NCBI GenBank assembly: GCA_030531085.1
Contig: JAUNOM010000018.1
Coordinates: 1-49,520 of the forward strand
From: Prevotellaceae bacterium
GTDB taxonomy: Bacteria > Bacteroidota > Bacteroidia > Bacteroidales > Bacteroidaceae
DNA: 49,520 bases
Direction: 5' to 3'
Each line of letters begins with the position of its first letter. Within the stretch, counting starts at the first letter, position 1. Shown in pieces: positions 1-49,520 of this stretch. Both the position numbers and the translations under genes were made by a program. A model generated the notes under the pieces. It saw only the letters and a program-made list of their open reading frames with translations. It was not told the origin of the DNA and did no database searches.

Positions 1-8
1 AGAGATAC

Positions 9-57
9 CCCTGTAAAAGCTATCAAATTACACGGTAATCTGATAGCTTTTACAGGG
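9..57. repeat. Long inverted repeat downstream of hemW
   Basis: The arms at 9-25 and 41-57 are perfectly complementary over 17 bp. After one mismatch the pairing continues as ATTAC/GTAAT around a 3-nt ACG loop, so the hairpin has about 22 pairs. It starts 86 nt beyond the hemW stop on the minus strand and has no clear U-run, so it is not an obvious intrinsic terminator. Its right half forms the first unit of the 22-nt tandem array at 34-121. Confidence 0.75.
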
Positions 58-121
58 TAATTTGATAGAGATTGCAAGGTAATCTCTATGCTTTTGCTGG
101 GGGACTTGATAGACATACAAA
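34..121. repeat. 22-nt tandem degenerate repeat array (4 units)
   Basis: There are four units at exact 22-nt spacing: 34-55, 56-77, 78-99 and 100-121. The shared core is GGTAATCTGATAG, followed by an A/T-rich run and a GCAA/ACAG end. Each unit divides into two 11-nt halves, roughly TGATAGCTTTT and GCAAGGTAATC. The same family recurs at 33387-33496. No open reading frame is implied. The identical spacing with diverged sequence points to selection on period, or to an old repeat. Confidence 0.7.
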
Positions 122-142
122 AAGCATTGATTTTACACACTG

Positions 143-1249
143 TTATATCCATATAAGTTCTGACATTACATCGTCACTGATGTAAAGACCTTTACGTGTA
201 AGTGCCATTCTGTTGTCGTGTATTGTAAGTGCTCCAGCATCTATACATTTTCTCGCATTTTTTATAATGTAGTCTTTTTGTTCTTTGTCAAGTAAGTTCA
301 GATTTATGCCCTCGCGTGTGCGCAGTGCAGTTGTCACCATATCGTTATAGTGTGTACGTGCATCTATAGTCTCCTGTTCTATATGCATACATCCCGATTC
401 TATTGAGCTGATATAATCATCTATATCACTGACATTCCATTGTCTGGATGTTCCGTTGTATGAGTGTGCGGCAGCACCAAGACCTATATAATGGGTATCG
501 TTCCAATAGCATGAGTTATGTATGGAGCGGTATCCGGGTAATGCGAAGTTGCTAATTTCATAGTGTTCATATCCTGCTGCGGACAGTGTGTCCAACAGTA
601 TACTATACATTTCCGCACTGCAGTTTTCTTTATTCTCTTTTATCTCTCCATGCTTTAACATCTGATATAGTGGAGTGCCTTCCTCATACATAAGTGAATA
701 TGCGGAAATGTGCTGTACATTCAGTTTCAAAGCTATGTTGATGTCTTGTTGCCATTGCGTAATGGTCTCGTCAGGAAAGCCAAACATAAGGTCTATGCTT
801 ATATTTTCAATGCCTGCCTGACGCAGCATCGTTATTGCCGGTAGGATGTGTGCTGATGTATGCCTCCTGTGCAGAAAGCGCAGAATGTTATCGTTGAATG
901 TCTGCACTCCCATGGATACTCTGTTGACCCCCATTGTGCTCATAGTCTCACAAAGTGATGGTGTGATGTCATCGGGATTGCACTCCATGGTGAATTCTAT
1001 AACAGAATTGTTGTTAAATTTCTCACTTAGCAGCAGTAGGTTTTTCTTGCTGAGTAGGGAAGGGGTTCCACCACCTATATATATAGTTCTGACATTATCA
1101 GCGCCAAGATAATCATGACGTAGCTCCATTTCCTTTAGTACAGCTTTAATGTACTGGTCTTGTCTGTTCAGATGTCTGGTAGAGGAGTAGAAGCCGCAAT
1201 ATATGCATTTGCTTGCACAAAACGGTATATGAATGTATATCCCAGCCAT
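143..1249 (-). CDS. hemW: HemW-like radical SAM heme chaperone
   Basis: This 368-aa protein is a member of the coproporphyrinogen III oxidase-like radical SAM family. It has the [4Fe-4S] motif CxxxCxxC at C11, C15 and C18 (followed by GF), a GGGTPS motif near residue 60 and a C-terminal HemN-like region. HemW proteins are now regarded as heme-binding chaperones for respiratory enzymes rather than true oxidases; the short N-terminus before the first Cys fits HemW better than HemN. The ATG start is clear. It lies downstream of the ATP synthase operon on the same strand but is separated from atpG by a strong hairpin, so it is probably partly or fully uncoupled. No good promoter was recognised in the 119-bp gap. 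Confidence 0.88.
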   Translation of the reverse strand: MAGIYIHIPFCASKCIYCGFYSSTRHLNRQDQYIKAVLKEMELRHDYLGADNVRTIYIGGGTPSLLSKKNLLLLSEKFNNNSVIEFTMECNPDDITPSLCETMSTMGVNRVSMGVQTFNDNILRFLHRRHTSAHILPAITMLRQAGIENISIDLMFGFPDETITQWQQDINIALKLNVQHISAYSLMYEEGTPLYQMLKHGEIKENKENCSAEMYSILLDTLSAAGYEHYEISNFALPGYRSIHNSCYWNDTHYIGLGAAAHSYNGTSRQWNVSDIDDYISSIESGCMHIEQETIDARTHYNDMVTTALRTREGINLNLLDKEQKDYIIKNARKCIDAGALTIHDNRMALTRKGLYISDDVMSELIWI

Positions 1250-1305
1250 TTGTTTAGTTTGATTGTACTTCTATATAGAAAGCAGGATAAGCATTTCTTA
1301 TATAA

Positions 1306-1361
1306 AAGACGGACTCCTATATTGGATATAAAAATATACATTCAATATAGGAGTCCGTCTT
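1306..1361 (-). terminator. 19-bp perfect hairpin at end of ATP synthase operon
   Basis: The arms 1306-1324 and 1343-1361 are perfect 19-bp complements around an 18-nt A/T-rich loop. The hairpin begins 7 nt past the atpG stop (minus strand) and lies 57 nt before hemW. The downstream minus sequence is only weakly U-rich (TTATATAAG). It is probably a terminator or a 3'-end stabilising structure. The arm sequence is unrelated to the A5/T5 palindromes elsewhere in the window. Confidence 0.7.
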
Positions 1362-1368
1362 GACTTGT

Positions 1369-2334
1369 TTAATTATTAATAGATCCACCAACAATATCAA
1401 GCAATTCACTTGTTATGGCCTGCTGGCGGCTCTTGTTATATTGGAGATTGAGCTCTCGTAACAGTTCATCCGCATTATCTGTTGCAGTCTGCATTGCAAC
1501 CATACGTGCAGCATGTTCTGACGCTATGCTGTCAAGCAGAGCCGTATAGAGCATCAGATGAACCATTTTTGGTACAAGAGTATTAAGAATGGTTTCCATG
1601 TCCGGTTCAACAATATAATTGTCGTTGAGCGGCTTGGCATCCATTGTTTCCTCGTGATGTTCCTTCTCCTTTCGCTTTAAGTACTCCTGAATATCCTTTG
1701 TGACCATTTTTGTCTCGAGATCACGCTCGTGATCCCGTGTCAATTCAGTTGTCAGATCTATGGGGATTAGTGACTTGCGTGTGAGGATTTGCGAACCTGC
1801 ACTTTTGAAATGATGGTATACCAACTCCACCTTGTCAATTTCTCCGCGAACAAACATCTGTCCTAATTCACGTGCTATCTCCACGCATCGGTGTACATTA
1901 GGCTTGTCTATCAGTTCGTCAAAATTACCAGCGGATTTATAACCAAGTTTCTGTAACTTCTCTGAGATTTTTCTTCCAATAGGGTAAATGATGATGTTTT
2001 CCTTACTCAACTGCTTATAGCCGTCAACTGTTTGTTGCATCATCTTCAAGATATTTGTATTAAAGCCACCGCAAAGACTACTGTTGCTTGAGAATACAAT
2101 AAGGGCTACATTCTTTACAGGGCGCTGTACAGAATATACGGACTTCAACTCTGCATCTGATGCAATAAATGTTTTTAATATATGCTCCAGCATTGTCTCA
2201 TAAGGCAGCATATTACCAATCATCATTTGTGCATGATGTAATTTTGAGGATGCTACCATTTTCATTGCACTTGTAATTTTACGAGTGCTGTTGACAGATG
2301 ATATGCGATTTTTTATATCTTTTAGTGACGGCAT
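1369..2334 (-). CDS. atpG: ATP synthase F1 subunit gamma
   Basis: The gamma subunit is the central rotor shaft of F1. The 321-aa protein begins MPSLKDIKNRISSV, the typical N-terminal helix, and ends in the conserved C-terminal helix (QYNKSRQQAITSELLDIVGG). It is about 30 residues longer than the E. coli protein because of a charged insertion near residues 210-245 (KRKEKEHHEE and following), which is common in Bacteroidetes homologues. It is the last gene of the operon, 6 nt after atpA. Confidence 0.96.
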   Translation of the reverse strand: MPSLKDIKNRISSVNSTRKITSAMKMVASSKLHHAQMMIGNMLPYETMLEHILKTFIASDAELKSVYSVQRPVKNVALIVFSSNSSLCGGFNTNILKMMQQTVDGYKQLSKENIIIYPIGRKISEKLQKLGYKSAGNFDELIDKPNVHRCVEIARELGQMFVRGEIDKVELVYHHFKSAGSQILTRKSLIPIDLTTELTRDHERDLETKMVTKDIQEYLKRKEKEHHEETMDAKPLNDNYIVEPDMETILNTLVPKMVHLMLYTALLDSIASEHAARMVAMQTATDNADELLRELNLQYNKSRQQAITSELLDIVGGSINN

Positions 2335-2340
2335 AATTCT

Positions 2341-3927
2341 TTAGTTTTTGTATTGTCCTGCAATGTCAGCCATTATACCTTCAATAGCTCCCGTAATTTC
2401 ATCATCAATCTTTCCACTACCCAGAACTTCTATTATCTCCGGTTTAGTGCTACGCAGCTTGTCAAGGAATGTATCCTGACATTCACGAACCTTATCAACA
2501 GGAACATTAGCCATCAGGCCGTTCATTCCACAATACAGTATGGCTATCTGCTCGCCAACGGGCATAGGGCTGTACTGTGGCTGGATTAGCAGCTGATTAT
2601 TCTTACGTCCACGGTCAAGGGTCATTGCTGTAACCGCATCCATGTCACTTGAGAATTTGGAGAAACTTTCAAGCTCTCTATATTGTGCCTGATCTATCTT
2701 TAGTGTTCCGGCCACCTTCTTCATGGACTTAATCTGTGCCGAACCACCCACACGTGATACAGATATACCGACGTTGATGGCAGGGCGGAAACCTTGGTTG
2801 AACAAGTCGGCCTCAAGATATATCTGTCCATCTGTGATGGATATGACATTTGTAGGAATGTAGGCAGACACGTCACCAGCCTGCGTCTCGATGATAGGAA
2901 GGGCAGTGAGAGAGCCGCCGCCTTTGACCTTACCCTTAAGACATTCTGGCAAATCGTTCATTTGTTCCGCTACTTCCTGCTGTTCGTTGATTTTCGCAGC
3001 ACGCTCCAATAAACGTGAATGCAGATAGAACACATCTCCTGGATATGCCTCACGTCCAGAAGGACGGCGCAAAATCAATGATACCTCACGATAGGCCACC
3101 GCTTGTTTTGACAAGTCATCATAGATGACGAGGGCGTGCTCACCACGATCACGGAAGTATTCTCCAATGGCTGCGCCTGCAAAAGGTGCATAATACTGCA
3201 TGGCAGCAGGCTCACTGGCTGTGGCTGCAACTATTACAGTATAGGGTAGGGCACCGCGGTCTTTAAGGTTCTGCACTAAAGCGGCAACGGTACTTGCTTT
3301 TTGGCCTATTGCAACGTATATGCAATATACAGGTTTACCCGCATCATAGAAACTCTTCTGGTTGATGATTGTGTCGATTGCAATGGCTGTTTTACCTGTC
3401 TGACGGTCACCGATAATAAGCTCACGCTGTCCACGTCCAATAGGTATCATACTGTCCACTGCCTTAATGCCGGTCTGTAATGGCTCCTTTACTGGCTGAC
3501 GGTAAATCACACCTGGTGCTTTTCTGTCAAGTGGCATTTCGTAAGACTCAGAAAGATCAAGCTCCCCCTTACCATCTATAGGCTGTCCAATAGGATTAAC
3601 CACACGGCCCAACATATTGTCATTGACCCTTATGGAGGCAATACGATTGGTTCGTTTTACTGTCATTCCTTCCTTTATGCCTGATGTGGAACCCAGAAGC
3701 ACGCATCCTACGTTGTCCTCCTCCAAGTTCATCACAATTGCCATGGTGCCATTCTCAAACTCCAGCAATTCATTGGCCTCTGCATTGCGCAGGCCATATA
3801 TACGCGCCACACCATCACTTACAGTGAGCACTGTGCCCACTTCATCGAAACGGGCCTCGTCACTGATTCCCTTTAATTGGTTCAGCAACACCTGTGACAC
3901 TTCGCTTGGTTTTATCTTGTCTGACAT
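2341..3927 (-). CDS. atpA: ATP synthase F1 subunit alpha
   Basis: The 528-aa alpha subunit is the non-catalytic nucleotide-binding subunit of F1. The P-loop GDRQTGKT is at residues 173-180. The Arg-finger region lies in the conserved stretch ending [14 protein letters not shown]. Length and domain order (beta-barrel, nucleotide-binding, helical C-terminus) are standard. The gene sits between atpH (25-nt gap) and atpG in the operon. The ATG start is well placed. Confidence 0.98.
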
Positions 3928-3952
3928 TTGTTTACTTTAATTTTTAATTGAA

Positions 3953-4489
3953 CTATACAACCAATTTCTTCAGGATGGTATTAAGTTTTGTCTTTATACT
4001 TGCATCCATCCTATAGGTATCATATTCAAGGATGAAGCCTCCTATAATATCAGGATTGACTTCTGTCTCAAATTCAACTATACCATTGGTTCTACTCTCC
4101 ACCATTTGCTGCATCCTCTTCTCTATGGCAGAATCTACAGCTGTAGCGGTTGTAAGTTTTCCACGGATGACGTTCTTCTGATTCCTGTAAAGAGTGATAT
4201 ACGAGTTTGCAATGAATTGCATCACACTCTCGCGGTCTTCATCAAGCACGAGCCTGATAAATTTTTCTGTAAGCGGTGTAACATCATTTCCTGCGGCTGC
4301 TTTCAATAATGTTTCCTTGCTCTCCTTTGCAAGCATGGGATTGTCTATCGTGCACCTTAACTCTGGCACATCGACATAACTCTTGGCAAGAGTCTGCATA
4401 TCCTTGTATACCTTGTCTTCAAGGCCTGCCTCCGTGCTGCATTTTATCAGCGCCCTGGCATAACGCACCGATATTACTCCTATGTCCAT
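3953..4489 (-). CDS. atpH: ATP synthase F1 subunit delta
   Basis: The delta subunit (OSCP homologue) joins F1 to the peripheral stalk. The 178-aa length is standard. It opens MDIGVISVRYARAL, with the typical YAxAL motif, and ends in the conserved G-G-F-x-L-E-Y-D-x-Y-R-x-D region (DIIGGFILEYDTYRMDASI). It lies 6 nt downstream of atpF and 25 nt upstream of atpA. Confidence 0.95.
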   Translation of the reverse strand: MDIGVISVRYARALIKCSTEAGLEDKVYKDMQTLAKSYVDVPELRCTIDNPMLAKESKETLLKAAAGNDVTPLTEKFIRLVLDEDRESVMQFIANSYITLYRNQKNVIRGKLTTATAVDSAIEKRMQQMVESRTNGIVEFETEVNPDIIGGFILEYDTYRMDASIKTKLNTILKKLVV

Positions 4490-4495
4490 ATCACA

Positions 4496-4993
4496 TTATT
4501 TGTTAGAAGACACCTCATCCAGCATACGATCAATGAGTTCCATCTGCGCATCGTCATTTTTTAGATTATGCTGAAGCACTTTCTCCGCAATTTCAACAGA
4601 AAGCATAGCCACCTGATTACGTATTTCTGTAATGGCCGCCTGTTTCTCACTTTCTATTTCATTACGTGCCTCATCCAGCATACGTGCACTTTCCTGACGC
4701 GCCTGCTGCTGGGCCTTTTCTACGATACTCTCACGTGTAGCAGCAGCCTCTTTTAAAATAAGAGACTGTTTCTCACGTGCCTCCTGCAAGATGGATTCAC
4801 CTTCTTTCTGTATATTGGCCAGCCTTTCGTTAGCCTCACGTGCCTTCTGTAAACTATCATCAATGAATGCCTTTCTTTCGTTTACCATATTAATGATAAC
4901 AGGAAAGCCAAACTTTGTCAGAATGAGCAGTACAACAAGGAACGTAATGGTCATCCAAAAAAGCAAACCGCTACTCGGAATTAATAAATCCAT
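4496..4993 (-). CDS. atpF: ATP synthase F0 subunit b
   Basis: The b subunit forms the peripheral stalk. The 165-aa protein has one N-terminal membrane helix (about residues 9-28) followed by a long charged coiled coil rich in A, E, K, R and Q. This is the usual b-subunit layout. It lies between atpE and atpH. The gap from atpE is unusually large for this operon (127 nt) and contains a hairpin. Confidence 0.95.
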   Translation of the reverse strand: MDLLIPSSGLLFWMTITFLVVLLILTKFGFPVIINMVNERKAFIDDSLQKAREANERLANIQKEGESILQEAREKQSLILKEAAATRESIVEKAQQQARQESARMLDEARNEIESEKQAAITEIRNQVAMLSVEIAEKVLQHNLKNDDAQMELIDRMLDEVSSNK

Positions 4994-5109
4994 ACGCTGA
5001 TATGATTATAATTCAAAATTCTTTATTAAATGTTTGGTGATAGTATCATTAGACGCTGGGACAGATTTACAATCTCATTGTCTTACTGTAACTTATCACG
5101 CTTGACAGT

Positions 5110-5136
5110 TTTCCTCTGTATTATACGCAGAGGAAA
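5110..5136 (-). promoter_or_regulatory. Hairpin at atpE 3' end within operon
   Basis: The arms TTTCCTCTG (5110-5118) and CAGAGGAAA (5128-5136) form a 9-bp stem with a 9-nt loop that includes the last codons and stop of atpE (5121-5123). No U-run follows on the minus strand, so it resembles a processing or 3'-stabilising stem rather than a terminator. It is followed by the longest intra-operon gap, about 115 nt to atpF. The role in c-subunit dosage is an inference. Confidence 0.5.
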
Positions 5137-5357
5137 GCTATAACTGCAGCAAACAGTGCAACACCTTCAATAAGAGCTGCTGCAACAATCATATTGGTGA
5201 ACAGCTTATTCATTACTTCAGGCTGACGTGCCATGGCGTCCATTGCCTGACCACCAATCCTACCAATACCAATACCTGCACCGATTGCGGCGAGACCAGC
5301 ACCAATACCTGCACCTAACTGCGCTAAACCTGCTGTTTCTAAAATCATTGAAATCAT
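5121..5357 (-). CDS. atpE: ATP synthase F0 subunit c
   Basis: The c subunit is the ion-carrying ring protein. The start is the ATG at 5357 (78 aa); a second in-frame ATG at 5348 would give 75 aa. The reading frame stays open further upstream into atpB but carries no c-subunit sequence there. It has two membrane helices joined by the polar loop ARQPE. The ion-binding carboxylate is E64 in ALIEGVALF. Residues typical of Na+-type rings (Gln in helix 1, Ser/Thr after the Glu) are absent: Ile and Gly-Val occupy those positions. This indicates a proton-type ring. The protein is very Gly/Ala-rich, as expected. Confidence 0.95.
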   Translation of the reverse strand: MISMILETAGLAQLGAGIGAGLAAIGAGIGIGRIGGQAMDAMARQPEVMNKLFTNMIVAAALIEGVALFAAVIAFLCV

Positions 5358-5416
5358 AATAGTTAAATTTAAGTTGTTATTAATTTTTATTGAATTTTTC
5401 TTTGAACTGCAACTAA

Positions 5417-6493
5417 TCAGTGCTCTGGCTCTACTCGCGCAAGACCAATGAAGGTTGCGGAAAGCATCGTAAACACCATAGCCTGTATAAAGCAGACAAG
5501 GCATTCCAGACACATCATGAAGATACTCATAATAACGCTTAGCATTCCCATGCCTGCAAGCATTCCCACACCTGCAGATGCCATCATAAATATGATACAA
5601 ATTATGGCGACTGCTATAGCATGACCTGCCATCATATTGGCAAATAGACGGATCATCAATGCAAATGGTTTGGTGAAAATACCTACAAACTCTATAACGG
5701 GGATAATAGGTATAGGAGCCTTTAACCATGTCGGCACATCAGGCCAGAAAATATCTTTCCAGTAATGTTTGTTGCCACTGAACTGTACTATTACAAATGT
5801 ACAGAAAGCAAGGAAGAATGTTACTGCAATATTGCCTGTGACATTACCTCCGCCAGGTGGAAATGGTATTAGTCCCATCACGTTACACGTAAAGATAAAG
5901 AAAAAGCAGGTTAGAAGGTATGGTACATATCTTTCATATCCCTTACCCACACCAGGCTTTATAATCTCATCCACCACATACATAACGATCATCTCTATGA
6001 ATCCGACAAAGCCCTTTGGTGCTGAGTCATCAACACTACGTTTGTTATACCATCTTGCTGAACCAACTACGCATAACAGTAATATTATCACATTGATAAA
6101 CATTACGGCTACAGTCTTTGTTATGGATATGTCGAATGGAATTGAAAGAATATTACCTTTTTCATCAAGTTCTACAACTTTACCTGCATTCTCACCTTCA
6201 TCGCACAAAGCCAGATTATATGGGCCTTTCCTCATACCATTCTCCGCCTCATGTGAAAACTCGGATGTCATGAATATGTGCCAGCCAGTATTTGTATGCA
6301 CTATTACTGGCAGATGAATAATGATAGGCTTTCCATTAAAGTCTGTAACGTGCCATTCATGAGAATCCTTTATATGTTCCACTACTATTTCTGAAACATT
6401 AAGCTTCCCATCCTCGCCCTCATTGGCCACCATCGGCAGCGCCGTCACAAACGTTAAGGCTATCAACGCAAACAAATGTTTAAAATAATTCAT
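5417..6493 (-). CDS. atpB: ATP synthase F0 subunit a
   Basis: The a subunit is the stator proton channel. At 358 aa it is about 90 residues longer than the E. coli protein. It starts with a signal-peptide-like segment (residues 1-23) and a periplasmic domain to about residue 125, an extension common in Bacteroidetes. The essential channel arginine is R282 in FALMIRLFANMMAGH. Five or more membrane helices follow. It sits between the small membrane protein gene (7-nt gap) and atpE (59-nt gap). Confidence 0.96.
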   Translation of the reverse strand: MNYFKHLFALIALTFVTALPMVANEGEDGKLNVSEIVVEHIKDSHEWHVTDFNGKPIIIHLPVIVHTNTGWHIFMTSEFSHEAENGMRKGPYNLALCDEGENAGKVVELDEKGNILSIPFDISITKTVAVMFINVIILLLCVVGSARWYNKRSVDDSAPKGFVGFIEMIVMYVVDEIIKPGVGKGYERYVPYLLTCFFFIFTCNVMGLIPFPPGGGNVTGNIAVTFFLAFCTFVIVQFSGNKHYWKDIFWPDVPTWLKAPIPIIPVIEFVGIFTKPFALMIRLFANMMAGHAIAVAIICIIFMMASAGVGMLAGMGMLSVIMSIFMMCLECLVCFIQAMVFTMLSATFIGLARVEPEH

Positions 6494-6500
6494 TGCTTGA

Positions 6501-6773
6501 TTAATGTTTTAATTTTAGTGTCACCATCATCATCACCAAGTACATTACAAGTATCATGGCAGCAAAATGAATGGTTGAAGTTCTATTTTCTGACAGGAAC
6601 GCATATATACCTACAGCCGAGACTATAAGAACAAAGCGTATGGCTGCCATTATCATATAAAACTGCGGCAACCTGCCAGGTGAATGTCTGCGTGTTATGT
6701 CATAGCCTTTGCAATAAGCTGCACCTAACAATGTGAAAAACAACGCTGACAAGAAAATCGTTAGAGTACCCAT
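6501..6773 (-). CDS. Small membrane protein in AtpI position of ATP synthase operon
   Basis: The chosen start is the ATG at 6773, giving 90 aa beginning MGTLTIFLSALFF; a longer in-frame version would overlap atpC and add a Cys/Lys-rich stretch with no family support. It has three predicted membrane segments (about residues 3-20, 40-60 and 68-86). It lies 4 nt after atpC and 7 nt before atpB. By position it should be an AtpI-like assembly factor for the c-ring, but sequence similarity to AtpI is not evident by eye. Function is inferred from context only. Confidence 0.72.
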   Translation of the reverse strand: MGTLTIFLSALFFTLLGAAYCKGYDITRRHSPGRLPQFYMIMAAIRFVLIVSAVGIYAFLSENRTSTIHFAAMILVMYLVMMMVTLKLKH

Positions 6774-6777
6774 TCTG

Positions 6778-7029
6778 TCACACTTGCGCTTTCTCCACGC
6801 ATAGTGACACTTCATTTTTATGCACAGACACATATCCTCCCATTATAGGTAAGCTACATCTGTCCCCCTGAGGTGTGACATAAACCACAGTGCCATCAAT
6901 GAGCAAGGAAATCAAAGGAGCATGATTGGTGAGTATCTCAAAGTTGCCAAGTGTTCCTGGAACATTGACACTTTCAGCTTCGCCGTCATATTCTACTCTT
7001 TCTGGTGAAACTATTTTCAGTTTTAACAT
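6778..7029 (-). CDS. atpC: ATP synthase F1 subunit epsilon (short form)
   Basis: The 83-aa protein covers only the N-terminal beta-sandwich of epsilon, with the motif SPERVEYDGEAESVNVPGTLGNFEIL. The C-terminal two-helix domain of E. coli epsilon (about 139 aa), which can inhibit rotation and sense ATP, is missing. Short epsilon subunits occur in other Bacteroidetes, so this is probably lineage-typical rather than a broken gene. It follows atpD by 69 nt. Confidence 0.93.
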   Translation of the reverse strand: MLKLKIVSPERVEYDGEAESVNVPGTLGNFEILTNHAPLISLLIDGTVVYVTPQGDRCSLPIMGGYVSVHKNEVSLCVEKAQV

Positions 7030-7098
7030 AACTCATTAATATATCTTGCCCTATCATGACAACTTAAAGTTATAATAGGGGTTGAGGTTAATATGTGT

Positions 7099-8721
<1,623 letters not shown>

Positions 8722-8786
8722 CTAATTGACTTTTTTGTGTTTTTAGTATTATGTTAAATGACCTATTGTCTTATAGGTTGATGATG

Positions 8787-8816
8787 CAAAATTAACAAAA
8801 AAAACGGAAACATCAA
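8787..8816 (-). promoter_or_regulatory. Bacteroidetes-type promoter of ATP synthase operon
   Basis: On the minus strand TTG (8816-8814) is followed after 19 nt by TAATTTTG (8794-8787), an exact match to the -33 TTG / -7 TAnnTTTG consensus. Transcription would begin near 8782, leaving an untranslated leader of about 175 nt before atpD. It is divergent from the promoter at 8855-8885. Confidence 0.75.
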
Positions 8817-8854
8817 ATTTTTTACAAGAAAATATTACTTTTGAGACATTTTTC

Positions 8855-8885
8855 TTGCAAAAAAGAATAATTATATGTATCTTTG
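8855..8885 (+). promoter_or_regulatory. Bacteroidetes-type promoter of candidate small RNA
   Basis: TTG (8855-8857), 20 nt, TATCTTTG (8878-8885) matches the Bacteroidetes consensus exactly. No gene on the plus strand starts downstream before 16272, and a hairpin with a U-rich tail follows within 90 nt, so the likely product is a short untranslated RNA. Confidence 0.7.
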
Positions 8886-8890
8886 CAATT

Positions 8891-8972
8891 GATAAGATTT
8901 CGTAATTTCTTTTTTTACTATTTGGGCGAAATCATCATGAGGTCGGTGCGTTCTGCACTGACCTCTTTATAT
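8891..8972 (+). ncRNA. Candidate small RNA, about 80 nt
   Basis: The start is placed just after the plus promoter at 8855-8885. GATTTCG (8896-8902) pairs perfectly with CGAAATC (8927-8933), enclosing a T-rich loop. Then an 11-bp hairpin, 8939-8949 with 8955-8965 (one G-T pair, loop GTTCT), is followed by TTTATATATAA, a weak intrinsic terminator. No coding frame fits. The family was not recognised. The same hairpin could also end the TamL transcript from the minus strand, but the T-rich side is on plus. Confidence 0.55.
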
Positions 8973-9002
8973 ATAATAGGTATACTTTTTTATAAGAGAT
9001 GT

Positions 9003-11420
9003 TTAGAATGGGTATCCAATCGCAAAGTTTAGACATTGCGCATCTTTGAATTTTGGAATGTTAAAGAAGCCGGATGAACTTGTCTTGTATGGTGTATGGA
9101 TAGCAAATGCCCAATCTATGCGTATCACGAAGAAGTCTAAATCATAACGTAAGCCACAACCTATGTCTATGCCGGCATCTAAATGCTTAGTGAAACCAAA
9201 GTCTGGCACATTCTGCGGATTGGCAGAATTGACATACGCATCTCTTAACGCGTTCAAATCCCTCTGTCTGCTATTGTTTAGATACCAGACATTTCCCGCG
9301 TCAAGAAATATGGCGCCATATAGAGAGCCGAACAGGTGAGGGCGATATTCAAGATTGAAAACGAATTTCATATCTCCGTTTTGATATAAATACCCCATAT
9401 CCTTATTATCGAAATGCACGTTACCGGGACCGATGCTATACATTGCAAAACCACGCATATCGTTAGCTCCACCAATGAAGAACTGTTCAGAGTATGGCAC
9501 AGTGGAGGAGTTTCCATAAGGTAATATCACACCTCCATAAAGATGTGCGATAAAACTACTCTTATCATGAAGGCTCCATGTCTTGCGGAGTTCCGTCTCG
9601 AACTTAAGGAATTGTGAATAAGGAGTGGAAAGCAGTTTTTTGTTCCTTTCATTCCACTTCTTTCCAGACATCGCCATGTTCAGCAGACTTGTAACATTGC
9701 CAGCTTCGGTTACAGTTGTCTCCCAATAAATGGGCCTCCGATATGTCAAAGGTGAAGAATACGTGTATTTGTACCGCATAAATGGAGTCATCTCATCCGC
9801 TGTGGCAACAACAGACGTGACGGATTCCTCTATTTTTGACAAATAATCATCCGTTTTATCGGTGGTCTTGCCGTATATTATAGATAAAGGAGTGAACTGG
9901 TGTATGGATGTAGCGGTAGGCTGAAATACATACGTCAGATTTGCGGAAAGAATGTTACGGTTAAAGAAACCGGACCTTCTTATTGTCTCGCCAACTACAT
10001 TTATTACTGTTGAAGGTGTGGAGTACCATCTCTTTCGTGACGGAAGCATAAAATTCGGGGCAAGCAGTCTTGGCAAAGATAAAGACAACGACGTGTTGAA
10101 ATCATAGCTGCTGCCTGTGGTCCTGCCGCCGCCCGTCTGAAATTCATAACTTGCGCCAACCTCTGCCGACAACAGTTCTCCTCCATGAAAGGCGTTTCTT
10201 TTGGATAGACCAAACGTTATTCCCGGACCAATACGTCCGTCAGTTTTTCCCTTGCCTGTGGCGGTGAAAGACACGTCATAAGGCTTATCAAGTACGGCGT
10301 TTATCGTCATGTCAAGTATTCCTGCTCCTGCTCTCTGTGCGCCATATTTCTGTACAATGCTGTCCTGTACCTCGCGCACTGTGCCATCATCTTCAAGCCT
10401 TGGCTTGAAATTTATATCAACACTCGAGAATACTCCAAGTGCATTGAGGTCACTTAAAGACTCTTCATATTTTTTCTCGGAGAATAGGGCACCCGGCCAC
10501 AATTTTGTTGCGCCCAATATCACACGTGGTCTGATTGCAGGTTTCTTTCCTGCAAATCGTATCGTAAGGAACTTGCGATGAATGCTGTCCGTGACGTTTT
10601 CGAGTATCTGGCGCTTTATCTGCACCTCTGTTTTACCAATGACCCATTTATGAGTCGTGATGGATGGCAGGGAATCGTGCATCCTTACCTGCAGCAGCAC
10701 CTTTCCAGGAGAGTTTACCGTGTCGGCAAGGAAGGTCGTGTATTGCTTCTGGTAATAGTAATACCCGTTATTTCGTAACAGACCGTATATTCTGTTACGC
10801 TCACCGTCGAGATTGTTCACAGAGAATGGTGCACCTGCATAGAGCAGATTTGAAGGATTATCGTTTAATACAGAGTTTATGTGGTCTGGAAAGTTATTAT
10901 ATGTGATACTGTCCAGATTATACAGATGTCCAAAGTCCACCTTATACTGTATCTTTGCGGTTCGCGGCTTGGGGATGGAATCCTTTTTGGTTGTTATCGC
11001 CTTTCCTTCCCTTATGCTGTATGTCACATTTCCGTTGAAATAACCATTATTGTGCAGAATGTTCTTGGCTATGGACGAACGCAGCGCCGGATTAACATTG
11101 CCCATCAGCACAGGCGGCTTTCCGAAAGTGCTGTTCAGCCATTTCTTTATCACTCCGCTGCTGTGCGCACACGAGTTCCATATCCATAATCCGTATGGAA
11201 AAGGAGTGCGATAGTAGCTTGAGCCTAACAAAGCACCATTCGGCGCGGTGGCAATGGCGGCCTCCACCTCCTCCTGCGTCGCTTCCTGATGTGCCGAAAC
11301 CTCATAGTTTTTGTATTCCGTGGGGATAAGACCTGTATATAGCTGCTCACCATTCTCCAGCGATGACGTTGTGGAGCATGATGCGAGTATTAGCAATCCT
11401 AAAGGCAATAGCTTCTTCAT
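9003..11420 (-). CDS. TamL-type Omp85 outer-membrane lipoprotein (BamA/TamA family)
   Basis: This 805-aa protein has a lipoprotein signal peptide (lipobox LASC, Cys15), POTRA-like repeats in the first ~400 residues, and a C-terminal 16-strand Omp85 barrel. The barrel carries the L6-loop signature FFIGGANDMRGF and ends in aromatic FAIGYPF. Lipidated Omp85 proteins paired with TamB are called TamL in Bacteroidetes. It lies 30 nt downstream of tamB on the same strand, so the two are probably co-transcribed and co-operate in outer-membrane protein or lipid delivery. The exact substrate is unknown. Confidence 0.87.
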   Translation of the reverse strand: MKKLLPLGLLILASCSTTSSLENGEQLYTGLIPTEYKNYEVSAHQEATQEEVEAAIATAPNGALLGSSYYRTPFPYGLWIWNSCAHSSGVIKKWLNSTFGKPPVLMGNVNPALRSSIAKNILHNNGYFNGNVTYSIREGKAITTKKDSIPKPRTAKIQYKVDFGHLYNLDSITYNNFPDHINSVLNDNPSNLLYAGAPFSVNNLDGERNRIYGLLRNNGYYYYQKQYTTFLADTVNSPGKVLLQVRMHDSLPSITTHKWVIGKTEVQIKRQILENVTDSIHRKFLTIRFAGKKPAIRPRVILGATKLWPGALFSEKKYEESLSDLNALGVFSSVDINFKPRLEDDGTVREVQDSIVQKYGAQRAGAGILDMTINAVLDKPYDVSFTATGKGKTDGRIGPGITFGLSKRNAFHGGELLSAEVGASYEFQTGGGRTTGSSYDFNTSLSLSLPRLLAPNFMLPSRKRWYSTPSTVINVVGETIRRSGFFNRNILSANLTYVFQPTATSIHQFTPLSIIYGKTTDKTDDYLSKIEESVTSVVATADEMTPFMRYKYTYSSPLTYRRPIYWETTVTEAGNVTSLLNMAMSGKKWNERNKKLLSTPYSQFLKFETELRKTWSLHDKSSFIAHLYGGVILPYGNSSTVPYSEQFFIGGANDMRGFAMYSIGPGNVHFDNKDMGYLYQNGDMKFVFNLEYRPHLFGSLYGAIFLDAGNVWYLNNSRQRDLNALRDAYVNSANPQNVPDFGFTKHLDAGIDIGCGLRYDLDFFVIRIDWAFAIHTPYKTSSSGFFNIPKFKDAQCLNFAIGYPF

Positions 11421-11450
11421 ATTGTTGGATAATCTAAATTATAAACGTCT

Positions 11451-14400
11451 TTATTCTTTCACTGCGGGTTCAGTCTTCTGTTTCTGTGGTGCAGTGTTTT
11501 TTACAGGCTTGAATATCTCGTTCAGGTTCTGCATCTTCTTTTTCCACAGGAAGCCCGCACCGTACTGGCCTACATAGCCTGTCAGGAAGTCATACACAGA
11601 ACGGTTATAGAACAGGCGCATATATTTGTTTGAAACGTCCGTGAGTCTGTATTGCACCTCCACATTATCAAAGAAAGACTTGTTCTTTCCTGTCACATCG
11701 TCACCCGTTGAGACTTTTCCTCCGACGGATATAGACAGGCGGTTGTTCCAGAAACGCTTGGCGAACTTAAAGCTGTAGTTCGTATGCACGGTTCCGTCCT
11801 CCTCCGTCGAGTTGTCCATGCCAAAGGACAGGTCCAGCGTCTTCAGGGCGGAGCCTGCGATGCTACTGATCTCCGATTGCAGGAAAGAGTTGAGCGCAGA
11901 GTTCATAGAGAACGATGATGTGTTGCCGCCGGCCAGGTACATACCCGTGGTGAGCATCGTCACGGCCTGCTTTGCCCGTTCTTCCTTGGACATCATGTTC
12001 AATTCGTCGGTGATGGTGTTGTCCTCCGGCGCCTCGATGATGAATTCCAGACCCATATCGTTCAACGTCTTGGTCAGAATCAGGCCCGTGTTAAACGTCA
12101 CCATGCGGTTTGTGCCGTCAACGTTCACCGCAGCCTTCTTTGTCTCCTTCGCCGTTATGTTCAGCTTGGGGTTCATCACGTCACCATTGAACTCTATATA
12201 GCTGCCGTTCGACACTGTGAATGTTTTCAACGGAATAACAGGCAGAGAGTACTTAATCTCACCTTCAGAGATTGTATACCGTCCTGTCATGGACATATTG
12301 TCATTTACATATCTCATCCTCAAGTCTCCCTCGCCTATGATGTCAAGGTAATTGTTCCGCGCATCATTCAGCCAGCACTTGATATGAGATCCGTTCATCA
12401 CGTTGATGTTCATGGAGATATTGAGTCCGTCGACGGTCGGCTTCGCTTCCTCCTCCAGTTTGTCGGCCTTGAAGTCCATGAAGGTGACGAGTTCCTTCAG
12501 CCTGTTGTCGTTTGACAGCGGAGAGTCACGCAGAATATAGTAAAAGTTCGTCGTCGGCAATATGTCCAGCTTTCCTCCGACCTGCAGTTTGTCGAGTTCT
12601 CCCATTATTACGGCATAGAAATTCACGTACGCCTTGCCGTACACGTCCGAATGCCTCGTCTCCTTTGAGTCTATGAGCAGGAAATTCTCCGCCCTCATCC
12701 TCAAGTCCATCTTCATGTGCTGCGGATCGCTGAAGTCAAGGTATCCCGTGGAGGTCAGAGGCTGGTTGTTGCTCGCGTACATCTGGAACATCTCGAACAA
12801 AAGCTTTGAGTCCACAATCCTTATCGGGTCATCGTCAAACCTCATCCTTATATTATAAGGTGTACTGATAAGGCTTGACGACTCAAGGTACAGCTCTCCG
12901 TTCACGTCTGGCTTGCTTGTCGTACCACGGACGGACAGTGTGCCGTCGGCGAAGCCCTCCAGGCCGATTATCTGGTCGGGTATAAATCCGTTGACTATCT
13001 GCATGGGGAATCTCTCCATCGCCAAATCCGCGTCTATTATCTTTGTGTCGAAGTTATACTGTCCCGTCAGGGTGCCAATCTCCTTCTCGTCAAGCGCAAG
13101 CCTGCCGTCTATATAATGTGTGCCGTCCGCCTTTGGCATATAAATAAGGTCTGCGCCGAGATTGCCCACGTTACAGCCTTCATACACCAGCTGTTTTGTC
13201 TGAATGCTTGATGAAATGGAGAAAGACATATCCTTCTCCTGCACGAAATGCAGGTCTCCGCTCATCACACCCTGCACTTTCGGGGCATACGGTATGGCGG
13301 ACAGCAGTCTGCCGAGGTCGATATTGGTCAGAGCAAGCGTTATATTCTGCATCTGCTCCTCCGTTTCCTCTCCGTCCGCATCATCCCCGTCATTCTCGTT
13401 GACCGTGCTGTATATCTGTATGCCCATGCCGCTGTCCGAGATAAGGTTCACGTCGGCGAACACCCTGCTGTTCCTGTTCAGAAGAATGTAGTTGTCACCT
13501 ACAAGGCGGAACTGCTCGTAAGCTATCAACGGCTTCTCCGGCGTCAGGTGGAATCTTATGCCGTCCTCCACCATCTCTGCCTCCACGCCCATCTGCAATC
13601 CCTTCACACCGTCCGCGTCATGGAATGTAGAGTTCATGGAAATGCCGTGCTCAAGCACGTTTCCGTCAAAATCCACGGCGAATACATAGTCATTCGGCTT
13701 CACGTTGCGCACATACCCGTTGTATCTTATGGCGTGAGGGTCCGCGCTGCTGTTCACCTTCAGCCTTATGGTGTCCAGTCTGTAGCCTTTTGTAGCCAGT
13801 CCGTCCAGCAGCACATTGGCCGTCACGCCCTCATGCTCGGATGTGCTCATCTTGACGTCCACCCTGTCATAATCCACGTCAAAGTACTTGATAAAACGAT
13901 ATATGGGGTTCTCCTTTGACGCGCGCAGCGACATACTCATCATCGGCAGCGCCTTACGCAGTTCCTGCTGGTCTATAGTGCGCTGCTCTATCTGTCGCTG
14001 AATGACTTTTGTAAGCCTGTCCGCCGCGCCGATGAGCCGTTTGTAGCCCCCCTTCGCATTCAGCCGTAGTGAGAAGTCGCCGCATTCCACATTGGCGAAC
14101 GTAGTGTCCCGGTTTGTCTTCACGTCCATTATTATATCGTCGGGGTGATATATTCTGGCCGTGTCCTTCAGGTAAATGTCTCCCATCATTCCGTCGACGG
14201 AGTGGTTGGCCGCGAAGTCAGACATGAGGTCCAGATGCGTGCATACTGAAACATTCAGCGGCTGCTTTGTCATTCCGAAGGCATACAGGTCAAGCGTGTT
14301 CAGCTCCGTTATCAATGTGGCGTTGAGCTTCCTTGGATTTAGTAGAGCGTCGAGGTTTATTCTGCCGTCTATCAGCTTGTTATCCGCGTTGATGTCAGCG

Positions 14401-16115
14401 TATGCCCTGCCGTTCTTCAGCAGGATGTCAGCCTTGATGTTATTAAGGTTGTGGCCTGAATACTCAAGGCGCTGTATGGCGGCCTTGGTCTTCAGCCTCG
14501 TGCTTTTTGCCAGAATGTCCGTTCCCATTCCAGAGAATGTGGCCTTGCCCGTAAAGCGCCCCAGGCCTTTTCCCTTGACAAAGCGTCCCACGTTTAGGTT
14601 TGTCACCGCCAAGTCGCCGCCGTATGCCATCCTTGCGATGTTCATCCCCACATTCGCCTTCAGACTGCCACGCCCCTCCGTTGCAAGCAGTCTCACGTCA
14701 TAATCCGCACCGTTCGCCTTGACATCAGCTACGGTGTGCGTGGCGGGCAATGACAATCCTTTCAAGGCGGAGAGCGGCAGTTCCCTTATATTATATGTAT
14801 AGAGGTCCGTGTGCAGCGCGGCCTTAAAGTCACTTGCGTAGGGATTGCTGCCTAAATCCATGAAGTTCTTTGCGTTACCGCTCGTCGTTAGAGTGAAAAC
14901 CGTGGGCATCTCCACCGTCATCTGCGGTATCAGGACGCTCCGTGTGCTGCCCTCAATATCGGCCTTCACGTACAGCGGATGCAGAGGCCAGTCCTTGGAC
15001 AGCTGTGCGTTGCCTGCCAGCAGCAGTTTTATGTCCCTGGCCCCGATGCAGGCATCCACCTTTGCCTTGACCACATCCTTTATCTCCTGACCGCCGCCGT
15101 CTTGGCTGATGGCTGCGAACGGCATAGAAATATCCATCACCATCTTGCTCCAGGCTGTCTGCAAACTGCCGTTGGCGTCCACCTTTAAAGAGTCGAGAGA
15201 CAGGTTCAGGGCCAGCGAGGTGAGCTCTATGCCGCACCTCTCCCTCATCTGCAAATTTCTGATTGCCAGCTCCAGACTCCTGTCTTGGTACTGTAGGGAG
15301 TCCATCTTCAGGCTTATGTCCGACAGGGCGACATGATTGGGGTCGAAAACCATGTCCGAGGTACGCTGCGCGAAGGTGTTGTCATACAGCAGGCCGCCTT
15401 TCCTCATGTCACAGCGGGCTATTCTGTACACCCCCTTATACAGGTCAAAAAATCCGCCGGATACCGTAAGGTCGGGCAGGGATACGCCTATCCTTGCGCT
15501 GTCTCCCGGAGTATGCAGCACTATGTTTGAGCCGCCAATATGCAGTCTCTCGACATCTATCTGCCACTTGTTTTCCGTGGTAGTGGTGTCCTCGGGCACG
15601 CTGTCCGTGAGGGCTATGTCCAGATCCGCCCCGTACAGCGTCACGCTGTGCAGCCGCACGCCGCTCTCGGCCAGGTTCACGTTGGCCACGGGCGTTCCTC
15701 CCGTCAGCTCAAGACGTTGCAGGCTGCCTTTGACGCGCGCCTGCGGCACAAAGTCCACTGTATTGAGCTTCGTGCCAAGCAGCTCCAGCGTGTTAATGTT
15801 GACATTCTGTTTGAAGAGGGGCATCATCTGCACATTCAGAACGGCGCGCCTCACGTATGCCACGGTGTCTTTCAGCTGGGGCAGGCTGTCATTCCTCCTC
15901 AACGCCTTCACCTCTTCTATACTCAGGTTGAGCGGAAAGGCCAGGCGCACGCGCTCCACCGTAATGTCCATCCCCAGACTCTCGGATGCCTGACGGCTTG
16001 CCGTCTGTACGGCCCATTTCTGTACAGGCGGCAGGTATAGCGCTATGGCCAGCAGCATTATTATAATAATAGGAAAGGAAATTACGGCAAGAGAGATTTT
16101 TATAACTTTATGCAT
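11451..16115 (-). CDS. tamB: TamB-like translocation and assembly module protein
   Basis: The ATG at 16115 is preferred (1554 aa, starting MHKVIKISLAV); an upstream TTG at 16145 would add ten residues before the signal anchor. It has an N-terminal membrane anchor (about residues 5-27), then a very long beta-rich AsmA/TamB-type region and a C-terminal TamB (DUF490) domain with the conserved stretches AKQAVTMLTTG and SISVGGKVSTGDD. TamB-family proteins span the periplasm and are implicated in phospholipid transport and outer-membrane protein insertion. It is followed directly by a TamL-type partner and faces a second one across a 156-bp divergent promoter region. The coding sequence is GC-richer than the ATP synthase operon. 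Confidence 0.9.
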   Translation of the reverse strand: MHKVIKISLAVISFPIIIIMLLAIALYLPPVQKWAVQTASRQASESLGMDITVERVRLAFPLNLSIEEVKALRRNDSLPQLKDTVAYVRRAVLNVQMMPLFKQNVNINTLELLGTKLNTVDFVPQARVKGSLQRLELTGGTPVANVNLAESGVRLHSVTLYGADLDIALTDSVPEDTTTTENKWQIDVERLHIGGSNIVLHTPGDSARIGVSLPDLTVSGGFFDLYKGVYRIARCDMRKGGLLYDNTFAQRTSDMVFDPNHVALSDISLKMDSLQYQDRSLELAIRNLQMRERCGIELTSLALNLSLDSLKVDANGSLQTAWSKMVMDISMPFAAISQDGGGQEIKDVVKAKVDACIGARDIKLLLAGNAQLSKDWPLHPLYVKADIEGSTRSVLIPQMTVEMPTVFTLTTSGNAKNFMDLGSNPYASDFKAALHTDLYTYNIRELPLSALKGLSLPATHTVADVKANGADYDVRLLATEGRGSLKANVGMNIARMAYGGDLAVTNLNVGRFVKGKGLGRFTGKATFSGMGTDILAKSTRLKTKAAIQRLEYSGHNLNNIKADILLKNGRAYADINADNKLIDGRINLDALLNPRKLNATLITELNTLDLYAFGMTKQPLNVSVCTHLDLMSDFAANHSVDGMMGDIYLKDTARIYHPDDIIMDVKTNRDTTFANVECGDFSLRLNAKGGYKRLIGAADRLTKVIQRQIEQRTIDQQELRKALPMMSMSLRASKENPIYRFIKYFDVDYDRVDVKMSTSEHEGVTANVLLDGLATKGYRLDTIRLKVNSSADPHAIRYNGYVRNVKPNDYVFAVDFDGNVLEHGISMNSTFHDADGVKGLQMGVEAEMVEDGIRFHLTPEKPLIAYEQFRLVGDNYILLNRNSRVFADVNLISDSGMGIQIYSTVNENDGDDADGEETEEQMQNITLALTNIDLGRLLSAIPYAPKVQGVMSGDLHFVQEKDMSFSISSSIQTKQLVYEGCNVGNLGADLIYMPKADGTHYIDGRLALDEKEIGTLTGQYNFDTKIIDADLAMERFPMQIVNGFIPDQIIGLEGFADGTLSVRGTTSKPDVNGELYLESSSLISTPYNIRMRFDDDPIRIVDSKLLFEMFQMYASNNQPLTSTGYLDFSDPQHMKMDLRMRAENFLLIDSKETRHSDVYGKAYVNFYAVIMGELDKLQVGGKLDILPTTNFYYILRDSPLSNDNRLKELVTFMDFKADKLEEEAKPTVDGLNISMNINVMNGSHIKCWLNDARNNYLDIIGEGDLRMRYVNDNMSMTGRYTISEGEIKYSLPVIPLKTFTVSNGSYIEFNGDVMNPKLNITAKETKKAAVNVDGTNRMVTFNTGLILTKTLNDMGLEFIIEAPEDNTITDELNMMSKEERAKQAVTMLTTGMYLAGGNTSSFSMNSALNSFLQSEISSIAGSALKTLDLSFGMDNSTEEDGTVHTNYSFKFAKRFWNNRLSISVGGKVSTGDDVTGKNKSFFDNVEVQYRLTDVSNKYMRLFYNRSVYDFLTGYVGQYGAGFLWKKKMQNLNEIFKPVKNTAPQKQKTEPAVKE

Positions 16116-16217
16116 AGTCCCCAAAAATATTTCTGAATGATACAATTACAATTCAAACATCTACTACACGTTCACTTTGCTCTTTTTGTTGCTGTGCACC
16201 GTTCAGGAAGCACATTG

Positions 16218-16225
16218 CAAAATTA
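16218..16225 (-). promoter_or_regulatory. Probable -7 element for tamB
   Basis: TAATTTTG on the minus strand matches TAnnTTTG. A TTG at the usual distance upstream is not seen, so only half the promoter is supported. The start would be near 16212, about 97 nt before the tamB ATG. It lies only about 30 bp from the divergent element for the plus-strand TamL gene, so the two promoters overlap. Confidence 0.45.
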
Positions 16226-16256
16226 CAAAAAATTTTTCAATTAGAAAATTTTTTAG

Positions 16257-16264
16257 TACCTTTG
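16257..16264 (+). promoter_or_regulatory. Probable -7 element for second TamL-type gene
   Basis: TACCTTTG matches the Bacteroidetes -7 consensus. Its right end is only 8 nt before the ATG at 16272, so the transcript should be leaderless or have a leader of a few nucleotides. No TTG is present at the usual -33 distance. Confidence 0.5.
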
Positions 16265-16271
16265 TCCCCCG

Positions 16272-18527
16272 ATGAACAAATTATCACTGCATATTTTCAC
16301 AAAAAAGGCATTTTCTGCCGCTATCGGCGCATTTTGTACATTGTTCCTGCTTGCGTGCAGCGGGACAAAGCATCTTGGAGAAGACGAGCTGTTGCTTACA
16401 GGCAACAGCGTGACGTGTTCCGACCCGTCGGTGCCCGTCGGCACCCTGCAACAGTACATCAAGCAGACGCCAAACACCAAATGGTTCTCAGTATTCAAGG
16501 TTCCCCTTGCCATATACTCCCTCTCCGGCAATGACAGCACCAGGCGTGTCAACCGTATGCTGCGCAAATGGGGAGAGCCGCCCGTCATTCTCGACACCGT
16601 GCTGCAGCGGCAGAGCTGTCAGAGCATACAGAAGGCCATGCAGAACGCGGGATACCTTGACTCGAGGGTCGTGGCGGACAGGATTATCAAGGGGAATAAG
16701 GTTAAGCTGGTGTATAATGTGACCGCCAACGACACCTACACCCTGCGCAATCTGAACTATTTTATCGCCGACAACAGGATTGACTCCCTGCTTAATGCCA
16801 CACGCTTTCTTGACAAGGGCCTGCGCGAGGGACAGACCTTCTCCATAAACGCGCTGCACGACGAGCGCAACAGGATAACGAAGTTCCTGAACGAGAACGG
16901 TTTCATGTATTTCAACAAGGAGGCCATCACCTTCCAGGTGGACAGCTCACGCCAGCAGCATTTCGTCGATGTCACGATGAGCGTGGGCCTTTACCGCAAG
17001 AGCTCAAGCGAGCCTCTCGCCAACCATCCGCGCTACTTCATCCGCAATGTGTCGTACCATTCTCTGGACAACGCGCCTCTGAAGCTCCGCAACCGCGTCC
17101 TTGACATCAACACGCTGTTGCGCCCGGGCGAGGAGTACCGCGAGAGCAATGTGCAGAAGACGTACAACAAGTTCGCGCGCCTCGGCGCCGTGCGCTCCAC
17201 CAACATCCGCCTCACCGAGGTGCAGGACAGCGCCGCCCCGATGGCGCAGAACCGCCTTCTCGACGCGGACATCCAGGTGTCAAGACGCAAGACGCACAGC
17301 CTGCAGCTGCAACCCGAGGGCACGAACACCGTAGGCGACTTCGGAGCCGCCCTCTCCGCGACCTACGAGAACCGCAACGTGTTCCACGGCAGTGAGACTT
17401 TCTCCCTGCAGATGCGCGGCGCCTTCGAGGCGATAAAGGGTCTGGAGGGCTACAACAGGGACAATTATCAGGAATACAGCGTCGAGGGGCGGCTGTCCTT
17501 CCCGGAATTTGTCATACCCGGCATCAAGCGCGACTTTCAGCGCCGCCATAACGCCAAGTCCGAGCTGGTTCTAAGCTACAACCGGCAGAACAGGCCGGAG
17601 TTTCACCGCCGCGTCTTCACCGCCACATGGCGCTACCGCTGGAAGACATCATCCGGAAGGGTGGGATACCAGTACGATTTTCTTGATCTGAACTACGTCT
17701 CAATGCCATGGATATCGGACACGTTCAAGCATGACTACCTTGAGTCCTCAACGAACAGCAACGCGATACTGCGTTACAACTATGAGAACCTGTTGGTCAT
17801 GAAAATGGGTTTCGGCTTCACCTTCAACAACGGCACGCACTTTCTCAAGGCCAACATAGAGACCGCCGGCAACACCCTTGCAGGCGCCGCGCGGATTTTT
17901 AACTTCAGCAAAAATGACGAGGGACAGTATAAGTTCGCCCTTGTGGCCTTTGCGCAGTACACAAAGATGGACGTGGACTACACGTACCTGTCGCGTCTGG
18001 ACAAGAGGAACGCCCTGGCGCTGCACGCGCGCATCGGCATAGCCGTGCCGTACGGCAACAGTAAAATCCTGCCGTTCGAGAAGCGTTATTTCTCGGGCGG
18101 CGCGAACAGCGTGAGGGGCTGGAGCGTCAGAGAGCTGGGCCCTGGACGTTTCCGCGGCACGGACGGACGCATAGACTTCATCAATCAGACGGGCGATCTG
18201 CGTCTGGACCTTAACGCGGAGCTGCGCACGGACCTGTTCTGGAAGTTCCAGGGGGCCGCGTTCGTCGATGCCGGCAACGTGTGGACGCTGCGCAGCTATG
18301 CGGACCAGCCCGGCGGACAGTTCACGCTGAAGAGTCTGTACGAGGAGATTGCCGTAGCATACGGCGTGGGCCTCCGTCTGAACTTCGGGTACTTCATCAT
18401 GCGCCTCGACCTTGGCATGAAGGCCGTCAACCCCAACTATTCCAACTCCAAGGAGCATTTCGCCATTCTGCACCCCGACTTCGGCAGGGACTATGCGCTG
18501 CACTTCGCCGTGGGACTGCCGTTCTGA
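16272..18527 (+). CDS. Second TamL-type Omp85 outer-membrane lipoprotein
   Basis: This 751-aa protein has a signal peptide with lipobox LLAC (Cys29), POTRA-like domains to about residue 330 and a C-terminal Omp85 barrel with the L6 signature FSGGANSVRGW and final HFAVGLPF. It is clearly a paralogue of the 805-aa protein on the other side of tamB (shared layout KWGEPPVILDT versus TFGKPPVLMGN near the first POTRA). It is GC-rich. It is transcribed away from tamB from overlapping promoters. It could be an alternative TamB partner or an independent assembly factor. Confidence 0.87.
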   Translation: MNKLSLHIFTKKAFSAAIGAFCTLFLLACSGTKHLGEDELLLTGNSVTCSDPSVPVGTLQQYIKQTPNTKWFSVFKVPLAIYSLSGNDSTRRVNRMLRKWGEPPVILDTVLQRQSCQSIQKAMQNAGYLDSRVVADRIIKGNKVKLVYNVTANDTYTLRNLNYFIADNRIDSLLNATRFLDKGLREGQTFSINALHDERNRITKFLNENGFMYFNKEAITFQVDSSRQQHFVDVTMSVGLYRKSSSEPLANHPRYFIRNVSYHSLDNAPLKLRNRVLDINTLLRPGEEYRESNVQKTYNKFARLGAVRSTNIRLTEVQDSAAPMAQNRLLDADIQVSRRKTHSLQLQPEGTNTVGDFGAALSATYENRNVFHGSETFSLQMRGAFEAIKGLEGYNRDNYQEYSVEGRLSFPEFVIPGIKRDFQRRHNAKSELVLSYNRQNRPEFHRRVFTATWRYRWKTSSGRVGYQYDFLDLNYVSMPWISDTFKHDYLESSTNSNAILRYNYENLLVMKMGFGFTFNNGTHFLKANIETAGNTLAGAARIFNFSKNDEGQYKFALVAFAQYTKMDVDYTYLSRLDKRNALALHARIGIAVPYGNSKILPFEKRYFSGGANSVRGWSVRELGPGRFRGTDGRIDFINQTGDLRLDLNAELRTDLFWKFQGAAFVDAGNVWTLRSYADQPGGQFTLKSLYEEIAVAYGVGLRLNFGYFIMRLDLGMKAVNPNYSNSKEHFAILHPDFGRDYALHFAVGLPF

Positions 18528-18655
18528 TTTGACTGCACGCGGCATCCCTCTATCGTAAATGCGCCTTATCACCCTTTTCCTATGAAAGATTTCCTCTTAA
18601 TGTCGTGAGCGAGTCACGCCCGATGCCTGCGCTGTAATTCTGCGCCATCGGTTTC

Positions 18656-19759
18656 TCATTTCTTCTTCCAGTATTTAATCAGGCGTTTCAGTTCTTTCTT
18701 TGTCACCTGCACCACAGCTCCATGTTTTTGCTCGGCGAAATTTGTACGGCGCATGGGGCTGGTGCCGTCATCGAAATAGCCTATGGGAGTGAAGGTCTTC
18801 AGGTCTGTCGTCTCGACAAAGTAGAAATTGTGCGGCGCCATCGAATATCTGTCCTGCATCAGTATCCATTTCTGCTGGCCGATGAGCTTCCACAGCATCG
18901 GGGCCTCGTGTGGTTGTGGCACACCGTCGTCAAAAGAGTAGTCCACGGTGTATGGCCCCGTCAGGTTCTTACTTGTGGAGTGGCGGGGATGCCCGTGTTC
19001 GGTGGTGAAAAGGTGGTAGGTGTCGCCGATCTTCGTTATGTCCGAGTCAATCATGTGCTTTGTAGGCACACCCTTCTCGTCCTTAGGTCCGCTGAACAGG
19101 AATGCAGGTTCAGAGGCCATTGCCGTGAAGTCGTCGTTCATATATACATAACGGATGTGATTGCGTCCGCGGAAAAAACGTGTGGTAAAGTGCATCATCA
19201 CCTGTCCCCGTTCCTCATCGTAAACCATCTCCGGTGCCCATACGCACCCCACGTCTTTCCATGACACGGGTTTGCCGTCGGCATCCGTCTCGCCTGTGGG
19301 ACAGTCCAGGGAGGAAAAATCAAGATTGGTGCGTGTCCAGTGGATTAGGTCTGCGCTTCGCAACAGCACAAGACCGCGGTTGTTGCCCCAGTCGTACTTC
19401 TTGAAGTCACGTTCCCAGTCGGTGGTGCGCACGCCGTCGCGTTTGCCGAAGACGTGCAGGTCGGTCATCGCGGCAAGGAATGTGCCATCCTTCGGATTTC
19501 GGAAGATATAGGGGTCACGGATGCCTTTCTGCACAGCAATAGTGTCGCCTGCCATGATGGGACGGTCGTCGTTCAGGGCTGTCCAGGTGTATCCATCCCA
19601 GCTGTAGGCCATGTGCAGACCGTGGTCTGCGTCCTTATGATACACCATTACGTAACCTGCCATCTGTTTCTCATCGGGTACATTGTTTTTTGCCTGCACT
19701 CCTGTCAGTATGGACGACAGAAAGGCTAACAGAATGCTTCTTAAAATTCTTTTTTTCAT
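18656..19759 (-). CDS. Secreted glycoside hydrolase family 43 protein
   Basis: The ATG at 19759 is chosen (367 aa, MKKRILRSILLAF), since the preceding residues do not fit a signal peptide. After the signal peptide (about 1-23) comes a five-bladed GH43 domain: general base D82 in GIRDPYIF, an Asp of the IDSD motif (238/240) as pKa modulator, and general acid E285 in PHEAPMLW. GH43 enzymes release arabinose or xylose from plant cell wall side chains. The exact specificity cannot be told by eye; similar proteins are annotated as arabinosidases. The gene is monocistronic with a probable -7 element at 19793-19800 and an upstream dyad. Confidence 0.83.
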   Translation of the reverse strand: MKKRILRSILLAFLSSILTGVQAKNNVPDEKQMAGYVMVYHKDADHGLHMAYSWDGYTWTALNDDRPIMAGDTIAVQKGIRDPYIFRNPKDGTFLAAMTDLHVFGKRDGVRTTDWERDFKKYDWGNNRGLVLLRSADLIHWTRTNLDFSSLDCPTGETDADGKPVSWKDVGCVWAPEMVYDEERGQVMMHFTTRFFRGRNHIRYVYMNDDFTAMASEPAFLFSGPKDEKGVPTKHMIDSDITKIGDTYHLFTTEHGHPRHSTSKNLTGPYTVDYSFDDGVPQPHEAPMLWKLIGQQKWILMQDRYSMAPHNFYFVETTDLKTFTPIGYFDDGTSPMRRTNFAEQKHGAVVQVTKKELKRLIKYWKKK

Positions 19760-19792
19760 TTCACATTGTTTTTTAGTAAATATAATCTGCTG

Positions 19793-19800
19793 CAAAATTA
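19793..19800 (-). promoter_or_regulatory. Probable -7 element for GH43 gene
   Basis: TAATTTTG on the minus strand is an exact TAnnTTTG match about 33 nt upstream of the GH43 ATG. A -33 TTG is not seen at the standard distance, which would be consistent with an activator-dependent promoter. Confidence 0.45.
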
Positions 19801-19842
19801 TATATTTTTCCACTTCCTATATTCATCTTTTTTCCAAAAAAT

Positions 19843-19887
19843 ACTGCCTAAAACGTATAAATGTTTGATTTATATGTTTTAGACAGT
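19843..19887. promoter_or_regulatory. Large dyad upstream of the GH43 promoter
   Basis: The half-sites 19843-19861 and 19869-19887 are complementary over 19 positions with one mismatch and one G-T pair, around the loop TGTTTGA. The core half-site is CTAAAACRTATAAA. The dyad centre is about 70 bp upstream of the predicted -7 element, a suitable place for a dimeric regulator. A role as an RNA hairpin or terminator is possible but no U-run follows. Confidence 0.45.
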
Positions 19888-20022
19888 TGAAAATGGTATT
19901 TTTTAACAAGATACCTCGTCATTGGAGAAGTTATAATTTGCAAAACATCTGATGTCTTCCCCTTTCTCCCGTATCATCACTTCGCCCGTTACGGTGCATT
20001 GAGCCATGAAAGCGCATTTTGA

Positions 20023-20060
20023 CAAATTGTCACAAAAACGCCTGTTTTTGTGACAATTTG
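20023..20060. repeat. Palindrome with A5/T5 apex (copy 1)
   Basis: The arms 20023-20039 and 20044-20060 are perfect 17-bp complements with the loop GCCT. The left arm ends CACAAAAAC and the right arm begins GTTTTTGTG, so the A/T run lies at the tip rather than after the stem. The core TTGTCACAAAAA relates it to the copies at 20498-20545 and 33203-33250. It lies in a gene-free region. Confidence 0.75.
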
Positions 20061-20279
20061 ATTTTTCGGCATGGTCGGTGGAATGGGGCGTTTTAGAGTG
20101 GAAATGTGAATTTTTTTGACGTTTGGGCACTTGGGAATGATGGCACTGCTGTGTTTTTGTGCTGAATATGGGGCAAAAATACGCTGTAAACGCTCCTGTT
20201 TGCTCCATTTCTTCGAAAAAAACTACGTCAGAAAAGGGCTGGAGACAGCATTTTCGGCTTACTTTTGCCACATCTTCGC

Positions 20280-20405
20280 GCAAAAAAAGGCCGTCTTTAG
20301 GAAAAAATTCGCGGCCTTTGGAGAAAAATCTACGGTGTTTTTGAAAAAATCTATCGTCCGCAGGAAAAAATCTATCATCCGCAGGAGAAAATACGCCATC
20401 GCGGC
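20280..20405. repeat. 21-nt tandem degenerate repeat array (6 units)
   Basis: There are six units at exact 21-nt spacing starting at 20280, 20301, 20322, 20343, 20364 and 20385. Each has an A-run of 4-7 at its left end (GAAAAAA), then a variable TCTATCRTCCGCAG-like half. Units four and five differ at one base. Because 21 is a multiple of three, the array keeps a frame open (heptads such as KSIVRRK) without evidence of coding. The same unit recurs in opposite orientation at 49479-49520. Confidence 0.75.
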
Positions 20406-20430
20406 ACTTTTGGGGGCTGTATCAGGTGTG

Positions 20431-20545
20431 CGGAGAATGCGCTGTACGCGAGCGAGGGCCGGGAATTTTAAAACGGGGGCATTCTCCGAGGGTGTGAAAA
20501 ATCAAAGTGTCACAAAAATGGGCGTTTTTGTGACACTTTGATTTT
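20431..20545. repeat. Dispersed palindromic element (copy 2, about 115 nt)
   Basis: The element starts with CGGAGAATGC (20431-20440), contains GCGCTGTACGC (20439-20449), the inverted GCATTCTCCG (20479-20488) and GGGTGTGAAAAATC, and ends in a 21-bp perfect palindrome (arms 20498-20518 and 20525-20545, loop TGGGCG, apex A5/T5). The same blocks in the same order occur on the other strand at 33203-33309, so this is a repeated intergenic element. No transposase or coding frame is present. Confidence 0.75.
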
Positions 20546-20564
20546 GGCGATGCTGATAAAAAGA

Positions 20565-20607
20565 CAGACACAGGACAACACGCATGAACGTATATATCCT
20601 GTGTCTG
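20565..20607 (-). terminator. Intrinsic terminator of the corA-acetyltransferase transcript
   Basis: CAGACACAGGA (20565-20575) pairs with TCCTGTGTCTG (20597-20607) in an 11-bp stem. On the minus strand the stem is followed after two bases by TTTTT. It lies 28 nt beyond the acetyltransferase stop. Confidence 0.75.
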
Positions 20608-20635
20608 CTTAACAATAAATTTAATTTTACAACAC

Positions 20636-21190
20636 CTACCGTGTATATTTGTGATAGTCCATGCCAAAGGCGTGGACCGTACCGGTATGTCTGAAGCCTA
20701 AGGAGGCGTAAAGCCTTATGGCCGCCGTGTTGTCGGGGTCTACAAGCAGAGTGGGGAGGAGCCCCAGCCTGCCGGCGGTCTCTATCTGCGCTGAGATCAT
20801 GGTGCGCGCTATGCCATGCCCCCTGTATTCCGGCAGGACGGCTATGGAGTCAAGGTAGTATTCGCCCTCGCCGGCCTCGTCGGCGTTGTGCTCCAGCGAG
20901 GGGATGTAGTCCACAAGGGCCTTGCCGTCACCGCCCTGCATCCGGAAGGTGCGTATGCTGCGCTCATGATAGTCCCTGCCGTCGTATGCGAGGCACAGGC
21001 CTGCCGCCTCGCCGTCGTCTGCCGCGATAAGGCAGTGCCTCCACGTGTACAGGGTGTCCTCCCTCGCCACGAGTGCGGCGATGTGGGCCGTCAGCGGCCC
21101 GTTTCCCTCTGTCTCTATGTGCAGCGCGGTCAATATCATGCGCGCTATGAAGTCCGCATCGCGCGGCTCGGCATTCCTTAATTGTATCAT
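20636..21190 (-). CDS. GNAT-family N-acetyltransferase
   Basis: This 184-aa protein has the GNAT fold. Motif A is visible as LDSIAVLPEYRGHGIART (acetyl-CoA pyrophosphate loop R/Q-x-x-G-x-G/A), followed by motif B, VDPDNTAAIRLYASLGFRHTG. The substrate is unknown; the length and single domain fit both RimI-like and small-molecule acetyltransferases. It starts 19 nt after the corA stop on the same strand, so the two are probably one transcript ending at the terminator 20565-20607. Confidence 0.85.
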   Translation of the reverse strand: MIQLRNAEPRDADFIARMILTALHIETEGNGPLTAHIAALVAREDTLYTWRHCLIAADDGEAAGLCLAYDGRDYHERSIRTFRMQGGDGKALVDYIPSLEHNADEAGEGEYYLDSIAVLPEYRGHGIARTMISAQIETAGRLGLLPTLLVDPDNTAAIRLYASLGFRHTGTVHAFGMDYHKYTR

Positions 21191-21209
21191 AACCTTAAAT
21201 GCTTTGTTG

Positions 21210-22136
21210 TCAGAGAAGATTCTTGTGGCGCAGGATTATCCATGAGCCCACACTGACAAAGACGGACATTATCAGCGCCACGGGAAAGCCCCATCCGCTG
21301 GTCTCCATGCCGTTGATTAGGTTCATGCCGAACATGGATGATATCAGAGTGGGGAACATCAGGATGATGGAGAACGAGGTGAGCGTTCGCATCACGGTGT
21401 TCATGTTGTTGTTGATGATGGAGGTGTACGTGTCCATCGTGGACTCGAGGATTTCGGAGTAGATGTGCGCCGTCTCCCTGGCCTGTGACATCTCGATGTT
21501 CACGTCCTCGATCAAATCCGCGTCCAGCTCGTCTATGGGCAGCTTGAACTTCAGCTTTTGCAGCAGAGTCTCGTTGCCGCGGATGGACGTGATGAAGTAG
21601 GTGAGCGAGTCCTGCAACTTGGAGAGGTTGACGAGGGCCGTGTTGTCCACATTATGATCCATGGAGCGCTTGGCCCTGTCTATGAGGAGCGAGATTTGCT
21701 TCAGACGCTTCAGGTACCAGACGGAGGAGGACAGGAATATGCGGAAAATCATGTCCACATAGTCGGTGAAACCCTCGCCCCTGCGCTGCTGATAGCTGAC
21801 GAAGTCAATCATCATGTCGGTCTCGAAATAGCAGACCGTTATCAGCACGTCGCCCTTGTGTATGATTCCCAACGGGACGGTGGTGTACGGCGTGCGCGAG
21901 CGCACCTCCTTCATGTAGGGTATGCGCACGATGATGAGCTGCCACCCCTCGTCGAACTCGAAACGCGCCCTCTCGTCGGCGTCCGATATGTCCGAGAAGA
22001 AATATTCGGGTATCTGATACCTGTTTTCAAGTAGCTTACGGTCTTCGTCCGTGGGACACGTCACCTGTATCCAGCAGTTTGGCTCCCACTCGTCTATGGA
22101 GCGGATGCCATTCGTTATGTTCCAAAATCTTTTCAT
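21210..22136 (-). CDS. corA: CorA-family magnesium/cobalt transporter
   Basis: The ATG at 22136 (308 aa, MKRFWNITNG) is preferred over an upstream TTG at 22151. The protein has the large N-terminal cytoplasmic domain, a long helix and two C-terminal membrane helices. The CorA selectivity signature GMN is present in SSMFGMNLING at the end of the first membrane helix. CorA proteins form pentameric channels for Mg2+ (or Co2+/Ni2+). It is first in a two-gene unit with an acetyltransferase. A strong promoter lies about 190 nt upstream, leaving a long structured leader. Confidence 0.9.
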   Translation of the reverse strand: MKRFWNITNGIRSIDEWEPNCWIQVTCPTDEDRKLLENRYQIPEYFFSDISDADERARFEFDEGWQLIIVRIPYMKEVRSRTPYTTVPLGIIHKGDVLITVCYFETDMMIDFVSYQQRRGEGFTDYVDMIFRIFLSSSVWYLKRLKQISLLIDRAKRSMDHNVDNTALVNLSKLQDSLTYFITSIRGNETLLQKLKFKLPIDELDADLIEDVNIEMSQARETAHIYSEILESTMDTYTSIINNNMNTVMRTLTSFSIILMFPTLISSMFGMNLINGMETSGWGFPVALIMSVFVSVGSWIILRHKNLL

Positions 22137-22328
22137 TTGGCTTTTCCTCAAAATAATAATCGCAAACCTGCAAAAACATCCGGCCTGTCGTGAGGAAACG
22201 CCGTCTTTTACTGTTCCTCACGCCATGCCCACCTGTTTGTCATCAGTGTTGTCCGCGTGATAATCGTCCATTTTTTATCTTTTTAATTAACAATACTAAC
22301 ATGGCGAAGGGCTTCGCCGCATTAATCG
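22137..22328 (-). promoter_or_regulatory. Long structured 5' leader of corA
   Basis: If transcription begins near 22328 the leader is about 190 nt. It contains a 9-bp stem, CGTGAGGAA (22189-22197) with TTCCTCACG (22214-22222), and a GGCGAAG/CTTCGCC stem near 22302-22318. No known riboswitch was recognised. A metal-responsive role is inferred only from the downstream gene. Confidence 0.4.
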
Positions 22329-22332
22329 GGTG

Positions 22333-22362
22333 CAAAATTACAAAAAAAAACTGACTTTTCAA
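22333..22362 (-). promoter_or_regulatory. Bacteroidetes-type promoter of corA
   Basis: On the minus strand TTG (22362-22360), 19 nt, TAATTTTG (22340-22333) matches the consensus exactly. Confidence 0.72.
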
Positions 22363-22435
22363 TGTTTTTTGCAATGAAAAAATATTGTTAAGCCAGTTTT
22401 TAGGGATTTAGGTGAGTGATTTCTGTGAGTAAAGA

Positions 22436-23173
22436 CTACTTATTCGGATTGGCATCTATGAAAACATTGGGTGTAACCAAGTGCTTTATGGCCTCATGCG
22501 TTATCTTTAATGTGTCAAGCTCCTCTTTTATAGCTTTCTCGAACTTTTCTCTGTTCGCATCTTTGTTATTTATTTCTACAATCTTATTCTCTTCCTCAAT
22601 TCTTTTTGAATATCCATTCTCAAAAAACAGGCATAATGTTCTGGCGTGCATTCCTATCTTTGACAAATGCTTATCAAGCAATGCTGTCGTTGCGAGTCTG
22701 TTGGCTAATTGATAATAATGGCCGAGCCATACATCATTTACAGGAAGTTCTGGAAGCTGCTCTTTCATGAAACGAATGATTTTGTCTTTTGATTTACCAC
22801 CATTATCACTCTTGTCTGATTTCAGTTCTTCTGTATGCGCCTTTGCCTCTACAAGAAGAATAGTATTGTCAGCCACAGCTATTGCATCCCAGTTCTGCCA
22901 TGTGTCAATTTTATTTATTTTATAGCTCTTGTACTCTTTTTCGATTGCATCATACACATCTTCGTCAATCAATTCTTTGAGAAAGTCTATTCCTTTAAGT
23001 TCGCTGTCGCCCGAAATTATTTTTTTTCTGTCTCCGAACTCAAAATCCAACCAATTAAAGGGGGCTTTATAACCTGTCTGCTCTGTAATGAGCGACTCTA
23101 AAAGGTGTCTGTGGTGTGCAAGAAATCTCATCAGCTGATATTCGCTGCCATATCCATACCCAATCTGTGCCAT
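22436..23173 (-). CDS. Hypothetical protein with PD-(D/E)XK nuclease-like motif
   Basis: This 245-aa protein belongs to no family recognised with certainty. Residues 94-112 show D96, a hydrophobic strand and E109-x-K111 (NWDAIAV...LLVEAKAH), the arrangement of the PD-(D/E)XK nuclease core. The C-terminal third is charged and helical. It is AT-richer than the neighbouring corA and fucO genes. It stands alone between two unrelated transcripts, with no methyltransferase or other restriction partner in the window. It could be a DNA-repair or defence nuclease, or a degenerate or non-catalytic member of the fold. Confidence 0.6.
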   Translation of the reverse strand: MAQIGYGYGSEYQLMRFLAHHRHLLESLITEQTGYKAPFNWLDFEFGDRKKIISGDSELKGIDFLKELIDEDVYDAIEKEYKSYKINKIDTWQNWDAIAVADNTILLVEAKAHTEELKSDKSDNGGKSKDKIIRFMKEQLPELPVNDVWLGHYYQLANRLATTALLDKHLSKIGMHARTLCLFFENGYSKRIEEENKIVEINNKDANREKFEKAIKEELDTLKITHEAIKHLVTPNVFIDANPNK

Positions 23174-23217
23174 ATTGCTATTCTTTTATTATTTTATAAT
23201 GATTGTTACCTAAGAAA

Positions 23218-23260
23218 ATTTAAGCCTGTCGATTGAATTGCTCAATCAGCAGGCTTAAAT
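23218..23260 (-). terminator. Terminator downstream of fucO
   Basis: ATTTAAGCCTG (23218-23228) pairs with CAGGCTTAAAT (23250-23260). Inside it GATTGA (23231-23236) pairs with TCAATC (23242-23247). On the minus strand the stem is followed by a T-rich run (TTCTTAG). It begins 8 nt after the fucO stop. Confidence 0.75.
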
Positions 23261-23268
23261 ACGTTGCT

Positions 23269-24423
23269 TTAAAGAACCTTCTTGTACAGCTCAACGATTT
23301 CTGCCTCTGTCACGTCGCGCGGATTGCCCGGTGTGCAGACGTCGGCGATGGCCTGCGCTGCCAGTGCGGGGATGTCATCCTCCTTGATGCCCAGCTCTGT
23401 GAGGGTCTGTGGGATGCCCACTCTGATGGAGAGCGCCTTCACAGCGTCCACGGCGGCCTGTGCGGCCTGCTCCACGGTCATGCCGTCTGTGTTGACACCC
23501 ATGGTCTTGGCGATGACGCCGTATTTCTCCAGACACTTAGGCATATTGAACTCCATGATGGTAGGCAGCAGCAGAGCGTTGGCCACTCCGTGCGGTATGT
23601 CGTGCAGTGAGCCCATCGGGTGAGCCATGCCGTGCACGAGACCAAGGCCTACGTTTGAGAAAGCCTGCGCGGCGATGTACTGTGCCAGTGCCATGCCCTC
23701 GCGTCCCACGGGGTTCTTCGGCTCCTCTACGGCCAGCGGCAGGTTCTCAGCAATCATCTTGATGGCCTGCAGCTCGTACATATCGCTCATCACCCATGCT
23801 CCCTTGGTGATATAGCCCTCTATGGCGTGCGTCAGGGCGTCCATGCCCGTTGCGGCGGTGAGGCCCTTGGGCAGAGAGTACATCAGCTCGGGGTCAACGA
23901 TGGCGACGGCAGGGATGTCGTTAGGGTCTACGCACACCATCTTGGCCTGACGCTCCTCGTCAATGATGACATAGTTGATGGTAACCTCGGCGCCTGTGCC
24001 TGCCGTTGTGGGCAGGGCGATGATGGGCACGCTCTTCTTCTTGGTAGGTGCCACGCCCTCGAGGCTGACGATGTCGGAGAACTCGGGATTGTTGGTTACG
24101 ATGCCGATGCCCTTGGCGGTGTCCATTGAGGAGCCGCCGCCGATGGCGATGATGCAGTCGGCCTTGGCGTCAGCGAAGGCGGCCACGCCCTGCTTTACGT
24201 TGGTGACGGTCGGGTTTGGCTTGATCTCGCTGTATATCTCGTATGGGAAGCTGGCCTGGTCAAGCACTTCTGTCACCATCTGCGCGGTGCCTACCTTCAG
24301 CAGGCCCTTGTCTGTACATACTAAGGCCTTTGTCAAGCCCATGCGCTGCAATACCTCGGGAAGTTCCTTGCGGGCTCCTGCTCCGAAATAGGATACTTCG
24401 TTAAGAATAAATCTCTGTGCCAT
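23269..24423 (-). CDS. fucO: Lactaldehyde reductase / 1,2-propanediol oxidoreductase (iron-type alcohol dehydrogenase)
   Basis: This 384-aa group III (iron-dependent) dehydrogenase is closely similar to E. coli FucO along its length. It has the NAD-binding GGGSSMDTAKG at 95-105, and metal ligands D195 and H199 (GMDALTHAIEG), H264 (GLVHGMAHP) and H278 (IPHG). The enzyme reduces L-lactaldehyde from rhamnose or fucose breakdown to 1,2-propanediol, recycling NADH. It lies 69 nt downstream of the arabinanase gene on the same strand with no clear promoter of its own, so it may belong to the pectin cluster transcript. Confidence 0.9.
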   Translation of the reverse strand: MAQRFILNEVSYFGAGARKELPEVLQRMGLTKALVCTDKGLLKVGTAQMVTEVLDQASFPYEIYSEIKPNPTVTNVKQGVAAFADAKADCIIAIGGGSSMDTAKGIGIVTNNPEFSDIVSLEGVAPTKKKSVPIIALPTTAGTGAEVTINYVIIDEERQAKMVCVDPNDIPAVAIVDPELMYSLPKGLTAATGMDALTHAIEGYITKGAWVMSDMYELQAIKMIAENLPLAVEEPKNPVGREGMALAQYIAAQAFSNVGLGLVHGMAHPMGSLHDIPHGVANALLLPTIMEFNMPKCLEKYGVIAKTMGVNTDGMTVEQAAQAAVDAVKALSIRVGIPQTLTELGIKEDDIPALAAQAIADVCTPGNPRDVTEAEIVELYKKVL

Positions 24424-24492
24424 GATTTTAATGTTTTTGTTAGTGTTATAATATGATATTTTCTGAAAAAATTCTGACAGTCTCTCTTCTCT

Positions 24493-25506
24493 CTACTTTA
24501 TCCATCCGTCCTTGTCAAAGTGGATTTCCCTTACAAAGAGTATCGCCGCACCGTCCTGCGCCTTGTTGTAGGCGTGGGAGATGAAGTACCATCTGCCGTC
24601 GAAGTCGTATACGGAGCAGTGGCCAATGCCGAAGTTCTCCTTATCGGGTCCGTAGAGTATCGTGCCGCCTCCCTTCAGCATCGGTTTGCCGTCGCGGTCC
24701 ACGTATGGCCCCTCGATGTTTCTGGAACGCCCGTAGACGGTCTTGTAGGTGGACGCCTGGCCGCGGCAGCAGTAGTCGAAGGAGACGAAAAGGTAATAGT
24801 ATCCCTCCTTATATATAATAAAGGGGGCCTCGATGGCGTTCTCTCCGGCCTCGATGGTGTCACCGCCCTCAATGGTGAAGTTCTCCACGTTGTTCAGCTC
24901 CTCGGCTGTGAGGTTGCAGTTTATCCTCCGCGCTATGGTGACGGGCTTTGTGACGGGAGTCCTGTAGTCCTCGGCCAGCTTAACCAACTGTATTCCGTCC
25001 CAGAACGAGCCATACACTAAAAACCGCTGGCCGGAGGCGGTGATAAGGTTGGGATCTATGGCGTTCCAGTTGTCCGTGCGCTTGTGAGACTTGATTACCA
25101 TGCCCTGATCCACCCACTTGAAGTCGGGGGATGTGGGGTCGAGGGTCCTGTTCGTGGCCAGGCCGATGGCGCTGGTGTTCTTGCCGAACGTGGAGCACGA
25201 GTAATAGAGCAGCCAACGGCCGTCATGGAAACTGATGTCGGGCGCCCACGTGTGTCCGCGGTATCCCGGCACGCTGTCAACGGCCCACTGCGGAATGCCG
25301 CCGTTGCGGTCAAAGACGGAATGCTCACGGTGCCACTCCTTCATGTCGGTGGAGGAGAGGACATCGATGCCCATGCCTGTGGCGAAGATGTAGTATTTCC
25401 CATCCTCGCCCTTAGCCATTACTGGGTCATGCACCCTTGGCGGCGTGATGCCGCACGCCATGCCGCAGGACATGATGGCGAAAACAAAAAGCAGTATGTG
25501 TCGCAT
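24493..25506 (-). CDS. Secreted GH43 endo-alpha-1,5-L-arabinanase-like protein
   Basis: This 337-aa protein has an N-terminal signal sequence with Cys residues at 14 and 18 that could be lipidated. The GH43 catalytic triad is clear: base D27 (RVHDPV), pKa modulator D151 (NAIDPNLI) and acid E226 (IEAPFII). The flanking stretch YYYLFVSFDYCCRG is characteristic of arabinanases. It probably cleaves arabinan side chains of rhamnogalacturonan I. It follows the pectinesterase gene by 10 nt, so the two are one unit. Confidence 0.87.
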   Translation of the reverse strand: MRHILLFVFAIMSCGMACGITPPRVHDPVMAKGEDGKYYIFATGMGIDVLSSTDMKEWHREHSVFDRNGGIPQWAVDSVPGYRGHTWAPDISFHDGRWLLYYSCSTFGKNTSAIGLATNRTLDPTSPDFKWVDQGMVIKSHKRTDNWNAIDPNLITASGQRFLVYGSFWDGIQLVKLAEDYRTPVTKPVTIARRINCNLTAEELNNVENFTIEGGDTIEAGENAIEAPFIIYKEGYYYLFVSFDYCCRGQASTYKTVYGRSRNIEGPYVDRDGKPMLKGGGTILYGPDKENFGIGHCSVYDFDGRWYFISHAYNKAQDGAAILFVREIHFDKDGWIK

Positions 25507-25516
25507 TGTTCAGGTG

Positions 25517-26500
25517 TTACTTTTGTGGGTCCCAAGTGTTATTGATGGAGAAAACCTCCTGCACGGTAATCTTTGCGGCCTCCTTCTTGGTTAGCTGCTT
25601 GGCCCATGCGCAGCGTTCCTTTGTCGCCGCTCCCTCACCGCTGTTGTTGTACTCCATGTAACGTGCGGTCTTCTCATTCTCCGGATTGCGCCAGTTGTCC
25701 CAACCCGTAGGGCGGATATGCTTCCCTAACTCACAATTCATGAAAAGGGTGTACGCGTATGGTCTCCAAGGCCTGCCGAGATAGCATTTCTCCACGCCCT
25801 CGTCCGCGATGATGCGGCAGTTGTTGAAAATATAACCGTAGGGCTGGTCTTTTGGCGTGGAGGCCGCAGTGATGTATGAGTTGGACTTGTTCTTGATGAC
25901 GCAGTTCTCGAACCACGCTATGGAAGGGCCGAAAATGAAGTCCGTCGTGCCTTCGATGTAGCAGTCCTTGAAGTACAGGCGCGTGCCCTCCACACCCGTG
26001 TAGATGGTGTCCTGATTTCCCAGGAAGCGGCAGTTGATGAATTTCAACCTGTCGCCTTCCGTGTGCAGCGCCACGGCCTGTCCTAACTTCGCCGCATTGT
26101 TCTCTATCGTTATGTTCTTGATGGTGATGTCGTTTCCCTCTATCTTCAAAGTGTATGTGCGGAAAGTGCCTAACTTACGATTATTAGCCATATTGACATT
26201 GGCGTGGTCGTCGTATGTGATGATGGTGTTGTCACGGTCCTCGCCGCAAATCTCAATGTTGGTGAGGAATGACGGTATGATGAGCTTCTCCTTGTATACA
26301 CCTTTCTTTACGAAGATAACCTTGTGGTATTCCATAAAGGCGCGGCACACTTCTATGGCATCGTCAACAGTTCTGAAATGTCCCGTGCCGTCCCGTGCTA
26401 CAATGATGGTATCGGCGTTGTCCCATGACTTGGGTTTTGTGGCAGCATGGGCGGACACCATGCAGACGGACATAATTAGTAGAAGAAATAGTTTTTTCAT
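25517..26500 (-). CDS. Secreted pectin methylesterase (CE8)
   Basis: This 327-aa protein has a signal peptide (about 1-19) and a right-handed beta-helix pectinesterase domain. All signature motifs are present: GQAVAL with Q141, QDTIY with Q163 and D164, TTDFIFG with D187, YITA, and LGRPW with R243. It removes methyl esters from homogalacturonan, making it accessible to lyases and hydrolases. It is the first gene of a probable unit with the arabinanase and possibly fucO. It starts 61 nt after the rel stop; no consensus promoter was seen, so transcription from rel is possible. Confidence 0.93.
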   Translation of the reverse strand: MKKLFLLLIMSVCMVSAHAATKPKSWDNADTIIVARDGTGHFRTVDDAIEVCRAFMEYHKVIFVKKGVYKEKLIIPSFLTNIEICGEDRDNTIITYDDHANVNMANNRKLGTFRTYTLKIEGNDITIKNITIENNAAKLGQAVALHTEGDRLKFINCRFLGNQDTIYTGVEGTRLYFKDCYIEGTTDFIFGPSIAWFENCVIKNKSNSYITAASTPKDQPYGYIFNNCRIIADEGVEKCYLGRPWRPYAYTLFMNCELGKHIRPTGWDNWRNPENEKTARYMEYNNSGEGAATKERCAWAKQLTKKEAAKITVQEVFSINNTWDPQK

Positions 26501-26561
26501 AGATTTTTGGATAATGGTTTATATTGATAAGTTAGATTTCGGTTTAGTGCAAATGCCGTGG

Positions 26562-28811
26562 TTAGATTCTGTATACCTTCTGCATTCCGTTAATTGTCTC
26601 GAGCTGGGAGATGATATCCCCAAGGTTTGAGTTGTCCCTGACCTTCAGCTCTATCTCCGCACTGAATACTCCATCTTCTGTGTTGGCGGTAATTCTGTGA
26701 ATGTTGACATCAAACAGGTCGGACAGCATTACGGTGACATCCTTCACCATTCCCTTTCTGTCAATTCCCTTCATGGCGATGCGGGTCATGAAGCTCATCT
26801 CGCCCCTCATGTTCCATGTGGCCGCCAGCACCTTCGTCCCGAAGGAGGACTTCATCTTTGCGGCCTCTATACATGAGCGTGAGTGTATCTCAACCTGGTT
26901 GAGATTGTTTATCAGCCCCAGAATCGGGTCGCCGGGAATAGGCATACAGCAGCCGGGGAACTTGTAATACTGTATGTTGTCCTCCGTTATAGTTATCGTC
27001 TGGTTGCGGTCAAAGTCCTTGCCTACGGTTATGTATTTGTTTGCAGGATCATTCTTCGTGCTCTTGGGCTTGACGAACGGAATGAACTTCCTCCATCCCT
27101 TGCCGCGGTGGCTCGCCTTCTGTTTCTTGAACTTATTATATATAATGTCAAGATCGCTCTCGCCAAGCGTGATGTTTCCTTTGGCGATGTCGATGAGCAT
27201 ACGGTCATGCAGCTTGATATTATGCGCCTCGGACAGCTTGTCCATTATGGACGTTGTCAACGTGAGTCCGTTCTGCTCCAACCACGCCGTGAGCTTCTCA
27301 TTTCCTTCTTTTGCCAGCTCCCTGTCACGCTTGCGCAGCAGCGCCTGAATCTTGTTCCTTGCCTTTGCAGTCGTGACAAAGTTGGTCCATATAGGCTGGA
27401 CGTGCTGTGAGTTTGATGTTATGATCTCTACCTGGTCTCCGCCCTTCAGCTTATGTGAAAGGGGCACCAACTTATGGTTTACCTTCGCACCGATGCAGTG
27501 GGTTCCGAGGAATGTGTGTATCTGGAAGGCATAGTCCAGCGCGGTGCAACCTGCGGGCATCGTGATGATGTCACCCTTTGGCGAGAAAACGAAAATCTCT
27601 GACGCGAAAAGGTTGAGCTTTATGGCATCGAGGAAGTCCATTGCGTCGGGCTGTGGGTCGTCCAGAATCTCCTTGATCGTCCTCAGCCATCCGTTCAGCT
27701 CGTCCTCTGCCACGCGCTCCGTGTTCATCGGGTCCTCGTCAGTCTTGTACTTCCAGTGCGCCGCAAATCCCTGCTCCGCAATCTCGTCCATTCTTTCAGA
27801 GCGTATCTGCACCTCTATCCAGCGTCCCTCCTTACTCATCAATGTGACGTGCAGCGCCTGATAGCCGTTGGCCTTAGGGTGCGACAGCCAGTCCCTCAGT
27901 CTGTCGGGATGAGACTGGTAGAGTTTGCACAGCTCCACATAGATATTGAAGCATTCCTTTACCTCATCATCCTTTGTCTTGGGCTTGAAGACGATGCGGA
28001 CTGCAAGAATGTCATATATCTCATCAAACGACACGTGCTTCTTCTGCATCTTGTTCCAGATGGAGTAGGGGCTCTTTATCCGCGCCTTTATCTCGTAGTT
28101 GACACCATTCTTGTCAAGAACCTCTTTGATTGGAGTCGTGAAACTGTCAAAAAGATGCTCACGCTGCTCATGAGTGTACGAAAGTTTCTTCTCTATGGCT
28201 GCGTATACCTCGGGATGCTCATATTTGAATGACAAATCCTCCAGTTCCGTCTTTATCTGATTTAAGCCTAACCTGTTTGCCAGCGGTGCATAGATGAAGA
28301 GCGTCTCTCCAGCTATCTTATACTGTTTTTGTACAGGCTGCTTGTCAAGATGGCGCATATTGTCAAGGCGGTCACATATCTTTATGAGAATGACACGTAT
28401 GTCCTCGCTCATAGTGAGAAGGAGTTTCTTGAAGTTCTCCGCCTGCTCTGACGCCTTGTCGCCGAATATGCCTCCCGCAATCTTTGTCAGGTCGTCTACA
28501 ATCTGCGCAATCTTATCGCCAAAGATGACCTTTATATCATCTATTGTATAGTCACTTTCTTCTATAACGTCATGTAACAATGCCGCACAGATGGAAGTGC
28601 TGCCTAATCCCATTTCCGCTGACACAATTGTGGCAACAGCAATGGGATGCATCATATATGGCTCACCGGAAGGCCTGCGCATATTCTTTGTAGCGTTCAA
28701 AGCGAAGTTGAAAGCTTTTTGTATGACGTCAACTTTCTTACGGTGATTGGATTTTGTGTAATGCTGCAACAGCCTGTTGTAGGCTTCCTGTATTTTCTCT
28801 TCCTCTTCCAT
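26562..28811 (-). CDS. rel: Bifunctional-type RelA/SpoT (p)ppGpp synthetase/hydrolase
   Basis: The 749-aa protein has the full long-RSH layout: HD hydrolase domain (about 40-190), synthetase domain (about 230-360, with RIKSPYSIWNKMQKK, YDILAVRI, GYQALH and EVQIRS), TGS domain (about 390-450), helical and zinc-finger-like region (PGCCMPIPGD), and C-terminal ACT domain. Hydrolase residues H55, H80-D81 and E84 are kept, but the usual D of HDxxED is E85, and DRLHN is DRLDN (150). It controls the stringent response. It closes the par-DUF5683-mltD-rel block typical of this group. Confidence 0.93.
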   Translation of the reverse strand: MEEEEKIQEAYNRLLQHYTKSNHRKKVDVIQKAFNFALNATKNMRRPSGEPYMMHPIAVATIVSAEMGLGSTSICAALLHDVIEESDYTIDDIKVIFGDKIAQIVDDLTKIAGGIFGDKASEQAENFKKLLLTMSEDIRVILIKICDRLDNMRHLDKQPVQKQYKIAGETLFIYAPLANRLGLNQIKTELEDLSFKYEHPEVYAAIEKKLSYTHEQREHLFDSFTTPIKEVLDKNGVNYEIKARIKSPYSIWNKMQKKHVSFDEIYDILAVRIVFKPKTKDDEVKECFNIYVELCKLYQSHPDRLRDWLSHPKANGYQALHVTLMSKEGRWIEVQIRSERMDEIAEQGFAAHWKYKTDEDPMNTERVAEDELNGWLRTIKEILDDPQPDAMDFLDAIKLNLFASEIFVFSPKGDIITMPAGCTALDYAFQIHTFLGTHCIGAKVNHKLVPLSHKLKGGDQVEIITSNSQHVQPIWTNFVTTAKARNKIQALLRKRDRELAKEGNEKLTAWLEQNGLTLTTSIMDKLSEAHNIKLHDRMLIDIAKGNITLGESDLDIIYNKFKKQKASHRGKGWRKFIPFVKPKSTKNDPANKYITVGKDFDRNQTITITEDNIQYYKFPGCCMPIPGDPILGLINNLNQVEIHSRSCIEAAKMKSSFGTKVLAATWNMRGEMSFMTRIAMKGIDRKGMVKDVTVMLSDLFDVNIHRITANTEDGVFSAEIELKVRDNSNLGDIISQLETINGMQKVYRI

Positions 28812-28860
28812 AGTATAGAACCATTTTAGTTTGAGGTAACTTTAAGCCTTAACATATAAA

Positions 28861-30351
28861 TTATTTGACCTTGAGCTTCTTTCCTGCACGTATGTTACTG
28901 CCGGAAATGCCATTGAGCCTCTTGAGTTTTGCAACTGTTGTACCGTTACGCTTTGCTATTCTCTCAAGAGTGTCACCACTCTTAATCGTTACAGTACGTC
29001 CGCCACGGCTGCTACGCTTTTTCCTGCTTGTTCTCTTTGTGGTCTTTTTTGACTTTACAGTGGAACTGCTGCGTGTCTGTCTGTATGCCGGAGCATTATC
29101 ATTGACAACAACAAGGTCACGCTTCATCAAATGATCCACATTATATGCTAAAATGGAGTCCTCATTGGCTATATATTTGGAGATGTATTCAACAGGCAGT
29201 CTGAGATCAGTCGGCTCCGTGTATCCCGTCACAAAATCTCTACGATATTGGGGGTTCAGGGCTCTCAATTCATCCATTTCTATTCCCAATACACTGGAAA
29301 TCTGTTCAAAATGAACATTCTGATACAACATTATCGTATCCGTCTGTACAGGCAGAGTCGCAAGCATAGGACAGATGTTATGCTCACAATAATAGTTCAT
29401 AATATAATTTGCCGCTATAAACGCAGGTACATATCCTCTTGTCTCTGTTGGCAGATAAGGATATATCTGCCAATAATCCTTCACTCCTCCTGCACGCTGT
29501 ATAGCTTTCTGAATATTCATCGGACCGGCGTTATATGCCGCAATAACCAAATTCCAGTCCTCAAATATGGCATACAGGTCACTCAGATAATGCGCTGCGG
29601 CGTATGAGGCCTTTACTGGATCACGTCTCTCGTCTATCATAGAGTTGAGTTTCAAGCCATATCGCTTTCCTGTGGCGGCCATAAACTGCCATAAACCGGT
29701 TGCACCGACTCTGCTGACGGCATTTGGGTTAAGCGCTGATTCTATTACAGGAAGATATTTTAGCTCCAACGGCAGCCCATACACCTCAAGAGCCTGTTCA
29801 AATATGGGCATATAGAAATTGGAGGCGCCAAGCATATAGCTCACCGAGCGTCTCAACTTTCCGCTATACCTGTCTATGAACTTCTGAACAACATCATTCC
29901 ATGGCATCTCCATGGCGGTAGGCATTCTCTTTAAACGGTCTACATATATATCCTGTGAGAATACGGGGTTCACATCACGCATCTTACAGGTTGTATCAAG
30001 TGTAAGGTATTGTTTTGCGTTATATTCCGAGATTGTCTTTTCCATATCGACAATCATACCCTCTGGCACCTCGATGATTTCCTCTTTACCATCCTTGCCG
30101 TTTATGACAATCTCCTCATTGTCACTGTCATAGAAGTCATTTGCCTTGTCGTCGTCTTCACTTTCGACTTCTTCCTCACCATCTTCTTCCTCCTCCTCGT
30201 CATTATCCGTTGTTTTTGGGGAAGCTGTATCATTATCATCCATCCTTTGTGACAAGAAGGTGGAGGCCATAACATTATTTATATAATAAGGTGTTGCGCC
30301 TAAAGCGAATATAGTTAAAATAGCAAATAATTTATTTCTATATATAGTCAT
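28861..30351 (-). CDS. mltD: LysM-containing lytic transglycosylase (MltD-like)
   Basis: The 496-aa protein begins with a signal or anchor segment and has an acidic stretch (about 40-81, runs of D/E). The SLT domain has catalytic E204 (PVIESALNP), GLWQFMAATG and YNAGPMNI. A single C-terminal LysM domain (about 450-496, SGDTLERIAKRNG...AGKKLKVK) is preceded by a Lys/Arg/Ser-rich linker. It cleaves peptidoglycan glycan strands in the periplasm. It lies 27 nt after the DUF5683 gene and 49 nt before rel, in a conserved Bacteroidetes cluster. Confidence 0.9.
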   Translation of the reverse strand: MTIYRNKLFAILTIFALGATPYYINNVMASTFLSQRMDDNDTASPKTTDNDEEEEEDGEEEVESEDDDKANDFYDSDNEEIVINGKDGKEEIIEVPEGMIVDMEKTISEYNAKQYLTLDTTCKMRDVNPVFSQDIYVDRLKRMPTAMEMPWNDVVQKFIDRYSGKLRRSVSYMLGASNFYMPIFEQALEVYGLPLELKYLPVIESALNPNAVSRVGATGLWQFMAATGKRYGLKLNSMIDERRDPVKASYAAAHYLSDLYAIFEDWNLVIAAYNAGPMNIQKAIQRAGGVKDYWQIYPYLPTETRGYVPAFIAANYIMNYYCEHNICPMLATLPVQTDTIMLYQNVHFEQISSVLGIEMDELRALNPQYRRDFVTGYTEPTDLRLPVEYISKYIANEDSILAYNVDHLMKRDLVVVNDNAPAYRQTRSSSTVKSKKTTKRTSRKKRSSRGGRTVTIKSGDTLERIAKRNGTTVAKLKRLNGISGSNIRAGKKLKVK

Positions 30352-30377
30352 TGTTTTATATTGTTGTTGTTTAAGTT

Positions 30378-31115
30378 TCAGAATGTAAGTGCTCCCTGCA
30401 CACCGATAGCGGAATTACTTAGTCCCATCCCTGATGTGACGTTTGGATTGTTGTTGCCGCTACGCTGCGCACCATTTATTATAGCCGGTTGGATACGCAT
30501 ACTAAGATCATCAGAGATGTCAAATTGTGATAAAGACGCATCCACATAGGCATCAATGATGGATAATGCGTAAACACCAAGCATACAGAAGAAACTCAAA
30601 TCTCTCCATCTGCGGTATTTGTCTTTACGTGATTTGAAGATTCCCTTGTAACGTTCTTCGTTTTGTGCATTTATCTGCGACCCTAAATGTAAAAACTGAT
30701 TGTAACTTTTTGTATTAGGATCATCATCCATGATATCAAGATAAGCCTGCGAATAATCCAGATACATCTGATTATTCCATCTCATAGCGTATGCACATCC
30801 CAAGAAGCCACCATATATAATAGGCAGCTTCCAATATTTTCTGTTATATATCTGTCCCGCTCCTGGCAGTACAATGGCCAACCACATGGCTCTTTTAGGG
30901 TCAGGCTTCCATGTAGTCCAGTTTTTTTTCGCCTTCTTCTCTATCTTTGCCAGTTGGTGTTCTTCTGTCTTAGACAATGTCTGCATCTTTATGTCTGTAG
31001 AATCACCATGTGATATAACCAAAGAGTCTTCGCTGCTGGCCTGTGCATGAGTGGCTATCGTTGCCATACAACATACGAGAAACAGTATTGACCTTATATT
31101 TTTTAGGTTCAGCAT
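30378..31115 (-). CDS. DUF5683-type membrane protein
   Basis: The ATG at 31115 (245 aa, MLNLKNIRSILFLVC) gives a clean signal peptide ending near THAQA; a GTG at 31142 would add nine residues. After a charged segment, the motif PDPKRAMWLAIVLPGAGQIYNRKYWKLPIIYGG is typical of DUF5683, with two or three membrane segments. The function is unknown. The gene is regularly found between parB and mltD in Bacteroidetes, suggesting a cell envelope or division-related role. Confidence 0.8.
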   Translation of the reverse strand: MLNLKNIRSILFLVCCMATIATHAQASSEDSLVISHGDSTDIKMQTLSKTEEHQLAKIEKKAKKNWTTWKPDPKRAMWLAIVLPGAGQIYNRKYWKLPIIYGGFLGCAYAMRWNNQMYLDYSQAYLDIMDDDPNTKSYNQFLHLGSQINAQNEERYKGIFKSRKDKYRRWRDLSFFCMLGVYALSIIDAYVDASLSQFDISDDLSMRIQPAIINGAQRSGNNNPNVTSGMGLSNSAIGVQGALTF

Positions 31116-31162
31116 CAGCCCAACTTTATATTTTTCGTTCACACATTGATTAGCATTGTCAT

Positions 31163-32047
31163 TTAAACCTTGTCAAGGAATATAAGTATACGTTCCAGTT
31201 CCTCGTCAGAGGCGAATGGAATGGTGATCTTGCCTTTTCCTTTTGCAGAACAGATCATTTGCACCTTTGTATTGAGTTTTTCAGATATACGGTTTCTCAA
31301 CACTTCATACTCTTCAGGGAGTGATGACTTCCCATGCAGAGTCTTTGTGGCAGTCTTTACATCCTCCCCGTTGTTCAGGATGTTCACCATTTCCTCTACC
31401 TTCCTTACGGAATAGCCATGCTTCATTATTTCTTTAAACAGTCTTATCTGCATGGACGGTGACTCCAATGCCAACAGTGCGCGTGCGTGTCCCATATCTA
31501 TCTCCTTTTTCTGGAGAGCCAACTGTATCAGCGCCGGCAACCTAAGCAGCCTAAGATAATTCGCAATGGCAGCACGGCTCTTACCCACACGTTCTGACAC
31601 CTTCTCCTGTGTCATTCCGTCATTATCTAAAAGATGCTGATAGGCCAGCGCTATCTCTATGGCATTAAGATCCTCTCGCTGGATATTCTCAACCAACGCC
31701 ATCTCCATCACACTCTCATCACTGATGGTGCGTATATATGCAGGTATGGCCTTCAGTCCAGCTATCTGCGATGCCCTCCAGCGCCGCTCACCTGCTATAA
31801 TCTGAAAATGATTATCCTCTACATGTCTTAAAGTTATAGGCTGGACTATTCCTATCTCCCTTATGCTTGACGCAAGTTCCTGAAGCGCCTGCTCATCAAA
31901 TTCCCGTCGTGGCTGATTAGGATTAGCCTCAATAAGTTCTATCGCTATCTCATTTATAGTGGAGGAGCCTTGTGGACGTATTTCTTCCGTTGATATAAGG
32001 GCATCAAGTCCCCTGCCTAAAGCATTGTATTTTTTATGTACAGCCAT
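31163..32047 (-). CDS. parB: Chromosome-partitioning protein ParB
   Basis: This 294-aa ParB/Spo0J-family protein has the CTP-binding N-terminal domain (EANPNQPRREFDEQAL, AGERRWRAS), a helix-turn-helix region (MTQEKVSERVGKSRAAIANYLRLL) and a C-terminal dimerisation segment. It binds parS sites and loads onto DNA as a CTP-dependent clamp. No canonical parS (GTTNCACGTGNAAC type) was seen in this window. It is 69 nt downstream of parA. Confidence 0.95.
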   Translation of the reverse strand: MAVHKKYNALGRGLDALISTEEIRPQGSSTINEIAIELIEANPNQPRREFDEQALQELASSIREIGIVQPITLRHVEDNHFQIIAGERRWRASQIAGLKAIPAYIRTISDESVMEMALVENIQREDLNAIEIALAYQHLLDNDGMTQEKVSERVGKSRAAIANYLRLLRLPALIQLALQKKEIDMGHARALLALESPSMQIRLFKEIMKHGYSVRKVEEMVNILNNGEDVKTATKTLHGKSSLPEEYEVLRNRISEKLNTKVQMICSAKGKGKITIPFASDEELERILIFLDKV

Positions 32048-32116
32048 TATTCTGTTGTTTATATCGTTTTTCTCATGAAATCATCACTGTTGATTATTTC
32101 ATGGACAGCACATTGT

Positions 32117-32896
32117 TCAGTTTGCCTCTCTATTCACTATTTCCTTTGCTAATGCAAGATAATTCTTCGTTCCTGCTGCATCGGCATCGTAAAGTATCAC
32201 GGGTAGTCCGTGACTTGGGCATTCTGACAACTTAACATTTCGTTGTATCACAGTCTTGAATACCAGTTCCTGGAAATGCCTTTTCACTTCATCATAAATC
32301 TGGTTTGCCAGTCTGAGACGGTTGTCATACATTGTAAGGAGGAAACCTTCTATCTCCAGTTTCGGGTTCAGTTTCGTCTTTATTATCTTTATCGTATTAA
32401 GCAGCTTCCCGATTCCCTCAAGTGCGAAATACTCACATTGTACTGGTATAATAACAGACTGCGCAGCTGTCAGAGCGTTTACAGTTATCAATCCGAGTGA
32501 AGGAGAACAGTCTATAAGTATGTAGTCATAGTCCATCCTAATTGGCTCAAGCATATTCTTAAGCACCTTTTCACGTTGAGGAATAGTGAGCATCTCTATT
32601 TCCGCTCCTACCAGATTAATGTGACTTGGGATTATGTCAAGGCCGTTTATATCTGTTGTATAAATGGCATCCCTAACATCTGCGTGGTCAATGATACATT
32701 CGTATAACGAGCATTCCACGTCCTGTATGTCCACTCCAAGCCCACTTGAGGCATTAGCCTGAGGATCTGCGTCTATTACAAGTACTGACTTTTCAAGCGT
32801 AGCGAGTGAGGCGGCAAGGTTTATGGTTGTTGTGGTCTTGCCTACGCCGCCTTTTTGGTTAGCCAGGGCTATGATCTTACCAAGTTTATTGTCCAT
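32117..32896 (-). CDS. parA: Chromosome-partitioning ATPase ParA (Soj)
   Basis: The ATG at 32896 (259 aa, MDNKLGKIIALANQ) is chosen because it places the deviant Walker A box KGGVGKTT at residues 15-22, as in Soj proteins; upstream in-frame residues are not conserved. DADPQANASSG and DCSPSLG are the other ATPase motifs. It works with ParB in origin segregation. It heads the parAB-DUF5683-mltD-rel block, with a probable -7 element (TAACTTTG) at 32979-32986. Confidence 0.95.
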   Translation of the reverse strand: MDNKLGKIIALANQKGGVGKTTTTINLAASLATLEKSVLVIDADPQANASSGLGVDIQDVECSLYECIIDHADVRDAIYTTDINGLDIIPSHINLVGAEIEMLTIPQREKVLKNMLEPIRMDYDYILIDCSPSLGLITVNALTAAQSVIIPVQCEYFALEGIGKLLNTIKIIKTKLNPKLEIEGFLLTMYDNRLRLANQIYDEVKRHFQELVFKTVIQRNVKLSECPSHGLPVILYDADAAGTKNYLALAKEIVNREAN

Positions 32897-32978
32897 TTTT
32901 GTTGCGTTTAGAAAGTTCGCTGGCAACAACACTTGATATGATATTGTCAGCAGACACATTTTGTATACAAAATCATTG

Positions 32979-32986
32979 CAAAGTTA
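32979..32986 (-). promoter_or_regulatory. Probable -7 element for parA
   Basis: TAACTTTG on the minus strand matches TAnnTTTG. No TTG is seen at the standard upstream distance. The start would be near 32973, giving a leader of about 77 nt. Confidence 0.45.
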
Positions 32987-33069
32987 CAAAAAAAGCATGA
33001 GATAACTGCTTTTTTCTTGAATTAATTACATTTTTTATAATAATGACTATGTTTTTAAAAACTTTTTTG

Positions 33070-33077
33070 TACCTTTG
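33070..33077 (+). promoter_or_regulatory. Probable -7 element for tRNA-Arg
   Basis: TACCTTTG matches the -7 consensus and ends 14 nt before the tRNA. The -33 region is A/T-rich without a clear TTG. Confidence 0.5.
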
Positions 33078-33091
33078 CATCCGATTTTAAT

Positions 33092-33163
33092 GCACCCGTA
33101 GTTCAATGGATAGAATGGAAGATTCCGGTTCTTCTGATTAGGGTTCGATTCCCTACGGGTGTA
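33092..33163 (+). tRNA. tRNA-Arg (anticodon CCG)
   Basis: The cloverleaf folds completely. The acceptor stem is GCACCCG with CGGGTGT (first pair G-U), and the D arm is 33101-33116. The anticodon stem is GAAGA/TCTTC with loop TTCCGGT, placing anticodon CCG at 33125-33127. The T arm is TAGGG-TTCGATT-CCCTA and the discriminator is A. The length is 72 nt without an encoded CCA. It reads CGG arginine codons. Confidence 0.95.
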
Positions 33164-33202
33164 CTTTTCATAGTGTAAAGTTTTTAGTCGTGAGAAATCA
33201 TG

Positions 33203-33309
33203 AAAATCAAAGTGTCAGAAAAAAGAATGTTTTTCTGACACTTTGATTTTTCACACCCGCGGAGAATGCCTGTATTTCAAAATTAATTCAACACGGGTGC
33301 GTACAGCGC
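33203..33309. repeat. Dispersed palindromic element (copy 3, opposite orientation)
   Basis: A 21-bp perfect palindrome (arms 33203-33223 and 33230-33250, loop AGAATG, apex A5/T5) is followed by TCACACCCGCGGAGAATGC (CGGAGAATGC at 33260-33269) and ends with GCGTACAGCGC at 33299-33309. These blocks are the reverse complement of those at 20431-20545. Within the palindrome the compensatory change GTCAC to GTCAG is matched on the other arm, so the stem is preserved while the sequence changed. Confidence 0.75.
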
Positions 33310-33386
33310 AATTATGGCGATTTGATTAATTTGCTGATTATAAACACGTTAATTATTTTAGCAATAAATTCAGATAGAAAATAAGT

Positions 33387-33496
33387 GCCAAAAGGATACA
33401 AATTGCACTGCAATCAGATAGCTTTTGCAATGTAATCTGTATCAAATAGCAGTGTAATAACTATCTGATTACTGTATAATCTGCATCAAATTGCAG
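33387..33496. repeat. 22-nt tandem degenerate repeat array (5 units)
   Basis: There are five units at 22-nt spacing starting at 33387, 33409, 33431, 33453 and 33475. The shared pattern is TGTAATCTG, then ATCAAAT or ATAGCTTTT, then GCAG/GCAA. The unit starting at 33409 (TGCAATCAGATAGCTTTT...) closely matches the first unit of the array at 34-55. No coding content is seen in 33164-33644. Confidence 0.7.
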
Positions 33497-33584
33497 ACAG
33501 ACGCACATTTTCCGCTTTTAAGAGGAGTGAAAATGATATATTTTTTCTCCAGAATGCAAAGTTGAGTCGACAATTCCCAAAAAG

Positions 33585-33622
33585 CAAAACGTAAGTAAAA
33601 ATGCCTTTTTACTTACGTTTTG
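33585..33622. terminator. 17-bp perfect hairpin downstream of acyl-CoA synthetase
   Basis: The arms 33585-33601 and 33606-33622 are perfect complements with the loop TGCC. As in the palindromes at 20023 and 33203 the apex is A5/T5. It lies 22 nt past the stop of the minus-strand synthetase gene. It is probably the 3' end of that transcript, although no U-run follows the stem. Confidence 0.6.
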
Positions 33623-33644
33623 TCAAAATCAAGAAAAACAGATT

Positions 33645-35306
33645 CTATTGATATAAATATCGTTTTATACTCTTTTTAGGCGTTTTCTCAAACTCCTCAT
33701 CATGAATCTCTATATGCGCTATTTTGCAGTAGGCCGGCTGTGTGGCATTCAACTGTGCAAGATTTTGATTCATAAGTGTGGTTACATCATCACTTGACAT
33801 CCCCCGTGCGGAACATACATCAATGTCAGGATGCACTAACGCCACAAGCTTTCCTCCGCGTTGCACAACGATACTCTCCATTACAAGTGGCATAGAGTTA
33901 AGTGCGTCCTCTATTTCTTCAGGGAAAATATTCTGTCCACTCGGCCCGAGAATCATGTTTTTTGATCGTCCTTTTATATATAAATTGCCTTTACGGTCAA
34001 TAATTCCAAGGTCTCCAGTGTGATACCAGCCATCTTTATCCAGCGCCATTGCTGTGGCTTCTTCATTTTTATAATAGCCAAGCATGACATTAAGTCCACG
34101 TGTCAAAATCTCACCGGGTACAGAACGCGGATTCTTGCTGTTAATCTTTATTTCCATATTCACTGCCGCCTGTCCACAAGAACCAAAACGATGCTGCTTC
34201 CAGTTCGTGAATGCTATAATTGGAGCACATTCTGTAGCACCATAACCGATAGCCAATGGGAATTTAATGTCCATCAGGAACGTTTCTATCTCTTGATTTA
34301 ACGCCGCTCCGCCTATTATAATCTCATACAGACGGCCACCAAATGCCTCATAAACTTGCTGACGTATCTTCTTTTTTATTTTTGAACCCACAATAGGAGT
34401 GTTCAGTAATATGCGCATTGCAGGCGTATGTACCTTTGGAAAAATTTTCTTACGGACAATTTTCTCAAGGACAAGAGGAACTGCCACTATCACAATAGGA
34501 CGTATATCCTTAAATGCCTGAGCAACAACAGCAGGCGATGGCATTCTTGTCAAGAAATAAATATGACATCCGCACGTGAATTCTTTGATAAATTCAAATG
34601 CCATTCCATACATGTGGGCCATAGGGAGGATGGACACAGTATTGTCACCAGGATGTAATTCCGAGTCAAGCATCTCGCTGGCAAACTGAAGATTTGACCA
34701 CATGGCGCGGTAAGGAATCATCACACCCTTTGAGAAACCTGTGGTACCGGATGTATAGTTTATTAATGCAAGCTCGTCTGGATGCTTCTCTTTATAGTAA
34801 ACCACATTCTCCTTACGGAAGAATTTGGGGAATTTCTCACCAAAAAGCAAGTTAAGGTTCTCGCGTGCCTCGGTAAGTCGTTGTGAACGTGACACCAGCA
34901 GTGAGAAATCAATCATATTGATGATGCCTTCAAGGTCAGGCATGGCATTCGGGGTGATCTGTTTGGCCACGACATCGCCAACAAAAAGAAGACGCGCCTC
35001 TGAATGGTTTACGATATTATGAATCTGCTCAGCAGTAAATTCGTGCAAAATGGGTACAGCCACGGCACCATAAGTAATTGTAGCGAGAAACGCCACAGCC
35101 CAATGGCTCATGTTACGGCCGCACAGAGCAACTTTATCACCAGGCTTCAAGCCACTGTGCTCAAACAATATATGTAGTTTCTCTATCTTACGAGCTACAT
35201 CATGATACTGTAAAGTCGCTCCTTTGTAATCAGTAAGAGCGTCAAGGTCCCAATTTGCTACTATGCTCTGTTCTATGCAGGCATTAAAACTTGGAATATG
35301 TTTCAT
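33645..35306 (-). CDS. AMP-dependent long-chain acyl-CoA synthetase
   Basis: The ATG at 35306 (553 aa, MKHIPSFNACIEQ) is preferred; in-frame ATGs also lie upstream, for example at 35330. It belongs to the ANL adenylating superfamily: P-loop-like YTSGTTGFSKGVM, YGATECAPI, and YHTGDLGIIDRKGNLYIKGRSKN. It should activate fatty acids as acyl-AMP and then acyl-CoA; the substrate is not certain. It is monocistronic, with a consensus promoter upstream (35408-35438) and a hairpin downstream. Confidence 0.88.
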   Translation of the reverse strand: MKHIPSFNACIEQSIVANWDLDALTDYKGATLQYHDVARKIEKLHILFEHSGLKPGDKVALCGRNMSHWAVAFLATITYGAVAVPILHEFTAEQIHNIVNHSEARLLFVGDVVAKQITPNAMPDLEGIINMIDFSLLVSRSQRLTEARENLNLLFGEKFPKFFRKENVVYYKEKHPDELALINYTSGTTGFSKGVMIPYRAMWSNLQFASEMLDSELHPGDNTVSILPMAHMYGMAFEFIKEFTCGCHIYFLTRMPSPAVVAQAFKDIRPIVIVAVPLVLEKIVRKKIFPKVHTPAMRILLNTPIVGSKIKKKIRQQVYEAFGGRLYEIIIGGAALNQEIETFLMDIKFPLAIGYGATECAPIIAFTNWKQHRFGSCGQAAVNMEIKINSKNPRSVPGEILTRGLNVMLGYYKNEEATAMALDKDGWYHTGDLGIIDRKGNLYIKGRSKNMILGPSGQNIFPEEIEDALNSMPLVMESIVVQRGGKLVALVHPDIDVCSARGMSSDDVTTLMNQNLAQLNATQPAYCKIAHIEIHDEEFEKTPKKSIKRYLYQ

Positions 35307-35407
35307 CTGACAGGTTATTGATATTTTCATTAGCAAACAGTATTGCCATAATCGAAGAAAAAGCAACGATTACTTATAATATGGTTAACTCATCTGCGTT
35401 TACAGCG

Positions 35408-35438
35408 CAAAGATAAGGTATTTTTTGCACACACGCAA
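35408..35438 (-). promoter_or_regulatory. Bacteroidetes-type promoter of acyl-CoA synthetase gene
   Basis: On the minus strand TTG (35438-35436), 20 nt, TATCTTTG (35415-35408) matches the consensus exactly. The predicted leader is about 95 nt. Confidence 0.72.
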
Positions 35439-35497
35439 GAGATTATGTGCAATTTTTACTTTATGGCTTTAAATTTATGGAAAATAAAACAACAATG

Positions 35498-35529
35498 TGG
35501 CATTTTTTCATTTTTTTTTCTTACCTTTG
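35498..35529 (+). promoter_or_regulatory. Probable promoter of the ftsY operon
   Basis: TACCTTTG at 35522-35529 is an exact -7 match. TGG at 35498-35500 is a near match to the -33 TTG at 21-nt spacing. The predicted start is near 35536, 72 nt before ftsY. The minus promoter at 35408-35438 diverges from it. Confidence 0.55.
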
Positions 35530-35607
35530 CAGATAAATTGGCTCTTTGCATTCACATAGCTATCAACTACATTGTGGACCAGGAGTTTTTTTAACTAAAA
35601 TAACAAT

Positions 35608-36561
35608 ATGGGCATATTCGGTTTTTTCAACAGAGAAAAAAAAGAGACTCTCGACAAAGGGTTAGAGAAGACGAAGCAGAGCGTCTTTGACAAAATCACA
35701 CGTGCGATAGCAGGTAAGGACAAAGTTGACGATGATGTTTTGGACAATTTGGAGGAAGTGCTCATCACAAGCGATGTGGGCGTGGATACCACATTGAAAA
35801 TCATAGAGCGTATAGAAGCGCGTGTTGCAAGGGACAAATATGTCTCAACATCTGAACTGAACCGCATACTTCGCGAAGAGATAGTGACACTTCTGACAGA
35901 AAATAATTCTTCTGATACAGACTCATGGGACTTGCCTACAGAACATCGTCCATACGTTATTTTAGTAGTAGGCGTTAACGGCGTAGGCAAGACAACAACT
36001 ATCGGTAAACTGGCATGGCAGTTTAAAGAAGCTGGCAAGAAAGTGTATCTTGGAGCGGCGGACACATTCCGTGCCGCAGCCGTAGAGCAGCTGTGTATAT
36101 GGGGAAACAGGGTTGGAGTTCCTGTCATAAAACAACAGATGGGCTCGGATCCGGCAAGTGTGGCATTTGATACTTTGGCTTCAGCAAAGGCGAACAATGC
36201 GGATGTTGTCATTATAGACACAGCGGGCAGACTGCATAATAAAGTAAATCTCATGAATGAATTGAAGAAGGTAAAAGACGTTATGAGAAAAGTACTGCCG
36301 AAAGCCCCCGATGAGGTCTTGCTGGTTCTTGATGGCTCTACAGGACAAAATGCTTTTGAACAGGCCAGACAGTTTGCCGCAGTAACTCAAATAAGCAGTC
36401 TTGCCATCACCAAACTGGATGGAACAGCTAAAGGTGGAGTAGTGGTTGGTATAAGCGACCAGTTGAAAGTTCCTGTGAAATATATAGGACTCGGTGAAGG
36501 AATGCGTGACTTACAGTTGTTCAACCGTCGGGAGTTCGTTAACTCTTTATTTGGAGAATAA
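35608..36561 (+). CDS. ftsY: Signal recognition particle receptor FtsY
   Basis: The 317-aa SRP-type GTPase has the NG domain: P-loop GVNGVGKT at 122-129, DTFRAAA at 152-158, DTAGR at 204-208 and TKLDGTAKGG at 268-277. The long acidic A domain of E. coli FtsY is absent; only a short basic N-terminus (MGIFGFFNREKKE) remains, which could bind the membrane. It receives ribosome-SRP complexes at the inner membrane. It is the first gene of a long plus-strand run ending with galM. Confidence 0.96.
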   Translation: MGIFGFFNREKKETLDKGLEKTKQSVFDKITRAIAGKDKVDDDVLDNLEEVLITSDVGVDTTLKIIERIEARVARDKYVSTSELNRILREEIVTLLTENNSSDTDSWDLPTEHRPYVILVVGVNGVGKTTTIGKLAWQFKEAGKKVYLGAADTFRAAAVEQLCIWGNRVGVPVIKQQMGSDPASVAFDTLASAKANNADVVIIDTAGRLHNKVNLMNELKKVKDVMRKVLPKAPDEVLLVLDGSTGQNAFEQARQFAAVTQISSLAITKLDGTAKGGVVVGISDQLKVPVKYIGLGEGMRDLQLFNRREFVNSLFGE

Positions 36562-36616
36562 TATCTGAATTTACATACTGTTTAGATTATCAGTTTCACT
36601 TCATTGTCTGTTAGTA

Positions 36617-37921
36617 ATGATAAAGCATATCGACATAATTACAATGGGCTGCTCTAAAAACCTTGTTGACAGTGAGACTTTACAACGTCTGTTCACAAAG
36701 CGTGGCTATAGTTGTTCTGTTGATGCAGAGGTGATAAAGGGAGACACGGTGGTGATAAATACCTGTGGCTTCATTGGAGATGCGAAGGAGGAGAGCATAA
36801 ATACTATTCTGGAACTTGTGCAAGCAAAAGAGGAAGGTAGAATACAGCGCCTTTTCGTTATGGGATGCCTGTCACAACGATATAAGGAAGACCTGCAGAA
36901 AGAGATTCCACAAGTTGACAAGTATTATGGCAAGTTCGATTATAAGGCACTTGTTGATGACCTTGAGGTATTATATGGAAAAGCTCAGGTCGTAACAGCA
37001 AATACAATAACAAGAAAGGCAAGAAAGCACTACTGTTACATAAAGATATCAGAAGGATGTGACAGACATTGTGCATACTGTGCCATACCTATCATAACAG
37101 GCAAACATAAAAGCCGTACTATTGACGATATTCTTGACGAGGTAACGGTCAGAGTCAGTGAAGGAGTGAAGGAGTTTCAGATAATAGCTCAGGAACTGAC
37201 TTATTATGGTATTGATATTGACGGCAAACGACATATCGCAGAACTGATAGATCGCATGGCAGGGATAAAGGGAGTCAAGTGGATAAGACTGCATTATGCC
37301 TATCCTAACCAATTCCCAATGGAACTGCTCGATGTGATACGTAAGCATTCTAATGTATGCAAGTATCTTGACATTGCTTTACAGCATATATCTACATCCG
37401 TACTGAACAGAATGCGTCGTAATACGACAAAGGAAGAGACCATGGAACTTATCACACGGTTAAGAAAGGAGGTTCCAGGTATAGTGCTTAGGACAACACT
37501 GATGGTTGGATATCCTGGAGAGACGGAAGAGGAGTTCCAAGAACTGATAGAATTTGTAAAATGGGCACGTTTTGAGCGTATGGGTGCATTCGCCTATTCT
37601 GAAGAAGAGGGAACATATAGCGCAGAACATTATAAGGACGATGTGCCGGAGGAGATAAAGCAGAGAAGGTTGGATAAACTGATGCGCGTACAGCAGAACA
37701 TTTCTGAGGAACTGCTCCAACAGCGTATAGGACAGACAGTGAAGGTTATAATAGACCGAAAAGAAGGAGACTGGTATGTAGCACGTTCCGAATATTCGTC
37801 ACCAGATGTTGATCCGGAAATACTTATCAGCACGGATGGTAAAACTCTAAGAAAGGGATGTTTCTATAACGCGAGAATTACAGGTAATGAAGAGTTTGAT
37901 TTATATGGCATTGTAGAGTAG
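36617..37921 (+). CDS. rimO: Ribosomal protein S12 methylthiotransferase RimO
   Basis: The 434-aa radical SAM methylthiotransferase has an N-terminal MTTase domain with cluster cysteines C12 (MGCSKN), C50 (NTCGFI) and C84 (MGCLSQ), radical SAM CxxxCxxC at C148, C152 and C155, and a C-terminal TRAM domain. The SKNLVDSE motif is typical of RimO rather than MiaB. It adds a methylthio group to an Asp of S12. It lies 55 nt after ftsY and 15 nt before the HU gene. Confidence 0.95.
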   Translation: MIKHIDIITMGCSKNLVDSETLQRLFTKRGYSCSVDAEVIKGDTVVINTCGFIGDAKEESINTILELVQAKEEGRIQRLFVMGCLSQRYKEDLQKEIPQVDKYYGKFDYKALVDDLEVLYGKAQVVTANTITRKARKHYCYIKISEGCDRHCAYCAIPIITGKHKSRTIDDILDEVTVRVSEGVKEFQIIAQELTYYGIDIDGKRHIAELIDRMAGIKGVKWIRLHYAYPNQFPMELLDVIRKHSNVCKYLDIALQHISTSVLNRMRRNTTKEETMELITRLRKEVPGIVLRTTLMVGYPGETEEEFQELIEFVKWARFERMGAFAYSEEEGTYSAEHYKDDVPEEIKQRRLDKLMRVQQNISEELLQQRIGQTVKVIIDRKEGDWYVARSEYSSPDVDPEILISTDGKTLRKGCFYNARITGNEEFDLYGIVE

Positions 37922-37936
37922 CTTTACAACATACAG

Positions 37937-38224
37937 ATGAATAATAAGGAATTTATAACTACATTGGCACAGAAAACAGGTTACAAGGTGGAAGATACGC
38001 AAAACATAGTAAGGACAACCGTGCATACTATTATTGACTCCCTTGTAGATGGAGACAGTGTCAGCGTATCTGGATTAGGAAGCTTTGAGGTAAAGAAAAG
38101 AATGGAACGCATCATAACAAACCCAGGAAATGGACAAAAGATGCTGGTTCCTCCAAAACTTGTTGCTAATTTCAAGCCTTTTGCCACTCTGAAAGAAAAG
38201 GTAAAGGAGAGTGAGAAGAAATAA
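37937..38224 (+). CDS. HU-family DNA-binding protein
   Basis: The 95-aa protein has the HU/IHF fold: an N-terminal helical dimerisation region, VSGLGSFEVKKR, then the DNA-binding arm region with NPGNGQKMLVPP in place of the usual NPxTGEx. A lysine-rich C-terminus follows. It bends and compacts DNA. It directly precedes a second, membrane-spanning HU-domain protein (32-nt gap), so the two are probably co-expressed. Confidence 0.92.
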   Translation: MNNKEFITTLAQKTGYKVEDTQNIVRTTVHTIIDSLVDGDSVSVSGLGSFEVKKRMERIITNPGNGQKMLVPPKLVANFKPFATLKEKVKESEKK

Positions 38225-38256
38225 AGGTGATAGCAATTCAATAGAACTATGAATGA

Positions 38257-39447
38257 ATGGTAACAGTAAAAGACATAGCAAAAATTCTTGTCGCCAAGCA
38301 TAAATTATCTAATGCCGAGGCTGAGATTTTCATACAAATGATTGTCGAGGTTGTTCACGAAGGACTACTGCGTGACCGGCAAGTAAAAATAAAAGGTTTC
38401 GGAACATTCAAACTGCAAGCCATGAAAGAGCGTAGCAGCGTGAATGTTAATACTGGAGAAAAGGTTCTTATCGGTGAACATGATAAGATTACATTTACCC
38501 CAGACAATGTGATGAAGGATTTGATAAACAAACCCTTTGCACAATTTGAGACTGTACCTATAAACGATGGCAGTCCACTACTTGATAATAGTTCTCTGTC
38601 TGATACTGACACAGAAGAAGATGCAGAGACTGTAACAGAGGTTAAAGACATTACAGAAGAGAATACCATTAACATTCCAAACGAGAGTTATATTGTCAAA
38701 CCACAAACAGAGATATTTCCTACAGAAGAGGATATACCGACACCAAATATAGAAGAAAAAGAGGAAGTACCTGAGGTTGAAACTTCTGAAAGTCAGGAAA
38801 TAGAAAAGGAAGAAGCTCCCATTGAAACCGAGACTGTAGACTATCCTCAAGAAGAGGCCAAAAGTGTGACAGAGTCAGAATGTGAACAGCAATATCCTCA
38901 TTGCCATAATGTATTCTTATATTATGCCATAATAATAAATATTGTAGTCGCAATATCTGCGTTTACTCTCGGATATATGGCAAGCAGTCAGCAGTGGTTT
39001 GTAGAAGAAATGGCTGAAGCGAATACACAACCTAAGGTAGACAATAGGAATGTGGCGCAACAGAAACAGCCGACAAGCAAACAGGCTGATACAACTAAGA
39101 ATACAGCAAAGCCTGCGACAGAGAAAACATTGAAAGACTCCACTGTGTCCGCTAAGAATACAGCCTCTACAGTAAAGAACAAGCGTAATACAGACTCCTT
39201 AAAGGAAGAGAACATAGAGAATCAATATAATGATGATGTCAGAGTACGTACAGGAGCCTACAATATTATAGGTATAGACAAAGAGGTTGTTGTCAGACAA
39301 GGGCAGACCATACAGTCTATCAGCCGCACTTATTTGGGTGAGGGGATGGAGTGCTATATAGAAGCATTAAACGGTAAGACAACAGTAAAGGCAGGTGAAA
39401 AGATTAAGATACCGAAGTTAAAGCTCAAGAAGCGTAAGCATAGCTAA
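38257..39447 (+). CDS. HU domain - transmembrane - LysM fusion protein
   Basis: The 396-aa protein has three parts. Residues 1-95 are an HU/IHF-like domain (VKIKGFGTFKLQ; NVNTGEKVLIGEHDKITF in the arm). Residues 100-210 form a linker rich in Glu, Thr and Pro. Residues about 219-242 form a single hydrophobic helix (VFLYYAIIINIVVAISAFTL). A Lys/Thr/Ala-rich spacer follows, then a LysM-like domain at about 345-389 (VVRQGQTIQSISRTYLG...GEKIKIPKL) and a basic tail. If the N-terminus is cytoplasmic, the HU domain could hold DNA and the LysM domain peptidoglycan. The function is not established here. Confidence 0.85.
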   Translation: MVTVKDIAKILVAKHKLSNAEAEIFIQMIVEVVHEGLLRDRQVKIKGFGTFKLQAMKERSSVNVNTGEKVLIGEHDKITFTPDNVMKDLINKPFAQFETVPINDGSPLLDNSSLSDTDTEEDAETVTEVKDITEENTINIPNESYIVKPQTEIFPTEEDIPTPNIEEKEEVPEVETSESQEIEKEEAPIETETVDYPQEEAKSVTESECEQQYPHCHNVFLYYAIIINIVVAISAFTLGYMASSQQWFVEEMAEANTQPKVDNRNVAQQKQPTSKQADTTKNTAKPATEKTLKDSTVSAKNTASTVKNKRNTDSLKEENIENQYNDDVRVRTGAYNIIGIDKEVVVRQGQTIQSISRTYLGEGMECYIEALNGKTTVKAGEKIKIPKLKLKKRKHS

Positions 39448-39502
39448 GTTTGAGAACACAGTGTAATCATAATATAAACACAAAAGAAGATAGATATTTA
39501 AG

Positions 39503-41983
39503 ATGACGAAATTCAACAGCATGATGGCACAGGATTCTGCTTTCCACATGTTTGCAGAGTTTGATGGCGATATAAACAAAATATACGAGCAGGGTAAAGA
39601 AGGGGAAATGCCGATACTTATAACAAGAAACATGGTCAGCTTTCCCGGTGTACTCACCTCTGTGACAATAGCCAGACCTGTAACCAAGCAGTTGGTTAAA
39701 TATATAGAGAAGAATCCCAACCAGCAGTTCGCCATGTTCTGCCAAAAGGATCAGACAATAGAGGAACCAGGTGTGGAGGATCTTTGTAAATATGGTGTAA
39801 TAGCGAAATTTCTAAAAGTCTTTGAAGTTCCTGGGACAGAACCTCGTTACGCATTTGTAGCACAGGCACTCACACGTTGTGAGATACAGGATGTGGTAAA
39901 GGAGACACCGTTTATGTGGGCTCATGTATTACCTGCGCCGGAGATTATGCCAAACAAAGACGACATGGAATTTGACACAATTGTTAAGGATTTAAGGAAA
40001 AGGGTAAGGGAGTATATAGACAAGAGCGACACTTTGCCATTCGAACTGCAAATGTCATTACACGGCATAGAGGATTCTTCATTCTACGTGAATATGGTTT
40101 CATACCATATACCCATTCCCCTAACAGAGAAAATGGCCCTATTGGAATTTGGGGATTTAAAATTGCGCGCTTTAAATCTGTTACAGATAATGAACCGCGA
40201 GATACAGTATGCTAATCTTAGGCTTGATATACAAAACAGGACTCAGCATACTATTGATGAAGAACAGAAAAACTATTTCCTCCGCCAGCAGATAAAAAGC
40301 ATAACAAAGGAATTAGGTGGGGATGAACGTGGAACAGAGGTAGAGAAGATAAAGAACAAAGCTGCAAAGAAAAAGTGGAACGATGAGATAAAGCAGGCTT
40401 TTGAACGAGAACTGGAAAGATTAAACCAGATGCATCCGCAAAGCAGCGACTATAATGTGCAGCTTAACTATCTCAACCAACTTATAGACTTACCATGGGG
40501 ACTATATACTACAGACGATCTTGACCTAAAGAAAGCCAAGAGGACTCTGGATAGAGATCATTACGGTATGGAAGAGGTAAAGCAGCGCATTTTGGAATAT
40601 ATAGCGGTGCTTTCATTAAGAGGTGATCTCAAATCTCCCATATTATGCCTATACGGTCCTCCGGGTGTTGGAAAGACTTCTTTGGGTAAAAGCATCGCTG
40701 ATGCGCTTGGCAGATCTTATGTAAGGGTCAGCCTTGGTGGCGTGCACGACGAAGCCGAAATACGCGGACATCGCAGGACGTATGTAGGAGCCATGCCCGG
40801 ACGTATAATAAAGAGTATAGAGAAGGCTGGCACCTGCAATCCTGTATTTATTCTTGACGAGATAGACAAGGTTACTCAGACCACCATGAATGGTAACCCT
40901 GCCTCCGCCTTGCTGGAAGTACTTGACCCTGAACAGAACACCGCATTTCACGACAACTATCTTGATTTAGACTTTGATTTGTCAAAGGTCATGTTCATTG
41001 CAACCGCTAATGATATAAGCACCATTCCCGGCCCTTTACGTGACAGGATGGAGATGATAGAAGTTGGAGGCTATACTACCGAAGAGAAGATAGAGATAGC
41101 AAAGCGGCATCTTTTACCACGTGAGAAGGACAAGACGGGACTGAAGGAGGAGAAAGGATTGTCCATACGTAAGAACGCGATAGAGAAGATAATTGAGCGG
41201 TATACCAGAGAAAGTGGTGTGCGTCAGTTAGAAAAGCAGATAAACAAAGCCTTACGCAAACTCGCTTACTATAAGATGCGTGACGGAATCCTGCCTTATG
41301 AGCGGATTACACCTGATAATTTGGAGGATTTGCTTGACAAGCCGCCATTCTACCGTGACATTTACCAAGGCAATGATTATGCTGGAGTTGTAACCGGACT
41401 GGCATGGACAAGTGTCGGTGGTGAGATTCTGTTCATAGAGACAAGTCTTTCCAAGGGCAAGAATGGAAAACTAACACTTACGGGTAATCTTGGCGATGTC
41501 ATGAAGGAGTCCGCCGTAATAGCACTGGAGTATGTAAAGGCTCATGCAGACCTTCTGAAGATAGACTACCGCATATTCGATAACTGGAACATACATATTC
41601 ATGTACCAGAGGGAGCCACTCCAAAGGACGGCCCGTCGGCAGGCATCACCATTGCAACAAGTATCGCATCAGCTCTGACGCAGAGGAAAGTACGCAAGAA
41701 TGTAGCCATGACAGGCGAAATAACCCTTAGAGGAAAAGTGCTTCCTGTTGGTGGCATTAAGGAGAAGATTCTCGCAGCAAAGCGTGCTGGCATTACTGAT
41801 ATTCTATTATGTAAGGCTAACAACAAGGACATAGATCAGATTCCCGCAGATTATCTAAAAGGTGTAACTTTCCATTATGTTGAAAACATTGCGGATGTAT
41901 GGGACTTTGCCCTTACTGATGAGATTGTGGACAATCCTATCGATTTTACGATAGAAGAACCGCAGCAAAACGAAGGAAAATAA
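39503..41983 (+). CDS. lon: ATP-dependent protease Lon
   Basis: The 826-aa LonA protein has an N-terminal substrate-binding domain (about 35-245), coiled linker, AAA+ module with Walker A GPPGVGKT (385-392) and Walker B VFILDEID (448-455), and a C-terminal protease domain with the catalytic dyad S712 (KDGPSAG) and K755 (GGIKEK). It degrades damaged and regulatory proteins. It follows the HU-LysM gene by 55 nt. Confidence 0.97.
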
Positions 41984-42009
41984 ATCACGTAAACACAACA
42001 AAGAAGTAA

Positions 42010-43137
42010 ATGACCTTTGAACTGCAACATACAGACCCACTCTCATGGGCAAGATCAGGACGGATTACAACAGAGCACGGTGAGATACTGACTCCAATAT
42101 TCATGCCGGTAGGAACCGTTGGTAGTGTCAAGGCTGTGCATTTTGAGGAATTGCGCAGACAGGTGATGGCACAGATTATTTTGGGCAACACATACCATTT
42201 GTATCTTAGACCAGGGCTCGATATTCTGCAGAAAGCTGGCGGACTGCATAAGTTCATAGGGTGGGAGAGACCTATCCTTACTGACAGCGGAGGGTTCCAA
42301 GTATTCTCCCTGACCGGAATACGCAAGCTAAACGAGGACGGCTGTGAGTTTCGCTCCCACATCGATGGCAGCAAACACTTCTTCTCACCAGAACGCGTAA
42401 TGGATATAGAGCGTGTCATAGGTGCAGACATCATCATGGCCTTTGATGAATGCCCTCCCGGAGACAGCGATTGGAATTATGCGCGCAAGAGTCTGACGCT
42501 TACCGAGCACTGGCTTGACAGGTGTGTGAAGCGTTTTGATGAGACGGCTCCCTTATATGGACATTCGCAGAGTCTGTTCCCTATTGTTCAGGGCTGCACT
42601 TTCAAGGATTTAAGACAAGAGTCCGCGCATTTCGTTGCAGACAAAGGCTGCGACGGCAACGCCATAGGGGGACTTGCCGTGGGAGAGCCTACAGAAGTCA
42701 TGTATGAAATGGTAGAGGTGGTTAATGAGATACTGCCAACGGACAAACCACGATACCTGATGGGAGTAGGCACACCATGGAACATTTTGGAGAACATTGA
42801 ACGCGGCGTGGATATGTTTGACTGCGTCATGCCTACGCGAAACGGCAGGAACGCGATGCTGTTCACATACGACGGTACCATGAACATGAAGAACAAGAAA
42901 TGGGAGACAGACTTCACACCATTGGATACCACAGGATGTGACATAGACCAAGTCACCACCAAAGCATATCTCCACCATCTGTTCAAAGCTCAGGAATATC
43001 TTGCATTACAGATTGCGTCCATACACAATCTGGCATTTTATCTACGTCTGGTGACCGATGCCAGAGAACATATAGTAAAAGGAGATTTCTGTCAATGGAA
43101 GAAAACGGTTGTAGACAACATGAAAAGAAGAATATAA
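42010..43137 (+). CDS. tgt: tRNA-guanine transglycosylase
   Basis: The 375-aa enzyme exchanges the wobble guanine for preQ1 in queuosine tRNAs. The active-site residues are D92 (TDSGGFQ), D146 (FDECPP) and nucleophile D271 (FDCVMPTR). The zinc-site region differs from E. coli: where that enzyme has CxCxxC before AYLHHL, only C310 remains, although H339 (SIHNL) is kept. It lies 26 nt after lon and overlaps or abuts the next gene. Confidence 0.94.
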   Translation: MTFELQHTDPLSWARSGRITTEHGEILTPIFMPVGTVGSVKAVHFEELRRQVMAQIILGNTYHLYLRPGLDILQKAGGLHKFIGWERPILTDSGGFQVFSLTGIRKLNEDGCEFRSHIDGSKHFFSPERVMDIERVIGADIIMAFDECPPGDSDWNYARKSLTLTEHWLDRCVKRFDETAPLYGHSQSLFPIVQGCTFKDLRQESAHFVADKGCDGNAIGGLAVGEPTEVMYEMVEVVNEILPTDKPRYLMGVGTPWNILENIERGVDMFDCVMPTRNGRNAMLFTYDGTMNMKNKKWETDFTPLDTTGCDIDQVTTKAYLHHLFKAQEYLALQIASIHNLAFYLRLVTDAREHIVKGDFCQWKKTVVDNMKRRI

Positions 43138-44348
43138 CAGTGGCAAACGCTATAAAGAAATACTTCAAAATTATAAAGAATGGCTATCAGACTGCACACA
43201 AGGCAGTCGGAAAGGCATTACCCTACATGGCGTGGTTACGCTATGTAAATCCTTTACATTATATAACACGGCTTGACAGATATATCATAGGCAAATTTAT
43301 AGGAACGTATTTCTTTGCAATCCTGCTGATTATAAGTATATCCATCGTCTTTGACTTTAACGAGAACCTGTCTAAGTTCACAGAATATCATGCTCCGTGG
43401 AAGGCCATAGTGTTTGACTATTATATGAACTTCGTTCCGTACTTTGCCAATCTGTTCTCCCCTCTGTTCGTCTTCATTGCCGTAATATTCTTCACATCCA
43501 AGATGGCGGCAGGCAGTGAGATTATCTCAATAATGGCGGCGGGCGTCAGCTTCAAAAGGATGTTGCGGCCATACATGATTTCATGTGTGCTCATATCTGT
43601 CCTGTCGTTCTGCCTTAGCGCATACGTCATTCCCCATGGCACAGTGATACGTCAGAATTTCGACTCTCTTTATAAGAACAACAAGAAGAATATGTCTGCG
43701 GAGAACGTACAGCTACAGGTGGACAAGGGTGTCATAGCTTACATACAGCATTATGACAACAAACTGAAGAGAGGTTACGGTTTCTGTCTGGACAAGTTCG
43801 AGAACAAGAAACTGATCTCACACATGTCCGCCACAGAGATACAGTATGACACTATCTCCAACTCAAAATATCACTGGAAGGCCACGAACTGGAAGATACG
43901 CGAGATGAGGGGCATGAGGGAGAAGATAACAAGCGGTATGCAGTTGGACACTCTGATAATGATGGAGCCTATAGACTTAGTGTATTCCAAAGGCCAGCAG
44001 GAAACGTTCACGCTGCCAGAGCTAAGCGACTACATCTCAAAGCAGATTAACCGCGGTTCAAGCAATGTCGTGCAGTATCAGGTGGAATACCATAAACGTA
44101 TCGCCGCATCGTTCGCGTCATTCATTCTCACCATAATCGGCGCATCCCTGTCGTCAAGGAAGCGCAAGGGCGGCATGGGGATGTATCTCGGCGCAGGCCT
44201 GGCGCTCAGTTTCATGTACATCATGCTACAGACCATCTCCGCCACTTTTGCCATAAATGCAGGGACTCCGCCCATGCTGGCGGCATGGGTGCCAAACATT
44301 CTCTTTGCCGTAGTCGCATACCTGTGTTACAGAAAGGCGCCAAACTAA
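43095..44348 (+). CDS. LptF/LptG-family permease (YjgP/YjgQ)
   Basis: The protein is 417 aa from the ATG at 43095, which overlaps tgt by 43 nt; a GTG at 43140, just past the tgt stop, would give 402 aa and may be the true start. The core begins RLDRYIIGKFIGTYFFAIL. It has about three N-terminal and three C-terminal membrane helices around a periplasmic beta-jellyroll region. This is the layout of the lipopolysaccharide-export permeases LptF and LptG, which work with LptB. The sequence resembles LptG more than LptF, but the assignment is tentative. Confidence 0.85.
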   Translation: MEENGCRQHEKKNITVANAIKKYFKIIKNGYQTAHKAVGKALPYMAWLRYVNPLHYITRLDRYIIGKFIGTYFFAILLIISISIVFDFNENLSKFTEYHAPWKAIVFDYYMNFVPYFANLFSPLFVFIAVIFFTSKMAAGSEIISIMAAGVSFKRMLRPYMISCVLISVLSFCLSAYVIPHGTVIRQNFDSLYKNNKKNMSAENVQLQVDKGVIAYIQHYDNKLKRGYGFCLDKFENKKLISHMSATEIQYDTISNSKYHWKATNWKIREMRGMREKITSGMQLDTLIMMEPIDLVYSKGQQETFTLPELSDYISKQINRGSSNVVQYQVEYHKRIAASFASFILTIIGASLSSRKRKGGMGMYLGAGLALSFMYIMLQTISATFAINAGTPPMLAAWVPNILFAVVAYLCYRKAPN

Positions 44349-44376
44349 ATATAAGAAAGAAAGAAAAAACAATCAG

Positions 44377-45888
44377 ATGGAAGATAAGACGACATACTTT
44401 GATGAGACATTGTTGAATGACAATGTTCTTGACGCTCTTTACGATATGCACTTTGATGTGTGCACGCCCATACAGGCCGCGTGCATAGACCCTATCATCG
44501 AGGGACGCGACATTATGGGTGTGGCACAGACGGGAACGGGCAAGACCGCGGCCTATCTGCTGCCCGTTCTGTCACGTCTGGATGACGGCGGCTTTCCCGA
44601 GGACGCTGTCAACTGCCTTGTAATGAGTCCTACGCGCGAGCTGGCGCAACAGATTGACCAGGCCATGCAGGGTTTCGGCTATTATCTTAATGACATCAGC
44701 AGTCTGGCGGTGTACGGTGGCAACGACGGCGGCAGGTACGACCAGGAGGTTGCGGCTCTCCGTAAGGGAGCGGCCGTGGTTATAGCCACACCGGGGCGAC
44801 TTATCTCGCATTTGCAGATGGAAAACCTCGACTTGTCCAGACTCTCATTCTTTATCCTTGACGAGGCGGACCGTATGCTGGACATGGGATTCTCCGAGGA
44901 CATACTGAAGATAGCGAAGAACATCCCGGAGTCATGCCAGACCATAATGTTCTCCGCCACGATGCCCGACAAGATTGAGCAGCTGGCAAAGACGTTGCTG
45001 AAGAACCCTATAAACGTGAAGATTGCGGTCAGCAAACCCGCAGAGAAGATAGCGCAGTCGGCATTCCTATGCTACTCCTCACAGAAGATGCGCATACTGG
45101 GCAGCATCTTTGACAAATCATACAAACTTCCCGGCACATCGGAGAGCAGCGATGACGTGTCACCATTGCAGAGGGTAATCATCTTTTCCGGAAAGAAGCA
45201 GAGGGTAAAGGAAATCGCGAGGACCCTGCAGAGGATGAAGGTGAATTGCGGCGAGATGCACTCGGATCTAAGTCAGGCGGAGCGCGACCAGATAATGTTC
45301 AGCTTCAAGAGCGGAGAGACGGACGTGCTCGTGGCTACGGACATCGTGGCGCGCGGCATAGACATTGACGACATCAGCATGGTAATCAACTATGACGTGC
45401 CGCATGACGTGGAGGATTACGTGCATCGCATCGGCCGCACAGCGCGCGCGGAGCGTGACGGTATGGCCGTGACGCTGGTGGCGCCAGAGGACTTCTTCCT
45501 ATTCCGCAAGATAGAGTCCTTCCTTGCAAAGGACATTGAAAAGAATCCTATGCCCGAGGGACTGGGACAGGCTCCTGAATATGATGAGGACGCAAGACGC
45601 AGCAGCAAGCAGGCGAGAAACGGAAAAACGCCAAAGGGTGAGAGACACGGAAGAAGCAAAGGCGACGGAAAGCAGAGGCAAGGCCACAGGCGCGGACGCA
45701 ACAACAGACGCAAGGAGGGGGACGGCAGCCATGCCGGAGACAGCGCCCAGACGACAGCGGAGAATACCAATCAAGATAATACACAGAAAGATAAACCTAA
45801 AAATCCTAAACGCTATGACAGAAAGAGAAAACGTGTGCGGACTCCGGAGGAAGGACTTCCGCACGACAGTGAACGGAAAGCAGACTGA
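44377..45888 (+). CDS. DEAD-box RNA helicase
   Basis: The 503-aa protein has all main helicase motifs: motif I AQTGTGKT, PTRELAQQ, TPGRL, DEADRMLDMGF, SAT, and motif VI HRIGRTARA. After about residue 395 comes a low-complexity basic tail (Lys/Arg/Gly/Asn-rich), typical of cold-shock or ribosome-assembly helicases, which probably binds RNA non-specifically. The last 74 nt overlap the start of galM in another frame. It lies 28 nt after the permease gene. Confidence 0.94.
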   Translation: MEDKTTYFDETLLNDNVLDALYDMHFDVCTPIQAACIDPIIEGRDIMGVAQTGTGKTAAYLLPVLSRLDDGGFPEDAVNCLVMSPTRELAQQIDQAMQGFGYYLNDISSLAVYGGNDGGRYDQEVAALRKGAAVVIATPGRLISHLQMENLDLSRLSFFILDEADRMLDMGFSEDILKIAKNIPESCQTIMFSATMPDKIEQLAKTLLKNPINVKIAVSKPAEKIAQSAFLCYSSQKMRILGSIFDKSYKLPGTSESSDDVSPLQRVIIFSGKKQRVKEIARTLQRMKVNCGEMHSDLSQAERDQIMFSFKSGETDVLVATDIVARGIDIDDISMVINYDVPHDVEDYVHRIGRTARAERDGMAVTLVAPEDFFLFRKIESFLAKDIEKNPMPEGLGQAPEYDEDARRSSKQARNGKTPKGERHGRSKGDGKQRQGHRRGRNNRRKEGDGSHAGDSAQTTAENTNQDNTQKDKPKNPKRYDRKRKRVRTPEEGLPHDSERKAD

Positions 45889-46897
45889 CCTTTACATCCT
45901 AAGAAATGCGAAGGGCACCGAGGTAGCCGTAACAAACTACGGCGGCGCCATCGTCGCACTCATGGTACCTGACAAGGACGGGCAGCTGGCCAACGTAATG
46001 CAGGGACACGACAACATACAGGATGTCATCAACTCGCCGGAGCCGTATCTGTCCACACTTATCGGACGTTTCGGCAACCGTATATGTAAGGGACGCTTCG
46101 TTCTGGGCGGAAAAGAGTACCAACTCGCCATCAACAATGGGCCAAACGCGCTGCATGGTGGGCCAACAGGCTATCATGCGCAGGTCTGGGACGCCATACA
46201 GATGAACGAGCAGACACTGGCGCTGTCCATCGTGTCGCCATACGGAGACGAAGGCTTCACGGGAGAGGTCAAGGTCAACGTTGAATACACATGGACTGAC
46301 GACAACGAGCTGAAAATTGACTATCTTGCCACAACGAACAAGAAGACTATCATCAACCTTACGCACCATGCCTTCTTCTCGCTGACGGGTATCGCAAACC
46401 CGACACCGACAGTAGACAGCCTGGAATGCGAGATTAACGCTGACTTCTACCTCCCGATAGACGAGACGAGCATCCCTACCGGAGAAATTCTGAAGGTGGA
46501 GGGCACACCGTTTGACTTCAGAACGCCGAAGCCCATAGGACGTGACATAAACAACACGGATGATGAGCAGATACGCAACGGAACCGGTTACGACCACTGC
46601 TTTGTGCTGAACAAGCGTGAGGTCGGCGAACTGTCTCTGGCCGCGCGTGTATTCGAGCCACAGTCCGGACGCACCATGGAATGCTGGACAACGGAGCCGG
46701 GAGTGCAGATGTACACGGACAACTGGGCAAACGGATACAAAGGACAGAACGGGGCAACGTTCCCACGGCGCTCTGCTGTATGCTTCGAGGCGCAGCACTT
46801 CCCTGACTCACCTAACAGGCCGTACTTCCCACCTGTGGTTCTAAATCCGGATGAGACTTACCGTCAGACCACGATATACAAGTTCGGAGTCAAGTAA
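45815..46897 (+). CDS. galM: Aldose 1-epimerase (mutarotase)
   Basis: The start is ATG 45815 (360 aa, MTERENVCGLRRKDF); the frame is open further upstream only because it runs through the helicase tail. A GTG at 45833 is a possible alternative. GalM motifs include NYGGAIVALMVPD, GRFGNRI, LHGGPTGY, the His pair NLTHHAFFSL and the C-terminal Glu in CFEAQHFPDSPN. It interconverts the alpha and beta anomers of sugars such as galactose. It is the last gene of the plus-strand run and is followed by hairpins at 46926-47023. Confidence 0.92.
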   Translation: MTERENVCGLRRKDFRTTVNGKQTDLYILRNAKGTEVAVTNYGGAIVALMVPDKDGQLANVMQGHDNIQDVINSPEPYLSTLIGRFGNRICKGRFVLGGKEYQLAINNGPNALHGGPTGYHAQVWDAIQMNEQTLALSIVSPYGDEGFTGEVKVNVEYTWTDDNELKIDYLATTNKKTIINLTHHAFFSLTGIANPTPTVDSLECEINADFYLPIDETSIPTGEILKVEGTPFDFRTPKPIGRDINNTDDEQIRNGTGYDHCFVLNKREVGELSLAARVFEPQSGRTMECWTTEPGVQMYTDNWANGYKGQNGATFPRRSAVCFEAQHFPDSPNRPYFPPVVLNPDETYRQTTIYKFGVK

Positions 46898-46925
46898 GGA
46901 AAATCCCTGAACACAACATTATAAA

Positions 46926-46973
46926 AGCCACAATAAAGGTTCCGGCATCCGCCGTCAGTCCTTTATTGTGGCT
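46926..46973. terminator. Bidirectional terminator between galM and GH30 gene
   Basis: AGCCACAATAAAGG (46926-46939) pairs with CCTTTATTGTGGCT (46960-46973), a perfect 14-bp stem with a 20-nt loop. On minus it is followed by TTTATAATG, and on plus by ATATATT, so it can serve both converging transcripts. Confidence 0.75.
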
Positions 46974-46992
46974 ATATATTATAAATAAGGTA

Positions 46993-47023
46993 CGCGCGTA
47001 CATATTATATAATATGTCGCGCG
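46993..47023. terminator. Second hairpin between galM and GH30 gene
   Basis: The 18-nt perfect palindrome ACATATTATATAATATGT (47000-47017) is flanked by CGCGCG on both sides (46993-46998 and 47018-47023), which extends the stem past a one-base bulge. On plus it is followed by CATTTTTA. It starts 5 nt past the GH30 stop. Confidence 0.6.
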
Positions 47024-47028
47024 CATTT

Positions 47029-48624
47029 TTATCTCCCTGCCGTCATCTCCACAAAAGTGTTCACACTCCTTGGTGCGACGGTGGCCTTCAGCCTTTTTCC
47101 GTACTCGCCCACGGGCTTCAGGTTCTCGCCGTCCGCGTCAGATGTGCGGTACAGCCTCCAGCCTCTGGATGATTTTCCGCTCACCCTCATGCGGAAGGGC
47201 AGGGGAGAGTCAGAATAGTTTATAACCACCACGACCCTGCGTCCGTCCCTGTTCAGAAATGCCGAGCACATCAGCCCCGTAACGTTGCTTTCGCCATCCT
47301 CAATGACCTTGCCCTTACTGTTTACGGCCTCGATGTCCATCCTTACAGCTCCGGGACGCACGAAAAGGCTGTAGTTGCCGAGCGCCCACAGCAGCTTTGA
47401 GTCCCTGAAGCGCCTCTCACGCTCATACATCCGCAGCAGCCCGTCCTTATAGTCACCGCCTGCCGCGCGCCACCACTGCCAGGAGCGCGCGCCGGCCACA
47501 CAGAGGTCATGGTGAATGACGCGCGCCACATACAGGGCGGTGCGCATGGAGAAATCGTATCCGCCTCCGCCGCCTATCTCCGTGTCGTTGCCCATGATAC
47601 AGGTCTCCGTCTGCCAATACTCCATGTTATAGCGCCTCAAGGTGTCGGCCAGCTGCCGCCGTATGCTCACCAAAGCCTCCAGCGGAGTGTTTGTCCAGTA
47701 GCTGTGTCCGGCCATCACCCTTGCCACAGTGGGCAGACCGCCTATATATGTGTCCACGCTGTCGGGACAGAAGAAGCTCTGTATGGCGTAGCCCCTCTGC
47801 CAGTCCGCAATGTGCGTGGAGAACATACAGCGGTAGTCCGAAGACTCGTTCACCAGCAGCTTCGTGGCGATGCCTCTCCGGGTGAACTCGCCGTCCAGCG
47901 CCCTCACCACCGCCGCTATCTCACGGTTGGTGGCAGGCGTTCCCTCCTGCTTGGGCCCTGTCCAGTTCCAGTGTCCGTCAGGCTCGTTGACGGGGCAGAC
48001 GTAATCAAAGTGCACACCGTCGTGCCTCTCCACGCCCTCCACAACATTTGCCAGAAAGCGCGCGTAGTCCCCATAATGCCGCTCCTTCAGATTGAGCGTG
48101 GCTCCGCGGCCCGTGTTCGTGGCGAGGCCGTTCTTGGTGAAGTACACGGGCGGCGAGTTCACGAAGCCTATGAACGTCTCCACACCTCTCTCCTTCGCCA
48201 TCCTCATGAACCTGCGTTCCGCCGCCTGCCTGCTCCAGTCATAGCTTCCGTCGGCCGCCAGCAGGCATTCTGTCCTTGTGCCGGGATTGATGCAGCTGCT
48301 GTCACCCTGCCCGCTGCTTCCGGCACCTATGTTGAAGCGCCAGATGCTCAGTCCAATGCCCTTTGGCTGCCCCGCGCTGTCGGTCTCGCGGCTGAACAGC
48401 CAGTCCGCGGCACACCGCAGGTCACGCTCGCTCCACTGTGCGGTGTGCTGCATACTCCATGCGTCCGATGCCCCGAAACCGTCCATGACCTGCCGCCCGC
48501 GTCCCGTCAGCCTGTACTCCTTCACCGCGTCATCATGTCCGGACCTCTGTCCGCTGCTCGCGCCGGGCAGGGCGGCCAGGCACGAGGTCATGGTCAGCAG
48601 AATTACTCCATTGCGTATTCTCAT
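47029..48624 (-). CDS. Secreted GH30-family glycoside hydrolase (endo-beta-1,6-galactanase-like)
   Basis: The start is ATG 48624 (531 aa, MRIRNGVILL); another ATG at 48636 adds four residues. The signal peptide has a possible lipobox (MTSC). The catalytic (beta/alpha)8 domain has the acid/base Glu in CPVNEPDGHWNW and the nucleophile Glu in YWQTETCIMG (E218 and E344 counted from 48636), followed by a beta-sandwich side domain. Stretches such as WRFNIGAGSSGQGD, RTECLL, FVNSPPVYFTKNGLAT and KQEGTP resemble GH30 subfamily 5 endo-beta-1,6-galactanases, so arabinogalactan is a likely substrate. Other GH30 activities (xylanase, glucanase) remain possible. The gene is GC-rich and solitary. Confidence 0.82.
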   Translation of the reverse strand: MRIRNGVILLTMTSCLAALPGASSGQRSGHDDAVKEYRLTGRGRQVMDGFGASDAWSMQHTAQWSERDLRCAADWLFSRETDSAGQPKGIGLSIWRFNIGAGSSGQGDSSCINPGTRTECLLAADGSYDWSRQAAERRFMRMAKERGVETFIGFVNSPPVYFTKNGLATNTGRGATLNLKERHYGDYARFLANVVEGVERHDGVHFDYVCPVNEPDGHWNWTGPKQEGTPATNREIAAVVRALDGEFTRRGIATKLLVNESSDYRCMFSTHIADWQRGYAIQSFFCPDSVDTYIGGLPTVARVMAGHSYWTNTPLEALVSIRRQLADTLRRYNMEYWQTETCIMGNDTEIGGGGGYDFSMRTALYVARVIHHDLCVAGARSWQWWRAAGGDYKDGLLRMYERERRFRDSKLLWALGNYSLFVRPGAVRMDIEAVNSKGKVIEDGESNVTGLMCSAFLNRDGRRVVVVINYSDSPLPFRMRVSGKSSRGWRLYRTSDADGENLKPVGEYGKRLKATVAPRSVNTFVEMTAGR

Positions 48625-48673
48625 ATCTAATCCCATAAAAATTCAACATATATAATAAAAGCAGGCATTTGTT

Positions 48674-48703
48674 TTGTCATGACGGATAAAATGCCTACCT
48701 TTG
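48674..48703 (+). promoter_or_regulatory. Bacteroidetes-type promoter of DUF721/DciA-like gene
   Basis: TTG (48674-48676), 19 nt, TACCTTTG (48696-48703) matches the consensus exactly. The predicted leader is about 25 nt. Confidence 0.72.
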
Positions 48704-48734
48704 CACAAAATTAACCCAAGAAAATTCACGATTT

Positions 48735-49025
48735 ATGTTCAGACGTCATCCCCAGGAAGTGGAAAAACTGGTAAGAAGCATCATGCGCAGCAACGGCCTC
48801 GAGACCCAATGGCTCCAGCGCCGCATCATCGAGTCGTGGGATGAGGTGGCCGGCAGTGTGGCTGCGCAGTACACGGAGGAGAAAAGCATACGCAACCAGA
48901 CCCTGTGGGTGAAGATATCAAGCCCCGCGGTGCGCGCTGACCTGAATATGCGCCGCACGGAACTTGTCAGACTGCTGAACCAGTCAGTGGGCGCGCATAT
49001 CCTAAGCGACATCAGACTCTATTGA
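48735..49025 (+). CDS. DUF721 / DciA-like protein
   Basis: This 96-aa protein has the DUF721 pattern: N-terminal helices, IIESWDEVAGSVAAQYTEEKSIRNQTLWVKISSPAVRADLNMRRTELVRLLN, matching the W-x-x-V-x-G and L-x-V-x-x-x-S/D-P-x-x-x-x-L blocks. Members of this family include DciA, which loads the replicative helicase DnaB in bacteria lacking DnaC. That role is plausible but not shown here. It has its own promoter and a minus-strand gene converges on it. Confidence 0.8.
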   Translation: MFRRHPQEVEKLVRSIMRSNGLETQWLQRRIIESWDEVAGSVAAQYTEEKSIRNQTLWVKISSPAVRADLNMRRTELVRLLNQSVGAHILSDIRLY

Positions 49026-49039
49026 GCACCGTGAGGCGG

Positions 49040-49306
49040 TCAGGCATACTGGTTGACCCTGTGGAAAGAATGTATCAGGTCCACCAGTTTCTGGAACTTC
49101 TCGCGCTTCTCTCCCTGCAGCTTGTCCACTTTCAGCATCTTCCTGTTGAACTTCATCCAGTTCAGCATATTATGCTCCTCTATGCGATGCCGTGACGGTC
49201 CCCTGTGGTTTTGCTCCACAAACTTCCATACCATATTGTATTTTCTGCTCCATTGAAGCTCACGGATGCCACTGCGCTCCACCTGCTTGTTTTCCTCTTG
49301 TTTCAT
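49040..49306 (-). CDS. Small protein resembling the helicase-associated domain
   Basis: The start is ATG 49306 (88 aa, MKQEENKQVERSG), 16 nt after the predicted transcription start from the promoter at 49328-49358. The upstream in-frame residues lie over the promoter and are unlikely to be translated. The pattern W-x-x-x-Y-x-x-x-x-x-F-V-x-x-N, P-S-x-x-R, L-x-x-W-x-x-x-x-R-x-x, L-x-x-x-x-x-x-x-F-x-x-L resembles the helicase-associated (HA) repeat seen at the C-terminus of some DEAD/DEAH proteins. It is very basic. It is present here without a helicase, and its function is unknown. Confidence 0.65.
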   Translation of the reverse strand: MKQEENKQVERSGIRELQWSRKYNMVWKFVEQNHRGPSRHRIEEHNMLNWMKFNRKMLKVDKLQGEKREKFQKLVDLIHSFHRVNQYA

Positions 49307-49327
49307 AGCTTTTTTATAATCTTTTTG

Positions 49328-49358
49328 CAAAGATACATCATTATTATCAAATATGCAA
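49328..49358 (-). promoter_or_regulatory. Bacteroidetes-type promoter of HA-domain protein
   Basis: On the minus strand TTG (49358-49356), 20 nt, TATCTTTG (49335-49328) is an exact consensus match. Confidence 0.72.
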
Positions 49359-49478
49359 GCATATTGCAAATTTACCGTAATAAAAATAATGCTGATGCAC
49401 TATGCGCAATCATGTAACAACAGGCCACATTTCGCCATAAACGCTCCGCGATATTTCCGGAATCGGCAGCCCTTCCAA

Positions 49479-49520
49479 AATGGATGTTAGATTTTTTTCT
49501 GCGGATGATAGATTTTTTTC
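49479..49520. repeat. 21-nt tandem repeat array, cut by window end
   Basis: On the minus strand two adjacent 21-nt units (49520-49500 and 49499-49479) read GAAAAAAATCTATCATCCGC and GAAAAAAATCTAACATCC with short ends. They match the units at 20343-20384 almost exactly, in opposite orientation. The array continues beyond the window. Confidence 0.7.

Follow-up and report, generated by a model that had tools for sequence, protein, structure and literature searches.

The window studied here, one continuous stretch of 49,520 nucleotides from a Prevotellaceae genome, contains an open reading frame, confirmed as real, for a protein in which an HU/IHF-type domain, an acidic linker, a single membrane helix, a second linker and a LysM domain follow one another in one polypeptide (Table 1). 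The gene for this HU-TM-LysM protein begins 32 nt after the end of a gene for a small soluble HU, and the neighboring genes in the window are ftsY and rimO upstream and lon downstream.

Table 1. Features of the window discussed in the text, with three proteins encoded elsewhere that are compared with them.
Feature	Position	Strand	Basis or remark
HU-TM-LysM protein, 396 aa	38257..39447	+	ORF and domain searches
HU/IHF-type domain, residues 3-91	38263..38529	+	PF00216, E 5e-19
Acidic Glu/Thr/Pro-rich inner linker, residues 96-218	38542..38910	+	Net charge about -32
Single membrane helix, residues 219-237	38911..38967	+	Hydropathy 2.23
Outer linker, residues 238-344, approximately neutral	38968..39288	+	Sequence and model
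LysM domain, residues 345-386 by Pfam	39289..39414	+	Pfam, family profiles and model
Small soluble HU, 95 aa, with arm-tip proline, proposed partner	37937..38224	+	PF00216, E 8.2e-24
rimO	36617..37921	+	NCBIfam TIGR01125; its end lies 15 nt upstream of the small HU
ftsY	35608..36561	+	NCBIfam TIGR00064
lon, local neighbor only	39503..41983	+	NCBIfam TIGR00763
parA	32120-32959	-	Window
parB	31166-32047	-	Window
In-frame fusion of small HU and HU-TM-LysM, 567 aa	L076:5674-7374		Two PF00216 stretches
Tail variant	L098:5995-6852		HU-TM with Arg-rich tail replacing LysM
HU-CCDC81_bac tandem and SPOR protein, 350 aa	L152:1477-2526	-	Contig C34 of the window's genome

The N-terminal domain has the HU fold by profile, scoring 68.8 bits against PF00216, for which the Pfam cut-off is 22.4, and its best relatives in the PDB are IHF and HU chains, down to an E value of 5.9e-10. 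The arm tip carries V64 in place of the intercalating proline that is usual for HU and typical, although not defining, of PF00216, and the net charge over residues 1-92 is +3. The layout was surveyed in a first set of 31 proteins, which comprises the 30 best-scoring loci of the genus and family plus the window and is not a random draw. HU domain, acidic linker, one helix and LysM were kept in all 31, with inner linkers of 91 to 265 residues and charges from -12 to -72, and with a hydropathy of 1.49 for the weakest helix. PF00216 matches every member of alignment A1, which holds 26 of these proteins. The HU/IHF-type domain, the acidic Glu/Thr/Pro linker and the single membrane helix that a preliminary description of the locus had read from the letters are therefore borne out.

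The C-terminal end had likewise been described as LysM-like, and this was upheld by evidence other than Pfam alone. PF01476 matches the window protein at E 0.044, with 14.2 bits against a gathering score of 20.9. The LysM fold is backed by family-level profiles and by an AlphaFold2 model, in which residues ~335-390 form a beta-alpha-alpha-beta domain and the last ten residues of the outer linker already lie within it. Escherichia coli Kbp was found by VIA among the structure matches of the LysM model, where scores below 8 may reflect merely a common arrangement. Peptidoglycan binding is not universal among LysM folds, Kbp being an example.

Within the genus, the protein was matched in 52 of 60 genomes at E <= 0.001 (32/32 of the good genomes), and within the family in 93 of 101 (70/73 of the good genomes), some of these matches being to ordinary HU only. 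The best 80 of at least 577 confirmed stretches in the named scan come mostly from Prevotella, Hoylesella, Segatella, MAGs and other Prevotellaceae. Occurrence is patchy across the order, where 49 of 198 genomes were matched at E <= 1e-8 and at least 29 genomes besides the window's carry a locus with a long open reading frame (L122-L150); the HU arm of three of these (L148-L150) gives a poor alignment, and in many of the 29 the LysM is followed by a further C-terminal stretch. At the level of the phylum, 36 of 296 genomes were matched at E <= 1e-12. These are the window, two relatives, 30 genomes of f131, a family in another class, and three with small HUs only. The f131 proteins that were read (L155-L181, from 27 of the 30 f131 genomes, which were listed with a long open reading frame) have an HU domain, an acidic linker, a helix and a LysM-like end. 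L113, which runs into a contig end, L076 and L042 are left out of some of the counts below. By eye, many of L123-L150 share a conserved-looking stretch after the LysM, Y-x-I-D-A followed by S-V-x-K-A-K, which is absent from the window protein.

The orientation of the protein in the membrane was assessed from the residues around the helix. A segment above hydropathy 1.5 follows the HU domain in 134 of 137 relatives and in 27/27 f131 proteins. The 12 residues on the N side of the helix contain 2.43 Lys plus Arg on average, and those on the C side 1.37; the N side is the higher in 91 of the 137 and the lower in 20, and in 132 the inner linker has the greater negative charge per residue of the two linkers, all of these being counts on related, hence not independent, proteins. 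Inspection by eye gave no sign of a signal peptide in the HU-TM-LysM protein. For the family, the charge bias around the helix indirectly supports an arrangement with HU inside and LysM outside. The window helix has no Lys or Arg within 15 residues on either side, so the topology of the window protein rests on its relatives, from which we infer the same arrangement and propose that the inner linker is cytoplasmic. The earlier placement of the HU part inside is thus favored by the positive-inside bias among relatives, but the window helix itself adds nothing to it.

That the gene lies right after that of an ordinary HU had also been pointed out, and this adjacency proved to be nearly invariant. 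The small HU is directly upstream in 31/31 first-set loci, adjacent in 108 of the 110 loci L041-L150 (in which L121 is the window again and L042 repeats L004) and adjacent in 27/27 f131 loci; no small HU was found beside the membrane HU gene of L150. In L076 the two genes are fused in frame, giving a protein with two HU domains and a PF00216 score of 136.1 bits, although the fusion is known from one MAG contig and might result from a base error. The other neighbors vary. rimO precedes the pair in 31/31 first-set and 79/79 close-relative loci, and ftsY does so in the 66/66 close-relative loci with enough flank. At the order level (at least 29 loci), rimO matches in 9 of 29 and the small HU in 28 of 29, and in f131 the 1.5-kb flanks of the pair gave no match to rimO, ftsY or lon, other open reading frames lying around it in the loci inspected. 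lon lies within 500 bp downstream in just 11 of 75 close-relative loci and was rejected as part of the unit. Of the genomic context originally noted, ftsY and rimO thus hold among close relatives and lon does not. Since the pair is kept across classes while rimO, ftsY and lon vary, the constant unit is the small HU together with the HU-TM-LysM protein.

The window also contains, at 26562-32959 on the minus strand, a block made up of parA, parB, DUF5683, an SLT/LysM lytic transglycosylase and RelA/SpoT. The start of parA lies 3.7 kb from rimO and 5.0 kb from the small HU, ahead of both. A link between HU-LysM and parAB was considered and rejected, because the two are far apart or on other contigs in 15 chosen genomes: parB and HU-LysM are ~0.6-1.5 Mb apart in the eight single-contig genomes (shorter way round, rounded), on different contigs in six, and 1.4 Mb apart on the same contig in the last (G139). 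Their nearness in the window is therefore local. A search of the window with a B. subtilis-type parS consensus gave 0 matches with up to three mismatches.

The relationship between the two HUs was explored with a FastTree tree of 204 HU domains. The tree separates 103 membrane HU domains (76 from Bacteroidales and 27 from f131) from 100 small HUs and the genome's other HU with support of 0.958; it is unrooted, is based on short domains with a single outside HU, includes one in four of L041-L120 and leaves out L076, L113 and L148-L150. The small HUs group with support of 0.882, one of the 73 from Bacteroidales falling outside the rest, and the Bacteroidales membrane domains alone group at just 0.368. 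On sequence evidence, the small HU and its membrane counterpart are paralogues of long standing whose genes have stayed adjacent, and the simplest reading would be one duplication before the classes separated, the pair having remained together since. In a mirror-tree comparison of the 53 loci with all five genes, the distances of the small HU and the membrane HU correlate with a partial r of 0.417 after removal of rimO and ftsY (Mantel p 0.001). The small HU and ftsY give 0.384 when rimO is taken into account, so the mirror-tree offers modest support for contact. The mixed dimers suggested in the preliminary description are indirectly favored by this modest correlated evolution, by the near-invariant adjacency and by the one in-frame fusion.

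Several known systems resemble the HU-TM-LysM protein in part. None of the papers listed from the open-licence PMC literature deals with an HU-LysM protein. Burroughs and colleagues reportedly described, in 2017, HU-CCDC81_bac - TM - SPOR fusions in Bacteroidetes and proposed for them a role in chromosome partition; their Pfam domains are PF18174, PF18175 and PF05036. These fusions share with the window protein HU-type domains, a hydrophobic segment and a C-terminal peptidoglycan-binding domain, but have two divergent CCDC81-type HUs instead of one PF00216, and SPOR instead of LysM. In the window protein there is no PF18174, and PF18175 reaches E 0.0043 with 17.3 bits against a cut-off of 35, which is not the tandem CCDC81-type HU; SPOR gave no match at E <= 1. 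PF18175 matches 14 of 26 relatives at E <= 0.01, and the fused L076 protein, with its two HU domains, passes the cut-off at 39.4 bits. The window's genome also encodes an HU-SPOR protein (L152, Table 1), whose hydrophobic segment is seen by eye. Both types thus coexist in one genome, which fits the initial remark that HU-SPOR fusions are known and that the HU-TM-LysM layout is different.

HubP/FimV provides a second comparison. These proteins combine a LysM in the periplasm, a single membrane helix and a strongly acidic region in the cytosol, and HubP affects the position of the chromosome 1 origin through its interaction with ParA1 (PMC8789113, PMC12918733). The window protein likewise has a LysM, one helix and an acidic region across the helix, the sides of the membrane being those deduced above. 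It differs from HubP/FimV, where the domain order is reversed, a TPR/FimV domain stands at the C terminus and DNA is reached through ParA, whereas the window protein has a DNA-binding fold within the chain itself. No FimV or TPR family was found in it at E <= 1 in Pfam and NCBIfam, and a weak TPR_21 match (E 0.0055) occurs in one of 26 relatives. The HU-TM-LysM protein is a member of neither group, and it probably works like both HubP/FimV and the HU-SPOR fusions.

The third comparison is with HU and IHF themselves, which in bacteria are soluble. The N-terminal domain is a PF00216 HU, and the adjacent, diverged pair of subunits may be likened to IHF alpha/beta. Unlike HU and IHF, this domain is part of a membrane protein, is near neutral and, in Bacteroidales, mostly lacks the tip proline.

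We propose, with a probability of about 0.55, that the window protein forms the membrane-bound half of an HU module made of two proteins, in which an anchored HU and its soluble partner tie DNA to the membrane and wall. The membrane HU domain would lie in the cytoplasm and dimerize, most likely with the neighboring soluble HU and possibly with itself. The dimer would bind DNA of the nucleoid largely irrespective of its sequence, the acidic, presumably disordered linker would space it from the membrane, and the helix would fix the membrane HU in the inner membrane. Outside, the LysM may hold the protein to peptidoglycan, which would give DNA a loose attachment to a fixed site in the envelope. 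The interpretation offered in the preliminary description is thus supported in part, with its tethering role still a proposal.

How DNA would be gripped can be approached from the arm tips and charges of the two HUs. HU and IHF insert an arm-tip proline into DNA; on the H. pylori HU arm-tip proline, nothing was found in the open-licence PMC literature. In profile-aligned Bacteroidales HU-LysM proteins the arm tip is Val or Ile in 133 of 138 (1 Pro, 1 Glu and 3 gaps), and in the Bacteroidales small HUs it is Pro in 133 of 134 rows, which include the window's twice (L003 and L121). The membrane HU domain has a mean net charge of +0.67 in 109 close relatives and -0.17 in 29 order-level ones, and the small HU one of +5.27 over the 134 rows. 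With a near-neutral membrane HU mostly devoid of the tip proline, most of the grip on DNA in Bacteroidales would therefore come from the soluble partner, and the tether would thus be adjustable by the amount of partner.

The same pairing of a near-neutral domain, mostly without tip proline, with a basic, proline-bearing HU, as well as the near-invariant adjacency of their genes and their correlated evolution, would also be expected if the membrane HU were a dimerization adaptor and not a DNA binder, capturing the small HU to sequester it, position it or recruit it to the wall or division site. We consider this unlikely. The alignment of 26 members shows no variation at K44, K46, K52 and R59, and in f131 Pro is retained at the arm tip of 27/27 membrane HUs, as it is present in 27/27 small HUs. 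The small HU there is no more basic than the membrane HU, the mean net charges being +0.22 and -0.11. As both f131 HUs are near neutral, the charge contrast is limited to Bacteroidales. The other full HU of the window's genome (L034, contig C34) has Ile at the arm tip instead of Pro, and proline loss therefore does not exclude DNA binding; proline loss was rejected both as a mark of the family, since f131 retains the residue, and as a disproof of DNA binding. An adaptor would, furthermore, merge with the tether if the captured HU still binds DNA.

For the two-protein HU module, the contribution of the LysM end can be judged from its conservation. The first LysM profile matches the HU protein itself in 31/31 first-set loci and in 75 of the 80 loci L041-L120, 63 of whose proteins went into building it. 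The misses are L113, cut by the contig end, and four close homologues (L098, L099, L107 and L110) that lack LysM and carry instead an Arg-rich tail after the helix. These four are 63-67% identical to the window protein over the matched N-terminal part, and no LysM-like open reading frame was found elsewhere in their loci. A second profile, made from more distant ends, matches 29/29 of L122-L150 and 27/27 of f131, many of the matched proteins, including 18 from f131, having been used in building it. The window-side profile A2 gave 0/27 direct matches among f131 proteins; the NCBIfam LysM model matches one of them (L155) at 4.9e-6, and Pfam LysM passes E 0.01 in one of the five f131 proteins scanned.

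The four tail variants indicate that the outer part is exchangeable. It could then be that anchoring HU in the membrane is what matters, the periplasmic part being an interchangeable handle and peptidoglycan binding dispensable. The sub-threshold Pfam score of the window LysM is compatible with this, and so is the mirror-tree comparison, where LysM distances are uncorrelated with those of the HU parts (-0.056 for the small HU). The breadth of the profile matches, even with many of the proteins having helped to build the profiles, speaks against it, and we consider it very unlikely. About equally unlikely is an envelope-sensing regulator, in which LysM would read the wall and HU, possibly once set free by proteolysis, would alter transcription or the bending of DNA close to particular promoters: long, variable linkers and a single-pass layout known from membrane-bound regulators suit such a role, but HU domains are weakly specific and the inner linker varies widely in length. 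For the tether formed by the two HUs, the near-neutral HU domain, the absent tip proline and the four LysM-less relatives weigh against its simplest version.

In Bacteroidota, which are prominent in the human gut flora, little is known of how the chromosome is held or moved. A direct link between DNA, membrane and wall within one polypeptide, with a soluble partner encoded next to it, offers a concrete and easily deleted candidate, for which the HU-SPOR protein found in the same cell could serve as a comparison. It is tempting, although this goes further than we would be ready to assert, to see in Bacteroidota a dedicated heterodimeric HU, with a soluble subunit and a wall-fixed membrane subunit, that couples DNA to peptidoglycan in one step, that predates the split of the classes and works in parallel with a second, HU-TM-SPOR tether of that cell, and whose wall-binding part is exchangeable. 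Such a module would be a case in which HU, usually free in the nucleoid, has been taken into service as a fixed structural element, with labor divided between a basic subunit that bears the proline and an anchored, neutral one.
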